Part shown: in pieces, positions 1-64,000 of the stretch
How positions within the stretch are numbered: position 1 is the first letter of the stretch
How the letters are laid out: the number at the start of each line of letters is the position of its first letter
Source: Arthrobacter sp. NtRootA1
GTDB taxonomy: Bacteria > Actinomycetota > Actinomycetes > Actinomycetales > Micrococcaceae
NCBI RefSeq assembly: GCF_019976975.1
Contig: NZ_AP024630.1
Coordinates: 682,001-746,000, forward strand
Length of the DNA: 64,000 bases
Reading direction: 5' to 3'
Notes under the pieces: generated by a model
What the model was told of the DNA's origin: nothing
Databases searched by the model: none
The model's input: only the letters and a program-made list of their open reading frames with translations
Program-made: the position numbers and the translations under genes

Positions 1-698
1 ATTTCCTGGCACAACGAGTGGCCACCAACTATTTCGCGGCCGCGCTGTTGCTTCCGGAGCAGGCCACCGTTGAGTTCCTCCAAAAAGCGAAGGCCGCGAA
101 GGAAATCGCCGTGGAGGACATTCGCGATGCCTTTGCTGTGTCCTACGAGACCGCCGCGCACCGCTTCACCAACCTGGCTACCAAGCACCTGGGCATCACC
201 ACGCACTTCCAGAAGACACACCAGTCCGGCATCATCTACAAGGCGTACGAGAACGACGGCGTGACCTTCCCACAGGATCACACGGGCGCAATCGAGGGGC
301 AGCCGTCGTGCAAGGCCTGGACGTCGCGGGCGGTGTTCGATGTCCCGGACAAGTTCAGCGCATACAGCCAGTACACGGACACGCCTTCGGGTACTTACTG
401 GTGCACAGCCCGGACCGAGCGCTCGGCTGCGGGTGAATTTTCTTTGAGTATTGGGGTGCCGTACCAGCACGTGAAATGGTTCCGTGGGCGCGAGACCACG
501 GCCCGTGCTACTTCTACCTGCCCGGACCCGAACTGCTGCAAGCGGCCACCTGCCTCGCTTGCGAACGAGTGGGCCGGCAACGCCTGGCCGTCGGCACGGG
601 CCCATTCGCACCTGCTGGCTGCCATGCCTCCCGGCGCGTTCCCCGGCGTGGACGAAACCGAGGTGTACAGCTTCCTGGCCGCCCACTCCGCCCGCTGA
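1..698 (+). CDS. RamB-like XRE/ImmA-family transcriptional regulator, C-terminal part
   Basis: The gene is cut by the left edge. The open frame is read from base 3 (FLAQRVATNYFAAALLLPEQ) and stops at 696-698. The opening residues match the end of an ImmA/IrrE peptidase-like domain, and the remainder, with a CPDPNCCKRPP cysteine motif near the C-terminus, matches the short-chain fatty acyl regulator family (RamB, ScfR; DUF2083). Family members carry an N-terminal XRE helix-turn-helix, which would lie outside the window, and control glyoxylate or propionate metabolism genes. Whether such genes lie upstream cannot be seen. The GTG at 18 is a valine codon inside the domain, not a start. An array of 32-bp repeats begins within 10 bases of the stop. 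Confidence 0.8.
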   Translation, partial: FLAQRVATNYFAAALLLPEQATVEFLQKAKAAKEIAVEDIRDAFAVSYETAAHRFTNLATKHLGITTHFQKTHQSGIIYKAYENDGVTFPQDHTGAIEGQPSCKAWTSRAVFDVPDKFSAYSQYTDTPSGTYWCTARTERSAAGEFSLSIGVPYQHVKWFRGRETTARATSTCPDPNCCKRPPASLANEWAGNAWPSARAHSHLLAAMPPGAFPGVDETEVYSFLAAHSAR

Positions 699-699
699 C

Positions 700-815
700 C
701 CGACCCTCTCTCACATCCTGACCGGTTTCCCCCGATGCTCGTTCACTTCCCACCTGCTTTTCCGTGATGCTCGCTCACATTCCGGCCACATTTGGCCATC
801 CCTCTCTCAGATCGC
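700..815 (-). repeat. Array A of the 32-bp tandem repeat family (4 units)
   Basis: Four copies of a degenerate core written CTCTCTCAC, CTCGTTCAC, CTCGCTCAC and CTCTCTCAG on the plus strand begin at 706, 738, 770 and 802, each exactly 32 bases apart. The reverse complement is GTGAGAGAG-like, so the array lies on the minus strand relative to arrays B and D. The bases between cores are poorly conserved. It fills most of the gap between the RamB-like gene and the serpin. Confidence 0.85.
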
Positions 816-874
816 GTGAGTTCCGAAGGCAAAGCGTGCAGCATGTGAGGAGAAGATCAAATGGGGGGATCGGC

Positions 875-2176
875 ATGTATCGAGTTCGGAAAGTGGTCGC
901 GGTAGTAGCGGCAGCCATGTTGGCGAGCGGATCGGAGACAATCAGTGCCTGCGCGCCGCAACCAGCCGACGTCGGGCTCTTAAAGGCCGACGGCGTTACG
1001 CGGGTTTCGGTCCAAGCGACGGATTACGCTGCCCAACGCGAGGCGCTGAATGCCTCTGCGCGCAAGCTCGGCGCTACACTGCTCGCGGACGGAGGGGATG
1101 CCGCAAATGGAAATGTTGTTTCGTCGCCCGCGAGCCTGTTGATCGCGCTCAGCATGCTGCGAGCCGGAGCATCCGGAGAATCTGCCGCTGAGATGGATTC
1201 GGCCCTGGCTTTGCCCATCGAGGGTCGCGACGAAGCGATGAACGCGGTACTCGCTGCACTGGAAAAGTATGACGGCGACCCCGGAAGCGTGGACGAGGAC
1301 GACCCGCCGCGCAAACCTGTCATGCACGCAGCCAACGGCCTGTTCGTCGACAAAGGCATCCCCACAGGAAAGGACTTTCTGGCCACGCTCGCCAAGCACT
1401 ATGGCACGGGTGTGTACCCGGTGTCCTTCCAGAACGAGGCCGTGACCAAACCTGCCATCGACCAGTGGGTCAGCAGCAACACGGGTGGCAGGATCAAGGA
1501 AGCACCTGCAAAGTACGATCCCGACAACACCTTCAGCTTGCTCAACGCGCTCTACTTCGCCGCGGCTTGGCAAACGCCCTTCGACCCGAACGACACGTCG
1601 GCTCAGCCCTTCACCAAAGCCGGCGGGGAAGTCGTCTCCGTTCCCACTATGCACGGAGGCATCAGCATGGCGTACGCCGAAGGCGCGGGCTGGAAAGCCG
1701 TTGACCTCCCGTACGCCGAAGGTTTCGTGATGAGGCTGGTACTGCCCGACGGCGGTGCGTCGGGTGTCGCCGGTGCAGTTCCGGTTTCAGCGGAGGTGCT
1801 TTCTGACGTTGCCCGACGCTTGGAAAACGCGCCGCTGGACATGGTCCAAATCAGCCTACCCAAATGGGACCACAAGACGACCTTTGAACTGCGGAAGGTC
1901 TTCGAAACACTCGGCCTCAGGAAAACACTGGCGACACAGTCCGATTTCGATGCGATCCAACAGGGAATGCAACTTACTCAAGCGGCACAAGCAGCCAACA
2001 TTACCGTTGCCGAAAAGGGAACCATCGCATCCGCGGTGACCCAGCTCAACGGGGATGCCGCAAGCGCCCTCATTGCAGATCGTGAAATCATCCTCGACCA
2101 CCCGTTCCATTACGAGATTGTGCACGTTGAAACCGGCATGCCGTTGTTCACGGGTTGGGTTGCTGATCCACGCTGA
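875..2176 (+). CDS. Serpin-family serine protease inhibitor, predicted lipoprotein
   Basis: A 433-residue serpin. The ATG at 875 follows a G-rich Shine-Dalgarno and gives a signal peptide ending in lipobox ISAC, so the protein is probably exported and lipid-anchored; an upstream in-frame ATG at 764 would bury this signal. Serpin landmarks are ANGLFVDKG, FSLLNALYFAAAWQTPF, the hinge EKGTIASAVTQ and the C-terminal DHPFHYEIVHVETGMPLFTG with GWVADP. The small-residue hinge suggests an inhibitory rather than a storage serpin. Serpins trap serine or cysteine proteases by loop insertion after cleavage. The target is unknown; the P1 residue lies in the stretch QLNGDAASALIADRE. It is flanked on both sides by 32-bp repeat arrays. 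Confidence 0.9.
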   Translation: MYRVRKVVAVVAAAMLASGSETISACAPQPADVGLLKADGVTRVSVQATDYAAQREALNASARKLGATLLADGGDAANGNVVSSPASLLIALSMLRAGASGESAAEMDSALALPIEGRDEAMNAVLAALEKYDGDPGSVDEDDPPRKPVMHAANGLFVDKGIPTGKDFLATLAKHYGTGVYPVSFQNEAVTKPAIDQWVSSNTGGRIKEAPAKYDPDNTFSLLNALYFAAAWQTPFDPNDTSAQPFTKAGGEVVSVPTMHGGISMAYAEGAGWKAVDLPYAEGFVMRLVLPDGGASGVAGAVPVSAEVLSDVARRLENAPLDMVQISLPKWDHKTTFELRKVFETLGLRKTLATQSDFDAIQQGMQLTQAAQAANITVAEKGTIASAVTQLNGDAASALIADREIILDHPFHYEIVHVETGMPLFTGWVADPR

Positions 2177-2179
2177 GGG

Positions 2180-2295
2180 GTGGGATGTGCAAGAGGAACC
2201 GCCGGAACCCGCCGGGATGTGAGAGAGGAACCGCCGGAACCCGCCGGGATGTGAGAGAGGAACCGCCGGAACCGGCCAGGATGTGAGAGAGCGTT
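2180..2295 (+). repeat. Array B of the 32-bp tandem repeat family (4 units)
   Basis: Cores GTGCAAGAG, GTGAGAGAG, GTGAGAGAG and GTGAGAGAG start at 2187, 2219, 2251 and 2283, exactly 32 bases apart. The middle units are almost identical over the full 32 bases, including GAACCGCCGGAACC, so this array expanded recently. It sits between the convergent serpin and TetR genes, and its last unit runs up to the TetR stop codon. Confidence 0.9.
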
Positions 2296-2297
2296 GG

Positions 2298-2984
2298 CTA
2301 TTGAACCAGCCGCCCCACCAGCACTGCCGCAGCCTCAACGACGTCGTCCGCCTGCCGTTTGGACGAACTCAAGGCGACCTCGTGTCCGGCGAGAGTAATG
2401 ATGTCCGTGATGACCGCGACCGTGAGCTTGCCCAGAGTGTCATCGCTGGCGCCCAGCAGCACGGAGTTTTGCCGAACCCACTCGCGTCCACGTTCACGCC
2501 GAAGTACCTCGAACCCCGGGGGAGTGTCGCCCTCGATGAACACCCGCTCCAATGCGCGGTGCGTCCAGGTGTAGTCGAAGTAGCTGCGGCTGCCCACGTT
2601 GAACAGTGCCAACGGATCGTTCTCGCCTGACTTCCTGGCCTTTGCTACAGCCGCGGCGACGAGCCTTTCATGCTCGTTTTGATAATCATCCCAGAGGGCC
2701 AGGAACAGTTCGGTCTTGCCCCCGAAGTGGTGATACAGGCTGCCGACGCTTGAGCCGGAACGGGCAACGACGTCCGAAATGCTGGCATCGGTGAAGCCGT
2801 GCTCGCAGAAAACTTCCCTGGCCGCATCCAGGAGGTTTCTTCGGGTGGCGGCTGTCCGGCTCCATTGCCACGAGCCAGCAGGGACTGCCGCGTTGGATGT
2901 TTTCCGAACCAAGGGTGCTCCCTTCGCCGCGACATGCAGTTTGCCGGAGTGTCGTCGGGCTTCTTTCTGGAATCGTACCTTCAT
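2298..2984 (-). CDS. TetR-family transcriptional regulator
   Basis: The protein has 228 residues. An N-terminal helix-turn-helix is clear: TRRNLLDAAREVFCEHGF, then ISDVVARSGSSVGSLYHHFG and KTELFLALWDDY. A basic extension of about 40 residues precedes it. The start is the ATG at 2984; an upstream TTG at 3008 would add eight residues without a better ribosome site. The C-terminal ligand domain is not diagnostic. The gene is divergent from the b-type cytochrome, which is its nearest possible target, and shares the 2985-3220 intergenic region with it. Ligand unknown. Confidence 0.85.
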   Translation of the reverse strand: MKVRFQKEARRHSGKLHVAAKGAPLVRKTSNAAVPAGSWQWSRTAATRRNLLDAAREVFCEHGFTDASISDVVARSGSSVGSLYHHFGGKTELFLALWDDYQNEHERLVAAAVAKARKSGENDPLALFNVGSRSYFDYTWTHRALERVFIEGDTPPGFEVLRRERGREWVRQNSVLLGASDDTLGKLTVAVITDIITLAGHEVALSSSKRQADDVVEAAAVLVGRLVQ

Positions 2985-3220
2985 CAAGCCCCGACTTAAA
3001 GCATTCAAACCCCTTGACCATCAATCAACTAAAGGAAACAATCTTAGAAGCTTGTTCTAGAAATATGTGTTGCGGTATGTATCCGAATGCTGCGATTTTT
3101 GACGTCAAACGCCCCGAAACCCGGGTGCCGTTTTTACCGTCGCGCTGCAACTGGTTGAATCGCTATGAGAGAGCGCCAACTGGTCGCATGCCAAACAAAG
3201 CCAGAGAGGAACGCGGCCTG

Positions 3221-4150
3221 ATGTCCGTTTCAAGCAAGTCGTCCGGGATCACGTCGAACAGGTGGTTCAAACCCGTCGTCGTTACCGCCGTAGCGTTGGT
3301 GGTGGCGTTGGTCCTGGTGCTCATCGCCCAGTGGCTCCGGACGCTGCAACCCGTTCAACAGTTCCTGGTGGACTACCCTGGACACTCAGCGATCCCCGAA
3401 GGCACCCCCACAGGCTTCCCGGCATGGCTCGGCTGGCAACACTTCCTCAATATGTTCTTCCTGGTTCTGATCATCCGCTCCGGCTGGCAGGTCCGGACCA
3501 CCACAAGGCCGCCGGCTTACTGGACCCGGAACAACAAGGGGTTCATCAAGACCAAGAATGCGCCGTCCAAGATCAGCCTGGATCTCTGGTTCCACCTCAC
3601 GCTGGATGCCTTGTGGGTGTTGAACGGCATCATCTTCATCGTCCTGCTGTTTGCTACCGGCCAGTGGCTGCGGATCATCCCCACCAACTGGGACGTCTTC
3701 CCCAACGCGCTGTCCGCAGCGCTGCAGTACGCCTCGCTGAACTGGCCCATTGAGAACGGCTGGAACAACTACAACAGCCTGCAGCTGCTGACCTACTTTG
3801 TCACCGTCTTCATCGCCGCCCCGCTGGCCATCATCACCGGTCTTCGGATGTCCGGTGCGTGGCCGAAGAAGGCAGCGATCAACAAGTTCTACCCGATCGA
3901 ACTCGCCCGCCAGATCCACTTCCCGGTGATGATCTACTTTGTGGCGTTCGTGATCGTCCACGTCACGTTGGTCCTGGCCACGGGTGCGCTGAACAACCTG
4001 AACCACATGTACGCCTCGAACAACGATTACAGCTGGTGGGGCTTCGGCATTTTCGCTGCCTCAATCGTCTTTACGGCGGCCGCTTGGTTCCTGGCTCGCC
4101 CGCTGTTCCTGCGCCCGGTCGCCTCGCTCATGGGCAAGGTCTCGCGCTAA
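3221..4150 (+). CDS. Cytochrome b/b6-domain integral membrane protein
   Basis: A 309-residue protein with six hydrophobic segments (near residues 12-40, 75-95, 125-155, 185-215, 225-260 and 275-300). Histidines in or beside membrane helices (WQHFLN, WFHLTLDALW, RQIHFPVMIYFVAFVIVHV) fit bis-His haem b ligation as in the formate dehydrogenase gamma, Ni/Fe-hydrogenase cytochrome b and YedZ group. Such proteins pass electrons between quinol and a periplasmic molybdoenzyme. No partner enzyme is adjacent, so the electron partner is unknown. The start is the ATG at 3221, preceded by AGAGAGGA; an ATG at 3188 is possible. Two GAGAGAG-like words at about 3165 and 3200 recall the 32-bp repeat but are 35 bases apart. 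Confidence 0.75.
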   Translation: MSVSSKSSGITSNRWFKPVVVTAVALVVALVLVLIAQWLRTLQPVQQFLVDYPGHSAIPEGTPTGFPAWLGWQHFLNMFFLVLIIRSGWQVRTTTRPPAYWTRNNKGFIKTKNAPSKISLDLWFHLTLDALWVLNGIIFIVLLFATGQWLRIIPTNWDVFPNALSAALQYASLNWPIENGWNNYNSLQLLTYFVTVFIAAPLAIITGLRMSGAWPKKAAINKFYPIELARQIHFPVMIYFVAFVIVHVTLVLATGALNNLNHMYASNNDYSWWGFGIFAASIVFTAAAWFLARPLFLRPVASLMGKVSR

Positions 4151-4160
4151 CGGACACCGT

Positions 4161-5003
4161 CTAGCGGGACCCGCCCTGCCACAGGGCATCAAACGGAGCG
4201 CCCGAGGATACCCGGTTCTTGATCCCGGCCGTCACGAACGCCTTGGCGGTGCGGGCAGCTTCCAGTGGCGTGGCGCCCTTGGCCAACTCAGCGGTCACCG
4301 CCGCGGCCAGGGAGCAGCCGGCACCGGACACAGCGACGTCGCCAACCTTGGGACTGCGCAGGACTTCCAGCGTTTCGCCGTCGTAGTAAACGTCGACGGC
4401 GTCAGGGCCTTCCAGCCGCACCCCACCTTTGGCGAGGACTACTGCGCCGCTGATCTCATGGATGCGGATGGCAGCGTCCTTCAATGACTCTTCGTCATTG
4501 ATGGTCAGCCCGGACAGGGACTCAGCCTCAAAGTGGTTGGGGGTGACGAAGGTGGCCAGCGGCAGGATCTGCGCTTTCAAGGCCTGGTCGGTGTCCAAGG
4601 CGTGGCCGGGCTCCTGTCCCTTGCAGATCAGGACCGGGTCAAGGACCACGTTCGCGAATGAGCCATCGGCCAACGCCTTCTCCACCGTGCTGATGGTTGC
4701 CGGGCTGCCGAGCATGCCGATCTTCACGGTGTCCAGGGCAGATGGTGCGCCGGAAACGGGACCGTAGGCCGCCGTCGTGGCTTCCAACTGGTCAGCAATA
4801 ACCTGCTGGTCCACTGGCACGAAGCGGTGGTTCCAGTTGTCCAGTGGGTCGAAGGAAACGATGCACGTGAGGTTCGCGATGCCGAAAACTCCCAGTTCCT
4901 GGAAGGTTTTGAGGTCGGCCTGCGCGCCGGCGCCGCCGGTCGCTTCGGAGCCGGCGATGGTCAGGGCAATGGCAGGGGCAACGGCTGAAGTCATGCCTTC
5001 CAT
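4161..5003 (-). CDS. PdxK/ThiD-family kinase, probably pyridoxine/pyridoxal kinase
   Basis: A ribokinase-superfamily kinase of 280 residues. It has TIAGSEATGGAGAQADLKTF at the substrate site and a C-terminal GAGCSLAAAVTAELAKGA anion-hole motif. The phrases IVSFDPLDNWNHRFVPVD and VVLDPVLICKG resemble the Gram-positive ThiD-like pyridoxine kinase (Bacillus PdxK) more than true HMP-P kinases, and the Cys in GAGC is the residue PdxK uses. The likely job is phosphorylation of pyridoxine, pyridoxal or pyridoxamine with ATP; HMP kinase activity is the alternative. The start is the ATG at 5003 (GAGG upstream), with 4994 as alternative. It is last in the minus-strand block after the TAXI protein, 41 bases from it. 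Confidence 0.8.
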   Translation of the reverse strand: MEGMTSAVAPAIALTIAGSEATGGAGAQADLKTFQELGVFGIANLTCIVSFDPLDNWNHRFVPVDQQVIADQLEATTAAYGPVSGAPSALDTVKIGMLGSPATISTVEKALADGSFANVVLDPVLICKGQEPGHALDTDQALKAQILPLATFVTPNHFEAESLSGLTINDEESLKDAAIRIHEISGAVVLAKGGVRLEGPDAVDVYYDGETLEVLRSPKVGDVAVSGAGCSLAAAVTAELAKGATPLEAARTAKAFVTAGIKNRVSSGAPFDALWQGGSR

Positions 5004-5044
5004 CTTGCCAGTTGCCTCGCTGCCGGCAGATTCTGGCAGCGGCC

Positions 5045-6010
5045 TTAGCCGTGCAGGCGGCGGTACGTTGCCTTGGCGGCTGGGTGAAGGGGCACGCCAG
5101 CGGTGTTGATGAGGGTCTCGGGGCTGAGGAACTGCACGCCCGTGCTCGTCTTCGGGACCAGCTCCTGGGCCCGTTCCACTAGCAGTTCCACGGTCTCCGA
5201 AACCACGTGATCGGCAAGGTCGCTGCGGCAAAGGAGCAGGTTGGCCACGCCCACGGTCCACGTGGCAGCTGCGTCCCCGTAGCTCTTGGCGGGGATCAGG
5301 ACGCGATCGTAGAAAACGCCATACTGCTCGCGCATGGCCTTGATGTGCTCGGACAAGTCGATCAACCGGAGACCAACCTCATTGGCAGTGGACGCGATGG
5401 CAGCGGTTGGCACGCCGCCAGACCAGAAGAGGGCATCAATGGAGCCGTCCCGGAGGGCTGCGAGCCCCTGGTTCAGCCCGAGATTCACTTGCTTGAGGCC
5501 CATGTCAGCCGGGGCTGCGGAGATGATGCGGGGAACAGTCAACGATGTTCCGGAGCCCACCTCGCCAACACCGGCCGTCTTTCCGGCGAGATCGGCGAAG
5601 GAGCGAAGACCGCTATCCTCCCGCACGATGCAGTGGACGTAGTTTTGGTACACCTTTCCGAGCGCCACAAGATTCCCGCCAGGCTGCGGGGTGGCCGCAG
5701 CCTGGGCAGCTGCATCCGCAAGGGCGACGGCGAACGTCGCCTCACCTGACAACACCCGCCGGATGTTCTCCAGGCTTCCTCCGGTGGTCAGCGGCACGGC
5801 GGTTTGGGCCACACCCTCGCGTTGGAGCAACTCCGCGAACAACGTTGCGAACTCCAGGTAGAAGCCACCGGGTTCACCGCCGGCGACCGTCAGCCTTTGC
5901 GGCTTCTCGTCAGGAGTGCAAGCGGTTGATACCGGCAGCAAAAGGCCCGCCAATCCAACTGACAGACCGGCCCTGAGCGCAGCCCGCCTTGGCATGATCC
6001 GGCTATCCAT
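5045..6010 (-). CDS. TAXI-family TRAP-type solute-binding lipoprotein
   Basis: A 321-residue exported binding protein with a signal peptide and lipobox (VSTAC). The mature start, RLTVAGGEPGGFYLEFATLF, and GVGEVGSGTSLTVPRI are typical of the TAXI family, which binds carboxylates such as glutamate, 2-oxoglutarate or related acids. No TRAP membrane subunits lie nearby. The gene instead overlaps the end of the sensor kinase by eight bases and is translated with it. This suggests it presents ligand to the kinase, or serves the MHS transporter upstream; both are inferences. The start is the ATG at 6010; an earlier in-frame start at 6040 would lie inside the kinase gene. Confidence 0.85.
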   Translation of the reverse strand: MDSRIMPRRAALRAGLSVGLAGLLLPVSTACTPDEKPQRLTVAGGEPGGFYLEFATLFAELLQREGVAQTAVPLTTGGSLENIRRVLSGEATFAVALADAAAQAAATPQPGGNLVALGKVYQNYVHCIVREDSGLRSFADLAGKTAGVGEVGSGTSLTVPRIISAAPADMGLKQVNLGLNQGLAALRDGSIDALFWSGGVPTAAIASTANEVGLRLIDLSEHIKAMREQYGVFYDRVLIPAKSYGDAAATWTVGVANLLLCRSDLADHVVSETVELLVERAQELVPKTSTGVQFLSPETLINTAGVPLHPAAKATYRRLHG

Positions 6011-7418
6011 CCTCGCCTCCGGACGGCTGCCGGAATTCAAGTCTTGCCGTCAATCCGTGTGGCTGTCTTCCTTCCAGCACAAGCTCGCCGCTGTTGGCAT
6101 GGGCCAGGCGGTCCACGATCGTCATGCCCAAGCCGTTCCCGGGGATCTTGCTGTGCTGCGGCGCCCGCCAAAACCGCGTTGTGGATGCGGTGCGCTGCTC
6201 AGCGGAAAGCCCAGGGCCGTCGTCGGAAACCACGACGGCGAGCCCTCCTTTTGTTTGGTTCGTTGCCACTGTGATCCGGGAGCCAGGGGCGTACTTGATG
6301 GCGTTGGTCAGAAGTTCACCCACCATATGCGCTAGCTCGTCCGGATTGCAGGCGAGGTGGAGCGGTTGCTCCGGCTGCGCCAGCGTGATCACGGAACCCG
6401 CGCGTTCAGCAGCCGGCATCGCCCGCTCCACCTCTCCTTGCAGGATTGGGAACGGGTCGATCACCGAATGGTGTTTGTGTTCTGCTTCTTGGTCCGCGCG
6501 CGTCGATCCCTCGAAAGCGCGGTGTTCCGCCGTCGCCAGCTTCAGCACGCCGTCGAGAATTGCCTCCACACGCTCAAGCTCAGCAACCACGCCTGCCGCG
6601 GCGGCTTTCTCGGGCTCCGACTTCAGTGCCAGTTGCAGCAGATCGATCCGGAGCCGCAAGGCACCCACCGGGTTCCGTAGTTCGTGAGAGGTGTCGGCGA
6701 TCAGTTGGCGCTGCGAATCGATGCTCTCGGTCACTGTGTTGGCCATTGCGGTGAACGAGCGGCTCAGCTCCCGCAACTCGGGCGGACCGGCGTCGGGAAG
6801 GTGGCTCGTCTTGCCCGTCGTCTCAAGTTCGTGGACGGCGAGGCTCAGTCGATGGACCGGCCGCAGGACCCAGCCGGTGATGCGGGCCGCTGCCAACAGG
6901 AGGAGCGCCCCGAGCGCAACCGCCGCAAGCCCGACGACGAGCCACCGCTCCCGTAGCTTCTCCCGGGCCGCTTCGGGATTGACTTCAAGGACCGCCTCCC
7001 CGAGCACCTGGCTGGCTGTGCCGAAGGACCTCGAGATAACCTCCGTGCCGGATCCGAAGGGCCTGATCGGGCTGAGCGTGGTGTCGCTGAGGTTCAAACT
7101 GGCCCGGTTCAGGGCGTCACGGACTTCGGCGCGGTCCTCGCTCAGGTCCCCTGAGCGCACTGTCTGCTGCTGGAGCCGGACCAGGATGCCCTCACCGTAG
7201 AGCTCGGAATAGCGATCCATTTCGCGTTGCAGCTGGGTGGTGTCGTTGTCCGACGAAGCGTCATTGGCGAGCTGGGCAAACCGGTTCAATGACGTGACGC
7301 GGTTGATCTGGAGTTCCTGGGTGAGCTCCCTGCCGGCCGATGTCAGGATCACGCTGGACACGGTGACCACTATGAGCACTGAGATCACGCTCAGGATGGC
7401 CAGGACACGGATTTTCAC
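6003..7418 (-). CDS. Two-component sensor histidine kinase
   Basis: A 471-residue membrane kinase. An N-terminal helix (residues 5-28), an extracytoplasmic region to about 150 and a second helix (about 158-182) are followed by a HAMP-type linker. The HisKA box is ADTSHELRNPVGALRLRIDL and the ATPase domain includes ELLTNAIKYAPGS (N box), VVSDDGPGLS (G1) and GNGLGMTIVDRLAHA (G2). It autophosphorylates the H-box His and transfers to the adjacent regulator, whose stop overlaps its start by four bases. The external domain of about 120 residues is the likely signal receiver, possibly through the co-translated TAXI protein. Confidence 0.93.
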   Translation of the reverse strand: MKIRVLAILSVISVLIVVTVSSVILTSAGRELTQELQINRVTSLNRFAQLANDASSDNDTTQLQREMDRYSELYGEGILVRLQQQTVRSGDLSEDRAEVRDALNRASLNLSDTTLSPIRPFGSGTEVISRSFGTASQVLGEAVLEVNPEAAREKLRERWLVVGLAAVALGALLLLAAARITGWVLRPVHRLSLAVHELETTGKTSHLPDAGPPELRELSRSFTAMANTVTESIDSQRQLIADTSHELRNPVGALRLRIDLLQLALKSEPEKAAAAGVVAELERVEAILDGVLKLATAEHRAFEGSTRADQEAEHKHHSVIDPFPILQGEVERAMPAAERAGSVITLAQPEQPLHLACNPDELAHMVGELLTNAIKYAPGSRITVATNQTKGGLAVVVSDDGPGLSAEQRTASTTRFWRAPQHSKIPGNGLGMTIVDRLAHANSGELVLEGRQPHGLTARLEFRQPSGGEDG

Positions 7419-8077
7419 GGCTGCTCGACGCGGTAACCGACCCCGCGGACGTTGATGATGAAGCCGGGAAGTTGGAGCTTGGACCGCAGGCCCGTGAGGT
7501 GCACATCCAAGGACCGGGAATTTGCGAGGAAAGCGTCACCCCAGAGGGCATCGAGGATCTGTTCCCTTGTCACTACGGATCCTGCGTGCCTTGCCAGGAG
7601 GCTGAGGAGTTCGAACTCTGTTGCGGTCAGGGAGAGTTCCCTTTCGCCAACAGCTGCTTTCCGGCGGTCGAGGTCCACGCTGACGTTTCCCACCACGATG
7701 CTGTGCGGTGCAGCCTGCCCAGCACGGTTGGTCCGGCGTGTCACCGCTTCGATCCTGGCCAGCAATTCCACGAGCTTCACAGGCTTGACCAGATAGTCGT
7801 CGGCCCCGGATCGAAGGCCCAGGACCACACTGCGCTCGTCGTCGCGCGCAGTCAGGATCAGGATGGGGACCTGGGTTACCTGGCGCAGTTTCCGTAGGAC
7901 ATCCAAGCCGTCCAGGTCCGGCAGTCCCAGATCGAGCAGGATCACTTCGTGGTGCCGATGCCCCAGGAGTGCGTCTTCGCCACGGGACACTCTTGTGGCT
8001 TTGTGGCCGGCGGATGCAACGGCAGCACTCAAGGCCGACGCCATGGCGTCGTCATCCTCGACGATGAGCACGTGCAC
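7415..8077 (-). CDS. OmpR/PhoB-family response regulator
   Basis: A 220-residue two-domain regulator. The receiver domain has the acidic pair in IVEDDDAM, the phospho-acceptor Asp in ILLDLGLPDLDG, the Thr in ILTARDDE and the Lys in LVKPVKLVELLARI. The C-terminal winged helix includes LSLTATEFELLSLLARHAG and SLDVHLTGLRSKL with INVRGVGYRVE. It is first of the co-translated regulator, kinase and TAXI genes and overlaps the kinase start by four bases. The MHS transporter immediately upstream on the same strand is the most obvious target. Confidence 0.93.
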   Translation of the reverse strand: MHVLIVEDDDAMASALSAAVASAGHKATRVSRGEDALLGHRHHEVILLDLGLPDLDGLDVLRKLRQVTQVPILILTARDDERSVVLGLRSGADDYLVKPVKLVELLARIEAVTRRTNRAGQAAPHSIVVGNVSVDLDRRKAAVGERELSLTATEFELLSLLARHAGSVVTREQILDALWGDAFLANSRSLDVHLTGLRSKLQLPGFIINVRGVGYRVEQP

Positions 8078-8134
8078 TGTGTGATCCTTTGGGGCTGGTG
8101 GGCTGGTGGGCTGGTTCGCTACTCGAGCTTAACG

Positions 8135-8193
8135 TTGTGAGGCCCGTTCTGCGCCCCTCGGAGTGTCCAAAGGGCGCAGAACGGGCCTCACAA
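8135..8193 (-). terminator. Long perfect hairpin between MHS transporter and response regulator
   Basis: Two perfectly complementary 22-base arms (8135-8156 and 8172-8193) flank a 15-base loop. The hairpin follows the MHS transporter stop at 8226 by about 30 bases, in the direction of transcription. It lacks a strong T-run, so it could be a Rho-type barrier, an mRNA 3' stabiliser or a processing site. It separates the transporter from the two-component operon. Confidence 0.7.
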
Positions 8194-8225
8194 GCCAGCC
8201 GTTCTAGGCGCTGGCACAGCAGGTT

Positions 8226-9629
8226 TTAGGCGTTGGCCAGGTCCTTCTTGTCCTCGTCGGCTTCGTGCGAGGCAGAGCCCTTCGCGGCGAAGGCGCTTCC
8301 CTGCTCGGCGTCCAAGTGCGTCGCTTTCTTGTTCTTCAACGCGAAGATGTATACAAGCAGCGAGATGAAGATCGCGGCAGTCACATAGGTGAAGAACATG
8401 TCCACCTGCCCGGCCTTCTGCAGAGCGGCGCCAATCAGCGGAACCGTGCCGCCGAACAGCGAGTTCGCGATCGCATATCCCAGGCCGACACCCAGGGCCC
8501 GGATCGATGCCGGGAACAGCTCAGCCTTCACCAGCGCATTGATGGAGGTGTAGCCGCCAACCATGAGCAGGCCGCCCAGCATGAGCAGGAACGCCATAAA
8601 CGGATCCTTGGTTCCGGACAGCGTGGAGAGCAACGGCCATGTGAACAGTACACCCGTAACGCCGAACCAAATCAGCAGCGGCTTGCGGCCGATCTTGTCC
8701 GAAATCAAGCCATAGACCGGCTGGAGCAACATGAAGATGAACAATGCCCAGAAGTTGATGACGGAGGTATCGGTCTTGGCGATTCCGGACGTATCGTTCA
8801 TGAACTTCAGGATGAAGTTGGTGTACGTGTAGAACGCCACGGTGCCACCGAGCGTGATACCAATGCAGATGAGCAGCGGCTTCCAGTGCTTGGTGAACAG
8901 CAGTTTCATGGTCCCCGGCTGTGCCTCGCCTTCAACCTTCACGTGCGCGGCGCGGAGCTGATCGGCGGAAAGCGTCTCTTCCATGGACCGGCGAAGCCAG
9001 AGGACAACCAACGCAGCGACGCCACCAATCGCAAAAGGAATGCGCCAGCCCCAGGCCGTCAGGTCTTCCTTGCTCATGGTGTTCTGCAGGATCACCAGCA
9101 CCAGGAGGGCCAGCATCTGCCCGCCAATGAGCGTTACGTACTGGAAGCTGGAGAAGAAACCGCGGCGCTTGGCAGTGGCAGCCTCGGACATATAGGTGGC
9201 GCTGGTGCCGTATTCGCCGCCCACCGAGAAGCCCTGCACGACGCGGATAAAGACCAGCAGGATCAGTGCCCAGAGCCCAATCACGTCCTGGGTTGGCAGG
9301 AGCGCAATGGCAAACGAACCCGCCGACATCATGGTCACGCTGAGGGTCAGAGCGGCCTTGCGGCCCTTGCGGTCGGCGTAACGGCCGAAGAACCAGCTGC
9401 CGATGGGACGCATGAGGAACGACGTCGAGAAGACCGCCATCGCTTCAAGGCCAGCCTGCAGATCGTCAGAGGAGTTGAAAAAGTGCGACTGGAAATACGC
9501 CGCGAAAACCGTATAGACGTAGAGATCGAACCACTCCACGAGGTTGCCCGCGGAGCCCTTGAGGATATTGCTCACGGCCTTGCGTGTCTGTGCGGCCTCG
9601 CTGAGGGACGCAACTTGTTGGGTGCTCAT
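8226..9629 (-). CDS. MHS-family MFS transporter (proline/citrate/alpha-ketoglutarate permease type)
   Basis: A 467-residue, 12-helix permease of the metabolite:H+ symporter family. Signature regions are AGNLVEWFDLYVYTVFA in helix 1, FGRYADRKGRKAAL in loop 2-3, FIRVVQGFSVGGEYGTSATY in helix 4 and SDKIGRKPLL in loop 8-9. MHS members take up carboxylates, betaines or shikimate-like acids. The start at 9629 has an AGGAAGG ribosome site. A TAXI binding protein and two-component system downstream suggest a di- or tricarboxylate substrate, as inference. The C-terminal tail is acidic and hydrophilic (about 30 residues). Confidence 0.9.
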   Translation of the reverse strand: MSTQQVASLSEAAQTRKAVSNILKGSAGNLVEWFDLYVYTVFAAYFQSHFFNSSDDLQAGLEAMAVFSTSFLMRPIGSWFFGRYADRKGRKAALTLSVTMMSAGSFAIALLPTQDVIGLWALILLVFIRVVQGFSVGGEYGTSATYMSEAATAKRRGFFSSFQYVTLIGGQMLALLVLVILQNTMSKEDLTAWGWRIPFAIGGVAALVVLWLRRSMEETLSADQLRAAHVKVEGEAQPGTMKLLFTKHWKPLLICIGITLGGTVAFYTYTNFILKFMNDTSGIAKTDTSVINFWALFIFMLLQPVYGLISDKIGRKPLLIWFGVTGVLFTWPLLSTLSGTKDPFMAFLLMLGGLLMVGGYTSINALVKAELFPASIRALGVGLGYAIANSLFGGTVPLIGAALQKAGQVDMFFTYVTAAIFISLLVYIFALKNKKATHLDAEQGSAFAAKGSASHEADEDKKDLANA

Positions 9630-9834
9630 CAATGAACCTTCCTGGACGGCAGCGTTTTGCCGCGGCCGTGTCTTGCATGAGTTCGTTCTGTCCATGAAGC
9701 TCGTGCTCATGGCGTCCTTGGGCATGGCTCTTCGTCGACTAAGAAAGGTCCTCCATGGGTGAAGAGGACATGATCCAAACTATGGGTGATACAGGGCACA
9801 GCCAACGCCGGAAGCGATTTCCTAACACTTCCTT

Positions 9835-10133
9835 AGGTTTTGAGTGATCCTCTCGCAGATGATCCCCGGTTTTGGGCGTTCCTCTCGCAGACCATCGCCG
9901 GTTTTGGGTGTTCCTCTCGCAGATCATCGCCGGTTTTGGGTGTTCCTCTCGCAGATAACCACCGGTTTCGGGCGTTCCTCTCGCAGATCATCGCCGGTTT
10001 TGGGTGTTCCTCTGGCAGGTGGTCGCCGGTTTTGGGTGTTCCTCTCGTAGACCATCACCGGTTTTGGGCGTTCCTCTCGCAGATAACCACCGGTTTTGGG
10101 CGTTCCTCTCGCAGATCATCGCCGGTTTTGGGG
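9835..10133 (-). repeat. Array C of the 32-bp tandem repeat family (about 9 units)
   Basis: Nine cores of the form CTCTCGCAG begin at 9850, 9882, 9914, 9946, 9978, 10010, 10042, 10074 and 10106, always 32 bases apart. CGGTTTTGGGCGTTCCT precedes each core and is nearly invariant, while the eight bases after it vary (ATCATCGC, ACCATCGC, ATAACCAC, GTGGTCGC). The flanks are a degenerate half unit at 9835 and a truncated unit at 10123. It occupies the divergent region between the MHS transporter and the methyltransferase gene. There are no unique spacers, so it is not a CRISPR array. Confidence 0.95.
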
Positions 10134-10252
10134 CAATGCGGTCTCACACAGGGCCGCTTGCTCCGAAGCCTGTGGGGCGAGATTTCGGGCAGTCCCTTTC
10201 AGCACAAATGAGTGGCTGGTGGATGTGGGCCAGGTGCGATTAGTCTTCAGGC

Positions 10253-10771
10253 ATGGCCTCCGTTCTCGGGTCGATCGACCGGACAGTGCGCGCTTTGGGC
10301 AGCCTCTACCGGACCACCCCACTGCCACCGGGCCAAGTGGTTGGCTTGGTGCTGGATGCGGCCCTTGACCGTCTGCATCCTGCTCCTGTTCAAGCGCCCG
10401 GGACCGTGCGCAGAACCGTCGGCCTCGGCTTGGCTCTGGCAGGGGTTGGTTTTACCGCGTGGGCCGTGGCGGAACGTCGGCGCCAAACGACCGGCACCTT
10501 TTCGTTGGAGCGCCCCGAGGGTCTGGTCACCACCGGTCCCTATGCCGCCAGCCGCCATCCGATGTACCTCGGGTGGTGGCTGATCCACTCGGGCGTGGGG
10601 ATCTTTAGAGGTTCTCCCTGGACGCTCGCTACTTTGCCCGCTGGAATCCTGGTGGAACACTTTGGCACGTTGTGGGAAGAGAAGATGCTTCGGCGGGAAT
10701 TCGGCCAGTCCTACGCTGACTACTCGGACAGGGTTCCCCGATACTTCGACTTCCATTGTCGCCACTCATGA
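10253..10771 (+). CDS. ICMT/PEMT-family membrane methyltransferase-like protein
   Basis: The protein has 172 residues with three or four hydrophobic segments. The region RPEGLVTTGPYAASRHPMYL, ending HPMYLGWWL, is the hallmark of the isoprenylcysteine carboxyl methyltransferase / phospholipid methyltransferase superfamily, which binds S-adenosylmethionine at the membrane. EEKMLRREFGQSYADYSDRV is the usual C-terminal segment. The substrate in bacteria is generally unknown. The start at 10253 lacks a clear ribosome site, so a leaderless or weakly translated message is possible. It lies between arrays C and D. Confidence 0.8.
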   Translation: MASVLGSIDRTVRALGSLYRTTPLPPGQVVGLVLDAALDRLHPAPVQAPGTVRRTVGLGLALAGVGFTAWAVAERRRQTTGTFSLERPEGLVTTGPYAASRHPMYLGWWLIHSGVGIFRGSPWTLATLPAGILVEHFGTLWEEKMLRREFGQSYADYSDRVPRYFDFHCRHS

Positions 10772-10784
10772 CCATTGGCGTGAT

Positions 10785-10905
10785 CGAGTGATATGAACGA
10801 GCATTCGCCAAACGGGGGGATTATGTGAGCGAGGATCCAGAAAAGCCCTCGGTTATGTGAGAGAGGGATGGGCCAAAACGGTGTGGGATGTGAGAGAGCA
10901 TCCGG
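10785..10905 (+). repeat. Array D of the 32-bp tandem repeat family (4 units)
   Basis: Cores ATGAACGAG, GTGAGCGAG, GTGAGAGAG and GTGAGAGAG start at 10793, 10825, 10857 and 10890 (spacings 32, 32 and 33). Sequence between cores is divergent, so this is an older or more degraded array. It lies between the methyltransferase-like gene and the queuosine precursor transporter, both on the plus strand. Confidence 0.8.
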
Positions 10906-10965
10906 GGGTGGGACAATAAAACCGGTGTCGGGCTGAATGCCTCACCAACCACAGTGCTAATACAG

Positions 10966-10998
10966 CGGGGCGCCGTGCTTCACGGGCGCCTGCGCGAA
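10966..10998 (+). promoter_or_regulatory. GC-rich hairpin in the leader of the YhhQ-type gene
   Basis: GGCGCCGTG and CACGGGCGCC pair around a short CTT loop with one bulged base, 22 bases before the transporter start. There is no T-run. It does not resemble the preQ1-I aptamer I would expect before such a gene. It could be the end of an upstream message or a translational control hairpin. Confidence 0.4.
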
Positions 10999-11019
10999 CC
11001 ACTACGAAATGGATGACCC

Positions 11020-11730
11020 ATGACCTCGCCCTCTGGCTCCAGCACATTGAGCAAGCCCGCACCCCGCTTCGCTTCGATCGGCTCCCCATACTTCGGCATC
11101 ATGTTGGCCATCATGGCCGTGGTGCTGATCCTGTCCAACATTGGCGCTTCCAAGGGAGTGGTACTCGGCCCCATCATCACAGATGGCGGGTTCTTCCTGT
11201 TCCCGCTGGCCTACATCCTGGGCGACGTAATGAGCGAGGTCTATGGCTTCAAGGTTGCGCGCAAAGCCATCGTCACGTCGTTCGCGCTCTCGGTGTTCGC
11301 CTCGCTTTGCTACTGGGTGATCATCGCGCTGCCCGGCTTCGACGACGAATATGGAACCGCGAAGCAGGCAGCAATCGAGGGGGCGCTTGGACCCGTGCCG
11401 CAGATCGTCCTTGCCTCGCTGCTGGCTTTCCTCGCCGGACAGACCATCAACTCCTGGATCCTGGTGAAGATGAAGGCACGCACCGGTGAAAAGACGCTTT
11501 GGGCGCGCCTTATGGGTTCCTCCGTGGTGGGTGAATTCGTGGACACCCTGATTTTCTGCAGCATCGCGGCCTCGGTCATTGGCATCACGGACTTTGGAAT
11601 GTTCGCCAACTACGTCTTGGTGGGCTTCGTCTACAAGACCGGCGTGGAGTTCCTGTTCGTGCCTGTCACCGTAATGGTTGTTGGCTGGATCAAGAAGCGC
11701 GAGCCGAGCTACGGGGTAGTCGCGGCCTAG
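11020..11730 (+). CDS. yhhQ: YhhQ/VUT-family queuosine precursor transporter
   Basis: A 236-residue protein with six predicted membrane helices. It has the conserved LILSNIGASKG, FPLAYILGDVMSEVYGF, FLAGQTINSWIL and GEFVDTLIFCSIA segments of the vitamin uptake (VUT) / queuosine precursor transporter family. Family members import preQ0, preQ1 or queuine. The gene converges on tgt, whose stop lies 10 bases away, which supports a role in queuosine salvage rather than synthesis. The ATG at 11020 is chosen; an out-of-frame ATG lies at 11009. Confidence 0.88.
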   Translation: MTSPSGSSTLSKPAPRFASIGSPYFGIMLAIMAVVLILSNIGASKGVVLGPIITDGGFFLFPLAYILGDVMSEVYGFKVARKAIVTSFALSVFASLCYWVIIALPGFDDEYGTAKQAAIEGALGPVPQIVLASLLAFLAGQTINSWILVKMKARTGEKTLWARLMGSSVVGEFVDTLIFCSIAASVIGITDFGMFANYVLVGFVYKTGVEFLFVPVTVMVVGWIKKREPSYGVVAA

Positions 11731-11740
11731 CCGTACTAAG

Positions 11741-13829
<2,089 letters not shown>

Positions 13830-13878
13830 GGCCCCGAATCTACCGCCGTTCGCGTCCATAAAACAGGTCTTGAAATGT

Positions 13879-14886
13879 TCAGGCGCGCACTGCATCCAGT
13901 TCGATGCCGATCCGACGGCCCAATTCCTCTTCTCCCAGGGTTTCGGATCCACCGTGGGCCCGCAGGAACAGCAGCGATTCCAGGCGAAGGAAGCGCCATT
14001 CCCGCTCAGCTTCATGGTTGCCGTTGTCGATTGCGCGGAAGATTTCCTTGTCGTACAGATTCGGTTCGTTCAGTGCGCGCTGGCGGACCTTGGCGGCGAT
14101 GCGCGCCTTGAAGGGGTCCGTTTCCTCTGACTCATGGGCGCGCAGCAATTTCTCGTATACAGCCGCTCGTTCGGTTTGTCCGCCCTCCCGGCAAATAAAA
14201 CTGGAGAGTGCCAGCGCGCGTTCAATCGACGCCCAGCGGTCGGGGTTGCCGTCAAAGGGGAGCACGTTCAGGAGATCCGCCACCCTCAGGGCATTATCCG
14301 GGTCGCGCAGCACGATGCAGAGATCGAACGCCAAATTACTGAGGTCCCGGAGGCAGCTTCCAGACTTGGTGTTGATACCCTTGGCCAGCCTCTCGGCGAG
14401 CACCTGGACGCCGTTCTTGCCCTTGTGATTGGCGACGGCGGCCCGGACCACAGCTTCAGGCGTCCCCTCCGGCTCGGGGATCAGCGCAAGCTCTTCCGGG
14501 ACCGGCGCGAGCGCAGGCGGCGTCTCCGGGCGCGGCGGGACGACGACGGCGGGCCCAGCTTCAGGGTCCAGGTCGTCTTCCGCGGAGGTGCTGGAACCGG
14601 TGGCGGCTTCGGATTCTGGAACACCAACTGCGGAAGCGTCAGACGTTCCCAAGCCAGCGGAAACTCCGTCCCCCACGGGCACACTGGACCCCAGAGCGAC
14701 CCGTACCGCAGCGCCGTCGACCGTTGTCACGAGCAGCAGCGCGGGTACGCCGTAATCATCGTTCTGGACCTCGATAGTGCCGATTTCCTCGGCGGGCCCG
14801 TCTCCGGGCAGGAACACAAAGTCTCCGGGTTGCAGGTCCCCAGCCTGCTTTTCGCGGTATTGCTGTGAGGCTGGGCTGTGAGTCAT
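13879..14886 (-). CDS. Conserved hypothetical protein (DUF6707-like)
   Basis: A 335-residue soluble protein in three parts: an N-terminal beta-rich region (GDLQPGDFVFLPGDGPAEEI, then EVQNDDYGVPALLLVTTVDG) to about residue 75; an acidic, Pro/Ala-rich linker to about 150; and a helical C-terminal domain (ALSSFICREGGQTERAAVYE; EREWRFLRLESLLFLRAHGG). I recognise it only as a conserved actinobacterial family, possibly DUF6707, whose helical part resembles tetratricopeptide-type solenoids. No catalytic motif is visible. It is co-directional with the SRPBCC and tgt genes, 49 bases upstream. Confidence 0.6.
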   Translation of the reverse strand: MTHSPASQQYREKQAGDLQPGDFVFLPGDGPAEEIGTIEVQNDDYGVPALLLVTTVDGAAVRVALGSSVPVGDGVSAGLGTSDASAVGVPESEAATGSSTSAEDDLDPEAGPAVVVPPRPETPPALAPVPEELALIPEPEGTPEAVVRAAVANHKGKNGVQVLAERLAKGINTKSGSCLRDLSNLAFDLCIVLRDPDNALRVADLLNVLPFDGNPDRWASIERALALSSFICREGGQTERAAVYEKLLRAHESEETDPFKARIAAKVRQRALNEPNLYDKEIFRAIDNGNHEAEREWRFLRLESLLFLRAHGGSETLGEEELGRRIGIELDAVRA

Positions 14887-14997
14887 CGGAAGTCCTTTGG
14901 TTCTCTTGCGGTCCGCCGTCCAGTCTACAAACTCCGGCCGCCGAGGGAGGTCGGGACCCGCTAGAGGACGACGACGGAGCTAGACGACGATGCCGAG

Positions 14998-15537
14998 CTA
15001 AAGGACGATGCCGGAGAAAGCCAGCGCCTGGCGCACCAGGTTCCCGCGGCCGCCCTCGAACTCCTGCTGCACGTCCTCGCTCAGGACTTCCTGCGGCGTC
15101 ATCCACGTGAGTTCCAGGGCGTCCTGGCGCGGTTCGCATTCCCCAGTGACCGGGATGATGAAGACCAGCGACACCGCGTGTTGGCGGTCGTCGGTGAATC
15201 CCGTCTGGGACGGCGCGGGGAAGTATTCGGCCACAGTGAAGGGAACGGGGCTGATGGGAAGCTGCGGGAATGCAAGGGGGCCGAGGTCTTTTTCCATGTG
15301 CCGCAGCAGGGCTGCACGGATGGTTTCACGGTAGAGGACACGCCCGGAGACGAGGTAGCGCACCATGTTGCCGTCGGCGTCACCCTGCAGGAGGGAGCCG
15401 ACTTCATTGACGTACCCGAGCGGATCAAGGCGGACGGGGACTGCCTCCACGTAAACCATGGGAAGACGGCCGCGGGCTTCGAAGAGGTCTTCGTCGGAAA
15501 GCCAGCCTGGATACGGGTCGGGTGTACGTACGCTCAT
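14998..15537 (-). CDS. NUDIX-like protein (DUF4916 type)
   Basis: The protein has 179 residues. The sequence GWLSDEDLFEARGRLPMVYV and EAVPVRLDPLGYVNEVGSLL, then VSGRVLYRETIRAALLRHME, resembles the NUDIX-related DUF4916 family of actinobacteria. The region after GRVLYRE is a degenerate NUDIX box (the canonical form has GGxxxxxExxxxAxxREl), so pyrophosphohydrolase activity is uncertain. The C-terminus has ALELTWMTPQEVLSED, a common NUDIX substrate-recognition feature. It stands alone between two unrelated minus-strand genes. Confidence 0.65.
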   Translation of the reverse strand: MSVRTPDPYPGWLSDEDLFEARGRLPMVYVEAVPVRLDPLGYVNEVGSLLQGDADGNMVRYLVSGRVLYRETIRAALLRHMEKDLGPLAFPQLPISPVPFTVAEYFPAPSQTGFTDDRQHAVSLVFIIPVTGECEPRQDALELTWMTPQEVLSEDVQQEFEGGRGNLVRQALAFSGIVL

Positions 15538-15610
15538 GGTTAAGTTCTACCCCATCCCAGGCCGAAGTTCGGTGGCAGGGCCCCCGGGTGCTGCCGCATT
15601 AAGCTGCTGG

Positions 15611-16351
15611 CTATGTTTGGTTGCGCACGTCCGGCGTCCGCTCAACCACGATTGACGCCGGCGCGGAGCCGCCCACAGCATCAGGGTTGGCGACGTACAG
15701 CACGCCCTCGCTGATCCGCGCCTCTATTCCTGCTTCGTGGAGTCTGAGCAGCAGAGGGTCCAGATCGCCGTCGTATTCAAAAGCGAGGTCGCCGGACTCC
15801 GCAGCCGCACCGTGGATCACACGCAGGATTCCGCCGTTTTTGGTTGTGAAGGTTGCTGATTCGTCATCCGAGCTCCGGGGCCGGGCGCCGATGTTGCGAA
15901 GCTCCTGCGCGGAATCGTCGACGCCGGGACTCACCCAGATGGCTACAACGGCAAGAGCAGGGTCTGCTTTGTCCGACGTGGCCCAGGTGCCGTCCGCGGC
16001 TCGTTGGGCGGGGTCAGCCAGGAATGTGAAGCCATCCCGGGCCGTGACCTGAACGGTCTGGCCGTGCGAAGCCTCGGTGAGCTCTGCGATGGTCCCGTCT
16101 TCCTGCGTGCGCCGGGCAAACTCGTCCAGCACGCCAACCTCGACGCCGAAGACCGTGGTGCCATCCTGAGGACCTGCGGGGTCGTGCGCCGCTGCGTCAT
16201 GCTGTACGCGACGCAGCGCAAGGCGACCGGAGCCGGCGTCGAACTCGAACCAATCCTTGTCCTCAAAGGTGGAGACCAGACCCAAGGCTTCCAGCAGCTC
16301 AGCCCACTGTTCCGGGCGTGAGGTGAAGTGGATGGGGCGGGCTCGCAACAT
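15611..16351 (-). CDS. VOC-family (glyoxalase/dioxygenase-fold) protein
   Basis: The protein has 246 residues. Two beta-alpha-beta-beta-beta repeats are visible: RARPIHFTSRPEQWAELLEA with ALGLVSTFEDKDWFEFDAG, and a second from WVSPGVDDSAQELRNIGA. Vicinal oxygen chelate proteins bind metal or small hydrophobic ligands; the usual His/Glu metal ligands are not obvious, so this member may be a binding or resistance protein. The ATG at 16351 follows a strong AGGAGGA site. Divergent from the YdeI-like gene. Confidence 0.65.
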   Translation of the reverse strand: MLRARPIHFTSRPEQWAELLEALGLVSTFEDKDWFEFDAGSGRLALRRVQHDAAAHDPAGPQDGTTVFGVEVGVLDEFARRTQEDGTIAELTEASHGQTVQVTARDGFTFLADPAQRAADGTWATSDKADPALAVVAIWVSPGVDDSAQELRNIGARPRSSDDESATFTTKNGGILRVIHGAAAESGDLAFEYDGDLDPLLLRLHEAGIEARISEGVLYVANPDAVGGSAPASIVVERTPDVRNQT

Positions 16352-16432
16352 GGGTCCTCCTGGCATGGCTTCACTGGCATTTCGGCTTCCGTCCTCCAGC
16401 CTATGCCGTCCGGTTTGCAACAGAATGAACCC

Positions 16433-17038
16433 ATGCCTATCGAGCTCGAAGAATTGATCGTCAAGGATGCCACCGAGTGGCGGGCGTGGCTCGAGGAGCA
16501 CGCGGTTGACAGTCCTGGCGTGTGGCTGGTCCTGCACAAAAAGGGCGGGAACGTCACAGAGTTGGACTACGACGCCGCGTTGGACGAGGCGCTCTGTTTC
16601 GGCTGGATCGACGGCCAATCCAAGAGCCGCGACGCCGAAAGCTACTTCCAGCGCATGACGCCACGGGGCCGCCGCAGTATCTGGTCGGCACGCAACGTTG
16701 GGCACATTGCCCGCTTGGACAAGGAAGGGAAAATGACCGCCGCCGGGTGGGCCGCCGTGGACGCTGCCAAAGCCGACGGGCGATGGGAAGCTGCCTATGC
16801 CGGACCCGCGGATTCAGTGGTTCCCGATGATCTCGCAGCTGCCATCGCGGCTGTTCCCGAGGCGCAGGCCATGTTCGACGTCCTGACGTCCCAAAACCGC
16901 TTCGCTCTCATACACCGGACCAACCTCGTCAAGAGGGCAGACACGAGGGAGCGCAAGATCGCCGGTTTTGTGGAGATGCTTGCTCGGCACGAGGCACCGT
17001 ACCCGCAGAAGAAGCGTCCGGCGTCAGGGCCCCAGTAG
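16433..17038 (+). CDS. YdeI/OmpD-associated (OmdA) family protein
   Basis: The protein has 201 residues. EWRAWLEEHAVDSPGVWLVL, YDAALDEALCFGWIDGQSKS and FQRMTPRGRRSIWSARNVGH are typical of the YdeI / OmdA family. The C-terminal TNLVKRADTRERKIAGFVEM segment is also usual. Members have been linked loosely to peptide or stress tolerance, but no biochemical function is established. It stands alone, divergent from the VOC gene, and converges on the iron transporter operon. Confidence 0.8.
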   Translation: MPIELEELIVKDATEWRAWLEEHAVDSPGVWLVLHKKGGNVTELDYDAALDEALCFGWIDGQSKSRDAESYFQRMTPRGRRSIWSARNVGHIARLDKEGKMTAAGWAAVDAAKADGRWEAAYAGPADSVVPDDLAAAIAAVPEAQAMFDVLTSQNRFALIHRTNLVKRADTRERKIAGFVEMLARHEAPYPQKKRPASGPQ

Positions 17039-17055
17039 CGTCAGGGCCTAAGTAA

Positions 17056-18222
17056 TCATGCCTCGGGCGGGAACGCCACACCCTCGCCCACCACGCGAAG
17101 GCTGAGCACAGTTCCAGGTTTGGTGATGGACGCGTTCCAGTGCCGGATGGTGATGATCTCGCCTCCGCCGGGGTAACGGTGGCCATTCCCGGATAAGACG
17201 CCGTCAGCCGCGGTGTAAGCGGAGAGCTGTATTCGAACGGTGGTCTCGGGACCGAAGTAGTCAGTGTCCACAACCACGCCCCGGATCGGGCCGTCGGGTG
17301 CGATCCGGATCTGCTCGGGGCGGAGCATGAGCTGAACTTTGCCCTGTGCCGGTGGCCGGCGGACCGGAATTCCGCCCAGGGAACAGGTGGCCAGGGATCC
17401 TTCCATCCACGCGTCCAGGATCACGGCGTCGCCGAGGAATTCGGCTGTCGCGCGGTCTGCCGGGCGCGTATAGACCACAAAGGGGTTGCCGATCTGTGCC
17501 AGTTTTCCTCCGCGCATGATGGCCACTTGGTCGGCAAAGGAAAGAGCTTCGGCTTGATCATGCGTCACCAGGATGGTGGTAACCCCTGCCGCATTCAATA
17601 CCTTGGCAACGGCCCGGCGCGTAGCTACACGGAGCCCGGCGTCAAGAGCGGAGAAGGGTTCATCCAGCAACATGAGCTCCGGTTCGCGGGCCAGCGCACG
17701 TGCCAGGGCGACGCGCTGTTGCTGCCCACCGGACAACTGGTGCGGACGTCGCTTCGCCATCGAGGCGTCCAGCGACACCATTTCGAGCAGTTCCTGGACA
17801 CGGGAAGCAACGGCCCGGCGGCCGCCGTCGAGCTTTCCGGAATCCAGACCAAAAGCGACGTTCTGTCCCACGGTCAGATGCGGGAAAAGAGCCCCATCCT
17901 GGGCGACGTATCCCACTTGTCGTTTGTGCGCAGGGAACCACACTCCATTGCCCGCAACCGTTGATCCGTTCAGCGCAATGGTCCCGGTGTCTGGATGCTC
18001 AAAACCCGCGATCAAGCGAAGCAGTGTGGTTTTGCCGGAGCCTGAAGGACCAACAATGGCCGTGGTTCCACCCTTGGCCACCGAAAGATTGACCCCCTTC
18101 AGGACAGCCTGGGAACCGAAGTTCTTTGTGACCTCAGCGATGTCCAAGTGCGTGTTGGTGGTGGGCACAATGGAGGGAGCCACTCGCGGTGACGGGAGCC
18201 TGGAGGGAGATTGTTCGGTCAC
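17056..18222 (-). CDS. Fe3+-type ABC transporter ATP-binding protein
   Basis: A 388-residue ATPase of the FbpC/PotA class. Walker A is GPSGSGKTT, the Q-loop [14 protein letters not shown], the signature [15 protein letters not shown], Walker [14 protein letters not shown] and the H-loop [10 protein letters not shown]. The C-terminal part (about 270-388) is a TOBE-like regulatory domain. It powers iron uptake with the permease, whose stop overlaps its start by four bases. Third gene of the binding protein, permease, ATPase operon. Confidence 0.93.
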
Positions 18223-19820
18223 TGTCCGGCTACTTTCTTGGACTGTTGGAAAAGAAGGTAGGTCATCGGGGCGGAAAGCACGATCATCAAAAGCGCATAA
18301 GGTGCAGCCCCGGCGTAGTCGATTTCGCTGCTCTTGCTCCAGAACTCCGTCGCCAGGGTGCGGGTTCCATTGGGCGAAAGAAGAAGGGTGGCCGTGAGTT
18401 CGTTGACGATAGCAAGGAAGACAAGCGCGGCCCCGCCTGCCGCCGCCGGCGCCGTGAGCCGGAGCGTCACCCTGAAGAAGGACACCAGCGGAGCTTTGCC
18501 AAGGGATTGAGCGGCTTCATCGAGCTCCTTGGGTGCCTGGGCCAGCCCGGAGCGGATGTTGACCAGTGCGCGGGGAAGGAAGAGCAAGACATAGGCGGCC
18601 ACCAGCACGCCGGCACTTTGATAGATGCCGGGGACTGCGCGGATGCTGACGGTGACGAAGGCGAGGCCAACCACAATGCCGGGCAGGGAGCTGGTCACAT
18701 AGTTGGACAGTTCGAGCATCTTGCTGAACCAGCTGGGATGCCGGACTGCCAAGTAGGCCATGGGAAAAGCCACGATCGTGGTAACTGCGGCACCGACAGC
18801 CCCGTACACGAGGGTCTGCAGCAGCGCGGGCAGGAATTCGTCGGCGGCCCATACCTCGGCGCCTCCGGCAGAAAGCCAGCGCAGGACGAACCAGACAGGA
18901 AGCCCAAACGCCAGCGCAGTCAGGGCCAGCAAAGCGAGCTGAGCCGGAGCCTGGTATCCGCCCAAGGGCGCCCGTGTTGCTTTCGCTTGGGCGCCTGAGC
19001 CAATTCGCGCGTAGCGGGCTGTGCCCCGGCTCTTGACTTCGGCAAGGAGAAGAAGCAGGCAGAGGAAGACCAGGACACTGGCCAGCATGTTTCCCGCAGT
19101 GCCGTTGAACGTCGACTGGAACTGGACCATGATCGCCGTCGTGAAGGTATCAAAGCGGATCATTGCGAAAGCGCCATACTCGGCAAGGAGGTGCAACGCC
19201 ACCAGCAGCGCGCCGCCGGTCATTGCGATACGAAGCTGCGGGAGCACTACCCGGAAGAACACGGCCCAGGTACCGAGTCCGAGCGATGCGGCAGATTGTT
19301 CGATCGCCGGATCCAACCGCCCCAGCGTGGCCGCCGCAGGGATATAGACCAGCGGGAAATAGGACAACGTGGCGATCAGCACGCCGGACCAGATGCCCTG
19401 CAGGGAAGGTACAGCCGAGACCCACGCGTAGCTGTTGACGAAGGCGGGAATGGCCAGCGGTGCAGCCAGGGCAACCGCCCACCACCGGTTTCCACGCAGC
19501 TTGGTGCGCTCCACCAGCCAGGCGCCGCCAACACCCAGAATGAGGCACAACGGCACCGTGAGGACCATCAGCATGATGGTGTTCAACAGCAGTTCGCCCA
19601 CCCGTGGGCGAACGATAAGTGCGACGGCGGTGTCCCAGCCTGTCGCTGCCGTCATGAAGATGACGTAGCCCAGGGGCATCAGGGAAAACAGGGCGATCAA
19701 CACCGCCAACAACGACACCGTGGAAACGCCGAATGGCGGGCGAGGGCGCTTGCCCTTGCCCGCCGTCGTCGTGCTCCCTGGCGACTGTGGGAGGTCGGGA
19801 GCCGATAGATCAGTGGTCAC
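18219..19820 (-). CDS. Fe3+-type ABC transporter permease
   Basis: A 533-residue permease with about 12 membrane helices, formed by tandem fusion of two binding-protein-dependent transport domains, as in FbpB/SfuB. EAA-like loops are [20 protein letters not shown] in the first half and [20 protein letters not shown] in the second. Both contact the ATPase. The start lies four bases after the binding-protein stop, and the end overlaps the ATPase gene. Confidence 0.93.
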
Positions 19821-19824
19821 AGAA

Positions 19825-20880
19825 TTACAGGAGTCCTGCCTTGGTCATCAGATCGGTGACCTTTGTGGAGTTCAGCTTGGCCGGGTCAACCGTGGGCGCC
19901 TGCAGGTCCTTGATCGGGACAAGCTTGTCATTGGCGTCCACCTGCGAGGCGATGGCGTACTCGAATGAGGTGCCGGTCTTCAGGACTTCCTGGCCCTTCT
20001 TGCCGGTAATGAACTTCAGGAACGCCTGGGCATCGGCTGCCTTCTTGGACGACTTCAGGACACCGCCGCCGGAGACTGAAAGGAACGCGCCCGGATCCTG
20101 GTTCTTGAAGAAGTACGGCGTGACGTTCTTGGAGTTCTCGCCGGTCTTGGCCTGGTCGCCATAGTAGTAATAGTGGTAGATCAGTGCGGCGTCCACTTCG
20201 CCGGCGTTGACGGCCTTCATTGCCGTGCTGTTGCCCTTGTAGGCTTTGAAGTTTTCCTTCATGCCCTTGAGCCACTCTTCCGTAGCGGCTTCGCCCTTGA
20301 GTTCAAGCAGCGCTGCGACGATCGCCTGGAAGTCGGCTCCCGACGGCGAAGCGGCCCACTTGCCCTTCCACTCCGGGTTCGCCAAGTCCAGCATCGACTT
20401 GGGCAGCTTGTCTTCGCTGATCTTGTTCTTGTCGTAAACCAGGACCGTGGAGCGGGCTGCGATGCCGGTCCACTTGCCCGTGGAAGGCCGGAATTCAGCG
20501 GGGACCTGGTCCAGAGTCGCCTTGTCTACGTCGGCAAACAGTCCGGCATTCTCAACCTGCGCCATCGCGGGTGAGTTCTCGGTGAGGAAAACGTCTGCCG
20601 GGGAGGCAGCACCTTCCTGGACGATCTGGTTGGAGAGTTCGGTATCCGAGCCCTGCCGCATGGTGACCTTGATGCCGGTTTCCTTGGTGAACGCGTCCAC
20701 CCATTCCTTGGTGAGGCTCTCATGCTGTGCGTTGTAAACCGTGATGCCTTCGCCGGAGGCAGCCGCGTCTGAACCTGAAGCGGTGGGAGCAGTGCCAGCG
20801 TTGGAACCACAGGCGGTGAGGCCAAGGGCGGCGGAAGCGAGCAGGGCGATTCCCGCCAGCGCGTTTTTGGAGAGCTTCAT
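19825..20880 (-). CDS. Fe3+-binding lipoprotein of ABC transporter (FbpA-like)
   Basis: A 351-residue class-II ferric-binding protein. The signal peptide ends in lipobox LTAC. The mature protein starts [20 protein letters not shown] and has the tyrosine cluster IYHYYYYGD, matching the paired tyrosines that coordinate Fe3+ in FbpA/HitA. It collects ferric ion, or ferric complexes, at the cell surface and delivers it to the permease. An IdeR/DtxR box lies 94 bases upstream, so iron-dependent repression of the whole operon is likely. Confidence 0.93.
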
Positions 20881-20973
20881 GAGGGCTTCTTTCTGCGAAC
20901 AAAGAACAGATTGCCAAGTTTGGGCTTGGGTCCGTGTGAGCGGGACGGGTTTGGGGAGCCCGCTGAGAAAAGC

Positions 20974-20992
20974 GTAGGTTAGGCAAACCTAT
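20974..20992. promoter_or_regulatory. IdeR/DtxR-type iron box
   Basis: GTAGGTTAGGCAAACCTAT matches the 19-base DtxR/IdeR operator consensus (TTAGGTTAGGCTAACCTAA) in 16 positions and keeps its dyad symmetry. It lies upstream of the ferric-binding protein gene. IdeR loaded with Fe2+ represses iron-uptake genes from such sites. Confidence 0.88.
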
Positions 20993-21033
20993 GCTTCCAA
21001 AGCTACGAGGGTTTAAGTGATGAGGATCACAAC

Positions 21034-21061
21034 AATTACGGAACTATTGCGTGCCGTAATT
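21034..21061 (-). terminator. Hairpin after the GH76 gene
   Basis: AATTACGG (21034-21041) and CCGTAATT (21054-21061) pair around a 12-base loop, directly after the GH76 stop at 21070. No long T-run follows, so termination is plausible but not certain. A smaller palindrome (GTGATGAGGATCAC) lies at 21017-21030. Confidence 0.5.
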
Positions 21062-21069
21062 ACCGTGGA

Positions 21070-22227
21070 CTAAGTTTCCAGCGTGGCCGCTGCCTCCAGC
21101 GTCATCCACGCCTGGAGTTGGGTGGAGAGCTCGACGGCGGTCCCCGCCGGATACGTTTCACTCGCCGGTCGCAACGGGTTGGGGGAGAAGGTGAGGCCCG
21201 GAGATTTGGGATCACCGCTGGACTCCCTGCGACCATCCCAGAAGGCCTGGGCTGTGCTGAGAACGAGCACTTTAGCGATGTCTCGGGCGGAATCCTGGAG
21301 CCGCTGATCCCTGGCAGCGAGCGCCAGGTACCGGATTAGGATGCCGCTAAAGAGGCCCCCATCCCCGGTTCCATCGCCATGGATTACCTGCGTGCCCGGC
21401 ACCGTTAGCTCCCTCGCAACGGCTTCGATCAGATGGGCGGCGCGTTCCAGGTTCTCCTCTCCGCCCAGTTCCAGGAGTGCCCCAAGGATTGGCCCTTGGT
21501 TGTAGGTGTAGACCGCGTCCTCAAGGACGATCTCCCCATTCCGTATGCGAAGTCCATCAAGATAAAGGCCGCGGCCGGGGTGAAGGAGTTTGCCATTCAG
21601 CCAGTTCACCAGGGCTTGGGCCCGCTCACGGTGATCGGTTCGTGCGTAGTACAGGGCAACCGGGGCTGTCGCGGGCGTGTTCTTGAAGTCCCTCTTGGTA
21701 CTCCAGAATGTTCCGCCGCCCAGGTCATCCGTGGAAGCAGAATCGAATTGGAGCGTTAGCTTCCGGCGAATATAGGCATTCCGGCGGCGTCCGGGCTTTC
21801 GCGTCTCCTCGGCCAGCTTTTCCAATCGGAGGGTGGACAGTGCCAGCCAGGCCATGTCGTCGTAGTAATCGTTGACGAACCTGAAGAAGTTCCGGAGGCG
21901 GATGGTGGTGACCAGCCGGGAAGCGAGCCGTCCCGCGCTCGGGTGGGAGTCGCCGTCGAACCTTCTCTTGGTGGCCAGTTCCCGGCGGCCTGTATCCACC
22001 AGGCAGTCGACGTAGTGCGCCTGCCACCAGTAATGCCATGGACCGAAAAGGCTGCGGATGCCGCGGGAGGGGATGCTGACGGCGCCGATGTGGGTGCCTG
22101 GGAGGAAAAGCAGCCGTCGGCCGAAGAGTCGCGTGACGGAACGGGCGGCCTCGTCTGCGCGAATCGCCCACACTGCTGCCTCCGTTGTGGGTGGTTGCTG
22201 GCCGGCGGGGTTGCTTTCGGTGGGCAT
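21070..22227 (-). CDS. GH76-family glycoside hydrolase-like protein without signal peptide
   Basis: A 385-residue alpha-helical barrel protein. NDYYDDMAWLALSTLRL contains the paired Asp of the GH76 endo-alpha-1,6-mannanase active site, and LEDAVYTYNQGPILGALLEL is another family block. GH76 enzymes cut alpha-1,6-mannan, as in lipomannan or fungal wall. Secreted members carry a signal peptide, but this one begins with a hydrophilic segment (MPTESNPAGQQPPTTEAAVW), so it appears cytoplasmic. It could act on a glycan or lipid-linked precursor inside the cell. Divergent from the SDR gene. Confidence 0.8.
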   Translation of the reverse strand: MPTESNPAGQQPPTTEAAVWAIRADEAARSVTRLFGRRLLFLPGTHIGAVSIPSRGIRSLFGPWHYWWQAHYVDCLVDTGRRELATKRRFDGDSHPSAGRLASRLVTTIRLRNFFRFVNDYYDDMAWLALSTLRLEKLAEETRKPGRRRNAYIRRKLTLQFDSASTDDLGGGTFWSTKRDFKNTPATAPVALYYARTDHRERAQALVNWLNGKLLHPGRGLYLDGLRIRNGEIVLEDAVYTYNQGPILGALLELGGEENLERAAHLIEAVARELTVPGTQVIHGDGTGDGGLFSGILIRYLALAARDQRLQDSARDIAKVLVLSTAQAFWDGRRESSGDPKSPGLTFSPNPLRPASETYPAGTAVELSTQLQAWMTLEAAATLET

Positions 22228-22318
22228 TGAACCAGCCTATCGGGCGGTCCGAGGTGCGCTGGATCACAATTCCAGTTAACATGCATTAACGGATTTGAGT
22301 CTGCATCAAGGAGGATGG

Positions 22319-23143
22319 ATGGACATCAAGGGCACGGTGGCGCTGGTAACCGGCGGGGCATCAGGCTTGGGCGCGGCAACCGCCAAACGCTTGTTCGACG
22401 GCGGGGCGTCGGTGGTGCTGGTGGACCTGCCAAATTCTGCCGGTGAGGATTACGCGGCGGAGTTGAACGGTGCTGGTTCTGCCAACGCGACTGGTTCTAC
22501 GCGCGGAGGCTCGGATCCCAAGGCCGTCTTTGCCCCCGCAGACGTAACCAACGAAGCCCAGGTGCAGGCCGCCGTCGATGCCGCGGCTTCACTGGGAACC
22601 CTGCGAATAGTTGTTAACTGCGCCGGCATCGCGACGCCCGGCAAGGTCCTGGGCCGCGACGGCGTTCTGCCCCTTGAAGCCTTCAACAAGGTCATTCAGA
22701 TCAACCTCGTCGGAACCTTCAACGTCATCCGCCTGGCAGCAGCAGCAATGGTGGAAAGCGAGCCGGTTTCCACGGAACTGGGCGGACCGGAGCGCGGAGT
22801 CATCATCAACACGGCCTCCGTAGCGGCTTTCGAAGGGCAGATCGGCCAGCCCGCCTATGCCGCATCCAAAGGTGCTGTCGCGGCGATGACACTGCCTCTT
22901 GCCCGCGAGTTCGCCCGCTCCCTTATCCGCGTTGCCACCATTGCGCCCGGGATCTTTGAAACCCCCATGATGGCTGGGTTGCCGCCAGCTGCCCAGGAAT
23001 CCCTTGGCCAGCAGGTTCCCCACCCCGCCCGGCTAGGGCGCGCCGCCGAATACGCCAATCTAGCGGCACACATCGTCGAAAATGCCATGCTGAACGGCGA
23101 GACAATCAGGCTGGACGGCGCCATCCGTATGGGCCTGAAATGA
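22319..23143 (+). CDS. Short-chain dehydrogenase (3-hydroxyacyl-CoA dehydrogenase, HSD10-like)
   Basis: A classical SDR of 274 residues. The cofactor site is [16 protein letters not shown] followed by VVLVDLP, where the Asp indicates NAD+. The motif NCAG follows, and the active site is Ser in [12 protein letters not shown] with YAASKGAV (YxxxK). Similarity to type II 3-hydroxyacyl-CoA dehydrogenase and the following acyl-CoA dehydrogenase suggest fatty-acid or branched-chain acyl-CoA oxidation. The ATG at 22319 has a strong AAGGAGG site. Its stop overlaps the next gene by four bases. Confidence 0.9.
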
Positions 23144-24414
23144 TGGGCGACTACAGCGGCGGGCCAGTACCCGCCGGCATGGTGGGTAAGGTGCCGGCCT
23201 CAGCGGCCGACCTCCCCACGGCCGACTTCTTCGACTTCGAGTCTCTCCTCAGCGTCCAGGAACAGCGGAAACTCAACGAACTCCGCTCCTTCCTTGCCTC
23301 CGAGATCGCCCCCTACGCAGGGCAGTGGTGGGACAAAGCCGAGTTCCCCGAACACATCCTGCCCAAGCTCGCGGCCCTTCGCCTCAGTGCCCCGGCCCAG
23401 CGCGGTTACACACACCTGTTCGCCGGGCTGGTCATTGCCGAGATGACCCGCGTAGACACCTCCATCGCGACGTTCTTCATGGTCCACCACGATCTCTTCG
23501 TTGAGTCGCTCTACGACTTTGGCAGCGACGCCCAGCAGGACAAATACCTCGACGACGCCTCAAACCTCCGTACCACAGGGGCCTTCGCGCTCACCGAACC
23601 AGAGCATGGGTCCGATGTCGCCGGCGGTATGCAGACAACAGCCCGGCGTGTGGAAAGAGCAGCCTCCGACGGCGGTGACTACTGGGTGATTAACGGCGCT
23701 AAACGCTGGATCGGCAATGGGACGTTCTGCGACTACATGCTGGTGTGGGCCAAAGACGAAAGCGACGGCGCTGTGCGGGCATTCATCGTGGACGCCTCGT
23801 TGCCGGGCATCATTCGGAGCCGGATCGAGAACAAGATTGCCCTGCGGACAGTGCAGAACGCCGACATCCTCTTCGAAGACGTGCACGTTGCAGAATCAGA
23901 CCGTTTCGGCGGAATCAGCAGTTTTGCCGATACCAACCATCTGCTGCGCGGCTCGCGGATCATGGTTGCCTGGCAGGCGGTAGGCCAACAGCTGGCAGCC
24001 TTCGACGTCGCGCGCCAGTATGCGGTGGAACGACTGCAGTTCGGTAAACCCCTTGCCAGGTTCCAGTTGATCCAGCAGCATCTGGTGGACATGCTCGGCA
24101 ACGCCGTGGCCAGCATGGGGATGATGGTGCGGATCGCCCAACTCCAAGAGGGCATTTCCCGCGACGCGCAAGGTGCCCTGCACGGCGGTGCCGATATGGC
24201 ACAAGTGGCTCTCGCAAAGGCCTACTGCAGTGCACGGATGCGTGAAAGCGTGGCCTTGGGCCGTTCCATCCTGGGCGGAAACGGCATCGTCACCGACTAC
24301 AAAATCGCCAAGATTTTTGCCGACGCCGAGGCCATCTTCACGTACGAGGGCTCCTACGAGATCAACTCATTGATCGTGGGCCGGGCAGTAACGGGGGTCT
24401 CTGCCATCGTATAG
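23140..24414 (+). CDS. Acyl-CoA dehydrogenase
   Basis: A 424-residue flavoprotein. [15 protein letters not shown] and [10 protein letters not shown] are FAD/substrate motifs. [18 protein letters not shown] and the C-terminal [20 protein letters not shown], where the Glu of YEG is the catalytic base, are also present. The arrangement resembles glutaryl-CoA dehydrogenases and their relatives. It oxidises an acyl-CoA to the enoyl-CoA and passes electrons to ETF. ATG overlap with the SDR gene (23140-23143) implies translational coupling. Confidence 0.92.
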
Positions 24415-24423
24415 TCAGGCGCT

Positions 24424-25251
24424 TTACTCCTGAGGGATCTTTTCGCCAGCCTCAACGCGGACATCAATGGAATTTCCGCGGACCGGCATCGGGCAGGTGC
24501 CATAAGGGGTAAAAGCGCTCGGGTAGTTGATGGCGCGGTTGAAATCGATCACCACGGATCCGTCCGGGCGTGGGCGGGGGATAAAAACCTTCCTCCACTC
24601 ATCCGTGGTGTCGCCGTTGGTCTCATCATGGAAGGTCACGTTCAAGGCGCCGAGCTTCTCTTCCTCAGCATGGAGGCGGACTTCATGGGCAACGCCAGGA
24701 ACCCGGAACACCACCTCCCCGACCGAACGATGAACGCCGTCCACCAAAGGGTTGGCCGTTCCGATAGGTACATCCACGGGCTGGTCATAGGGTTCGAACC
24801 GACCCTGAATCACCCAGTCCGGGTTGTAATCGTAGGTGGGAACCCCATCGAAGTCCGTAAAAACGGGCGAGCCCGCGTCCCTGGTCCGGATGGCATACTT
24901 GTCCGCCCGCATCGCAAGCTCCACCACCACCTGCTTCCCGTCGGCACCGCCGTACTGCACCCACATGAGGGACTCTTCATCCTGCAAGGTCGCCGTCACT
25001 GTGCCATCAACGCTCTCGCCGGTCTCAACGAGGGTCAGGCCGTCCGCAGTGGTGGCCGTGAGGGTTGCAGTCGTGCCATCCGTTGACCACAGTCCCGGGG
25101 CAAACTCGACATCTGCCGGCTCCGACTCGAGCCACTGAAACGACGTCAGCGTCAGCCAGCCGTGATCCGAGGCCAGTGCTGCATTCCGTGACGCACGGAA
25201 CCGCTCCCAACGGGCAAGCTGGGCGTCTGTTGCAGTGGTGGGCGAGCTCAT
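24424..25251 (-). CDS. DUF1684-family protein
   Basis: The protein has 275 residues without a signal peptide. ASDHGWLTLTSFQWLESE, FDGVPTYDYNPDWVIQGRFE and IDFNRAINYPSAFTPYGTCP are the conserved blocks of DUF1684. The C-terminal region with NYPSAFTPYGTCPMP is typical. No biochemical function is known. It converges with the acyl-CoA dehydrogenase gene, ten bases from its stop. Confidence 0.85.
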   Translation of the reverse strand: MSSPTTATDAQLARWERFRASRNAALASDHGWLTLTSFQWLESEPADVEFAPGLWSTDGTTATLTATTADGLTLVETGESVDGTVTATLQDEESLMWVQYGGADGKQVVVELAMRADKYAIRTRDAGSPVFTDFDGVPTYDYNPDWVIQGRFEPYDQPVDVPIGTANPLVDGVHRSVGEVVFRVPGVAHEVRLHAEEEKLGALNVTFHDETNGDTTDEWRKVFIPRPRPDGSVVIDFNRAINYPSAFTPYGTCPMPVRGNSIDVRVEAGEKIPQE

Positions 25252-25366
25252 GGTTCTCCTCGGCAGGTGTGAGCCGCGGTTGGCGGCTTTGCAATCTCCT
25301 CAACTATGCGCCGCACCGGTGCATTCCCGGAAGCGTGCAACCCCGAGCGTGCTTCCGGAGGAGTAC

Positions 25367-25403
25367 AACGATGGGCCGCGCATCGTGTGCACGGCCCATC
25401 GTT
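25367..25403 (-). terminator. Hairpin downstream of the LAxTG surface protein gene
   Basis: AACGATGGGCCG (25367-25378) and CGGCCCATCGTT (25392-25403) are exact 12-base complements around a 13-base loop, about 107 bases beyond the surface protein stop. An adjacent weaker inverted repeat (CCGGAAGC / GCTTCCGG) lies at 25328-25359. The rest of the 25252-25510 gap holds no gene that I can support. Confidence 0.5.
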
Positions 25404-25510
25404 CGCTTGGAGCGCCATTCGCGGTGGAGCCTGTGAGTCCTCGCGGTCTTGTCTTGCATTCTTGCGTGGCTATTGGGATGTCGGTGCCATCGGACTCGGC
25501 CTTTTGCTAT

Positions 25511-26932
25511 TTAGTGCTGACGACGAGCCGACCGCCGGACACCCAGGAAACCCAGCAACGATCCCAACGCCAAAAGTGCAGCGGCTGCGAAGACGAACAC
25601 CGGGCTTTGAGCTCCCGTGGTAGCAAGCCGCTCTGGTTTCGGAACCTCTGCGGGCTGAGTCGGCTCGTCCGTGGCTACAAGTACCGGGCTTGTGGTGCTG
25701 GGGCTAGGGCTAGGCGTTGCGGTGCTTTCGCTAGGGCTAGGCGTGGGTGTTGCGGTGCTTTCGCTAGGGCTGGGTGTGGGTGTTGGTGTTGCTGTGCTGG
25801 TGCTCGGGCTGGGTGTGGGTGTGGGTGTTGCTGTGCTGGTGCTCGGGCTGGGTGTGGGTGTGGGTGTTGCTGTGCTGGTGCTCGGGCTGGGTGTGGGTGT
25901 GGGTGTTGCTGTGGGTGTTCCGGTGCTTGGGCTCGGCGTCGGTGTGGGTGTTGCCGTGGGGCTTGCCGTTCCTTCGCCTGTTCCGTCAGCACGGGTTCGC
26001 CGCGTTTCGGCACCGACAGGGGTTTCTTCACCCGCAATATTTACGGTTCCGCTGTTGGTGTAGACGTCCAGCTTCCTGTCCGTCACTTTGGTGACGACGA
26101 AGAGCTCTACCCGTTCACCCCTGGGCAGGCCCGTCCACCGCACAGTTGCTTCTTGGGGAGTGCACTCGACATTTGCGGGGTATAGCTCGTTGTCCATTGG
26201 CTCGGTGATGTTTCCGGAGCTGTTGACAACCCTGCCGACGCGCGGAGTGATGTGGTCGCAATCGATTTCCATGCCAGCGGCGGGCGTGTCCGTCACAACG
26301 ACGTCGTTTGATTCTGAGGGCATTGGAGGCATGTAAAAGATGGATTCAAGTTCAGTTTGCGGAGCGTCGGCCCACCACATGGACTTGCCCGCCGAAGTAG
26401 GGGCAGCGGGATGGCAGTCCTGGGTGCATGGACCGTCGACATGGACAGGCACGCGTACCACTGTGGACCCCACGGTGAAGTTCACTTCCGTCGTTTCGCC
26501 GGTGCCCGGCTGCACAGCATATTGCGTGCTGAAATTACACGTCCCACCCACGTTGTTGGGATGGTCCGCCACGAAGTCGGTCAAGGTGAAGACCACTTGT
26601 CCGGCATCGTTGGCTGCCGCTTTGGCGACCGTTACGCCGTCGGCGTTGTCTAGATCAAATGACGCGGCACCAAACCAGCGAAGTTCCGGCGGCAGCTGCA
26701 GGTTGAAGGTATCGCCGGGCTGCGAGTTGTCAGGAACGGACCACTGACAGGTCAGGTCTACTTGGTCCCATTGGTTCGTGACCACTGAATCCGTGCTGAT
26801 GGTGACCGCCGCGCCCGGGATCACGGCAGCATTCGCTGGCCCTGCCGACCAGGCGAGTCCGAAGGCTGTCACCACAACAGCCAGTAGTGCGGCCACCAGG
26901 GAGGCGGACTTTAGATGGAGCTGATTCTTCAT
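25511..26932 (-). CDS. Secreted surface protein with TP-rich repeats and LAxTG sortase signal
   Basis: A 473-residue protein. A signal peptide (LVAALLAVVVTAFGLAWSAG, ending near PANA) is followed by an adhesin-like beta domain (about 40-300; SDSVVTNQWDQVDLTCQWSV begins TISTDSV). A TPTPTPSPSTSTA repeat region (about 330-420) spans it from the wall. The C-terminus is LATTG, a hydrophobic helix and RRSARRQH. LAxTG is the signal of class E sortases in high-GC Gram-positives. No sortase is in the window. The ATG at 26932 starts the signal peptide. Its beta domain resembles those in surface adhesins; ligand unknown. It neighbours an ECF sigma factor that may control it. Confidence 0.85.
   Translation of the reverse strand: MKNQLHLKSASLVAALLAVVVTAFGLAWSAGPANAAVIPGAAVTISTDSVVTNQWDQVDLTCQWSVPDNSQPGDTFNLQLPPELRWFGAASFDLDNADGVTVAKAAANDAGQVVFTLTDFVADHPNNVGGTCNFSTQYAVQPGTGETTEVNFTVGSTVVRVPVHVDGPCTQDCHPAAPTSAGKSMWWADAPQTELESIFYMPPMPSESNDVVVTDTPAAGMEIDCDHITPRVGRVVNSSGNITEPMDNELYPANVECTPQEATVRWTGLPRGERVELFVVTKVTDRKLDVYTNSGTVNIAGEETPVGAETRRTRADGTGEGTASPTATPTPTPSPSTGTPTATPTPTPSPSTSTATPTPTPSPSTSTATPTPTPSPSTSTATPTPTPSPSESTATPTPSPSESTATPSPSPSTTSPVLVATDEPTQPAEVPKPERLATTGAQSPVFVFAAAALLALGSLLGFLGVRRSARRQH
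25750..25975 (-). repeat. Coding minisatellite in the surface protein (39-base unit)
   Basis: About five near-identical in-frame units encode TPTPTPSPSTSTA-type repeats, each 13 residues (39 bases). Adjacent units at 25790-25910 are almost base-identical, so copy number probably varies by slippage and alters the length of the wall-spanning stalk. Confidence 0.8.
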
Positions 26933-27023
26933 GTGTTGGATGGTCCTTCGAATGCGGAAGCGTGTCTCGTCGCATGGTGAGTGGCGGCTCGACGCTGTTC
27001 GTGACGGCACCAACAGGCTTCAC

Positions 27024-27719
27024 TCACATTGCTTCGGGAATGTAATCCTGAGGCGCTGGTTCTGAAGGGGCATTTGCCAACGGGAAGAACTGCATGCGCG
27101 CGGGCCGGAGAGCTCCTTCACCCAGGCTTTCCATGGCAGTCCTGCACTCCATGAGCTGCCCAAGATTGCCTGCTGAGAGGGGTAACAGCACGTGGACAGC
27201 GGAGTTCTTGTACATGGCCGTAGCACCTGTCCCGTGCAGCTTCCGTTGAACAGTTTCGCCGAGCCGCGCCAGAAGGGTCCAGCGATGGCCGCGGCTCTCA
27301 AGGGGTTGGGGCAGTGACAGGATCGCAAGAGCGTACGGGTGGGAACATGCCGTTCCAAAAATGGAGAGTTCGTGGATACGCCGCTGGAAATGGGCTTGCG
27401 TGGCCAGCCCCGTCTGAACGTCCGTGCACGAAATCGGCGGTGCGGATTCGGCGGCCTCTGCCCATCCTTCAGCCAGGGATTGGAGGGCCTCGATGTCCAT
27501 GTTCCGGTCTGCTGCAAGGAAGAGGGCGCGGAAGTCCGTCATGGTTTCACTGATTCCAACGCCGTTCCGGGCTCGCGCCGCGCCCAAGGACCGTGCTGTA
27601 GGAGGTGGAACACTGGCCCGGGTGGCCAGCGACGTCACCACCGTCCGGACCTCGGGCAGGAACCAGTCTGCAGGGAACCGCCAACCATGCTGATAGCTGG
27701 TGGTCTGCCATCTGCGCAT
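27024..27719 (-). CDS. Degenerate GGDEF-like domain protein
   Basis: A 231-residue protein (250 if the ATG at 27776 is used). Residues CTDVQTGLATQAHFQRRIHE, PYALAILSLPQPLESRGHRW and MYKNSAVHVLLPLS align with the usual order of a diguanylate cyclase domain (DxLTGLxNRxxF; alxxxDxDxFK; vaRlGGDEFavll). At the GGDEF position it reads KNSAV, and the metal-binding Asp is gone, so it cannot be a cyclase. It may be a nucleotide sensor or protein-interaction module. The N-terminal MRRWQTTSYQHGWRFPADWF is unrecognised. Divergent from the sigma factor. Confidence 0.6.
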   Translation of the reverse strand: MRRWQTTSYQHGWRFPADWFLPEVRTVVTSLATRASVPPPTARSLGAARARNGVGISETMTDFRALFLAADRNMDIEALQSLAEGWAEAAESAPPISCTDVQTGLATQAHFQRRIHELSIFGTACSHPYALAILSLPQPLESRGHRWTLLARLGETVQRKLHGTGATAMYKNSAVHVLLPLSAGNLGQLMECRTAMESLGEGALRPARMQFFPLANAPSEPAPQDYIPEAM

Positions 27720-27803
27720 CAACAGGTGTCGGGAAAATGTGCATTCAGCGAATGATTTTGTCCGGAACGATGTCATATCCGAATAGTGCGTCCGAATAAG
27801 GAT

Positions 27804-27909
27804 TCATGACGAAAAGCGGTATAAGGATCTCTTTGGTAAAGAGTCTATACAAATTCGCGTCATGACCTGAGCTTGGTGCCCACTGCGTACATATGGGCAC
27901 GATTTTTTA
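27804..27909 (+). promoter_or_regulatory. Structured leader ending in an intrinsic-terminator-like hairpin
   Basis: Nested pairings can be drawn: TCATGACG (27804-27811) with CGTCATGA (27858-27865), GTATA (27819) with TATAC (27846) and CTCTTT (27829) with AAAGAG (27838). They are followed by GTGCCCA (27876) with TGGGCAC (27894), then GATTTTTT. An upper multi-helix element followed by a terminator just before the sigma factor start at 27929 is riboswitch- or attenuator-like. It matches no aptamer I recognise, including c-di-GMP classes. The palindromes could alternatively be protein sites. Confidence 0.5.
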
Positions 27910-27928
27910 CGTTGTGGGGGTGCCTTAA

Positions 27929-29545
27929 ATGGCATCCGGGACAGGTACTGACAACGCTTCCAGCGCAGGAGTTGAGAGCGACGGTCATCTTATCGGGTTA
28001 GTGCGTGGCGGTGACATGTCCGCATTCGACGAACTGTATGAACGTCATGTGTCTGTCGCGTCCACAGTGGCCCGGCGAAACGTGGACAATCCAAGCGACG
28101 CCGAGGATGTTGTGGCCGAGGCTTTCCAAGCCGTATTGCAGAGCCTGGTTGCGGGACGGGGGCCGGACAACTTCTTCAGGGCGTACCTGCTGTCCACTGT
28201 CACCCGCCTGTCACATCATCGGAACCGGAAGGCCGGGCGGTCGCTGCCCAGCAGTGACGACGCCATTCTTGACCGTACGTTGCCGGATCCCGACGCCGTA
28301 GTCAAAGCCTTCGAATCGCATACGGTGGCAAAGGCATTTCGCGCCCTTCCCGAACGGTGGCAGGCCGTGCTGTGGTATCTGGACGTGGAAAGAATGAAGC
28401 CAGCGGCGGTGGCACCACTCCTGGGTCTGTCTGCGAATGCCGTGTCAGCACTGGCGCTCCGGGCACGGGAAGGCCTGAGGCGGCAATACCTGCAGGCCCA
28501 CGTGGCGGAAGAACTGGACAGTGAGTGCGCCGGATTCGCATCAAAACTCGGTACATTCATTCGAGGAGGACTTTCAAGGATTGCTGAACGCAAAATGCGT
28601 CAACACCTTAGTGGTTGCTCGAAATGCACCGGCGCCCTCTCGGAACTAAAGGACGTTCAGGGAACCATGCGGGCTGTGCTTATCCCGCTGGTAACTGGCA
28701 TACCTCTCGCCACCTTGGCAGCCAAGGGTGCCGGATTAGGTTTCCTGGGCGGGCTGGTCCCCATCAAGGCGGCGATCGTGGTGCCGGCTATTGGGCAACC
28801 AGCGGTAATGGCCATGGTAGCGGTGGCCGGTTTGGGCCTGGCCCTAGGCGCGGTTGGAATCGTTGGTCGCTTGACGCCGGATGTCCCCGTGGAGCAGTTG
28901 GCCATTGAGACAAGTTCCTCCCGTCAGGAGTCATTTGTAGGGGCCCCCGCCCCAACTCCCACGGCGACCCCGCTACCGAGCTTGCCATCGCCTGTGTCAC
29001 CAGCCGCGGTTGAGCCAGCGCCGTCAGACGGCGGGCCCGAGGAGTCAAACGCTGGACGCGAGGAGTCAAACGCCGGGGCCGAACCCTTGGTCGCTGCCCC
29101 GGTACCGTCGGGCGTGGAATCCCAGCCGGCGCCTCAACAGTCTGTTCCCTCGCCGGACCCGGCCTCGCCGGCGGCAACAGCCCTTCCCGCGTCACTTGTA
29201 GCGGTGACAGCGTCGGTGCGGATACCAAAGGACCGTGGTGCGGGCATGACGGCCATGGAGGTGGATTTTGGGATCGGCGGCTCACAGTCCCTGGGCCCGG
29301 CCAAAGCCGTGTTCTCAGTGGAGATGGATGCACGGATCCAGGAGAGTTCGCTGCTTGCCCCGGAAGGGTGGTCCTGCTCCATGGAGGGGCGGACGGCCGT
29401 CACCTGCATTACAGCTTCGGCCCGGCGGAACGACCTCCATTTTCAGGTGTCCGCCCAGTCCAAGCGTAAAAAGGGCGCCGGTGTCCTGACATATTCCTTG
29501 AGTGGGAGCGGTCTTGCAGCGGGCGAATTCGTGCACAAGTACTGA
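27929..29545 (+). CDS. Membrane-tethered ECF sigma factor fused to zinc-finger and extracytoplasmic domains
   Basis: A 538-residue protein. Region 2 (about 25-95; FDELYERHVSVASTVARRNV) and region 4 (about 135-190; FRALPERWQAVLWYLDVERM, then APLLGLSANAVSALALRARE) form an ECF sigma factor. HLSGCSKC (about 227-234) is the Hx3Cx2C zinc motif of ZAS anti-sigma domains. Two hydrophobic segments (about 250-310), a Pro/Ser/Ala-rich linker (about 325-425) and a C-terminal beta domain containing WSCSMEGRTAVTCITA follow. The whole resembles ECF groups with fused anti-sigma and exported sensing domains, such as ECF53. It may sense the wall and control the flanking genes. Confidence 0.85.
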   Translation: MASGTGTDNASSAGVESDGHLIGLVRGGDMSAFDELYERHVSVASTVARRNVDNPSDAEDVVAEAFQAVLQSLVAGRGPDNFFRAYLLSTVTRLSHHRNRKAGRSLPSSDDAILDRTLPDPDAVVKAFESHTVAKAFRALPERWQAVLWYLDVERMKPAAVAPLLGLSANAVSALALRAREGLRRQYLQAHVAEELDSECAGFASKLGTFIRGGLSRIAERKMRQHLSGCSKCTGALSELKDVQGTMRAVLIPLVTGIPLATLAAKGAGLGFLGGLVPIKAAIVVPAIGQPAVMAMVAVAGLGLALGAVGIVGRLTPDVPVEQLAIETSSSRQESFVGAPAPTPTATPLPSLPSPVSPAAVEPAPSDGGPEESNAGREESNAGAEPLVAAPVPSGVESQPAPQQSVPSPDPASPAATALPASLVAVTASVRIPKDRGAGMTAMEVDFGIGGSQSLGPAKAVFSVEMDARIQESSLLAPEGWSCSMEGRTAVTCITASARRNDLHFQVSAQSKRKKGAGVLTYSLSGSGLAAGEFVHKY

Positions 29546-29603
29546 CCACGAATCATTGCCAGATACAGCGTCACGAACCTATTGCGACGGCCACTAACTC
29601 AGA

Positions 29604-29636
29604 GGCGGTGCCCTGAGAAGGCAGCCGCCCTTTTAT
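29604..29636 (+). terminator. Intrinsic terminator/attenuator between sigma factor and polysaccharide operon
   Basis: GGCGGTGCC (29604-29612) pairs with GGCAGCCGCC (29620-29629) as a nine-base-pair stem with one bulged G, a seven-base loop, then CTTTTAT. Only 20 bases separate it from the next start codon, leaving little room for an independent promoter, so the downstream operon may depend on read-through or regulated attenuation. Confidence 0.7.
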
Positions 29637-29656
29637 CTGTGCAATTTAGGGGAAAT

Positions 29657-30571
29657 ATGAAAGCAACGTTGTTGGCCGTTGCAGGCTTGCTGGGCGCGTT
29701 GGCGGCGGTTTGGGCTTTGGTCCCGATCGGTCAAAAATGGTTCGTCCGCAGGTTCAGCTCGCCGCATGGCCTCCGATGGGCCATGGCAAGTTTGGGCGCC
29801 CTGTTGCTGCTGTCACTGGTGGGATGCGCAATGGAGCCGGCGCACCGCCCGTGGCTTGAGGTTGTAGTCCTGCTCACAGGAGCGGGGTTGATTGTGGGCT
29901 TTCTTGTCGCGCCCGCCTTCAGGATTCACCACGGTGTGGCCTTGCAACCCCGAAGGGTGCTGGCCATAGGAGCCCACCCTGACGATCTGGAATTGGCCTG
30001 CGGTGCAACCCTCGCCAAATTGGCCGATGCCGGGCATGAAGTCCGAACCATGGTGATGAGCTCAGGCGGAAAGGGAGGCGACAGCGCCATCCGTGTGACC
30101 GAAGCCGCGTCAGGCTCGGATTTCATGGGTGCCTCCAAGGTGCATGTCCACGACTTTACGGACACCAGCCTCGCGGAACATGGGGATGAAATGGTCCAGG
30201 CGATTGAGGCTGTGATGGGCGATTTCCGCCCCGACGTTGTGATTACCCATTCCCGTAACGATTATCACCAGGACCATCAGGCCGTACACAGTGCGACCAT
30301 GCGGGCAGCCCGCCAGCACTCCTCCATCCTGTGCTTCGAGAGTCCCTCATCTACACGGCAGTTCGATCCCAGCGTCTTCGTGGATATCGCGGGGTATGTG
30401 GACGTAAAGATTCACGCCGTTGCCATGCACCGGAACCAAAAGGGCAAGCCTTACATGAGTGCAGAAAGAGTACGCAGCCTCGCAGCGTTCAGGGGCTCGC
30501 AAGTGAAGACCACGTATGCAGAGGGTTTCGAACCTGTTCGACTGCTTGGCTCGGCCGTAGGGGAGTTCTGA
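29657..30571 (+). CDS. Membrane-anchored PIG-L/LmbE-family N-acetylglucosamine deacetylase
   Basis: The protein has 304 residues. Three hydrophobic segments (about 3-25, 42-62 and 68-92) precede a PIG-L domain. AIGAHPDDLELACGATLAKL carries the AHPDD zinc motif, and HSRNDYHQDHQAVHSATM carries the HxDH motif. The family removes acetyl groups from GlcNAc-containing lipids, MshB-type thiols or glycans. Membrane helices suggest a lipid-linked or nascent polymer substrate. The ATG at 29657 has an AGGGGA site. Its stop overlaps the ATP-grasp start by one base (TGATG). First gene of a four-gene operon. Confidence 0.88.
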   Translation: MKATLLAVAGLLGALAAVWALVPIGQKWFVRRFSSPHGLRWAMASLGALLLLSLVGCAMEPAHRPWLEVVVLLTGAGLIVGFLVAPAFRIHHGVALQPRRVLAIGAHPDDLELACGATLAKLADAGHEVRTMVMSSGGKGGDSAIRVTEAASGSDFMGASKVHVHDFTDTSLAEHGDEMVQAIEAVMGDFRPDVVITHSRNDYHQDHQAVHSATMRAARQHSSILCFESPSSTRQFDPSVFVDIAGYVDVKIHAVAMHRNQKGKPYMSAERVRSLAAFRGSQVKTTYAEGFEPVRLLGSAVGEF

Positions 30572-31494
30572 TGGTTCGGGTACTCGTAACAGGCGTTGGA
30601 GGACCAGCTGGCTCCTCCTTGGCGCGCCAGCTAAGAGAACTGGGGCATTGGGTCCTGGGCGTTGATATGCAAGCGGTCAACGGTTCCGCGGCTCACATGG
30701 TCTCCTTGGTATCGGCCTCCAGTTCTCCCGACTATCTGTGGGAACTGCGGGGACTTGTGGGCGCCCATGGCATCGATCTTGTGGTGCCCACCGTCAGCGA
30801 TGAACTCGTCCTGGTTTCCGAAGCCCGGCAAGGCTTCGCCCCTAATGTCGAGGTCCTTATTGCCGACCCCGCACCCGTTCGAATCGCGAATGACAAATTC
30901 CTCACCATGACGTGCCTCGCCAATGCAGGCGTCGCTGTCCCCGATTTCGGGTTGCCCGGCGATTTCGCCTCTGTCGATCAGGCGATGGCGCGGCTAGGGG
31001 GATCCCTAGTGGTCAAGCCACGCATTTCCCGCGGGGGACGCGGGGTTCAGGTACTGGAAAAGACTGCCGACGGCGGCCGGAACGCCGCCCACGTCTGGTC
31101 CTTCTTGGACGATTCCTGGATTGTGCAACGATTCGCACCTGGAACGGAGTACGCGCCCGTGGTCCTCCGCCACAGGCCTGAGCCGGGCCAGGACGATCTT
31201 GTGGTGGTGCTGGAGAAGACGGAACTCAAAGAGGGGCGTGTAGGGAATGCCGTGTCTGTCAGGAGGGTCGACGGAGCCGAGAGCGCCGACGTGGCCCAAT
31301 TGGCTGATTCAGCCGTGACCGCGCTCGGGTTGATAGGACCCATCGACGTGGACGTGCGCCGCCTGCAGGACGGAAGCCCAGTGGTACTGGAGATCAACGC
31401 GCGGTTCGGCGCAAACAGTGCGTTCGCCCCCGAACTCCTGGAGAACGTCCTGGACCGATATGTCGCCGGTCGAATCACCGGAAGGCCTGCGTGA
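30571..31494 (+). CDS. ATP-grasp ligase (CarB-like)
   Basis: The protein has 307 residues. An N-terminal Rossmann-like domain (VRVLVTGVGGPAGSSLARQL) precedes an ATP-grasp fold: LGGSLVVKPRISRGGRGVQV with the ATP-binding Lys, and PVVLEINARFGANSAFAPEL with the metal-binding Glu and Asn. It is related to carbamoyl-phosphate-synthase-like ligases that join a carboxylate to an amine, often amino acids to sugars or peptides. Placed between a deacetylase and a polysaccharide synthase, it could acylate an exposed amino sugar; that is inference. Overlap with both neighbours (one base and four bases) implies one translated unit. Confidence 0.85.
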   Translation: MVRVLVTGVGGPAGSSLARQLRELGHWVLGVDMQAVNGSAAHMVSLVSASSSPDYLWELRGLVGAHGIDLVVPTVSDELVLVSEARQGFAPNVEVLIADPAPVRIANDKFLTMTCLANAGVAVPDFGLPGDFASVDQAMARLGGSLVVKPRISRGGRGVQVLEKTADGGRNAAHVWSFLDDSWIVQRFAPGTEYAPVVLRHRPEPGQDDLVVVLEKTELKEGRVGNAVSVRRVDGAESADVAQLADSAVTALGLIGPIDVDVRRLQDGSPVVLEINARFGANSAFAPELLENVLDRYVAGRITGRPA

Positions 31495-32768
31495 CACCTC
31501 TTGATGCTGCCCTGGCGTTTGTCCAGGTTGGGGGCGTGCTGATTCTCAGTTTCGGAGTGGTCAAGATCGTCTACGTTCCACTGGCCTTGTATTTCAACCG
31601 GCTTTACCGTTCCAACTCTGCCAAGCATCGCTACTCCGTCATCACTGACCGGCCCCTGGTCTCTGTGATCGTGCCCGGCTATAACGAGGCCGTGGTGATC
31701 ACCAGTTGCGTCGAGTCGATACTTGCCAGCCGCTATTTACGCTTGGAAGTAATTCTGGTGGACGACGGTTCCACTGATTCCACCGCCAGCATCATGGCAG
31801 GACTTGCAGATCAGTATGATCGGGTCCGATTTCTCTCCCAAGCGAATGCAGGGAAAGGCGCTGCGCTCAACTATGGCATCGCCGAGGCCAATGGAGACAT
31901 CCTGATGTTTGTCGACGCCGATGGGATATTTGCCCCCGACACCCTGATGCGCATGCTCGAGGGTTTTGATCACGCCAAGGTGGGAGCGGTATGCGGCGAC
32001 GACCGGCCGGTTAACCTGAATCGCGTTCAAACGATGATGCTTGCCGTTCTAAGCCACGTCGGGACAGGCCTGGTCCGTAGGGCCTTGTCCTTGTTGCATT
32101 GCCTGCCAATCGTCTCCGGAAATATAGGTGCCTTCCGCCGTGACGTAGTCCAACTGGTAGGCGGTTTTCACGAGGATACGCTCGGTGAGGATCTTGAGCT
32201 CACTTGGCGTGTCTATAAGGCCGGCTACCGGGTGAGGTTCCAGCCCTCAGCCTTGGTCTATGCCGAGTCGCCGTCAACGATGGGCGGATTGTGGCGGCAG
32301 CGCGTTCGGTGGTCGCGGGGCCTGCTCCAGACGCTCCGGATGCATATCGGGATGCTTGGGCGGCGGCGTTACGGGCTGTTTGGCATGTTTCTTTTGTTCA
32401 ACGCCATCACCATGGTGGTGATTCCTGTGCTGCAACTTGCCATTTTGGCGGTGCTGCCGTTCCTCTACCTTGCCGGTTCAGGTCCCGTACCCGCTGAAGT
32501 CCTCGCCATTCTTGGCTGGTTGGGACTGTTTGTGTCCTTGGCTCTGATTGTGTTCTCCATTGGCCTCAACCGTTCATGGAAGGACCTTCGCTTTCTATGG
32601 ACGCTGCCCCTGTGGCCCCTGTATTCGGTATTCGTTGGCCTGGCTCTAGCCAGCGCAATCATCAAGGAGATCCGCGGCACCCCTGCCGTCTGGAACAAGC
32701 TCCAACGGACGGGCGTTATTTCCGTAACTGCCACAGAGGCCGGCCCCCGCTACGAGGCAGGCGTATGA
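31491..32768 (+). CDS. Processive family 2 glycosyltransferase (polysaccharide synthase)
   Basis: A 425-residue synthase. An N-terminal helix (about 8-28) precedes the GT-A domain: VIVPGYNEAVV, VILVDDGSTDSTASI, MFVDADGIFAPDTLMRM (DxD), EDLELTWRVYKAGYR and WRQRVRWSRGLLQT (QxxRW). Three or four C-terminal helices (about 300-410) form the channel. These residues place it with PgaC/IcaA and hyaluronan-type beta-glycan synthases; poly-N-acetylglucosamine is a likely but unproven product. GTG start at 31491 overlaps the ATP-grasp stop (GTGA). Confidence 0.92.
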   Translation: MTPLDAALAFVQVGGVLILSFGVVKIVYVPLALYFNRLYRSNSAKHRYSVITDRPLVSVIVPGYNEAVVITSCVESILASRYLRLEVILVDDGSTDSTASIMAGLADQYDRVRFLSQANAGKGAALNYGIAEANGDILMFVDADGIFAPDTLMRMLEGFDHAKVGAVCGDDRPVNLNRVQTMMLAVLSHVGTGLVRRALSLLHCLPIVSGNIGAFRRDVVQLVGGFHEDTLGEDLELTWRVYKAGYRVRFQPSALVYAESPSTMGGLWRQRVRWSRGLLQTLRMHIGMLGRRRYGLFGMFLLFNAITMVVIPVLQLAILAVLPFLYLAGSGPVPAEVLAILGWLGLFVSLALIVFSIGLNRSWKDLRFLWTLPLWPLYSVFVGLALASAIIKEIRGTPAVWNKLQRTGVISVTATEAGPRYEAGV

Positions 32769-33892
32769 AGGCTCTTGGATCCACGATGCTGGTTGCCAGG
32801 CTAAGTGCTGCCCTGGTGGGCTCCGTTCTCCTTGGCGTTGCGTTGACGGGTGTCGCTGCATGCGCAGAAGAACCGGAGCATCGTCCTACGGACCGCATGG
32901 TGAATCTTGGCTTTGAGGACGTCATCAACGAGGACCCGTCGCACCTTGTGGATTTGGCGGAACGATTGGAAGCTGTGGACGCCACCGCCGTATCGATCTC
33001 CGTGGGACGCACAGATTGGACGGCCTTTCCCTGGTCCGGCCAAACCGACGCGATCTCTTATGAGGTTTCCCGCACAGGCAGGGACTTCGTGGGGGAGGCG
33101 ATCTCAGCATTGGCGAAAAATGGCAAGGAACGTGATGTGATCCTCACGATCGATGTCCTGTTGGACCGTGCACTGAGTGAGGACCCCTCCCTGGCGGGTC
33201 GGAATATCGCTGGTGAGCCATCCAAAGCCTTCGCCAGTGTGTCGTCCCTGCGGCACGGCAAGGCCGGTGCCCGACTGGCTTCCTTGGCTGGTGCCGTCGC
33301 GAAGAAGTACCGGCCCACGGCGGTGAATCTCACGGAATTGATGTTCGATGATTTCACCTTTGGCAGTGAAGACTTCGATGACTTCAAAGCCACCACCGGA
33401 GAAGATGACTGGCCCAGAAACCGCGAAGGCGGGATCGACCAATCGGATGCCCGGATCAGCACGTGGCGCAGCGAAGCCATGGCTGACATCGTGCGCAGGG
33501 TGGGAGCCGCCGTCGAACCTTATGGTGTCCGGCTGGAGATGGATGTGCGCTCGCCGCGGGATTCACCGTCGGCGGACCGCGCCGACAGCGGCCATGACTA
33601 CGACCTCTTGCTCAAGCAGCTCGATCGGCTCCACGTTTGGGAGTACGTAGGAATTAACGCCGAGCGCTCGCCGCAGACGAAGGATCTCGCAAAAGCCTTG
33701 ACCCGCCGCGCGGGCTCCCGCATGTCCTTGTCTGTCGGGCTCTGGTCCGATGACGGCACGATCTCCCCGGAAAGGTTCGAAACCGCTTTGCGCGAGGCTG
33801 CCCGAGGCGGGGCCACATCCGTGTCCGTGACGCCCGCAAGCCTCATGACCGCCGGTCATTGGGAGGTCTTGCGGAACGCTTGGGCCCGGTAA
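32765..33892 (+). CDS. Exported lipoprotein resembling the PgaB C-terminal glycosidase (GH153-like)
   Basis: A 375-residue protein with a signal peptide and lipobox VAAC. The mature region folds as a TIM-barrel-like protein: DRMVNLGFEDVINEDPSHLV, then LTELMFDDFTFGSEDFDDFK, ISTWRSEAMADIVRRVGAAV and LEMDVRSP. The acidic MFDDFTFG segment and overall layout recall the C-terminal glycoside hydrolase domain of PgaB, which cuts de-N-acetylated poly-GlcNAc. Similarity is weak by eye. ATGA overlap (32765-32768) couples it to the synthase. No CE4 deacetylase domain is present; the PIG-L protein may take that role. Confidence 0.6.
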   Translation: MKALGSTMLVARLSAALVGSVLLGVALTGVAACAEEPEHRPTDRMVNLGFEDVINEDPSHLVDLAERLEAVDATAVSISVGRTDWTAFPWSGQTDAISYEVSRTGRDFVGEAISALAKNGKERDVILTIDVLLDRALSEDPSLAGRNIAGEPSKAFASVSSLRHGKAGARLASLAGAVAKKYRPTAVNLTELMFDDFTFGSEDFDDFKATTGEDDWPRNREGGIDQSDARISTWRSEAMADIVRRVGAAVEPYGVRLEMDVRSPRDSPSADRADSGHDYDLLLKQLDRLHVWEYVGINAERSPQTKDLAKALTRRAGSRMSLSVGLWSDDGTISPERFETALREAARGGATSVSVTPASLMTAGHWEVLRNAWAR

Positions 33893-33935
33893 TTACGGTC
33901 TGTCCGGTGCCCATCCCGAGGCGTACCCTGAGCGC

Positions 33936-34265
33936 ATGGGCATGGAATCCGTAATGGCGGCAGTGGTAAGCCTTGCACTGATTGTGGGGTCGGTTTGGGC
34001 TGGCACGCGGCTGGTGCAGAAGGGCGTTTCCGCGAAGGGGGCGACGGGCACGCTCGGGAGTGTCCTTTCCATGATCGAGCCGTCCACTGGTGCGCCGACC
34101 AAAATTGAGGCCGCGGCAGCCCGCGAGGAGATGCGGCAGCGAAGGCACGAGAAATTGGTAGCCGGCCCCGGCACCGCAGAGGTCAGTCTGTTCGCCGGGA
34201 AGGTGGTCCTGCCGCCGTCGGCCGACAGGATAGCCAAGCAGCAGTCCGGGGACGCCAAAATCTGA
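33936..34265 (+). CDS. Small membrane-anchored protein, function unknown
   Basis: The protein has 109 residues. A single hydrophobic helix (about 6-25; VMAAVVSLALIVGSVWAGTR) is followed by a charged tail, REEMRQRRHEKLVAGPG. Codon usage is normal for the region. It is not recognised. It lies 43 bases after the glycosidase-like lipoprotein and could belong to that operon or stand alone before ppc. Confidence 0.55.
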   Translation: MGMESVMAAVVSLALIVGSVWAGTRLVQKGVSAKGATGTLGSVLSMIEPSTGAPTKIEAAAAREEMRQRRHEKLVAGPGTAEVSLFAGKVVLPPSADRIAKQQSGDAKI

Positions 34266-34382
34266 GACGTATTCCCGCAGTAGAGTCCTGTGCGGGTAAG
34301 ATCCCGTAGGAAACATTAGTAACCCGGCTCACAGTATCCAGCGCAGTGTACGAGCCAAACCAGATCCCGAAGGTAAGTATCC

Positions 34383-37181
34383 ATGGTTCACACTGCCCAT
34401 CAAGACACCGATCTCGCAGCAGAACTGCGGGCCGACGTGCGCCGCGTTTCCACCCTGTTGGGTGAGTCCCTGGTGCGACAACACGGCCCGGAATTGCTGC
34501 AGCTCGTGGAGCAGGTCCGCCTGCTGACGAAGGAATCCAAAGAAGCCGCACGGGGCGGGGCGGACGCGACCGGTCCATGGAGCGCGCACGACGTCGTAGC
34601 CCAGGTCCGCGAGTTGCTTGCCTCCCTGCCACTGGACCAGGCGACGGATCTGGTCCGTGCCTTCGCGTTCTATTTCCACCTCAGCAATGCGGCTGAGCAG
34701 GTCCACCGGGTCCGCGGGCTGAGGACCCGACAGGAGAAGGACGGCTGGCTTGCGAAGGCCGTTACGGAAATTGCCGGCCAGGCTGGCCCGCAGGTCCTTC
34801 AGGACGTTGTGAACGAGCTCGATGTGCGGCCCATTTTCACGGCACATCCCACAGAGGCCTCGCGACGCTCAGTGCTGGACAAGGTCCGCAAGCTCTCTGA
34901 CGTCTTGGCCCAGCCCACGGAAGAGGGAACCTCTGCCCGACGCCGCCAGGATCGCCAACTCTCGGAAATCATCGACCAAATGTGGCAGACCGATGAGCTT
35001 CGCCAGGTCCGGCCAACGCCCGTGGATGAAGCGCGGAACGCGATCTATTACCTGAACAGCATCCTCACCGATGCCATGCCGGAGATGCTGACTGACCTCT
35101 CTGAACTCCTTGCCGAGCACGGCGTGGTCCTGCCGGCTGCCAGCGCGCCGCTGCGTTTCGGTTCCTGGATCGGTGGCGACCGCGATGGAAACCCCAACGT
35201 TACCGCGGCAGTTACGCGCGAAATCCTGCAGTTGCAGAACCAGAATGCGGTTCGGATCAGCATCGCGTTGATCGACGAGCTGATCTCGGTCCTGTCCAAC
35301 TCCACCGCGTTGTTCGGGGCTGACCAAGAGTTGCTGGATTCGATCGACGTGGACCTCAAGAACCTCCCCGGTCTGGACAAGCGCATCCTGGAGCTCAATG
35401 CCCAGGAGCCTTATCGACTCAAGCTCACGTGTATCAAGGCCAAGCTCATCAATACGGGCCGCCGAGTTTCCGCCTCGACCTATCATGAGCCCGGGCGGGA
35501 CTACTCCACCACAAGTGAGCTGTTGGCCGAGTTCGGCCTGCTCGAAGCCTCGCTCCGGAACCACGCTGCGGGTCTTGTTGCCGACGGCGCCTTGGCCCGT
35601 GTTCGCCGTGCGATCGCAGCCTTCGGCCTTCACCTGGCAACCCTGGACATCCGTGAGCATGCCGATTACCACCACGATGCCGTCGGACAGCTCGTGGACC
35701 GTCTTGGTAGCGAGAAGCCATACGCCTCCTTGACCCGTGAGGAACGTTTCGAATTCCTTGGAGCCGAGCTGGCCTCACGCCGTCCACTCTCCGGCCACCC
35801 GATCAAGCTCGACGGCGCCGCGGATGGCACCTACGACGTCTTCCGGAGCATCCGCCAGGCCCTGCACACTTACGGTCCGGACGTTGTGGAAACATACATC
35901 ATTTCCATGACCCGGGGCGCCGACGACGTCCTGGCCGCCGCTGTGCTGGCACGCGAGGCCGGTTTGATTGACCTCTTCGGGGAAAAGGCGCACGCCAAGA
36001 TCGGCTTTGCACCGCTGCTGGAAACCGTGGAGGAGCTCCGCGCATCCGCTGAGATTGTGGATCAGTTGCTCTCGGATCCCTCCTACCGTGAACTGGTCCG
36101 TCTCCGCGGCGACGTCCAGGAAATCATGCTCGGGTACTCCGATTCCAACAAGGAATCCGGTGTGATGACCAGCCAGTGGGAGATCCACAAGACCCAACGG
36201 AAGCTGCGCGATGTGGCTGCCAAGCACGGCGTGAGGGTCCGCCTGTTCCATGGCCGTGGTGGTTCCGTAGGCCGTGGTGGTGGTCCGACGTATGACGCCA
36301 TCATGGCCCAGCCCAATGGTGTGCTCGAGGGCGAAATCAAGTTCACCGAGCAGGGCGAGGTCATCTCGGACAAGTACTCACTTCCCGAGCTTGCCCGCGA
36401 GAACCTTGAGCTGTCCTTGGCAGCCGTCATGCAGGGCTCTGCCTTGCACCGGACTCCGCGAACCTCCGAAAACGAGCGCGAGCGCTACGCGAACGTTATG
36501 GAAACCATTTCCGATGCTGCCTTTGCACGCTACCGGGCATTGATCGACGACGCCGATCTCCCGGCCTACTTCCTGGCGTCCACGCCCGTGGAGCAGCTGG
36601 GTTCCTTGAATATCGGATCGCGACCCTCCAAGCGTCCTGATTCGGGTGCTGGCCTGGGTGGGCTTCGCGCCATCCCGTGGGTGTTCGGTTGGACGCAGTC
36701 GCGCCAGATCGTTCCCGGCTGGTTTGGTGTGGGCTCAGGCCTGAAAGCGGCACGGGAAGCCGGTGACGCTGAGCAGCTCATGGAAATGATGGATCGCTGG
36801 CATTTCTTCCGTTCGGTCATCTCCAACGTCGAAATGACCTTGGCCAAGACCGACATGGAAATCGCGGGACACTACGTTTCTTCCTTGGTTCCTGAGGAAC
36901 TGCACCGCTTGTTCCACATGATCCGGGACGAGTACGAGCTCACGGTTGCTGAAATCGAGCGACTGACCGGGGAGATTGAACTCCTTGACGCCCAGCCCAC
37001 CCTGAAGCGATCGCTGGAAATCCGTGATCAGTATCTGGACCCGATCAGTTACTTGCAGGTGGAGCTGCTTCGCCGTGTGCGTGAGGAATCGGTGTCCGGC
37101 GCAGAGATTGATGAACGCCTTCAGCGCGCCATGCTGATAACCGTCAACGGTGTGGCGGCCGGCCTGCGGAACACAGGCTAG
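34383..37181 (+). CDS. ppc: Phosphoenolpyruvate carboxylase
   Basis: A 932-residue enzyme that carboxylates PEP with bicarbonate to oxaloacetate, replenishing the TCA cycle. Conserved motifs are [11 protein letters not shown] (catalytic His region), [25 protein letters not shown] and the glycine loop [15 protein letters not shown], followed by the C-terminal [12 protein letters not shown] typical of the family. Length is normal. The leader has a GAAGG ribosome site ahead of the ATG at 34383. The gene is followed by repeat array E inside a terminator hairpin. Confidence 0.97.
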
Positions 37182-37228
37182 ACGCTCTCGCACATCCTCT
37201 TGGTTTTTCCGGAACGCTCTCTCACCCC
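37181..37228 (-). repeat. Array E of the 32-bp tandem repeat family (2 units)
   Basis: Cores CTCTCGCAC (37185) and CTCTCTCAC (37217) are exactly 32 bases apart and start four bases after the ppc stop. The second unit forms the left arm of the ppc terminator hairpin. Confidence 0.8.
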
Positions 37229-37262
37229 TCGAAATGTCGATCGGGGTAGGGGAGCGTTCCGG
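37209..37262 (+). terminator. ppc terminator-like hairpin built on repeat array E
   Basis: CCGGAACGCTC (37209-37219) and GAGCGTTCCGG (37252-37262) are exact 11-base complements, with inner ACCCC/GGGGT pairing. The stem is not followed by a T-run. Confidence 0.65.
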
Positions 37263-37298
37263 CTTAAAGCACCTGCGCCTGAGCGTTAGGGTTGTTGG

Positions 37299-37604
37299 AT
37301 GCCGTCGTTCCAGACCAAGTTGAAGATCACCGGCCTCAAGCCTGGCAATGCTCCCGAGTCGGTCATGGCGGCGGCCATCGAAGCTTTGGAAACCCGCCAT
37401 CATGTCGAATCGAACCAGCTCGATATCGTGGGAGGAGTCCCGCAGCTCAGCCTCCGCTTCATGGTGGATGCCCGCGATTACTCGGGTGAGAACGACGAAG
37501 CCCGGACCTCGGCTGCCATGATGCGCGACGCCGTCGAACGCGTTGCGCTGACCGGGAGCCTCTACGTGCTGCGCCGTAGCCGCGGACGCTGGGCGCCGAT
37601 CTAG
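37299..37604 (+). CDS. Small conserved hypothetical protein
   Basis: A 101-residue soluble protein with a ferredoxin-like or KH-like pattern of strands and helices (KLKITGLKPGNAPESVMAAA; LSLRFMVDARDYSGENDEAR). It ends RRSRGRWAPI. Not recognised; no motif for activity. It lies between ppc and the DedA gene, converging on the latter with seven bases between the stops. Confidence 0.6.
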   Translation: MPSFQTKLKITGLKPGNAPESVMAAAIEALETRHHVESNQLDIVGGVPQLSLRFMVDARDYSGENDEARTSAAMMRDAVERVALTGSLYVLRRSRGRWAPI

Positions 37605-37611
37605 GGAAAGG

Positions 37612-38244
37612 TCACTCCGGCTGGGGTACGTCGCCGTCGAACGGCTCATCAACAGGGGAGCGGTTCCCGCGCCGCCGCGTGACGATCAGCCCCACCACTA
37701 CGCCGATGACCAGGCCGACGCCCACTCCGATCAGTGAGCTGGCCCAGAACGGCAGTTTGGTTGCGGATCCGGTGAAATAGCCCAGGCCTACTTGCCACAC
37801 GGCCCAAAGCACTGCGCCCAGTCCGGCGCAGAGGCTGAAACCGCGGACGGAGACGTTGGCGATTCCGGCAGCGGAGGAGGTCGCGAGCCTGCCGCCAGGG
37901 ACGAACCGGGCGCCGATGATAGCCCCATAAGTGGAGGATCGGCCTGCCTTGGCGATGGCCTCGTGGATTCCACGGTGGACTTTCCGGCCCCACGCCCAGC
38001 GGTCCAGTACATGGCTCACCCGCCGCTTGAACAGCAAGTAGACCGCCATGTCTCCGAGCCAGGACGCGAAAGCTGCAAGCAGCAGGATGAGCCAGAAATT
38101 GGCGTGTCCGTCGGCTGCCAGCGCTCCGCCGGTGATGACCACCATTTCGGACGGGATCGGCGGGAAGATGGCATCGCCCAGCACCATGGGAACGATCCAC
38201 AAGTAAATCGCGGATCCCCACGTGTCGGGGGCGATGAAGTCCAT
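37612..38244 (-). CDS. DedA-family membrane protein
   Basis: The protein has 210 residues. It contains the family blocks [39 protein letters not shown] and [18 protein letters not shown], with about five hydrophobic segments. DedA/Tvp38-type proteins act as lipid flippases or scramblases, for example for undecaprenyl-phosphate or phosphatidylethanolamine, and affect envelope homeostasis. The ATG at 38244 is chosen over upstream starts without a ribosome site. Divergent from the macro-domain gene. Confidence 0.88.
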
Positions 38245-38297
38245 TCGCACAAGGTACCGCACTTGCCGGTCTCGCCGCTCGGCGGGAGACTGGCGCA

Positions 38298-38837
38298 ATG
38301 CGGATCAAAATCATGCACGCGGACATCACCACGCGCGACGTCGACGCGATCGTCAACGCGGCCAACTCGTCACTCCTCGGTGGAGGGGGAGTGGACGGCG
38401 CCATCCACAGGGCCGCCGGGCCAGAACTGCTTGAGGCCTGTCGCGAGGTTCGTCGCACCAAAGTGCCGGACGGGCTGCCGGTCGGCGCCGCCGTCGTGAC
38501 TCCCGGGTTCAGGCTCCCGGCGCGCTGGGTGATTCATACTGTGGGTCCCAACCGGCGCGCTGGCCAAACCGATCCTGCTCTGCTCGCCTCTTGCTTCCGG
38601 GAAAGCCTGATTACGGCTGTGGAGGTGGGTGCACGGTCCGTCGCTTTTCCGGCGATCAGCGCCGGAATCTATGGTTGGGATGCCCGAGAGGTCGCGGAAG
38701 TAGCGTTCGACGCCGTGGGCTCGTTTTCGTCTGCGTCTTCAGAACGTGCCGCGACGGGGAGCGGACTTGAGTTGGTGGAGTTCGTCCTGTTTTCCGAGGA
38801 TACAACGGCGGTCTTCCGGTCTGTGTTTCAGTCCTGA
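38298..38837 (+). CDS. Macro-domain protein (ADP-ribose/O-acetyl-ADP-ribose deacetylase type)
   Basis: The protein has 179 residues. [20 protein letters not shown], then [20 protein letters not shown], and [20 protein letters not shown] are the macro-domain ADP-ribose-binding blocks, with the catalytic Asn and Asp region present. Such enzymes hydrolyse O-acetyl-ADP-ribose or remove ADP-ribose from proteins. The start follows a GGCGGGAG site. It shares a short divergent promoter region with the DedA gene. Confidence 0.92.
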
Positions 38838-38860
38838 CCGGCCGCTGGGCTGCTCGTCGT

Positions 38861-39529
38861 TCAGGCGGGTTCGGGACGGCCCATAGGTGCACCGCCCGCC
38901 GGTTGGACCGCGCCTTTATGGCGCAGGAACCTGCCTGCTTTGAAGTACCAGTATGGCCACGCCACCCACGACGGCGACCCGGCAACGAAGCCAGCCCCCA
39001 TGAGCGCATATTTCAGCCATTCCGGGCCGGGTATCAGGTAGCCAAGGCCGGCCACGGGCAGCCCCACAAGCAGTGCACCCCCGATGAACCGTCCAAGTTG
39101 TGCCAGTTCCCGGGGGTATCGATCAACGCTGCGAAGTTTGTTGTTTGCCACCAAAAACCATGCGGCCTGGACGGTAATGGCAGCAACGGACACCACGGTA
39201 GATGGTGTGAAGTCCAGCACTTTGAACACCAGCAGTGCGGAACTTGCTGCGCCGGCAGCACAAGCGCCCACAGTGATGCATTTGAACGGCCCATTCCAAC
39301 GGGATTCGGGAAGCCGTTTGTGCACTTGGAGGATCACCGGAATGACCAGGACGTTGAATACAGCTCCGGTGGCGTCGTTGATGGTCCCAAACACGAAGGG
39401 GCCGCCCTTGGGCACTTCAATGGCAAACATGGCGCCAAGCGTAAGAACCCCTGCCACGCCTACCGCAGCGGCAGAGTAGGCGAAGACGGATGCAGTCTTA
39501 TCGCCTGGGACCTCAACGAAACTATCCAT
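38861..39529 (-). CDS. Integral membrane protein, function unknown
   Basis: The protein has 222 residues with about six hydrophobic segments (near residues 20-40, 52-72, 85-108, 112-132, 150-170 and 175-195). No family is recognised. VIPVILQVHKRLPESRW and FLVANNKLRSVDRYPRELAQ are the loop regions. Cytoplasmic ends are basic, as expected. The ATG at 39529 has a GGGAG site. It stands alone between the macro-domain gene and rluA-like gene. Confidence 0.6.
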   Translation of the reverse strand: MDSFVEVPGDKTASVFAYSAAAVGVAGVLTLGAMFAIEVPKGGPFVFGTINDATGAVFNVLVIPVILQVHKRLPESRWNGPFKCITVGACAAGAASSALLVFKVLDFTPSTVVSVAAITVQAAWFLVANNKLRSVDRYPRELAQLGRFIGGALLVGLPVAGLGYLIPGPEWLKYALMGAGFVAGSPSWVAWPYWYFKAGRFLRHKGAVQPAGGAPMGRPEPA

Positions 39530-39612
39530 GAGACGCTCCCGGATGCTGCCCAGCAGAATCATGGTAGACCCGGGCCCAACCTGAAGGAATAGGTTCTCCC
39601 TCCGGGGCAGGA

Positions 39613-40563
39613 TCAGCCGTGGGCTTCGCTGAGTTCCAGTTGGCTACGGTATTCCACGCGCTCCTTGGTGATGGGATCCACGAAGGTGATGCCGCGGGCC
39701 AACAATTGAAGCGGCTTGCTGTAGTCGTCCGGGGCCTTGTCCAGGAGGTCCGGATAGAAGGCGTCGTTGACGATGCCTAGACCCAGCGATGCCATGTGGA
39801 CCCGGAGCTGATGCGTTTTGCCGGTGTGCGGTTCAAGCCTGTACAGGGCACGGGGAGAAGTAGCCGTGCCATCGGTAGCGTCACCGGCGTCGAACGTCCT
39901 GACCCTTTCGATGCGCGTTTCCGCGTTCGGTTCGCCGTCGATAACTTCGGCGAGCAGATAGCTGCGGGACTTGGTCATGCGGTTGCGGACCACCACAGGG
40001 AATTCGACGTCGGGATAGCCGTCCGCGGGGGCCGCGGCGGACACGCATTCGTACTCTTTCTGGACCTGGCGCTTCTCAAAGAGCACCTGGTACCGGCCGC
40101 GGGTTTCCGGGTTGGTTGAGAGCAGCAAAATGCCGGCGGTCATGCGGTCCAGGCGGTGCATGGGAATGAGGTCCGGAAGGTCGAGCAGGTTCCGCAGGCG
40201 GACCAAGGCGGACTCTTGGATGTATGTGCCGCCGGGCGTTGTGGGCAGGAAATGCGGCTTGTCCACCACGAGGATGTCTTCGTCTTGGTGCAGGATGTTG
40301 ATTTCCACGGGCAGGCGGGTCTCCGGAGGGAGTGTCCGGTAATACCAAATGAAGGTGTGGTCCTCGAGCTTGGTGCTTCGGTTCAGGCGCACTCCGCCTT
40401 CGCCAACGATCTCGCCGGCATCGAAGCGGTCCTCGATGCCTTGGGGGTCGATGTGCCCCCAGCGATGCATCATGTAGTCCATCGCCGTATCCCATGGCCC
40501 TTCGTCCGGGAGGCGCAGGCGGGTTGCGTTTACGCCGTCGCGCACGGGAAGGGGGGATTGCAT
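39613..40563 (-). CDS. RluA-family 23S rRNA/tRNA pseudouridine synthase
   Basis: A 316-residue enzyme. MHRLDRMTAGILLLSTNPE holds the catalytic Asp (HRLD) but has Ala where many members have Ser (HRLDxxTSG). HTGKTHQLRVHMASLGLGI is the RNA-binding loop. The N-terminus (GHIDPQGIEDRFDAGEI) resembles the S4-like part of two-domain RluA proteins. It isomerises a uridine in rRNA or tRNA; the exact position cannot be told. The ATG at 40563 follows a GTG at 40566. Confidence 0.88.
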   Translation of the reverse strand: MQSPLPVRDGVNATRLRLPDEGPWDTAMDYMMHRWGHIDPQGIEDRFDAGEIVGEGGVRLNRSTKLEDHTFIWYYRTLPPETRLPVEINILHQDEDILVVDKPHFLPTTPGGTYIQESALVRLRNLLDLPDLIPMHRLDRMTAGILLLSTNPETRGRYQVLFEKRQVQKEYECVSAAAPADGYPDVEFPVVVRNRMTKSRSYLLAEVIDGEPNAETRIERVRTFDAGDATDGTATSPRALYRLEPHTGKTHQLRVHMASLGLGIVNDAFYPDLLDKAPDDYSKPLQLLARGITFVDPITKERVEYRSQLELSEAHG

Positions 40564-40660
40564 CACCGGACAATTCTACTGTGGCTCTCGTTGTGGGGCC
40601 TGCCCTGCCTGGCATTGGGCCCGAGGAGCACGCAAATCAGGCCCCGCAACGCAGCTGCAA

Positions 40661-40710
40661 ACCGACGATAAAAAAGTTCTTGACAATAAAAATTGTCGGT
40701 AGGCATACTG
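40661..40710 (+). promoter_or_regulatory. Promoter and palindromic operator of the ArsR-like gene
   Basis: TTGACA (40680-40685) and CATACT (40704-40709) form a -35/-10 pair with 18 bases between them. The start codon at 40716 lies only seven bases after the -10, so the message is probably leaderless. GACAAT (40682) and ATTGTC (40692) form a dyad over the -35, and ACCGAC (40661) with GTCGGT (40695) form a wider half-site pair, consistent with autoregulation. Confidence 0.7.
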
Positions 40711-40715
40711 GAAGC

Positions 40716-41351
40716 ATGTTGGACATCGAAGTGATTGAGGACGCAGCCGCCGCAGAGGCTTCGCTGGATCCGATCCGCACGCGCATACTGCAGGAGCTCG
40801 CCGTTCCGGGGTCGGCCACTCAACTGGCCGCCAAGGTAGGGCTGCCCCGGCAAAAGGTCAATTATCACCTCAAGGCACTCGAGCGTCATGGCTTGGTGGA
40901 GCTTGTGGAAGAACGCCGCAAGGGCAACGTCACCGAACGCGTTCTTCAGGCGACGGCGGCCTCGTACCTGATCTCACCCGTCGCCCTGGCTTCGGTGGCC
41001 CCGGATCCGCAGCGTTTCGCCGACAGGTTCTCCGCCTTCTGGCTCCTGGCGCTCGCCTCCCGCACGGTCCAGGAAATGGGGAAGCTCATCTCGGGTGCTG
41101 CCGCCGCCAAAAAGAAGCTCGCAAGCTTCGCGATCGACGGCGAAATTACCTTCCGTTCAGCCGCGGAACGCGCCGCTTTCGCAGAAGAGCTGGGCGTAGC
41201 GGTGACGCGGCTCGTCGATAAGTATCACGACGGCGGTGCTGCCGCAGTGGCGAGCGGGGCACGCAAGCACCGGCTCGTCATCGTACTTCACCCAGCACTC
41301 AAGACCCCGTCAACGGAAAAATCAGCAGAAAAGGAACAAGGCAATGACTGA
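40716..41351 (+). CDS. ArsR-type winged-helix transcriptional regulator
   Basis: The protein has 211 residues. DPIRTRILQELAVPGSATQL, AAKVGLPRQKVNYHLKALER and HGLVELVEERRKGNVTERVL form an ArsR/HTH_20 winged helix. The larger C-terminal half (about 100-211) is helical and probably binds a ligand. It overlaps the SRPBCC gene by eight bases, a common arrangement in which the regulator represses an operon encoding an AHSA1-type protein. The operator at the promoter suggests autoregulation. Confidence 0.85.
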   Translation: MLDIEVIEDAAAAEASLDPIRTRILQELAVPGSATQLAAKVGLPRQKVNYHLKALERHGLVELVEERRKGNVTERVLQATAASYLISPVALASVAPDPQRFADRFSAFWLLALASRTVQEMGKLISGAAAAKKKLASFAIDGEITFRSAAERAAFAEELGVAVTRLVDKYHDGGAAAVASGARKHRLVIVLHPALKTPSTEKSAEKEQGND

Positions 41352-42036
41352 CAATCGGAAATTCGAAATTGTGGCGGACGCCGAACTGCCGGGCACTCCC
41401 GAGCGGGTGTGGCAGGCGGTCACCAAGGACACGTCGGCCTGGATGTTCCCCACGGATCAGTGGCCCGATGTGAAAACGGTGGAGGAATATCCCACCCATC
41501 TTGTGTCGCGGATGGAGGGTCCCAACGGTTGGTTCAACCAGTTGGAGCACGTCCTGGAGCCTGTGGAGGGTGGCCGGGCAAAGCTCCACTACGTCCACAG
41601 CGGGATCTTTGCCGACAACTGGGACGAACAGTACGACGGCGCCAGCAAGCACACGGAGTTTTACCTCCACACCCTGGGTCAGTACCTGCAGTATTTCGAT
41701 GGGAAGCCCGTGGTCTTCACGGATATCCAGGCGCCTGCTTCATCGCAGACTCCCGACGGATTTGTGCAGCTGAAAAAGGCTTTGGGCGTGGATGGTCTTG
41801 CCGCCGGCACACCTTTTGAGGTGGACGTCGACGGCGTGGGCCGGCTGAGCGGGGAGGTGGACTTCTCGAATGGGAACTTCCTCGGGCTCAGGACATCGGA
41901 CACCATGTACCGTTTCTTCGGCCGGAACGCCTTCGGTGCGCCGGTTGGCATGACCGTGCATGAGTTCGGTGGATCCGGAGACTCGGACCTCACTGCCAAG
42001 GCGTGGGGCGCGTTCTTGGAGAACGTTTATGCGTAG
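41344..42036 (+). CDS. SRPBCC (AHSA1-like) protein
   Basis: The protein has 230 residues. FEIVADAELPGTPERVWQAV, AWMFPTDQWPDVKTVEEYPT and FNQLEHVLEPVEGGRAKLHY match the AHSA1/START-type fold. A C-terminal region (about 150-230) repeats part of the pattern, as in the protein at 13119. Ligand or substrate unknown. Translation is coupled to the ArsR-like gene by an eight-base overlap. Confidence 0.8.
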   Translation: MTDNRKFEIVADAELPGTPERVWQAVTKDTSAWMFPTDQWPDVKTVEEYPTHLVSRMEGPNGWFNQLEHVLEPVEGGRAKLHYVHSGIFADNWDEQYDGASKHTEFYLHTLGQYLQYFDGKPVVFTDIQAPASSQTPDGFVQLKKALGVDGLAAGTPFEVDVDGVGRLSGEVDFSNGNFLGLRTSDTMYRFFGRNAFGAPVGMTVHEFGGSGDSDLTAKAWGAFLENVYA

Positions 42037-42053
42037 GGGTTTCCCGCCCAACT

Positions 42054-42105
42054 GACTGGCAGTAGTGGTTGTTCCCAGAGCTGGGAACAACCGCTACTGC
42101 CAGTC
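42054..42105. terminator. Bidirectional terminator-like palindrome
   Basis: Twenty-five-base arms at 42054-42078 and 42081-42105 pair with a single G-T wobble, so the whole is nearly a perfect palindrome. It lies between the converging SRPBCC and TetR genes (18 and 10 bases from their stops), so it probably terminates both. Confidence 0.75.
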
Positions 42106-42114
42106 ACTTTGCGT

Positions 42115-42690
42115 TTACGGGGCCCACGCGCGGGCAACTGCTTCGAGGGAGGCCTCGTAGATTCCCGCCCAATCCGTGCCGTGATTGTCCACTTGGGCCA
42201 GCTCCAGGCTGACGAGCCCGTGCACCTGCCCCCAGATGGCCATTGCGATGACGGAGGGATCGTCGGAACGGATCCTCCCGGCCGTTTGGGCGGCAACTAC
42301 CGCCTCCACCAGGGGAAGCATGGACGCCGAGGCGACTTCCGGCGTCGGGCTGCAATCAACATAGGCGGCCAGTGCACCACCGAACATCAGCCGGTAAAGG
42401 GCCGGATGCTCCAAGGCCCACTTGCGGTATGCGCTGCCCAGGCCCCGGAGTCCGTCTTTTGCCGCAGCCTGCTGGGACTCCCCAAAGGAGCGAAAACCGT
42501 CGTCGACGGCGGCCGTCAGGAGCTGCGCTTTCCCGCCGAAGAGCGAGTAGATCGCAGAGGTGGACGTGTCTGCGGCTGCGGCAACATCGCGGAGAGTGAC
42601 CCGCGCGGGACCCTCGCGGTCCACAAGTTCTGCGGTCACTGCCAGAAGCCGTTGCTGGACGTGCTGATCATGAAGGACGGGTCTTGCCAT
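42115..42690 (-). CDS. TetR-family transcriptional regulator
   Basis: The protein has 191 residues. VQQRLLAVTAELVDREGPAR and VTLRDVAAAADTSTSAIYSL, then FGGKAQLLTAAVDDGF, give a TetR helix-turn-helix. The C-terminal half (WALEHPALYRLMFGGALAAY) is of the TetR_C WHG type. It is divergent from the DUF4188 gene, and operator-like repeats lie between them. The start is the ATG at 42690, since upstream in-frame codons run into the operator. Confidence 0.88.
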   Translation of the reverse strand: MARPVLHDQHVQQRLLAVTAELVDREGPARVTLRDVAAAADTSTSAIYSLFGGKAQLLTAAVDDGFRSFGESQQAAAKDGLRGLGSAYRKWALEHPALYRLMFGGALAAYVDCSPTPEVASASMLPLVEAVVAAQTAGRIRSDDPSVIAMAIWGQVHGLVSLELAQVDNHGTDWAGIYEASLEAVARAWAP

Positions 42691-42700
42691 GCCTTCAAGT

Positions 42701-42736
42701 GTTTCATAACATCGTTTCATAACATCGTTACGAAAC
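42701..42736. promoter_or_regulatory. TetR-type operator with an extra half-site
   Basis: GTTTCATAAC (42714-42723) and GTTACGAAAC (42727-42736) form a near-perfect dyad with a three-base centre. An identical GTTTCATAAC (42701-42710) lies 13 bases before the left arm as a third half-site. It lies between the divergent TetR and DUF4188 genes. Confidence 0.7.
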
Positions 42737-42773
42737 TGGGAAATCCCGAAAATTCCCCACCAAAAGGAGCGAC

Positions 42774-43277
42774 ATGGCACAGGAGATCTTTCCCGGACGT
42801 TTTACCGCGGACATCGGGCGTGAAACAGTGACTGTCTTCCTGATCGGGATGCGAGCCAACCGTTGGTGGAAGATGGGCAAAGTGGGTCGTGTGGCATCAG
42901 CCATGCCCGTGATGATGCGACACCTCGCCGCCAACCCCGAGGCCGGGTTGCTTGGCAGCGAGCAATGGTTTGGGCGGACCACAATCCTGCTCAGTTACTG
43001 GGAAAGCCCAGAGCATCTGAGGCGCTTCGCAGCGGACCGTGATTCCCCACATCTGGGTCCGTGGCGGAAGTTCATGAAGGAGATTGCCGGCAGCGGTGAT
43101 ATTGGGGTGTGGCACGAGACGTACCAGGTTCCGGCGTCGGGCATTGAAGTGGTGTACAACGGGATGCCGCTTTTTGGCTTGGCGAAGGCCACCTCCCATG
43201 TCCCCGTCGGACCGGGCAGCAACACGGCGAAACAGCGCATGGGTTCAGCTGCAGCGGCGCCTGCCAAAAGCGCCTAG
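42774..43277 (+). CDS. DUF4188-family protein (putative monooxygenase-like)
   Basis: The protein has 167 residues. FLIGMRANRWWKMGKVGRVA, LGSEQWFGRTTILLSYWESP and KEIAGSGDIGVWHETYQVPA are the conserved blocks of DUF4188, which has a dimeric alpha/beta-barrel-like fold and is sometimes described as monooxygenase-like. No cofactor motif is visible. The ATG at 42774 follows AAAGGAG. It is probably repressed by the divergent TetR regulator. Confidence 0.85.
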   Translation: MAQEIFPGRFTADIGRETVTVFLIGMRANRWWKMGKVGRVASAMPVMMRHLAANPEAGLLGSEQWFGRTTILLSYWESPEHLRRFAADRDSPHLGPWRKFMKEIAGSGDIGVWHETYQVPASGIEVVYNGMPLFGLAKATSHVPVGPGSNTAKQRMGSAAAAPAKSA

Positions 43278-44728
43278 GCGACTGCGACGGCGGGTGGCCG
43301 CCCAGCCTTGAGGGTCCGGCGGAGTTGGGGAGAAGCGTCGAGCTTGTCCTGGGCCGCTCGCAACGCACCCACGGCGAATTCCAGCTGCGCCGGCGGCAAG
43401 GTGTAAGGGACGCGCAGGTAATGCTCGAACGCGCCGCCCACTCCGAATCTCGGTCCCGCCGCCAGTCGAAGCCCGAAATCCGGCGCCAGCACGGTGAGGG
43501 CGGTACTGCATGCAGTGGGCAGGCGGCACCAAACGGTAAGCCCGCCCCGTGGTCTTTCCGCTTCCCATTCCGGCAGATGTTCAGCGAGCAGTGCCAGCAG
43601 CGATTCCCGGTTGTGCTGCAACTCCTGCAGGCGGGCATCCAGCGGTTCTGCGAATGACCTCACCAGCCGCGCGGCGGCTAACTGCTCAACAACCGGACCG
43701 CCAAGATCCATGGTGGTCCTTGTTGCCACGAACCGGGTGATCATCGCCTCCTCCGCCCTGATCCAGCCCGTCCTGAGGCCTGCCCAATGGGATTTGCTGA
43801 GCGAGCCGACCGAAACCACGCTCGGACTGAAGGTTGACATCGGCGCCGAGCGGACGCCGTCGAGGTTCAACCCGCGCAACGTCTCGTCCACCACAAGCAC
43901 CGTCCCGGCAGAAGCAGCCGCCCGTGCCAACTGGCGGCGCTGAAGGTCTGACATGATGCGCCCGGTTGGGTTGTGGAAGTCCGGAACAATGTAGGCCATT
44001 GAGGGGTGCTGCTGGTTCATGGTGGAAACGAACGCGTCGATTTCCCAGCCAGAGGAAGCGTGAGGCGATAACGCCACAGGCAGCACTTTGCAGCCAGCCG
44101 CCCGGATGGCGTCCAGTGCATTTGGATAGGTGGGGTGTTCCACAAGAACCCTGTCCTGCTTCCCGACGAGGGTATGGAGAACGATGTTCAGGGCATGCTG
44201 CGCGCCGGACGTCACCAGGATCTGGTCCTCTGTAGTGGGCACTCCTTCAGCAGAGTACTTCTGCGCGATCGCCTCACGCAGGGCTGGCACTCCAAGGGCG
44301 TCGTACCCGAAACCGGGCAGTAGCGCCGGCAACTCAGTGAGGGCGTCGGCAAACGCCCGGTGCACAACTTCTCCGGCGGCCGGAAGCGATGCGTAGGCCA
44401 GGTCCAGGAGTCCCTCGGGGGCGGCAAGGCCCGGTACGCTCACTGGGGCGTTGCGGTGGGGGATACTCGTCCTGCCCCGGCTGCCTTGGCCGGCGGTGAG
44501 AAAGCCTTGCTCGCGCAGGCTCGCATAAGCCGCGGTGACAGTGGTGCGGCTCAGGCCGAGCGTCTGCGCCAGCGCACGCTCACTGGGCAGCGCGACGTCC
44601 AGCGGAATGCGCCCATCCATCACCAGTAAACGCACGACGTCGGCCAGCTCACGGTAGGCGGGTAGCGCTCCGTTGCTCCAAGAGCCCAGGAGGCGGACGA
44701 GTGCGGTGGGATTCAGTGAGCCGGGCAT
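43274..44728 (-). CDS. MocR-family regulator (GntR HTH plus PLP aminotransferase-like domain)
   Basis: The protein has 484 residues. The N-terminal winged helix (about 25-90) is of GntR type: PSERALAQTLGLSRTTVTAA and YASLREQGFLTAGQGSRG. The rest is a fold-type I aminotransferase domain with VTSGAQHALNIVL, VPDFHNPTGRI and the PLP lysine in VSVGSLSKSHWAGLRTGWIR. MocR proteins sense PLP or its amino acid adduct. The divergent neighbour is a YczE-type membrane protein, a pairing known for YczR-class MocR proteins. It overlaps the DUF4188 stop by four bases (43274-43277). Confidence 0.9.
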   Translation of the reverse strand: MPGSLNPTALVRLLGSWSNGALPAYRELADVVRLLVMDGRIPLDVALPSERALAQTLGLSRTTVTAAYASLREQGFLTAGQGSRGRTSIPHRNAPVSVPGLAAPEGLLDLAYASLPAAGEVVHRAFADALTELPALLPGFGYDALGVPALREAIAQKYSAEGVPTTEDQILVTSGAQHALNIVLHTLVGKQDRVLVEHPTYPNALDAIRAAGCKVLPVALSPHASSGWEIDAFVSTMNQQHPSMAYIVPDFHNPTGRIMSDLQRRQLARAAASAGTVLVVDETLRGLNLDGVRSAPMSTFSPSVVSVGSLSKSHWAGLRTGWIRAEEAMITRFVATRTTMDLGGPVVEQLAAARLVRSFAEPLDARLQELQHNRESLLALLAEHLPEWEAERPRGGLTVWCRLPTACSTALTVLAPDFGLRLAAGPRFGVGGAFEHYLRVPYTLPPAQLEFAVGALRAAQDKLDASPQLRRTLKAGRPPAVAVA

Positions 44729-44730
44729 AG

Positions 44731-44774
44731 GACCAGTATTCCAAACTGGCTATGGAATACAAGGCCAGTTTTTC
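44731..44774. promoter_or_regulatory. MocR operator region between divergent genes
   Basis: GTATTCCA (44736) and TGGAATAC (44753) form a dyad. CCAGT / ACTGG (44733-44749) and AAACTGGC / GCCAGTTT (about 44743-44771) overlap it. Mixed direct and inverted repeats are typical MocR sites. The sequence lies between the MocR gene start (44728) and the YczE-type start (44789). Confidence 0.6.
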
Positions 44775-44788
44775 GCGAGTATGGATCC

Positions 44789-45418
44789 ATGATGACCCGA
44801 AGAATCACTCAACTCCTGATCGGCCTGGCGATGTACGGCATTTCCCTGGCCATGTTCATCCGCGCCGGGCTTGGCCTTGACCCTTGGGACGTCTTCCACC
44901 AGGGCCTTTCGGGAAAGACCGGATTCAGCATCGGAATTGTGGTGATCGCCGTCAGCTTCCTCGTCCTCCTTCTTTGGATCCCGCTGCGGCAAATGCCCGG
45001 ATTCGGCACCTTGGCAAACGCCATCCTTGTGGGAGTCTTTGCTGATCTGGGCTTATGGCTGATCCCGGAGTTCTCGCATCTGGGAGGACAAATTGCGCTG
45101 CTGGCCGGCGCGGTGATCCTCAATGGAATCGCGTCCGCTTGCTACATCGGAGCACGCCTCGGCCCGGGAGCCCGTGACGGCCTGATGACGGGACTGGTTC
45201 GCCGGACGGGGTGGTCTGTCCGCCTTGTCCGGACGGGAATTGAAGTGGTGGTCCTGGCCGTGGGCTTCCTGCTGGGTGGATCCGTTGGTGTCGGCACGGT
45301 GGTCTATGCCTTGGCAATCGGTCCGATTGTGCAGGTTCTCCTGCCGAAGTTCATGGTCCCGGAACCAGCCAAGGCTCCGGCCCCCACCGAAGCTGTGGAG
45401 GCCGCGCCGGCCGCCTGA
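44789..45418 (+). CDS. YczE/YyaS/YitT-family membrane protein
   Basis: The protein has 209 residues with five hydrophobic segments. FIRAGLGLDPWDVFHQGLSG is the family hallmark, followed by FSIGIVVIAVSFLVLLLWIP and ASACYIGARLGPGARDGLMT, where the GPRDG-like motif repeats. These proteins are poorly understood and are linked in Bacillus to antibiotic synthesis. The start is ambiguous between the adjacent ATGs at 44789 and 44792, with no ribosome site. Control by the divergent MocR gene is likely. Confidence 0.88.
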   Translation: MMTRRITQLLIGLAMYGISLAMFIRAGLGLDPWDVFHQGLSGKTGFSIGIVVIAVSFLVLLLWIPLRQMPGFGTLANAILVGVFADLGLWLIPEFSHLGGQIALLAGAVILNGIASACYIGARLGPGARDGLMTGLVRRTGWSVRLVRTGIEVVVLAVGFLLGGSVGVGTVVYALAIGPIVQVLLPKFMVPEPAKAPAPTEAVEAAPAA

Positions 45419-45447
45419 TGGTTGACCCTCCTGAAGGGTTTCGAGTC

Positions 45448-46278
45448 CTATTGACGTGGTTGGCATCTGGGACAGAAGTAGATGTCCCGCTCCTCGGTTC
45501 CATCCGGCGCTGCGAGGACATCGCGACGAATAGGTGTCCCGCAGCGCCTGCATGGCTGGCGAGCCCTACCGTAAACCCAGTAGCCGGGTCTCATCGCCCG
45601 GGGACCCAAGGTGGTCCGCAGGCCTGGGCCCAGATTCTCGCCCAGGAGTCTCTTGGCATCGTTGACGGTCTTGGCGAGATCCGGCACCGAGCCCACAGGC
45701 AATGCGGGGTGGATTCCGGAAAGGAAGCACGCTTCGCAGCGGTAGATGTTGCCGATCCCGGCCAGCTTCCGCTGATCGAGCAGGGCGTAGCCGATGGGGA
45801 CGTCAGGTTCAGCTTGGAGCCGGCGGAGGGCTTCTTCTTCATCCCAGTCAGGGCCGAGCAGATCAGGTCCGAGATGCCCGACGATCCGATCTTCCTCGCT
45901 GGTTGGCACCACCTCGAGAATGCCCAGCGAGAACCCGACCGCGTCAGCGGAAGCCGTTCGTAGCACGCAACGCGCGGTGTGGCCTGGCTTGGTCCAGCGG
46001 CCTCCCGGCGGGTAGACCATCCAACTGCCTTCCATCTTGAGATGGGAATGGATGGTCAGCTCGCGGGGTTTCCTGCTCGCGCCGGGTTCCTCGTCGGCAG
46101 GTCCCACCAGGCGCATGAGCAGGTGTTTGCCCCGGGGAACCACCTCGGTCATTGTCCAACCCGCAAGGTTCAGGGTGGCGAAGCGCGGTACCCGGAAGTC
46201 TGACGCTGTGATGACCTGTCCTGCCAAGGCGGCGTTGAGGCGCGAGGCAGCACGCCAAATGGAATCTCCCTCAGGCAC
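45448..46278 (-). CDS. nei: DNA glycosylase/AP lyase, Nei/Fpg family
   Basis: A 276-residue base-excision repair enzyme. The GTG at 46278 gives V/M-PEGDSIWR, placing the catalytic Pro and Glu at positions 2 and 3 after processing. LTIHSHLKMEGSWMVY and the C-terminal zinc finger PCRRCGTPIRR...YFCPRC (CxxC...CxxC) are present. It removes oxidised bases and nicks the strand. Its start overlaps the end of lhr by eight bases, so both are translated as a unit. Confidence 0.9.
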   Translation of the reverse strand: MPEGDSIWRAASRLNAALAGQVITASDFRVPRFATLNLAGWTMTEVVPRGKHLLMRLVGPADEEPGASRKPRELTIHSHLKMEGSWMVYPPGGRWTKPGHTARCVLRTASADAVGFSLGILEVVPTSEEDRIVGHLGPDLLGPDWDEEEALRRLQAEPDVPIGYALLDQRKLAGIGNIYRCEACFLSGIHPALPVGSVPDLAKTVNDAKRLLGENLGPGLRTTLGPRAMRPGYWVYGRARQPCRRCGTPIRRDVLAAPDGTEERDIYFCPRCQPRQ

Positions 46279-49200
46279 GGATCCGCAGCCCCTTTGGGGT
46301 TGAGTAGGCTCCGGCGGCCGCAAGCGCAGCAGCAATCGGCGTGTCCAGGAGGTCGTGACCGTTGACTTTTTCCATGAAAAGTTTGTCCACCGCTCCGCGT
46401 CGCACCACGTCTACCAAAGCTTCGGCAGCGACCGCCAGGACGGCGTCATCATGGCTGAAGGTGAGAAGAGTCTTACCGCCGCGCTCAACATAAAGGACCA
46501 ACGCGCCGTCGACCATCACTACCAGCGCACCGGCCTTTCGTCCGGGGCGGTGTCCGGAACCGGCGTCGACGGACAGCGCCGGCCAAGGCAACGCGGCGCC
46601 GTAAGGGTTGGCCGGGTCCGTGGCTGCGAGTGCCAAGGCTGCGGGTTCTGCTTTGGTGATGCGCGCATCTTCGGTGAAGGAACGGAGCCTGTCCACGGTT
46701 GCGGAGACGGCGAATTGGGCCGCTCCCAGATGCTCGATGAAGTAGCCACGGCGGCAACGCCCGGCTTCTTCGAGCCGGGCCAGAACTTTGTACATGAGTC
46801 CGAAACCGCCAATGATGTTCTCGGCCATGACCGAGCCCCGGGTGACCACGCCATACCGATCCAGCAGAAGCTCGGCGGTGCCGCGTGCATGGATGGTCGG
46901 GTCAAGTTCGGGCGAAGGCAGCGCAGACCAGCGTCCTACCGCTGATGGCGGGGCGGGAGCGGTGCCGGAGACAGAACCATAGCGCCCACCCGTTAGCCCG
47001 GGGGATCCCAGAAGGCCCGTACCGTGGGACCGCCCCAACCTGCTCATTCTCGGGGCACGGGCCCGAGGTGCCTTGGCGACCTGCCGGTGCGCTGTGCGCC
47101 CACCGGCGATCATGGCCCGCACCGGCGCAAAGGTGTCACCCGTGACGCGGCCGGCCCACACCAGATCCCAGAGCGCCGAGACCACGGCATCATCGCTCAA
47201 CACAGAGTCCATTCCACCCGTCACTTCAGTGAGTTGGCGGAAGAAGTAACCGCCTCCTGCCCCCAAATAGTCCAGGAGCCGTTGTTGGGCGTCGCCGGGC
47301 TCGAAGTCCGGAGCAGGATTAAGCGTCAGCTCGGCGGAGTCGGCCACGTGGAGGCTGATCCACCCGTCATTTCCGGGCAAGGCCCCAGCCCCGGACCACA
47401 GCAACTCACCGGCGGCCATGAGTTCGTCCAACATGGCTGGTTTGTAGTCCGCCACGCGGCTTGAGAGCACCAATGGCTCCCATGCGGAAGCGGGGATGGG
47501 AACGCCTGAGAGTTGATCAACCGCCGTGATGATGCCGTCGAGCCCGCGCAATGCCTGGCTCCGGGATTTCCCGGGTGCCGTCACGTTCTGCCATGCCGGC
47601 AGGAACCGCCCATAGGCGGCAGTGTCAACGGGCTCAACCTCTGCGCGCAAGGCAGCCAGAGAACGACGCCGGAGCTTCCGCAGGACCTCGGCATCACACC
47701 ATTCGCTTGACGGCGGTGCCTCGACGGACATGAGCTCGGAGTCCAGCGGCTCCAGTGGGGTGCTCTCCGTCGCCACGGCATGTGGCCGGAACTCGCCCTC
47801 CACAACACGGCCATCGGCAGCGAGCCGCTTCAGTGCAGTATTGACGACGGCGACGCCAAGTCCCAGCCTGGACGCGGCCTCGGCTGCTGTGAATGGTCCG
47901 TGGGTGCGCGCATACCGTGAGACGAGGTCGCCCAAGGGATCGTGGACGGGCTCAATGAAGGCGAGCGGCACGCCCATGGGCAGAGGGACACCAATGGCGT
48001 CGCGCAGCCGGGCGGCATCTTCCACCGCCGCGAAACGCTCGACGCCGCCGATCGTTACCTTCAGCGCCCGGTTGGCTTTCTGGAGAGCGGCCAGGTGCGA
48101 GCCCGCGTCCGGCCCTTCTTCAAGGCGCTCCGCCACTTCCTCGACGCTGAGCGGACCAAGGAGCCGGAGGAGGTCAGCGACACCTTCCATTCCGCGCACG
48201 CGACGGTCCGGTACCAGCCGCTGCAGCTCGCGTTCCGTGGCATCGATGACCGCGGCGTCAAGAAGCTCGCGCAGTTCCACTCTGCCCAGAAGCTCATTGA
48301 GCAGCGTGGAATCCAAGGCCAGCGCTGCGGCCCGACGCTCCGCCAAGGGGGAATCGCCTTCGTAGAGGAACTGGGCTACATAGCCAAACAACAGGGACTT
48401 CGCGAAAGGTGAAGGCTGCTGGGTGGTGGTCTCCACAATGCGCAGTTCACGGCGCTCGACTGATGCCGCAATGTCCTTGAGGGCGGGCAGATCATAAACA
48501 TCCTGCAAACATTCGCGGACGGTTTCCAGCACGATAGGAAAGGAGGGATACTTCCGGGCGACATCCAGTAATTGGGCAGAGCGTTGCCGTTGCTGCCACA
48601 GGGGTTGGCGCTTGGCTGGGTTTTGGCGGGGCAGCAGCAGGGCGCGGGCCGCGCACTCACGGAATCGGGAGGCGAACAAGGCACTGCCGCCCACCTCGGC
48701 GGTGACGATCTGTTCGAGTTCTTCGGGATCGAACAGGAACAACTCAGCACCGGGTGGCTCGTCCTCCATCATGGGGACACGAAGAACGATGCCATCATCG
48801 GCGGCCATGGCTGAACCGTCCAAGCCGTAACGCTGCTGAAGGCGTTGTCCAACGGCCAAAGCCCACGGCGCGTGGACAGGCATTCCGAACGGACTGTGGA
48901 GAACAACGCGCCAGTCCCCGAGTTCGTCGTGGAAACGTTCCACAACCAAGGTCCGATCGCTGGGAACGATGTTTGTGGCTTGCTTCTGTTCTTCCAGGTA
49001 TTGCAGCAGGTTGCCGGCCGCAAAGGCATCGAGCCCACTCGCTTGGCAGCGCTCCATGGCTGGCGCGGGGTCGGCCGCGGAGAGTTCGCGGATGAAGGCT
49101 CCCAAAGCGCGGCCGAGATCCACCGGACGGCCGAGCGAATCGCCTTTCCAGAAGGGCAGCTTTCCCGGTTGACCGAAAGCAGGGGAGACCAAAACGCGGT

Positions 49201-51178
49201 CGTGGGTGATGTCTTCGATTTTCCAGCTGGTGGCTCCGAGGGCAAAGATATCGCCTACCCGCGATTCGTAGACCATTTCTTCGTCGAGTTCTCCAACCCG
49301 GCGACCACCTTTCGCGGCGCGGGCGGAGGCGCTGGGGCCTTCACCATCGGCGTTGGCGGATGAGGATCCTTCAACTTCAGTGCCGATGATGTAAACGCCG
49401 AACAGACCTCGGTCCGGAATGGTGCCACCCGAGGTGACGGCAAGTCGCTGTGCCCCGGGCCTGCCCTCGATGGTGCCTGCATGGCGGTCCCAGATAATGC
49501 GTGGCCGAAGTTCTGCAAATTCGTCGGAGGGATACCTTCCGGCAAGAAGATCCAGTGTGGCCTCAAACGCGGATCGGGGCAGGCTCGCAAATGGGGCCGA
49601 CCGACGGACAGTGCTGAACCATTCCTCGACGTCGATGCTGCCCAGGGCAGTAGCGGCGACGGTTTGCTGGGCCAGAATGTCCAAGGGATTTGTGGGGATG
49701 CTTAGCCGTTCGATTTGGCCGCTTAGCATCCGTTCCACTGTGACGGTGGTGTGAAGGAGGTCAGCCCGGTGCTTGGGGAACAACACGCCCTCGGAGATCT
49801 CGCCCACTTGGTGGCCGGCACGCCCTACACGCTGCAGGCCACTGGCTACCGAGGGCGGTGACTCCACCTGGATGACCAGATCCACGGCTCCCATATCGAT
49901 GCCAAGTTCCAGCGACGATGTGGCAACGACGCAGCGGAGCCTGCCCGACTTCAGATCATCCTCGATCATGGCCCGCTGATCCTTGGAGACCGAACCGTGG
50001 TGGGCGCGTGCCAAGACAGGATCTGCTCCACTCGTGTTGCCGGCCTGCGCCATCATATGCGCCGGGGTCGCAGTGGATACGGGAGCGGTCCCAGCAGACT
50101 TGGCGGCCGGCCCGGTGCCCCAGCTTCCCGAATCATCTTCCTTTTCGGCAGCACCCCACTCACCGCCGGCCGCGGCCAGCATTTGCCGCTCGGCATGGAT
50201 CTCGTTCAATCTGGCGGTTAGCCGTTCAGCCAAGCGGCGTGAGTTGGCGAAGACGATAGTGGACTGCTTGGAGAGGACAAGATCGACAATCTGTTCCTCA
50301 ACATGAGGCCAGATGGATGCTTGCGGCTGAAGCCCCGAGGCAGGCCCGGAGTCAAATGCGCCCGCAGCCCCTTGGAGGTCCGACATGTCCTCCACGGGCA
50401 CAGTGACTGTGAGATTCCAGTTCTTCTTGGACGGCGGAGCAACAATCTCCACAGGGGCCTGGCCGGCCAGGAACTGGGCCACAAGCTCACGCGGCTGCAC
50501 CGTAGCAGAGAGGCCTATCCGCTGGGCAGGCTTTGCTAGAAGGGCATCCAGCCTTTCCAAGGACACCGCAAGATGTGCGCCCCGCTTGGTGCCAGCGACA
50601 GCATGCACTTCGTCAATGATGATGGTGTCTACTTCGCTCAACGTTTCCCGGGCACGGGAAGTCAGCATCAAGAACAGGGATTCCGGCGTGGTGATCAGGA
50701 TGTCCGGCGGGTTCGATAACAGCGAGCGGCGATCTGCCGCCGTCGTATCTCCCGAACGGACGCCGACAATAACCAGAGGTGCCGGAAGCCCCAATCGCTT
50801 GGCGGTTTGCGTGATCCCGATAAGCGGTGCCCGCAGGTTCCGCTCCACGTCTACGCCCAGTGCTTTGAGCGGCGATATATAAAGGACGCGGGTCTTGGTC
50901 TTGGGACGTTTCGCGCGACCCTTTCCGTCGGAGACGGACTCCAATCCGGGCAACGCGTCCGACGGTGTGGAATGCAACCTGTCCAACGCCCAAAGGAAGG
51001 CGGCAAGAGTCTTGCCCGAACCAGTCGGGGCCACTACTAGGGCATGCGAGCCCGAAGAGATGGCGTTCCACGCGCCATCCTGGGCGGGAGTGGGCGCGGA
51101 AAAAGCGCCGAGGAACCATTCCCTGGTTGCTTGGCTGAAACGGCCTATGGCGCCGATGGACGCCTGCTGCTCCTGCAT
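46271..51178 (-). CDS. lhr: Lhr-family ATP-dependent DNA/RNA helicase
   Basis: A 1635-residue superfamily 2 helicase. VVAPTGSGKTLAAFLWALDR (motif I), TPESLFLM and IIDEVHAVAGTKRGAHLAVS (DEVH, motif II), LSATV (motif III) and VFANSRRLAERLTARLNE, then QRVGRAGHQVG (motif VI), define the core. The long C-terminal half holds winged-helix and Lhr-specific domains (LPFWKGDSLGRPVDLGRALG region onward). The length matches actinobacterial Lhr. It acts in DNA repair, possibly on RNA:DNA hybrids. The ATG at 51178 has GGAGGA directly upstream; a GTG at 51196 is possible. Nei overlaps its stop. Confidence 0.96.
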   Translation of the reverse strand: MQEQQASIGAIGRFSQATREWFLGAFSAPTPAQDGAWNAISSGSHALVVAPTGSGKTLAAFLWALDRLHSTPSDALPGLESVSDGKGRAKRPKTKTRVLYISPLKALGVDVERNLRAPLIGITQTAKRLGLPAPLVIVGVRSGDTTAADRRSLLSNPPDILITTPESLFLMLTSRARETLSEVDTIIIDEVHAVAGTKRGAHLAVSLERLDALLAKPAQRIGLSATVQPRELVAQFLAGQAPVEIVAPPSKKNWNLTVTVPVEDMSDLQGAAGAFDSGPASGLQPQASIWPHVEEQIVDLVLSKQSTIVFANSRRLAERLTARLNEIHAERQMLAAAGGEWGAAEKEDDSGSWGTGPAAKSAGTAPVSTATPAHMMAQAGNTSGADPVLARAHHGSVSKDQRAMIEDDLKSGRLRCVVATSSLELGIDMGAVDLVIQVESPPSVASGLQRVGRAGHQVGEISEGVLFPKHRADLLHTTVTVERMLSGQIERLSIPTNPLDILAQQTVAATALGSIDVEEWFSTVRRSAPFASLPRSAFEATLDLLAGRYPSDEFAELRPRIIWDRHAGTIEGRPGAQRLAVTSGGTIPDRGLFGVYIIGTEVEGSSSANADGEGPSASARAAKGGRRVGELDEEMVYESRVGDIFALGATSWKIEDITHDRVLVSPAFGQPGKLPFWKGDSLGRPVDLGRALGAFIRELSAADPAPAMERCQASGLDAFAAGNLLQYLEEQKQATNIVPSDRTLVVERFHDELGDWRVVLHSPFGMPVHAPWALAVGQRLQQRYGLDGSAMAADDGIVLRVPMMEDEPPGAELFLFDPEELEQIVTAEVGGSALFASRFRECAARALLLPRQNPAKRQPLWQQRQRSAQLLDVARKYPSFPIVLETVRECLQDVYDLPALKDIAASVERRELRIVETTTQQPSPFAKSLLFGYVAQFLYEGDSPLAERRAAALALDSTLLNELLGRVELRELLDAAVIDATERELQRLVPDRRVRGMEGVADLLRLLGPLSVEEVAERLEEGPDAGSHLAALQKANRALKVTIGGVERFAAVEDAARLRDAIGVPLPMGVPLAFIEPVHDPLGDLVSRYARTHGPFTAAEAASRLGLGVAVVNTALKRLAADGRVVEGEFRPHAVATESTPLEPLDSELMSVEAPPSSEWCDAEVLRKLRRRSLAALRAEVEPVDTAAYGRFLPAWQNVTAPGKSRSQALRGLDGIITAVDQLSGVPIPASAWEPLVLSSRVADYKPAMLDELMAAGELLWSGAGALPGNDGWISLHVADSAELTLNPAPDFEPGDAQQRLLDYLGAGGGYFFRQLTEVTGGMDSVLSDDAVVSALWDLVWAGRVTGDTFAPVRAMIAGGRTAHRQVAKAPRARAPRMSRLGRSHGTGLLGSPGLTGGRYGSVSGTAPAPPSAVGRWSALPSPELDPTIHARGTAELLLDRYGVVTRGSVMAENIIGGFGLMYKVLARLEEAGRCRRGYFIEHLGAAQFAVSATVDRLRSFTEDARITKAEPAALALAATDPANPYGAALPWPALSVDAGSGHRPGRKAGALVVMVDGALVLYVERGGKTLLTFSHDDAVLAVAAEALVDVVRRGAVDKLFMEKVNGHDLLDTPIAAALAAAGAYSTPKGLRIRA

Positions 51179-51191
51179 TCCTCCATCATGC

Positions 51192-51226
51192 CCCACGGCT
51201 CAGACAGAATAAGCCCGAGCCGTGGG
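51192..51226 (-). terminator. Hairpin after the DUF4232 lipoprotein gene
   Basis: CCCACGGCTC (51192-51201) and GAGCCGTGGG (51217-51226) are exact 10-base complements around a 15-base loop. It lies just after the DUF4232 gene and just before the lhr start, so it may separate the two. Confidence 0.65.
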
Positions 51227-51233
51227 CTGATGG

Positions 51234-51860
51234 TTAGACAGCCTGGAAGGCAGTGATGGTCAGGAGTTTGATGCCCGCGTTGCTGCAGGCATCGTGTTGC
51301 TCAGCGACGAACAGTGACGCAGTGTCGTTGGGCGGGTAGATGCGGTAACCAGCAGCAGGAACTTTGGTGCAATCGCCGTAGTTTCCAGCCTGGGTGTAAC
51401 GCAGTTCAGCCCACGCCGATTTCCCCGGGGCAAGCTCGACCTTGGTGACCGGCGTAGTGGTTTCACGGGTAGCGGGCTCGCCGATAGGGGCACCGTTGGC
51501 GTCGGCCGTCAGGGAGACGCCCGCGAAACCTTCCAAGGTGCAAGGCGTGGTTCCGGAGTTCGTCAGAATCAATTTTTCGTAGATACTTCCGGCAGCGCCG
51601 CCGCCAGTGGAATCAGTGGCGGCAGTCAGGGAATCGGCCTTGCATTGACCTTCGGCAGGTGCTGCGGAGGTGACCGTTCCGGACGGCGAAGGCGAGTTGC
51701 TCGCGCTGGGGGAGGCCGACGTCGGAGATGCCGAAGATGAGGTGGGCGGGGCACTGCTGCTTCCCGCGGGGCTTGGGCTTGGCCCGCAAGCAGCAAGGAG
51801 CAGCAGCGAGGCTGCGGCCGTCGTCGTCACAAGTCCGGTTTTGATGCGCTGAGTCCACAT
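51234..51860 (-). CDS. DUF4232 lipoprotein
   Basis: The protein has 208 residues. A signal peptide with lipobox LAAC is followed by a Ser/Pro/Ala-rich linker (about 30-80) and a DUF4232 domain: GSIYEKLILTNSGTTPCTLE, GFAGVSLTADANGAPIGEPA and AWAELRYTQAGNYGDC. Two or more Cys pairs suggest disulfides. The family is secreted, of unknown function, and common in actinobacteria. The start is the ATG at 51860. Terminated by a hairpin before lhr. Confidence 0.85.
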   Translation of the reverse strand: MWTQRIKTGLVTTTAAASLLLLAACGPSPSPAGSSSAPPTSSSASPTSASPSASNSPSPSGTVTSAAPAEGQCKADSLTAATDSTGGGAAGSIYEKLILTNSGTTPCTLEGFAGVSLTADANGAPIGEPATRETTTPVTKVELAPGKSAWAELRYTQAGNYGDCTKVPAAGYRIYPPNDTASLFVAEQHDACSNAGIKLLTITAFQAV

Positions 51861-51961
51861 GGGCACCAGCCTTGCGCCGGGTGTGACGTGAGTCAATTGA
51901 GCCACGGCAAGGAAAGCGGATTGGCGTCCGGATCGTGATATTCCGGACGCCAACCACCGTG

Positions 51962-52699
51962 TTACTTGGCGTCGACTTTGGCTGCTGCTGTCTTTGCTGA
52001 CCGGCCGCGGAAGAATGCGGCGCCGCCCAGGCCCAAACCGGCGATACCGGCAATAAGGCCCGCCCAGCTTCGCGCTTGTGATCCGTCGTCGGTTACCGAT
52101 GACGCCTGCTCTGTTGACACCGCGTTTGCTGCGTGGTGGTCACCTTCGGCTTCGGCAGGTGTGATGGTGACGGACGGGGCCGGGGCTTTGAGATCGTGCT
52201 CGTCCTGTCCCTCCTTCGGGATCTCCGACCAGTCAGTCTGGCCCTGCTCGCAGGTCTGCAGCGTCGGGAAATAGAGCGTCTTGCCGGCGGCGTCGGGCAG
52301 CTTGACCGAGAGAACCAAAGCATCACGAAGATGTGGATCCAGCGGGGCCTTGGCTGTGTAGACGATCTGGCTGGTCCGTTTGGTGATGGTGGTGCCATCA
52401 GCCAACTTCTTCGGCCCTGGCAACGTCTCCGTCACCTTCTCAACCGTCCAGTTTGGGTTGACCGTGGGCTGGGCATCGGTCAGTTCCTCGGGCAACGAGA
52501 TAGCGACTTTTGTTGTGCCGAACGTGTCGCAGCCGTGGGGGATGCCGAACGTCAACAAGGCGTACGAGTTCGCAGCAGTCTTGTTCGGATCTGCCGATAC
52601 GTGTGCAGATGCTCCGGCAAGACCGGCCATCATCAGGGCAGCGGTTCCGCCAGCGGCAGCGGTCGAGGACAGGGTACGGCGGAGGGCGGACTTCTTCAT
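51962..52699 (-). CDS. YcnI-type copper-binding membrane protein
   Basis: The protein has 245 residues. The signal peptide ends ASA, leaving HVSADPNKTAANSYALLTFG, so the mature N-terminal residue is His, which chelates copper in YcnI (DUF1775). FGIPHGCDTFGTTKVAISLP and the C-terminal helix (about 212-235; AGLIAGIAGLGLGGAAFFRG) with basic tail anchor it. It binds Cu at the cell surface. The membrane gene upstream ends 99 bases before its start. The usual CopC/CopD-type partner is not seen here. Confidence 0.9.
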   Translation of the reverse strand: MKKSALRRTLSSTAAAGGTAALMMAGLAGASAHVSADPNKTAANSYALLTFGIPHGCDTFGTTKVAISLPEELTDAQPTVNPNWTVEKVTETLPGPKKLADGTTITKRTSQIVYTAKAPLDPHLRDALVLSVKLPDAAGKTLYFPTLQTCEQGQTDWSEIPKEGQDEHDLKAPAPSVTITPAEAEGDHHAANAVSTEQASSVTDDGSQARSWAGLIAGIAGLGLGGAAFFRGRSAKTAAAKVDAK

Positions 52700-52797
52700 G
52701 GGATTGCCTTTCGGGGCGCCGGAACTGGCGCGGGTACGGGTTTGTGGCCCGTCACCAAAGGCGTCTGCTGAGTGCGTTGCGCTGGTGCCGGGCGGAA

Positions 52798-53415
52798 TCA
52801 GGGAAGAACGACGGCGGCGGGCGGGCCGCGGCGGCTGTCTTGCCTCAGGTTCCGCCAAGGGCGGGGCAGGAAGACGTCAGGTGCGTCGACGGCGATAGGG
52901 GAGGCGCCGGCGTCGGGCTTGAACAATAGGGTGGGCAGCGCAACCAAAGGGCGCAGCCAGGCCGCCAACTGCCACAGGGCGTCCTCGCCCTTGGCCAGGA
53001 TCACGGCAGACCCGATCGTCGCCAGGATGTGGCCAACCAACATCGCAGTGCCCAGAGTTGTGCCCAACTCATGGACGTGGGGCGTCGCCGTGTAGAGCAA
53101 GGGATTCAGAGGTTCGCCAGCGTGGTGCGAGTTCCCTGGAGCTGTTGCCGTTACTGGACTCAAAGCCGTGAAGGCTTCGTGGAGAGCGAGCTGGCTGGTT
53201 CCCAGCAATGCCGTCATGGCGGTGAAGTTGAGCTTGAAGCGAGTGGCAAGCGTCGCGGCCAATCCTGTCAATGCGACAAGTGCCAACAGAACCGGGATAG
53301 CGGGAAGTTCCCCGCCGCCGATCACGTGAGCCCCAGCTGCCAGAAGCACGATAACGAGCGAGATCGCGCCCGACCGCAGTGCATGGAAGGGTGCCCGGGG
53401 CTGCAATGAGCGCAC
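52798..53415 (-). CDS. Integral membrane protein, putative copper-related partner of YcnI
   Basis: The protein has 205 residues with about five hydrophobic segments (near residues 15-35, 38-57, 60-75, 120-140 and 145-165). The external loop carries NSHHAGEPLNPLLYTATPHV and HELG, a His-rich stretch that could bind metal. Not a recognised CopD domain. GTG start at 53415 has a GGGAGGA site. It precedes YcnI on the same strand. Confidence 0.65.
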   Translation of the reverse strand: MRSLQPRAPFHALRSGAISLVIVLLAAGAHVIGGGELPAIPVLLALVALTGLAATLATRFKLNFTAMTALLGTSQLALHEAFTALSPVTATAPGNSHHAGEPLNPLLYTATPHVHELGTTLGTAMLVGHILATIGSAVILAKGEDALWQLAAWLRPLVALPTLLFKPDAGASPIAVDAPDVFLPRPWRNLRQDSRRGPPAAVVLP

Positions 53416-53553
53416 GGAGTCCTCCCTCGATCGCCTGGCTGGATGCTGTCTGTTGTCAGCGTCTTGATTCTATCGGGAGTTCGGAGCCCGACTGGCCTCG
53501 GATTGGTGCCTATGTGGATACTTTTCGCGGGTGCGGGGATGTTGACTCCGCCC

Positions 53554-54126
53554 TTATTGCGTTGAAAGTTGGCCCTTCGTGCGGACAAATGTTGGTCCTG
53601 GCGGCTCCGGTATGCGGCTGAGATCAGCACCGGGACGACGACGGCGCAGCTCAAGTTTCAGGCTTTCTTCGCCACGCGCCATGGCCCAGTGATGGTTGGC
53701 CGAGAACGCAGGCTTCAGGAGCCAGCTCAGCCTCCGGAGCAGTGGCTTGGCGGTGCTCACCCGCCAGTCGTAGGTGATGACGACTTCAGGGCCGTCCGTC
53801 TCGAAGGTCCAGCGGCCAGTGCCGTTGAGGTCGCCCTCTGCTTTCAGCGCAAATCCGTGGAGGGTAATGGGTTCGGTAACGGTGAGCCGCCAACGCAAGG
53901 TGTATGGGAGCCAGCCCTTGGTGTGGAGATCGAACGATGAGCCCACGCCGTCCGCGTTGCCTTGGGCCACGGGTGTCACCTTGAGGTACACCGAAGGCCA
54001 CCACTGCTTGAGGGTGCCCGCGTTACCGAGGACATCCACCACTTCCTCGGGCGTTCCGGCCACTCTCCAGACCGTGAGGAACTCGTAATCGGTGCTTTTG
54101 CTGGTTCGTTGCATTGACCTGGACAT
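53554..54126 (-). CDS. SRPBCC-family protein
   Basis: The protein has 190 residues. STDYEFLTVWRVAGTPEEVV, LGNAGTLKQWWPSVYLKVTP and LHTKGWLPYTLRWRLTVTEP mark a Bet v1-like ligand-binding domain. It ends with a charged tail, ESLKLELRRRRPG. Ligand unknown. The ATG at 54126 has a CGGAGG site. It stands alone between the copper locus and a lipoprotein gene. Confidence 0.8.
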   Translation of the reverse strand: MSRSMQRTSKSTDYEFLTVWRVAGTPEEVVDVLGNAGTLKQWWPSVYLKVTPVAQGNADGVGSSFDLHTKGWLPYTLRWRLTVTEPITLHGFALKAEGDLNGTGRWTFETDGPEVVITYDWRVSTAKPLLRRLSWLLKPAFSANHHWAMARGEESLKLELRRRRPGADLSRIPEPPGPTFVRTKGQLSTQ

Positions 54127-54204
54127 TGGTGCCTCCGCTGCTAATCGTACCGAGAGGTTGGTCCCGGCGCCTTAGCTTTGTCGCTTGTGGTGCAAACCTA
54201 AACC

Positions 54205-54696
54205 TCATGCGCCGGTTTTCAGCAGATCCTTCATGTCGAAAAGTGCTTCGAGCGGCGCAGCTGTGTCCGTGAGTGGTGTGACAGGGTCTCCGCCGCAATC
54301 TTCAATTCGCTGGGAGTATCGCTCTTGCTCGCCTTCACGGACGACAATCGTCGACGCAGTTCCGCCTGCGCAACCAGGCTTTGGAGCGCGGATGTCCTTG
54401 GTGCGCTCAGGAAGGCTTCGGGCAAGGTCCATCACTTCGGTCCACGTCTCTGCGGGCATGGCAGCAGTTTCCTGACGAAGCACGTCGCCGTAGGAATCGA
54501 CCGTGATGCTGGCTTCCTTGTCAGAGGCCTTGATGGTGTAGCTGCGATGGTATTTGGGCGGAACTGAACTGTCGCGGAATCTGTACTCGACAGTGGTTTC
54601 CGATGGATTCAGCTTGAGGCTGTTAGGGACGGCGCAGGCCGTGAGCATTCCCAGCGAAAATACGGCAATAGACACTAACGCGATACGGCGACGCAT
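54205..54696 (-). CDS. Hypothetical lipoprotein
   Basis: The protein has 163 residues. The signal peptide ends in lipobox LTAC. The mature domain (about 30-163) has a Cys pair (APKPGCAG and IEDCGGD) and no recognised family. Secreted and membrane-anchored. It is co-directional with the SRPBCC gene and divergent from the kinase-like gene. Confidence 0.7.
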   Translation of the reverse strand: MRRRIALVSIAVFSLGMLTACAVPNSLKLNPSETTVEYRFRDSSVPPKYHRSYTIKASDKEASITVDSYGDVLRQETAAMPAETWTEVMDLARSLPERTKDIRAPKPGCAGGTASTIVVREGEQERYSQRIEDCGGDPVTPLTDTAAPLEALFDMKDLLKTGA

Positions 54697-54790
54697 GAAA
54701 TCCCCCTGTGGCGGCCCTATGTGTCACCAGCCTAGCGGGAGTGGGACAACACGCATGTGAATGTGCGGACTGAGACATTAGTCTGCTGGG

Positions 54791-55681
54791 ATGGAATCCT
54801 GGCACCGCAACCGGCTGAGCGTGAGCCAAGCCGAACTCGTAGAACGCTGGCTGCCAGGTGTTCGTCTCCGCAAGGATCTCTCCTGGAATCTCATGGATAC
54901 GGCGGTCCTTGAAGTAGAGCACGAACACCACAAATACATAGTCAAAGCTGCGGGGTCTTTGAATCACCACATAGGACGTGAGATAGAAGCCCATGAGTTC
55001 TCGGTGAATGTGTGGGCCCGGTATAACCGCGCCCCTAAGCTCGTTCACTCGGATCGTTCCATGAATATTTTGATGACCGAATATCTGGAGGGTTCCCTCG
55101 TGGAGGGAACCGAAGCTGAATATGACACGGAAACGTATCAGCAAGCCGGGCGCCTAATGCGTGCGTTCCACGAGCAAGCAGCGCAGACTGACCCAGACTA
55201 TGAAGCGATAGCCGTTTCCAAAACGTTGTCCTGGCTGAGAACGCCCCACCGCATCGAGAGCTCTTACGTTGAGAAAGTCCAGGCCATCCTCGGCGGATAT
55301 CAGCCGAAGCCTGTGGTGCTCGTCCCGACTCACGGTGACTGGCAACCACGTAACTGGCTGATGGACGGCACCGAGCTTAGGATCATCGACTTTGGCAGGT
55401 ATGAGTTCAGGCCGGCCGCCACTGACTTCTGTCGTCTGGCTGTGCAGCAATGGCGGTCCCATCCTCATTTGGAGGGCGCCTTTTTTGAGGGATACGGTTC
55501 AGATCCCAGAGACAGAGAGCTCTGGAATGTTGCGTTGCTGCGCGAGGCGGTCGCTACCGCTGCATGGGCTTACCAAGGCGGCGATCAACGGTTTGAGCAG
55601 CAGGGCCACCGCATGCTTCGTGATGCGTTGGCCAACTTCCAGATGATGTCAATCGTTGGCTGGAAGAGCGGCGCATCATAG
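54791..55681 (+). CDS. Aminoglycoside phosphotransferase-family kinase-like protein
   Basis: The protein has 296 residues. THGDWQPRNWLMDGTELRII holds the Brenner-type HGDxxxxN catalytic loop, and IIDFGRYEFRPAATDFCRLA has the metal-binding DFG-like motif. The N-lobe includes HHKYIVKAAGSLNHHIGREI with the putative ATP-binding Lys. APH-family members phosphorylate antibiotics, choline, homoserine or other small alcohols; the substrate cannot be told. No resistance context. Followed by a decayed glycosyltransferase gene. Confidence 0.85.
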   Translation: MESWHRNRLSVSQAELVERWLPGVRLRKDLSWNLMDTAVLEVEHEHHKYIVKAAGSLNHHIGREIEAHEFSVNVWARYNRAPKLVHSDRSMNILMTEYLEGSLVEGTEAEYDTETYQQAGRLMRAFHEQAAQTDPDYEAIAVSKTLSWLRTPHRIESSYVEKVQAILGGYQPKPVVLVPTHGDWQPRNWLMDGTELRIIDFGRYEFRPAATDFCRLAVQQWRSHPHLEGAFFEGYGSDPRDRELWNVALLREAVATAAWAYQGGDQRFEQQGHRMLRDALANFQMMSIVGWKSGAS

Positions 55682-55749
55682 GTTCAGCCTCCCGCCCGCT
55701 TCCTCACCGGTACCCGCCGTTTATGGGTGGGAGGATCGTCCCAGAGTTG

Positions 55750-56166
55750 TAATCAGTGGAACGGTTCTACGCCAGAATGTGGCGGCCACGAGCGGGACGA
55801 CAGTGAACACAGCAGTCATGTCTTTGGTGACGATTGCCAGCCCGAAGACTGAACCGGTGCTTAGTTCGAGCCACAAGCGTGCGCGGTGCGTTTAGAGCAT
55901 ACGAGGCCGGGGGATGGAGGAAAAGGGTTGCCGAGAATTGATGGCATTTGCCCATCGGTAATTTCTCTGACCATGTCCGCGTAGGTAACCTCGTCGATAA
56001 ATACATCGTTTGCCCGCTGAACGCCGAACACCCGGAACGCCAGGGCCAGCAATCCAACGGACAACGCGATCCATCAAGGATTTCGGAGCGCCGCTGAAGA
56101 CATGCTGGCCGGCTTCGGCGCTCGAAAATGTGGCGGAGATGCTTCGGCTTGTTCCAGCGAGTTCAT
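55750..56166 (-). pseudogene. Decayed GT39-like membrane glycosyltransferase, N-terminal fragment
   Basis: From the ATG at 56166 the frame reads MNSLEQAEASPPHF, then a TGA stop at 56074-56076, then continues WIALSVGLLALAFRVFGVQR and DEVTYADMVREITDGQ. DExxYA after the first helix is typical of GT39-type mannosyltransferases (PMT). A frameshift near 55920 moves FLHPPASYALNA to another frame, and a second shift or deletion precedes FGLAIVTKDMTAVFTVVPLV and AATFWRRTVP. The rest of the gene is missing. It is a remnant with a stop, frameshifts and deletions. The 56167-56472 stretch upstream is AT-richer and holds no gene I can support. Confidence 0.7.
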
Positions 56167-56472
56167 GACGCTCCTAAGGGTGTTTGATGCGCCACATGCA
56201 CGATTTTCAAAGGTAATGAATTTCTCCGATTCAAACAATCGGGTTTGGCGCTCTGTATTTGATCGCAAGAAGCATTTAGGGATCTAGTCTGGATTTGATT
56301 AATTCTTTAGTTTTTAGCGTCACGAAATGGAAGTTAGGCTTAGGCGCCCACAGGACCGCGGCAAGCCTAGGTCCCCTTTGGACAGTCCGGGCCGTGGACA
56401 GAAGACGCAGGCTGCTACATTGTTCTCGATGGGGGCGCATCGTGTACTCCCTGGAATCCTCAGGGGTCCGAT

Positions 56473-56961
56473 ATGAGCATGCAGTTTCCGCAGTCTCCTG
56501 CTCCATCAAAGACAGAAACCGGCGTCCTTGAAGCGAAGAGATCCCGCAATGGGCGGACCGTTGTCGGCCTCGGTTTGATTTTTATCGGCCTGGCGTGGGT
56601 GCTGCTGCTGTGGCAGGCGTATGGCGGAACTGGCTCAGAAATCGCTGCTTTCAGCGAGGGTGAGAGAGCCGAACTGATAATGGCAGATGCTCAGAACGTA
56701 ATTTTGACGGCTTTCCTGCTGGCCGTTGGAATCTGGAACGTTGCCACCCGGCGCAGCAATTCCAAAGCTCCCTTGGTCGCGGCGCTGGTCTTGGTGGGAC
56801 TTGAGCTCGTCCTTGGCATCATCAACGTTGTTGACGTCGTAACCACCACAGGGGAGATGCCCAACGTCCTCAGCTTGATTTTCCGCATCGCCATCCTCGC
56901 GCAAACCATCCGATTGCTGCGGTTCAAGCCGGTCAATCCGCTCCTGTTGCAGCTGCCTTAA
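56473..56961 (+). CDS. Small membrane protein, function unknown
   Basis: The protein has 162 residues with three or four hydrophobic segments (about 30-50, 75-95, 100-125 and 130-150). The N-terminus is charged and the C-terminus ends LLQLP. Not recognised. Codon use is normal. It stands alone between the decayed glycosyltransferase and the tRNA gene. Confidence 0.55.
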   Translation: MSMQFPQSPAPSKTETGVLEAKRSRNGRTVVGLGLIFIGLAWVLLLWQAYGGTGSEIAAFSEGERAELIMADAQNVILTAFLLAVGIWNVATRRSNSKAPLVAALVLVGLELVLGIINVVDVVTTTGEMPNVLSLIFRIAILAQTIRLLRFKPVNPLLLQLP

Positions 56962-57013
56962 AGGAGCCGCGCGGAGTTCGTCACAGACGGCTGGCATGCC
57001 TCCGGGCAAAGCA

Positions 57014-57056
57014 AAAGGCCCCGCCTCCCTCATAAACAAAGGGAAGCAGGGCCTTT
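57014..57056 (-). terminator. Terminator of the tRNA-Ser gene
   Basis: On the minus strand AAGGCCCTGCTTCCC and GGGAGGCGGGGCCTTTT pair around a short loop, with TTTT at the end. It lies immediately downstream of the tRNA gene. Confidence 0.8.
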
Positions 57057-57061
57057 CTCAT

Positions 57062-57151
57062 TGGCGGTGACGGTGGGATTTGAACCCACGTTGGCTTTTA
57101 CACCAAACAACATTTCGAGTGTTGCACCTTCGGCCGCTCGGACACGTCACC
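57062..57151 (-). tRNA. tRNA-Ser (anticodon CGA)
   Basis: Minus-strand sequence GGTGACGTGTCCGAGCGGCC begins the acceptor and D arms. The anticodon stem CAACA / TGTTG encloses CTCGAAA, so the anticodon is CGA (decodes UCG). A long variable arm and T-arm GTGGGTTCAAATCCCAC follow, as expected of tRNA-Ser. The 3' CCA is encoded, ending at 57062. The gene is 90 bases with CCA. Confidence 0.95.
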
Positions 57152-57298
57152 AACTGAAATAGGGTACCGGAGTTGGGGCCTGTTCCCCAAAACGGCCCGC
57201 AAACGAGCCCCCAGCCACCCCCAGCGAACCCCCGGGAAACGCCGACAAGTGAACTCAACTTCCGCCCGCACCCGCCCAGCGATAGATTCATAAGCATC

Positions 57299-58300
57299 AT
57301 GACTATCTCGCACGAACAAGAACACGAGGCCCAGGCCTATTGGGTCACTGAGTCGGGCCACGGTGAGTTGCGCCCGGAGGCCATACCAACCCCCGGCCCC
57401 CAGGAAGCCCTCGTCAGGACACTATACTCAGGCGTCAGCCGCGGCACGGAGCGCGTAGTCCATGAAGGGCGGGTCCCGGAGCGTGTGGCTGATTTGATGC
57501 ACGCGCCGCACCAAGAGGGCGACTTCCCGGGCCCGGTAAAGTACGGCTACCTGTCTGTCGGCGTCGTGGAACAAGGCCCGGACGCCTGGATCGGCAAGAC
57601 AGTCTTCAGCCTCCATCCGCACCAGGATTTCTACGTGGTCCCGACGAACCAGCTCACAGCCATACCGGAGGACGTGCCTGCCCGCCGTGCCGTGCTCACG
57701 GGCATCGTGGAGGTAGCAATCAATGCCCTGTGGGAAGCCGGGCCGAGGCTGGGAGACCGCGTCGCCGTCGTCGGTGGTGGCTTGGTGGGCGGCGTCCTGG
57801 CGACCATCCTCCGGAAGTATCCGCTGGGCCGCCTGCAACTCGTGGATGCAGACGCGGACAAGAGAAATCTCGCCGAAAAACTCAACATCAACTTCGCACT
57901 CCCGGACGAAGCGGAGAACGATTGCGACATCGTTTTCCACTGCTCCGCTTCCAACGAGGGACTCAAACTGAGCCTCCAACTTGCCGGCGACGATTCCGAC
58001 GTGATCGAGCTTTCGTGGTTCGCCGACAAGGAAGTCACCCTGCCGCTGGGCGAGGATTTCCACGCGCGCAGGCTCACCATCCGCTCCAGCCAAGTGGGGG
58101 CCGTGGCGTTGCCCAGGAGGCACAGAAGAACCAACGCCCAGCGCCTCGAACTCGCGGCAGCAATCCTGAAGGATCCGGTCTTCGACACGTTCCTCAGCAG
58201 CGAGTGCCAATTTCAGAATCTGCCCACCAGCCTCGTTAAGTTGTTTGAAAGGCCCGGCGGCTTTTGCCACGTGGTCGCCTATCCAAAGCCGGAGGAATAA
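57299..58300 (+). CDS. Zinc-type (MDR) dehydrogenase, first gene of PTPS-like/GT4 operon
   Basis: A 333-residue medium-chain dehydrogenase-like protein. The N-terminal GroES-type domain (PTPGPQEALVRTLYSGVSRG) precedes a Rossmann domain with LGDRVAVVGGGLVGGVLATI. The usual catalytic zinc Cys/His pattern is not obvious (SGVSRGTE stands where C-x-x-x-D is common), so it may be a zinc-free reductase. It starts at 57299; no ribosome site is clear. Its stop lies three bases before the PTPS-like start, after GGAGGAA, and it probably reduces or oxidises a small alcohol, aldehyde or pterin-linked product. Confidence 0.8.
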   Translation: MTISHEQEHEAQAYWVTESGHGELRPEAIPTPGPQEALVRTLYSGVSRGTERVVHEGRVPERVADLMHAPHQEGDFPGPVKYGYLSVGVVEQGPDAWIGKTVFSLHPHQDFYVVPTNQLTAIPEDVPARRAVLTGIVEVAINALWEAGPRLGDRVAVVGGGLVGGVLATILRKYPLGRLQLVDADADKRNLAEKLNINFALPDEAENDCDIVFHCSASNEGLKLSLQLAGDDSDVIELSWFADKEVTLPLGEDFHARRLTIRSSQVGAVALPRRHRRTNAQRLELAAAILKDPVFDTFLSSECQFQNLPTSLVKLFERPGGFCHVVAYPKPEE

Positions 58301-58303
58301 GAC

Positions 58304-58702
58304 ATGTTCAGCCTGACCGTCCGACGCCATTTCATGATTGCCCACAGCCTTCCCCGGGAAGCCTTCGGCCCCGCGCAGGGCCTCCACGGTGCCACGTTCG
58401 TCGCCGAGGTGACCTTCCACCGCGCGGACCTCAACGAGGACGCCATCGTCCTGGATATCGGTGCTGCAGGTGGCATTCTTGAGGAAATTCTTGAAGACCT
58501 GAACTACAAGAACCTCGACGAACACCCAGCCTTCAAGGGCAAGTTGTCCACCACGGAGGCATTGGCGAAGCACATCGCGGACGCAGTTGCCGCGCACATC
58601 ACGGACACCCCCGACGGAGCAGCCCTCAACGGTATCGACGTCGTCCTTCGCGAGAATCCGGATGCGTGGGCAGGATATTCACTGGAGCTCCCGGTTAAGT
58701 AA
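58304..58702 (+). CDS. 6-pyruvoyltetrahydropterin synthase/QueD-like protein with altered active site
   Basis: The protein has 132 residues, PTPS fold. RRHFMIAHSLP retains the first zinc His (FxAAH). The next motif is LHGATF instead of LHGH, and the preceding catalytic Cys (CxxLHGH) is Ala (GPAQGLHG). STTEALAKHI and VVLRENPDAWAGYSLELPV, with the conserved Glu, match the C-terminal part. Two of the usual zinc or catalytic residues are therefore missing, so QueD activity is doubtful. It may bind a pterin or act on another substrate. It abuts the GT4 gene with no gap. Confidence 0.82.
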   Translation: MFSLTVRRHFMIAHSLPREAFGPAQGLHGATFVAEVTFHRADLNEDAIVLDIGAAGGILEEILEDLNYKNLDEHPAFKGKLSTTEALAKHIADAVAAHITDTPDGAALNGIDVVLRENPDAWAGYSLELPVK

Positions 58703-59710
58703 GTGCACATCCGCTTCCTGGTGCCGGGAAACGTCCGGCACGGCTCCGGCGGGAACAAGTACAACGCCAAACTCGCCGAGCACCTGACAGCCCTGGGCGT
58801 GGGGATAGAGACAGTCATCGTCGACGGCGGCTGGCCGGTTGGGAGCGCGGCGGACCGGCAACGGTTTGCCGAAATGCTCGACGGCGGCACCACAGTGATT
58901 GCCGACGGTTTGGTCGCGAGTGGGGCCCCGGATGAAGTGGCGGGCGCGGTAAGGGCAGGAACCCGGGTGTGGATTCTTTCCCACATGGCGCTGGCCGATC
59001 ACGCGGACCTTGAAGCCAGGGCCCTGGCCGCAGCCTCAGGTGTTATCTGCCCAAGCGAGCATGCTGCTGCCGCATTGGAAAAAAGGCATGGCCTCGAAAA
59101 CATCGTGGTTGCCCAACCCGGAGTTGAACCGGCTGAAACAGCAAAGGGCTCGGAACCACCGCACATCATCGCCCTCGCCGCCCTGCTCCCCAACAAGAGC
59201 CAAACGGAACTCGTGGGAGCGCTCGCTACCCTAAAAGACCTGCCATGGACGGCGGCCCTGATCGGAGCAGACCAACCTGACCCCGCGTACGCGGCAGAAG
59301 TGAGGGCCGCCGTCGAACGTTACAAACTCCAAAACCGCATCATGATGACTGGGGAGTTAACCGGCAAACCGTTGGAGGATCAGTGGCGCGCAGCCGATCT
59401 CAGCATCCTCATCTCGAAGTCCGAGTCGTTCGGGCTGGTAGTGACGGAGTCCTTGGCCCATGGCGTCCCGGTTGTCGTCCGGCAGGGGACCGGTGCCGTG
59501 GAAGCACTCGGGAACACAGGAGCGGGGACGGCGCTTGACCTCACACAGCCCAACACCCTTGCCAGCGCTTTCCGGAGATGGCTCACCGACCAAGAGCTTC
59601 AACACAGGTGGCGAACTGCGGCACTCCAGGCGCGGTCCAACCTTCCCGGGTGGGACACCACAGCAGCAACGGTCCTGAAAGCCCTCGGCAGCGGCGAGGG
59701 TGCAGAATAG
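58703..59710 (+). CDS. GT4-family glycosyltransferase
   Basis: A 335-residue GT-B glycosyltransferase. The N-terminal domain begins RFLVPGNVRHGSGGNKYNAK. The C-terminal donor domain has IIALAALLPNKSQTELVGAL, LGVPIL-like ADLSILISKSESFGLVVTES and LAHGVPVVV, with the E(x)7E-type motif in SESFGLVVTE. The GTG start at 58703 directly follows the TAA of the PTPS-like gene, so translation is coupled. Acceptor unknown. Being in one operon with a PTPS homologue, it may glycosylate a pterin-like compound; this is inference. Confidence 0.88.
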   Translation: MHIRFLVPGNVRHGSGGNKYNAKLAEHLTALGVGIETVIVDGGWPVGSAADRQRFAEMLDGGTTVIADGLVASGAPDEVAGAVRAGTRVWILSHMALADHADLEARALAAASGVICPSEHAAAALEKRHGLENIVVAQPGVEPAETAKGSEPPHIIALAALLPNKSQTELVGALATLKDLPWTAALIGADQPDPAYAAEVRAAVERYKLQNRIMMTGELTGKPLEDQWRAADLSILISKSESFGLVVTESLAHGVPVVVRQGTGAVEALGNTGAGTALDLTQPNTLASAFRRWLTDQELQHRWRTAALQARSNLPGWDTTAATVLKALGSGEGAE

Positions 59711-59913
59711 GGCCGTCACCAGCTGCGTTACGCCTACACCAGGTGGGGCCTTCGCCGCAGCCGTATCGACGACGACGGCGCCCGCCGCCTGCTCGGAGCT
59801 TGGCTGACTTCCGCCGGCGGAGTTCGGCTGACATGTGGACTCATCCGCGTCGCGGCAGCTGCGGATCGACGCCCTGGACGCTGCTGCCGGGCGCTAGGAC
59901 TGCAAGGAGACAA

Positions 59914-60294
59914 CTAGCCCGAACCATACGGCCGGGTGATTGCTTCGAGGAAGTGCCCGTCCGGGTCGCAGAAGTAGATCCCGCGGCCGCCGTCGTTGTG
60001 ATTGATCTGTTGCGCACGGGAGCGTGCGGGGTCGGCCCAATAGGGGATGTGTTCGGCGCTGATCCGCAGGAAGATCGCATCGAACTCCTTCTCACTAACC
60101 AGGAAGGCATAATGCTGGGGCGCTATGGCTTCCGAAGACTCAAGGAAATCCAGGGTGACGCCGTTCTCCAAGGAAACCGTGACAAAGGACCACATCGGCT
60201 GTGGATCTGGAAGCCCAAAGACGCGGGCCAGAAACGCAGCGGACGCGTGCTTGTCCTTGGCGTAGACGATGGTGTGGTTGAAAGCGATTGTCAT
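59914..60294 (-). CDS. VOC-family protein
   Basis: A 126-residue one-domain VOC protein. FNHTIVYAKDKHASAAFLAR and IYFCDPDGHFLEAITRPYG retain the His and Glu positions of the metal site, so it may be a glyoxalase or dioxygenase-like enzyme. The ATG at 60294 has an AAAGGAG site. The 59711-59913 stretch before it has no gene I can support. Confidence 0.8.
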   Translation of the reverse strand: MTIAFNHTIVYAKDKHASAAFLARVFGLPDPQPMWSFVTVSLENGVTLDFLESSEAIAPQHYAFLVSEKEFDAIFLRISAEHIPYWADPARSRAQQINHNDGGRGIYFCDPDGHFLEAITRPYGSG

Positions 60295-60316
60295 GATTGG
60301 CTCCTTTGCATAGAGC

Positions 60317-60853
60317 TCATGCGGATGAGCGGTGCTCCGCTGCCGGTACCCGGTGTGTAGCGAAGAAGTCCCGGAGGAGCGTTGCGCACTCTTCCTCACG
60401 CACGCCTGCGTACACCTCCACCCAGTGGTTGAGCCGGCGCTCGCGGAGGATGTCGAACACGGAACCTGCGGCCCCGGCTTTCTCATCCCACGCGCCAAAC
60501 ACTACGCGGGGAATCCGTGCCAGGACAATTGCCCCGGCGCACATGGCACACGGTTCGAGGGTTACCACCAAGGTGCAGTCCTCGAGGCGCCATCCATCGC
60601 CGCCTTCGCCCAATTCGAGGGCGTGGCGTTGCAGGGCGGCCGCGGCTTCACGGATGGCGACGATCTCTGCGTGGGCCGTTGGGTCCCCGTGCGCTTCCCG
60701 TTCGTTGCGTCCTGAACCCAACACGCCGCCGTCGGGCCCTAAGACAACCGCGCCAATCGGCACGTCGTCCGTTTCCAACGCCAGCCGTGCCTCGTCCAAG
60801 GCAAGGCCCATCCAAGCCATGTGTTCTGCGTGATACGGCTCGGTGGCGCTCAT
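60317..60853 (-). CDS. tadA: tRNA-adenosine deaminase-like nucleoside deaminase
   Basis: A 178-residue cytidine/deoxycytidylate deaminase-fold protein. [15 protein letters not shown] carries the HAE motif (catalytic Glu, zinc His), and [20 protein letters not shown] carries PCxxC. The length and sequence match TadA, which converts A34 to inosine in tRNA-Arg(ACG). It is divergent from upp and follows the VOC gene on the same strand with 22 bases between them. Confidence 0.9.
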
Positions 60854-60876
60854 GTCTCAATGATAGTTTTGAACGC

Positions 60877-61512
60877 ATGCGCACACTCGTCGTGGACCAC
60901 CCGCTGGTCGCTCACAAGCTCACCGTTCTGCGGGATAAGAACACCCCTTCACCGGTCTTCCGGCAACTCACTGAAGAACTCGTCACCCTCCTGGCCTACG
61001 AAGCCACCCGTGAGGTCAAGACGCAGCCAGTCGAGATCGAGACCCCTGTCACCAAGACCATCGGCACGGCGTTCACCAAGCCGACGCCGTTGGTGGTCCC
61101 CATCCTGCGCGCAGGCCTTGGCATGCTCGAGGGCATGACCAAGCTGGTCCCCACCGCCGAGGTCGGCTTCCTGGGAATGGCCCGCGACGAAGAAACACTG
61201 GACATCATCACCTACGCCGAGCGCCTCCCTGAGGACCTCACCGGACGCCAGATCTTTGTGCTGGATCCCATGCTTGCCACTGGCGGCACCCTGCGCGAAG
61301 CCATCAAGTTCCTCTTCAAGCGCGGCGCCTCGGACGTTACCTGCATCTGCCTGCTGGCAGCTCCGGAAGGCCTCGCCAAGTTGGAGGAGGAACTGCAGGA
61401 CGCCAACGTGAAGGTAGTCCTCGCTTCGATTGACGAGAAGCTCAATGAGAGGTCGTACATCGTTCCGGGATTGGGCGACGCCGGCGACCGCCTCTATGGC
61501 GTGGCCGGCTAA
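60877..61512 (+). CDS. upp: Uracil phosphoribosyltransferase
   Basis: A 211-residue pyrimidine-salvage enzyme making UMP from uracil and [24 protein letters not shown] at the N-terminus, [13 protein letters not shown] and the PRPP-binding loop [13 protein letters not shown], then [15 protein letters not shown] (uracil site), are all present. GATAGT at 60862 could be a -10 box placed so close to the ATG that the message may be nearly leaderless. Confidence 0.95.
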
Positions 61513-61560
61513 TCCGCACGCCCCTACCGCTTTCCGGCTAGTCCCGTTAGCCTGTGGCGC

Positions 61561-61938
61561 ATGGACTGGAAACTTGAACTGGTGTTTGTCCCTGTGTCCG
61601 ACGTCGATCGCGCGAAGGACTTCTACGTCAACAAAGTTGGTTTCAACGCCGATTACGATGAGCGTCCCATGGACGGCCTCCGCTTTGTGCAGTTGACCCC
61701 GCCGGGTTCGGCTTGTTCCATTGCCATCGGGGAGGGCCTCAATGATGCCCCTCCGGGGACGGCGCCGTCGCTTCAAATCGTGGTCAGCGATATCCAAAAG
61801 GCGCACGACCAGCTGAAAGAAAACGGTGTGGACGTCAGCGATATCGATGTCCAGGACTGGGGACACTTCGTCCATTTTGCGGACCCCGACGGCAATAAGT
61901 GGGCTGTGCAGTACATTCCGCACCGGCCCAACGGCTAG
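61561..61938 (+). CDS. VOC-family protein
   Basis: A 125-residue single-domain glyoxalase/bleomycin-resistance-like protein. LVFVPVSDVDRAKDFYVNKV and VHFADPDGNKWAVQYIPH are typical. The first ligand position (LELVFV) has Glu/Leu rather than His, so metal use is uncertain. Downstream of upp by 48 bases and probably independent. Confidence 0.82.
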   Translation: MDWKLELVFVPVSDVDRAKDFYVNKVGFNADYDERPMDGLRFVQLTPPGSACSIAIGEGLNDAPPGTAPSLQIVVSDIQKAHDQLKENGVDVSDIDVQDWGHFVHFADPDGNKWAVQYIPHRPNG

Positions 61939-61982
61939 TCACACTTCGCTCCCACCCCTGCATGGTGCGGCAGTATGGAACT

Positions 61983-62687
61983 ATGAGCCATCCTGCCGAG
62001 CCAACTTCACCTTCCGCGCAAGCCGAACGATCGCCAACCTTGACTGTCCGTGCTGTCCTGTTCGACATGGACGGAACACTGGTTGACTCCACGGCGATCG
62101 TTGAGCAGGTATGGCTGGAGTTCGCTGAACGATACGGCCTCGATTACAACGAGATCCTGCGGACGTCCCACGGCGTGCAAGCGGGCGATACCGTGCGGCG
62201 TTATGCTCCGGCAGGAGCCGATTTGGAAGCCTTGACTGCCGAGCTTGGCCAGATGGAACGCACGCGAACCGACGGCGTGCTTGCCCTCCCGGGCGCCGAA
62301 GCGCTACTCGCTGCCCTGCCGGAGGACGCCATCGCGCTCGTCACATCGGCGGACCGCATCCTTGCCGACATCCGGATGAAGGCTGCGGGACTTTCCATGC
62401 CATCGACCGCCGTCACCGCCGAAGGTGTTACGCGGGGCAAGCCGCACCCGGAGGGCTACCTCAAAGCTGCAGCGTTGCTGGGCGCGGAACCAGCCGACGT
62501 CGTGGTTTTCGAGGACGCTCCGGCAGGTATCGCAGCCGCCCGCGCCGCCGGGATGCGAACCGTGGTGGTCGGCGACGCCGGCGGGCAGCTTGAGCCGGGT
62601 ATGTGGCGGATCCCGGACTACTCGGCCGTGACGGTCACGGCCGTGAAACACGACGACGGCGGTCACCTCATCACCCTCACGCTCTAG
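61983..62687 (+). CDS. HAD-superfamily phosphatase (beta-phosphoglucomutase-like)
   Basis: The protein has 234 residues. VLFDMDGTLVDS is motif I with the nucleophile and acid/base Asp, LVTSAD is motif II, GKPHPEGYLKAA holds the Lys and VVFEDAPAGIAAARAAG is motif IV. Similar enzymes dephosphorylate sugar phosphates (for example 2-deoxyglucose-6-phosphate or glycerol-3-phosphate type). The ATG at 61983 leaves a 20-residue polar tail before the core. Independent gene. Confidence 0.9.
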   Translation: MSHPAEPTSPSAQAERSPTLTVRAVLFDMDGTLVDSTAIVEQVWLEFAERYGLDYNEILRTSHGVQAGDTVRRYAPAGADLEALTAELGQMERTRTDGVLALPGAEALLAALPEDAIALVTSADRILADIRMKAAGLSMPSTAVTAEGVTRGKPHPEGYLKAAALLGAEPADVVVFEDAPAGIAAARAAGMRTVVVGDAGGQLEPGMWRIPDYSAVTVTAVKHDDGGHLITLTL

Positions 62688-62737
62688 CCTGTTCGCCACC
62701 GCTGTTCCGACCGGCGAAGCCGGAGTAGGCTGTGCGC

Positions 62738-64000
62738 ATGTCTGCGTTGCCGGAGGCGTATGGTGCTGCACTGGAGCGGGCCATGGCGCACGCTACGGAT
62801 TGGCTTGCATCGGTGCCCAGCCGTTCTGTGCGTCCAGCGTCCGACGCCGATCAGGTCGCCTCGAGTCTCCTCTCAAGCCTTCCCGATGAAGCAACGGATG
62901 CGGCGGACGTAGTAGATGAGCTCGCCGCATTGGCTGAGCCGGGGTTGATGGCCATCCAGTCCGGACGCTTCTACGGCTGGGTGATGGGCGGGACGCTGCC
63001 GGCTGCCATGGCTGCAGATTGGCTTGTCTCGGCATGGGACCAAAACGCCGGGCTCAGGTTTGCGACTCCAGCTGCCGCCGCGATCGAAGAATCCGCCGCG
63101 GCCTGGCTCCTGGAACTATTGGATCTTCCGCGAGGATCCGACGTCGGGTTCACCACTGGCGCTACCACGGCCAACTTCGCGGGCCTCGCCGCCGGGCGTC
63201 AATACCTGATGGACGAAGCAGGGTGGGACCTCGCGGACCTTGGCCTGACCGGGGCGCCGCGGATCACCACGTTTGCCGGCCGCGAACGGCACGCCGCCGT
63301 GGACCTCGCCCTGCGTTATCTGGGGCTGGGAGCATGCGTTCCCGTGGACACGGACCATCAAGGCAGGATCCTGCCGGACGCCCTCGCGGATGCCATGGAT
63401 GAACAACCTGGACCTTCCCTCGTGTGCCTGCAGGCGGGCAATCTGCATTCCGGAGCGTTCGATCCGATGTCCGAAGCCATTGCGGTAGCCCACGACCGCG
63501 AGGCTTGGGTGCATGTGGATGGCGCATTTGGCTTGTGGGCGGCGGTCAGCCCACATCTACGCGGGCGGCTGGCTGGAGTAGAGGAGGCCGATTCGTGGGC
63601 CACCGACGCCCACAAAACATTGAACGTCCCGTACGACTGTGGCCTGGCCATCGTCTCCCGGCCGGAAGCCCTGAGGCGCGCCTTCAGCGTCCATACGAGT
63701 TACCTCATCGCAACGGAGACCGGACTGGGTGATCCGTTCGACAAAGTTCCGGAACTGTCCCGTAGGGCCCGGGGCATTCCCGTATGGGCTGCCCTGCGAC
63801 AGTTGGGCCGGTCCGGAGTCATTGCCATGGTGGACAGGCTTGCAGGAAACGCCCGCGCGTTGGCGGAGGGCCTCGCCGGTATCCCGGGCGTGGAAATTCT
63901 GAACGACGTCGTTTTCACGCAGGTGTCGGTCGCCTTCGGCAGCGATGACCGCACTCACCGCGTCACCCAGAGACTCATGGCCGAAGGCATTGTGTGGATG
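62738..64000 (+). CDS. PLP-dependent amino-acid decarboxylase (group II), partial
   Basis: The frame runs from the ATG at 62738 to the right edge (421 codons, no stop). YGWVMGGTLPAAMAADWLVS, FTTGATTANFAGLAAGRQYL, AWVHVDGAFGLWAA (Asp binding the PLP ring N) and TDAHKTLNVPYDCG (PLP Lys) identify a group II pyridoxal-dependent decarboxylase like aspartate, glutamate or aromatic amino-acid decarboxylases. Substrate cannot be told without the C-terminus. It follows the HAD gene by 50 bases. Confidence 0.9.
   Translation, partial: MSALPEAYGAALERAMAHATDWLASVPSRSVRPASDADQVASSLLSSLPDEATDAADVVDELAALAEPGLMAIQSGRFYGWVMGGTLPAAMAADWLVSAWDQNAGLRFATPAAAAIEESAAAWLLELLDLPRGSDVGFTTGATTANFAGLAAGRQYLMDEAGWDLADLGLTGAPRITTFAGRERHAAVDLALRYLGLGACVPVDTDHQGRILPDALADAMDEQPGPSLVCLQAGNLHSGAFDPMSEAIAVAHDREAWVHVDGAFGLWAAVSPHLRGRLAGVEEADSWATDAHKTLNVPYDCGLAIVSRPEALRRAFSVHTSYLIATETGLGDPFDKVPELSRRARGIPVWAALRQLGRSGVIAMVDRLAGNARALAEGLAGIPGVEILNDVVFTQVSVAFGSDDRTHRVTQRLMAEGIVWM

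Follow-up and report, generated by a model that had tools for sequence, protein, structure and literature searches.

A compact operon of Arthrobacter sp. NtRootA1 probably makes an amino-sugar chain for the cell surface, with intracellular removal and replacement of its acetyl groups. Its four open reading frames, for a PIG-L de-acetylase, an ATP-grasp ligase, a GT2 synthase and a lipoprotein, follow one another in the window (the whole analysed stretch of 64,000 nucleotides) with overlaps of 1, 4 and 4 bases, just as the earlier note on this DNA had described (Table 1). Gene identities, overlaps and conserved linkage were computed, as were the predicted folds and the predicted membrane side of the proteins. 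The genes are not chance reading frames, since they have conserved homologues (34-88% identity among the homologues of the operon proteins), dN lies far below dS (0.10-0.28 vs 1.1-2.2 for seven gene pairs comparing the window with locus L015 or L021, dS being near saturation) and the four remain linked among relatives, as detailed below. A promoter and terminator scan returned nothing exceeding chance. The sigma/anti-sigma fusion at 27929-29545, upstream of the PIG-L gene, was not counted as a member because it is adjacent in few of the searched loci: it adjoins the unit only in L015, L016/L024 and L022, is also found by a lipoprotein remnant in L019, and has one weak match in L050 (E 2e-4). 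A 109-aa reading frame at 33936-34262 was likewise rejected, since of the loci searched with it just L015 and L021 have it. Beyond the four genes, no further one is conserved alongside the unit in the loci searched.

Table 1. Features of the operon, in positions of the window.
Feature	Position	Strand	Description
Likely ribosome-binding site of the PIG-L gene	29648..29654	+	AGGGGAA, read from sequence
PIG-L	29657..30571	+	304 aa; ATG start; PF02585 98.8 bits; membrane-anchored N-deacetylase
ATP-grasp carboxylate ligase, CarB/PylC-like fold	30571..31494	+	307 aa; 1-base overlap; PF02655 55.9 bits
Synthase-type membrane GT2	31491..32768	+	425 aa; GTG start; 4-base overlap; PF13641 122.5 bits
Lipoprotein, predicted PgaB-glycosidase-like TIM barrel	32765..33892	+	375 aa; 4-base overlap; lipobox VAAC, Cys33

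The four genes form a real unit. All of them are present in 23 of the 24 loci whose lipoprotein homologue is intact, across at least four families and in varied chromosomal contexts, so that the co-occurrence and synteny expected from the earlier note are borne out. The order PIG-L, ATP-grasp, GT2, lipoprotein is kept in 17 of the 23 complete loci; in five others the ATP-grasp, GT2 and lipoprotein genes, in that order, are accompanied by a convergent receiver-PIG-L gene and a histidine kinase (Pfam was applied to two of these five), and in A. horti (L024) the unit is rearranged and duplicated. Loci from one genome (L016 with L024, L017 with L027) were counted once; L019 and L020, which hold lipoprotein remnants only, stand outside the 24, and L021 is included although a contig end cuts its PIG-L gene. 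Flanking genes vary from locus to locus. Pairwise distances among the four proteins correlate with r of 0.885-0.969, a signal that may include species history. The unit is rare, occurring in 7 of 197 genomes of the family (two being remnants), 7 of 396 of the order, 4 of 394 of the class and 1 of 296 of the phylum, the source genome being included in each count, and its distribution among relatives is patchy. That the genes are unrelated chance neighbours is hardly credible: PIG-L, ATP-grasp and GT2 are all common families, and seven ATP-grasp relatives from one family lack a GT2 nearby (see below), but the retention of all four genes in varied chromosomal settings and in two architectures already contradicts this explanation.

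The reading that we favour, with about an even chance of being right, is a synthase-dependent surface amino-glycan whose amines are de-acetylated and re-acylated inside the cell, before or during polymerisation, and which is then trimmed outside. The tethered PIG-L enzyme, whose active site would lie in the cytosol, would act on an N-acetylhexosamine intermediate and take off its N-acetyl group; this intermediate may be a nucleotide sugar, a sugar on a lipid carrier or the end of the chain at the synthase. The ATP-grasp ligase would turn a carboxylic acid into an acyl phosphate and couple it to the freed amine, the GT2 synthase would polymerise the sugar and move the chain across the membrane, and the membrane-anchored lipoprotein would bind and cut the chain on the outside, like the PgaB glycosidase domain. 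The sugar, the step order, the acylation and its acyl group, polymer formation and hydrolysis are what we infer in this scheme.

Concerning the first enzyme, its PF02585 score exceeds the cut-off of 28.2 bits and places it in the PIG-L family, and the motifs AHPDD (residues 106-110) and HQDH (204-207) are invariant in all six aligned sequences. The catalytic domain follows three N-terminal helices, the first loop being positively charged, in 14 of the 15 PIG-L proteins of the topology set (L041 and L042 left out), the exception being L029, for which two of the three helices are called. Receiver domains work in the cytosol, and because of this charge pattern and the fusion to a receiver domain in other loci, the PIG-L catalytic domain is predicted to be cytosolic; de-acetylation is therefore predicted to precede export and to occur in the compartment of the ATP-grasp enzyme. 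As to the earlier suggestion that a membrane PIG-L protein replaces the CE4 de-acetylase, PIG-L is present and none of the four proteins matches a polysaccharide de-acetylase family in Pfam at E 1, but the cytosolic prediction and the receiver fusion in five loci indicate that it is not a simple stand-in.

In mycothiol synthesis MshB, a PIG-L enzyme, de-acetylates and MshC ligates an amide to the freed amine. The PIG-L and ATP-grasp enzymes could by the same logic, de-acetylating and then ligating, make a mycothiol-like glucosaminide amide for which the GT2 supplies the glycoside, and the PIG-L relatives of known chemistry in NCBIfam are indeed BshB, Mca and MshB. We nevertheless regard such a small-molecule pathway as very unlikely: the cut-offs of the thiol enzymes are all missed widely (BshB1 84.6 vs 182.5 bits, MshB 32.4 vs 224.35, Mca 36 vs 277), and a cytosolic thiol needs neither a GT2 with synthase motifs nor an exported glycosidase-like lipoprotein. 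MshC is tRNA-synthetase-like and not an ATP-grasp protein, and the product of the mycothiol pathway is a cytosolic thiol.

The ligase assigned to the second step of the proposed surface-glycan pathway exceeds the cut-off of PF02655 (ATP-grasp_3; 23.2 bits) and scores 92.4 bits with NF009402, below the cut-off of 218. K149, E274 and N276, presumably the Lys and Glu/Asn of the ATP-grasp nucleotide-metal site, are invariant in 13 of 13 aligned sequences. The best of five AF2 models has a pLDDT of 86.5 (the five span 86.5 to 45.1), and the nearest chains are 2pn1 (Z 25.9), followed by biotin carboxylase and PylC (Z 23.8). The reaction is not fixed by the fold, because amide ligases and carboxylases are alike found among the neighbours at Z 22-24; coupling of an amino acid to this amine, the example given in the earlier note, would be one outcome. 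The gene is linked as tightly as the other three, including by overlapping or abutting starts. Among 13 other ATP-grasp relatives (246 class genomes, E limit 1e-20), seven, all from one family, lack a GT2 in the stretch examined, and one of these has a weak PIG-L match 2 kb away; the superfamily hence also serves other pathways. A second ATP-grasp copy in L029, L031, L032 and L034 was rejected as a working partner because Glu and Asn are missing from its LExNARFG motif; that of L029, the only copy tested, has no Pfam match.

The GT2 had been described as PgaC-like, which stands insofar as it shares 31% identity with E. coli PgaC over 286 aligned positions and TIGR03937 (PgaC_IcaA) is its best NCBIfam model, but the score of 196.7 bits is far under the equivalog cut-off for a PNAG synthase (422.3). 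The motifs DDG, DADG, GEDLE and QRVRW are invariant in 14 of 14 aligned sequences. By E-value the best PDB profile matches are chondroitin synthase, at positions 39-162 only, and 6yv7, presumably an archaeal GT2, at 51-282; the profile is also similar to cellulose synthase (positions 50-354 of 419) and hyaluronan synthase 1 (99-357), and resembles the NCBIfam families MftF, EpsD and AglJ, which we take not to be polymer synthases.

Pfam finds nothing for the lipoprotein at E 1, and NCBIfam and PDB sequence searches also gave no result; given this lack of a known sequence family, its likeness to PgaB was tested by modelling. Weak matches among 16 lipoproteins are to GHL6 (2 of 16, best E 0.023), GHL10 and DUF4015 (1 of 16 each). 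The AF2 model (pLDDT 89.1, pTM 0.85) is a TIM barrel, for which Foldseek ranks the PgaB glycosidase domains 6au1 (E 5.8e-12) and 4p7q (2.4e-11) first and second, and 4p7q is also the top match in VIA-align (Z 28.6, rmsd 2.9, 313 aligned residues). Cwp19 of C. difficile, which we take to be a wall-acting protein, is tied with PgaB (Z 27.7, within 1 Z). Comparison of the lipoproteins (n=16) with PgaB domains (n=6) by hhalign was not significant (E 0.15, probability 0.4%), nor was that of the lipoprotein profile with one PgaB domain. Thus modelling does not place the protein outside the PgaB glycosidase fold, and "PgaB-C-terminal-like" is upheld as a statement of fold (with Cwp19 tied) but not as one of sequence relation. 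Like GH153, the C-terminal domain of PgaB and the best-scoring solved fold, the protein has an acidic residue ending strand 4: T190 and E191 are invariant in 24 of 24 aligned lipoproteins, and E191 is set against the catalytic D474 of Bordetella bronchiseptica PgaB, a tentative equivalence read from strand order and secondary-structure register, by which Thr-Glu would occupy the place of the PgaB His-Asp. The lipobox pattern is present in 14 of the 24 rows, eight being cut before the N-terminus; it is unmatched in L018, a homologue without signal peptide, and in L023 (TNAC).

These GT2 and lipoprotein data bear on whether a polymer is made at all. The GT2 could instead transfer a single edited amino sugar, or a small number of them, to a carrier, giving a glycolipid, a wall-linked sugar or a short lipid-linked oligosaccharide that the lipoprotein trims, as its likeness to MftF, EpsD, AglJ and 6yv7, the fold tie with Cwp19 and the lack of a dedicated export or co-polymerase gene among the four would fit. 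We consider this fairly unlikely, given the similarity to cellulose synthase and hyaluronan synthase 1 and the retained QxxRW motif; Gram-positive synthases of this type are also not known to need a separate exporter.

A different question is whether the polymer is of the PNAG type, with PIG-L giving a partly de-acetylated, cationic chain and the ATP-grasp enzyme having another role, e.g. in a separate cap or in amine carboxylation. PgaC/IcaA is the closest GT2 model, and the fold of the lipoprotein resembles that of PgaB, whose described substrate is de-acetylated PNAG (PMC5933820). Against this, the ATP-grasp gene is as tightly linked as the rest and is found again in triads that have no lipoprotein gene, the predicted location of PIG-L is cytosolic, and the GT2 falls far under the PNAG-synthase cut-off; a PNAG-like system is accordingly improbable in our view, about to the same degree as a non-polymeric product. 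The parallel with Pga/Ica (pgaABCD/icaADBC) drawn previously extends to a PgaC-like GT2, an amino-sugar de-acetylase and an exported TIM-barrel glycosidase domain (within PgaB), and so holds by fold but not by family. The de-acetylase of those systems (PgaB/IcaB) is an extracytoplasmic CE4 enzyme whereas here it is PIG-L, predicted cytosolic; the ATP-grasp ligase is additional; no PgaD, IcaD or IcaC partner is seen among the conserved genes; and the glycosidase-like domain is a separate lipoprotein.

Related arrangements are described in available parts of the literature. MatAB of Streptomyces, an actinobacterial synthase of the PNAG type, likewise combines a GT2 closest to PgaC with a de-acetylase, but in MatB the GT2 is fused to an extracellular CE4 domain, and the accessible text names no ATP-grasp or PIG-L gene (PMC5972031). 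A precedent for an ATP-grasp enzyme building an N-acylated amino sugar (with a glyceramido group) is PglB2 of Neisseria, which is fused to a phosphoglycosyl transferase and serves protein O-glycans, with no PIG-L or synthase partner named in the accessible text (PMC11130364). The Gram-positive Pel operon pelDEADAFG, as far as the available text describes it, shares a synthase-type polymer, a de-acetylase and a separate hydrolase, but differs in its synthase set, PelA-type de-acetylase and c-di-GMP control (PMC7112168).

The intracellular exchange of acyl groups may extend beyond the four-gene unit. The PIG-L/ATP-grasp/GT2 triad also occurs without the lipoprotein, and two such triads include WecB (UDP-GlcNAc 2-epimerase) above its cut-off (250.7 and 259.0 vs 210.15 bits), pointing to a UDP-N-acetylhexosamine. 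In the five lipoprotein loci of the other architecture, PIG-L carries a response-regulator receiver domain and has a histidine kinase as its partner. A search of 198 order genomes (E limit 1e-60) found seven receiver-PIG-L loci, all seven with an adjacent ATP-grasp gene and six with a GT2 too. We tentatively propose, at somewhat less than an even chance, that PIG-L, ATP-grasp and GT2 constitute an actinobacterial module that exchanges N-acetyl intracellularly for a different acyl group. It would yield surface glycans that are N-acylated, perhaps aminoacylated, and would have a PgaB-like lipoprotein, a PHP hydrolase, WecB and a histidine kinase as exchangeable partners, the de-acetylase of one branch being a two-component output domain.

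Among the matches listed in a literature search with few subscription journals in scope, there is no description of the PIG-L, ATP-grasp and GT2 combination, nor of a matrix pathway of this kind in Arthrobacter-like bacteria. Poly-amino-sugar matrices of the known kinds, e.g. PNAG, are polymerised in N-acetylated form and lose acetyl groups on the outer side of the membrane. If our reading is true, cytosolic de-acetylation together with a ligase that refills the amine would lead to charged or N-acylated surface glycans by another route. At 4.2 kb, the operon is small enough to be cloned and tested whole. In the receiver-PIG-L branch, a phosphorelay would act directly on polymer modification through the fusion, and phosphorylation would itself set the chemistry of the polymer.

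The four overlapping genes described in the earlier note were recovered as open reading frames that, as read from the sequence, overlap by 1, 4 and 4 bases; Pfam and NCBIfam models name the first three, and the fourth, a lipoprotein, has no Pfam match. The surrounding genome (5.28 Mb, one contig) holds five PIG-L matches, a single copy of this ATP-grasp type and no second GT2 of the operon kind, the next best scoring 49.6 bits. Judged from substitution rates, seven gene pairs compared between the window and the homologous loci L015 and L021 show purifying selection (dN 0.10-0.28; dS 1.1-2.2, close to saturation).

Features of the operon and its neighbours in the window
Feature	Position	Strand	Evidence
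Surface protein, long TPTPSPSTST repeats, C-terminal LATTG-type sorting signal	25511-27013	-	by eye
ECF sigma factor + anti-sigma-like protein	27929-29545	+	zf-HC2 20.5 bits, cut-off 22.2 (weak)
PIG-L gene	29657-30571	+	Pfam PIG-L, 98.8 bits
ATP-grasp gene	30571-31494	+	Pfam ATP-grasp_3, 55.9 bits
GT2 gene	31491-32768	+	Pfam GT2, 122.5 bits; best NCBIfam model PgaC_IcaA 196.7 bits, cut-off 422.3
Lipoprotein gene	32765-33892	+	signal closes with lipobox, Cys33

The sigma factor gene apparently encodes sigma and anti-sigma factor in a single chain; by eye, its product also has a membrane segment and ends in a tail rich in Pro/Ser. It adjoins the operon in loci L015, L016 and L022 as well, and a lipoprotein remnant in L019.

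As the most specific of the four parts, the lipoprotein served as search probe. It is rare, being found in 7 of 197 family genomes (as a remnant in two), 7 of 396 order, 4 of 394 class and 1 of 296 phylum genomes, with the genome of the window in each count and a pre-filter that scores few candidates per genome, so that distant copies may be missed. Fourteen loci came from a GTDB contig scan, belonging to Arthrobacter, Paenarthrobacter, Glutamicibacter and Pseudoclavibacter. Joined with the whole-genome hits and freed of duplicates, these make 24 loci with an intact lipoprotein, spread over four families (f1, f8, f13 and f45) plus Pseudoclavibacter. Co-occurrence of the four families in actinobacterial genomes, which the earlier note had proposed to look for, was found at 23 of these 24 loci, the sole exception being L023, an orphan lipoprotein in Glutamicibacter. 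The order of the window, PIG-L, ATP-grasp, GT2, lipoprotein, is kept at 17 loci, and overlapping or abutting gene starts are seen again at other loci; in A. horti the set is rearranged, with PIG-L-GT2-lipoprotein present twice and a degraded-looking second ATP-grasp. A PEP carboxylase gene adjoins the operon in the window, L015, L021, L022 and A. horti, the remaining loci being sited elsewhere. Pairwise distances among the four proteins correlate with r 0.885-0.969 over 23 loci, part of which is expected from shared species history alone.

Lipoprotein remnants without the operon lie in L019 (9139-9817) and L020 (8934-9032), and the intact orphan of L023 (Glutamicibacter ardleyensis) at 7938-9050; these are possible traces of operon loss. 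A second ATP-grasp copy is present about 2.5 kb past the lipoprotein gene in four loci (L029 at 11488, L031 at 11405, L032 at 11432 and L034 at 11501). In these copies LGVCATLGENS or LGVCATMGENS replaces LEVNARFGANS and motif residues are lost, and they are likely dead or re-purposed.

That the lipoprotein resembles the C-terminal part of PgaB, as had been claimed, is borne out by the predicted fold but not by sequence profiles, which leave membership of the PgaB family unconfirmed (E 0.15). The AlphaFold2 model is a confident TIM barrel (pLDDT 89.1, pTM 0.85), for which Foldseek ranks the PgaB glycosidase domains 6au1 (E 5.8e-12) and 4p7q (2.4e-11) first and second and Cwp19 of C. difficile third. 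VIA-align places 4p7q, 4p7l, 4p7o and 4p7n on top (Z 28.1-28.6, rmsd 2.9-3.1, 312-313 residues, 10-12% identity), with Cwp19 at Z 27.7, a tie with the PgaB entries by the rule of the tool, then 6au1 at 27.2 and the next one at 25.0. PMC5933820 gives D474, just preceded by H473, as the probable catalytic residue of B. bronchiseptica PgaB; matched by strand order, T190-E191 would occupy this place in the lipoprotein; together with D130, D203, D260 and W292 they are invariant in all 24 aligned lipoproteins.

For the ATP-grasp enzyme, the best model (pLDDT 86.5, the five ranging down to 45.1) has as nearest fold 2pn1 (Z 25.9), which its depositors named a carbamoylphosphate synthase large subunit. 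Biotin carboxylase and PylC come next (both at Z 23.8), and then D-Ala ligases (near 23). The model is compatible with carboxylate-amine ligation, without proving that reaction. In the PDB profile search GT2 aligned to cellulose synthase (profile positions 50-354 of 419) and to hyaluronan synthase 1 (99-357), although chondroitin synthase, matched in part, and 6yv7 had the best E-values; DDG, DADG, GEDLE and QRVRW are kept in all 14 aligned GT2s.

Three hydrophobic helices are present in 14 of 15 PIG-L N-termini examined; in L029 just two pass the threshold. Lys/Arg residues number 3-7 in the first loop and 3-6 from the last helix to the catalytic motif, and the loop joining helices 2 and 3 in the 14 three-helix proteins has 0-1. 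The positive-inside rule thus predicts a cytosolic catalytic domain, and PIG-L fusions to a response-regulator receiver point to the same side. PgaB and IcaB work outside, whereas the operon PIG-L would share a compartment with the ATP-grasp enzyme, as MshB does with MshC in mycothiol synthesis.

Such fusions occur at five loci (L043, L044, L048, L049 and L050), where the order ATP-grasp-GT2-lipoprotein is accompanied by a convergent gene pair, one coding for an N-terminal receiver plus PIG-L domain and the other for a membrane PAS/HisKA/HATPase histidine kinase. For the two loci tested, L043 and L048, Pfam bears out both assignments. Receiver and kinase were recognised by eye at L049 and L050; at L044 the receiver was seen, but of the second protein just its N-terminal part. 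From its domains, the pair is apparently a two-component system with a de-acetylase output domain. A search of 198 order genomes for receiver-PIG-L (E limit 1e-60) found seven (L064-L070), accompanied by an adjoining ATP-grasp gene in all seven, GT2 in six (not L066) and a kinase match in six (not L069), and by a lipoprotein match in none within the 15-20 kb fetched each. The two ATP-grasps tested (L067, L070) are of the ATPgrasp_Ter type, and a PHP-domain gene sits between the cluster genes of L070, the sole locus tested. One genome, G268, carries both the four-gene lipoprotein operon (L042) and a separately placed receiver-PIG-L/ATP-grasp/GT2 cluster (L068), hence the two are not simple alternatives.

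The ATP-grasp model, run on 246 class genomes (E limit 1e-20), gave 13 matches besides the genome of the window, six of them with PIG-L and GT2 in the fetched stretch, two of which were already among the seven receiver-PIG-L loci. At the other seven, all from one family and one on a 7.7 kb contig, the fetched stretch holds no GT2; a weak PIG-L match lies 2 kb away at one of them, and in the three looked at the neighbours resemble, by eye, other kinds of genes. Three loci from one actinobacterial family (L087, L088 and L090) have a distant ATP-grasp subfamily and no GT2 within the fetched stretch, the next gene resembling, by eye, an inositol-phosphatase-type protein in L087 and L090. L086 (6438-12495) and L092 (4909-11001) carry in a row PIG-L, GT2, an N-terminally extended ATP-grasp, the UDP-GlcNAc 2-epimerase WecB (above cut-off in both) and a HAD hydrolase (tested in L092 only); their neighbours look, by eye, like rho and release-factor genes. 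The association of PIG-L with this ATP-grasp type and a synthase-like GT2 is thus a repeated one, and amino nucleotide sugars are its likely currency.

In the most economical reading, PIG-L and ATP-grasp would edit the amine of an N-acetylhexosamine in the cytosol, GT2 would polymerise the chain and carry it across the membrane, and the lipoprotein would cut or guide it outside, the sugar, the acyl group and the long polymer all being putative. PMC11130364 offers a precedent in Neisseria PglB2, an ATP-grasp enzyme adding an acyl group to an amino sugar. The parallel with Pga/Ica drawn in the earlier note stands for the synthase and the glycosidase fold, in which the operon resembles both Pga/Ica and MatAB (PMC7112194, PMC5972031), but fails on two defining features, since GT2 falls short of the PNAG-synthase cut-off and the de-acetylase is not CE4. 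As supposed, no description of a system with this composition was found among the papers listed by searches of an open-access library. We class the operon with the synthase-dependent exopolysaccharide systems, as a variant of them; the greater novelty lies in the broader PIG-L/ATP-grasp/GT2 module.
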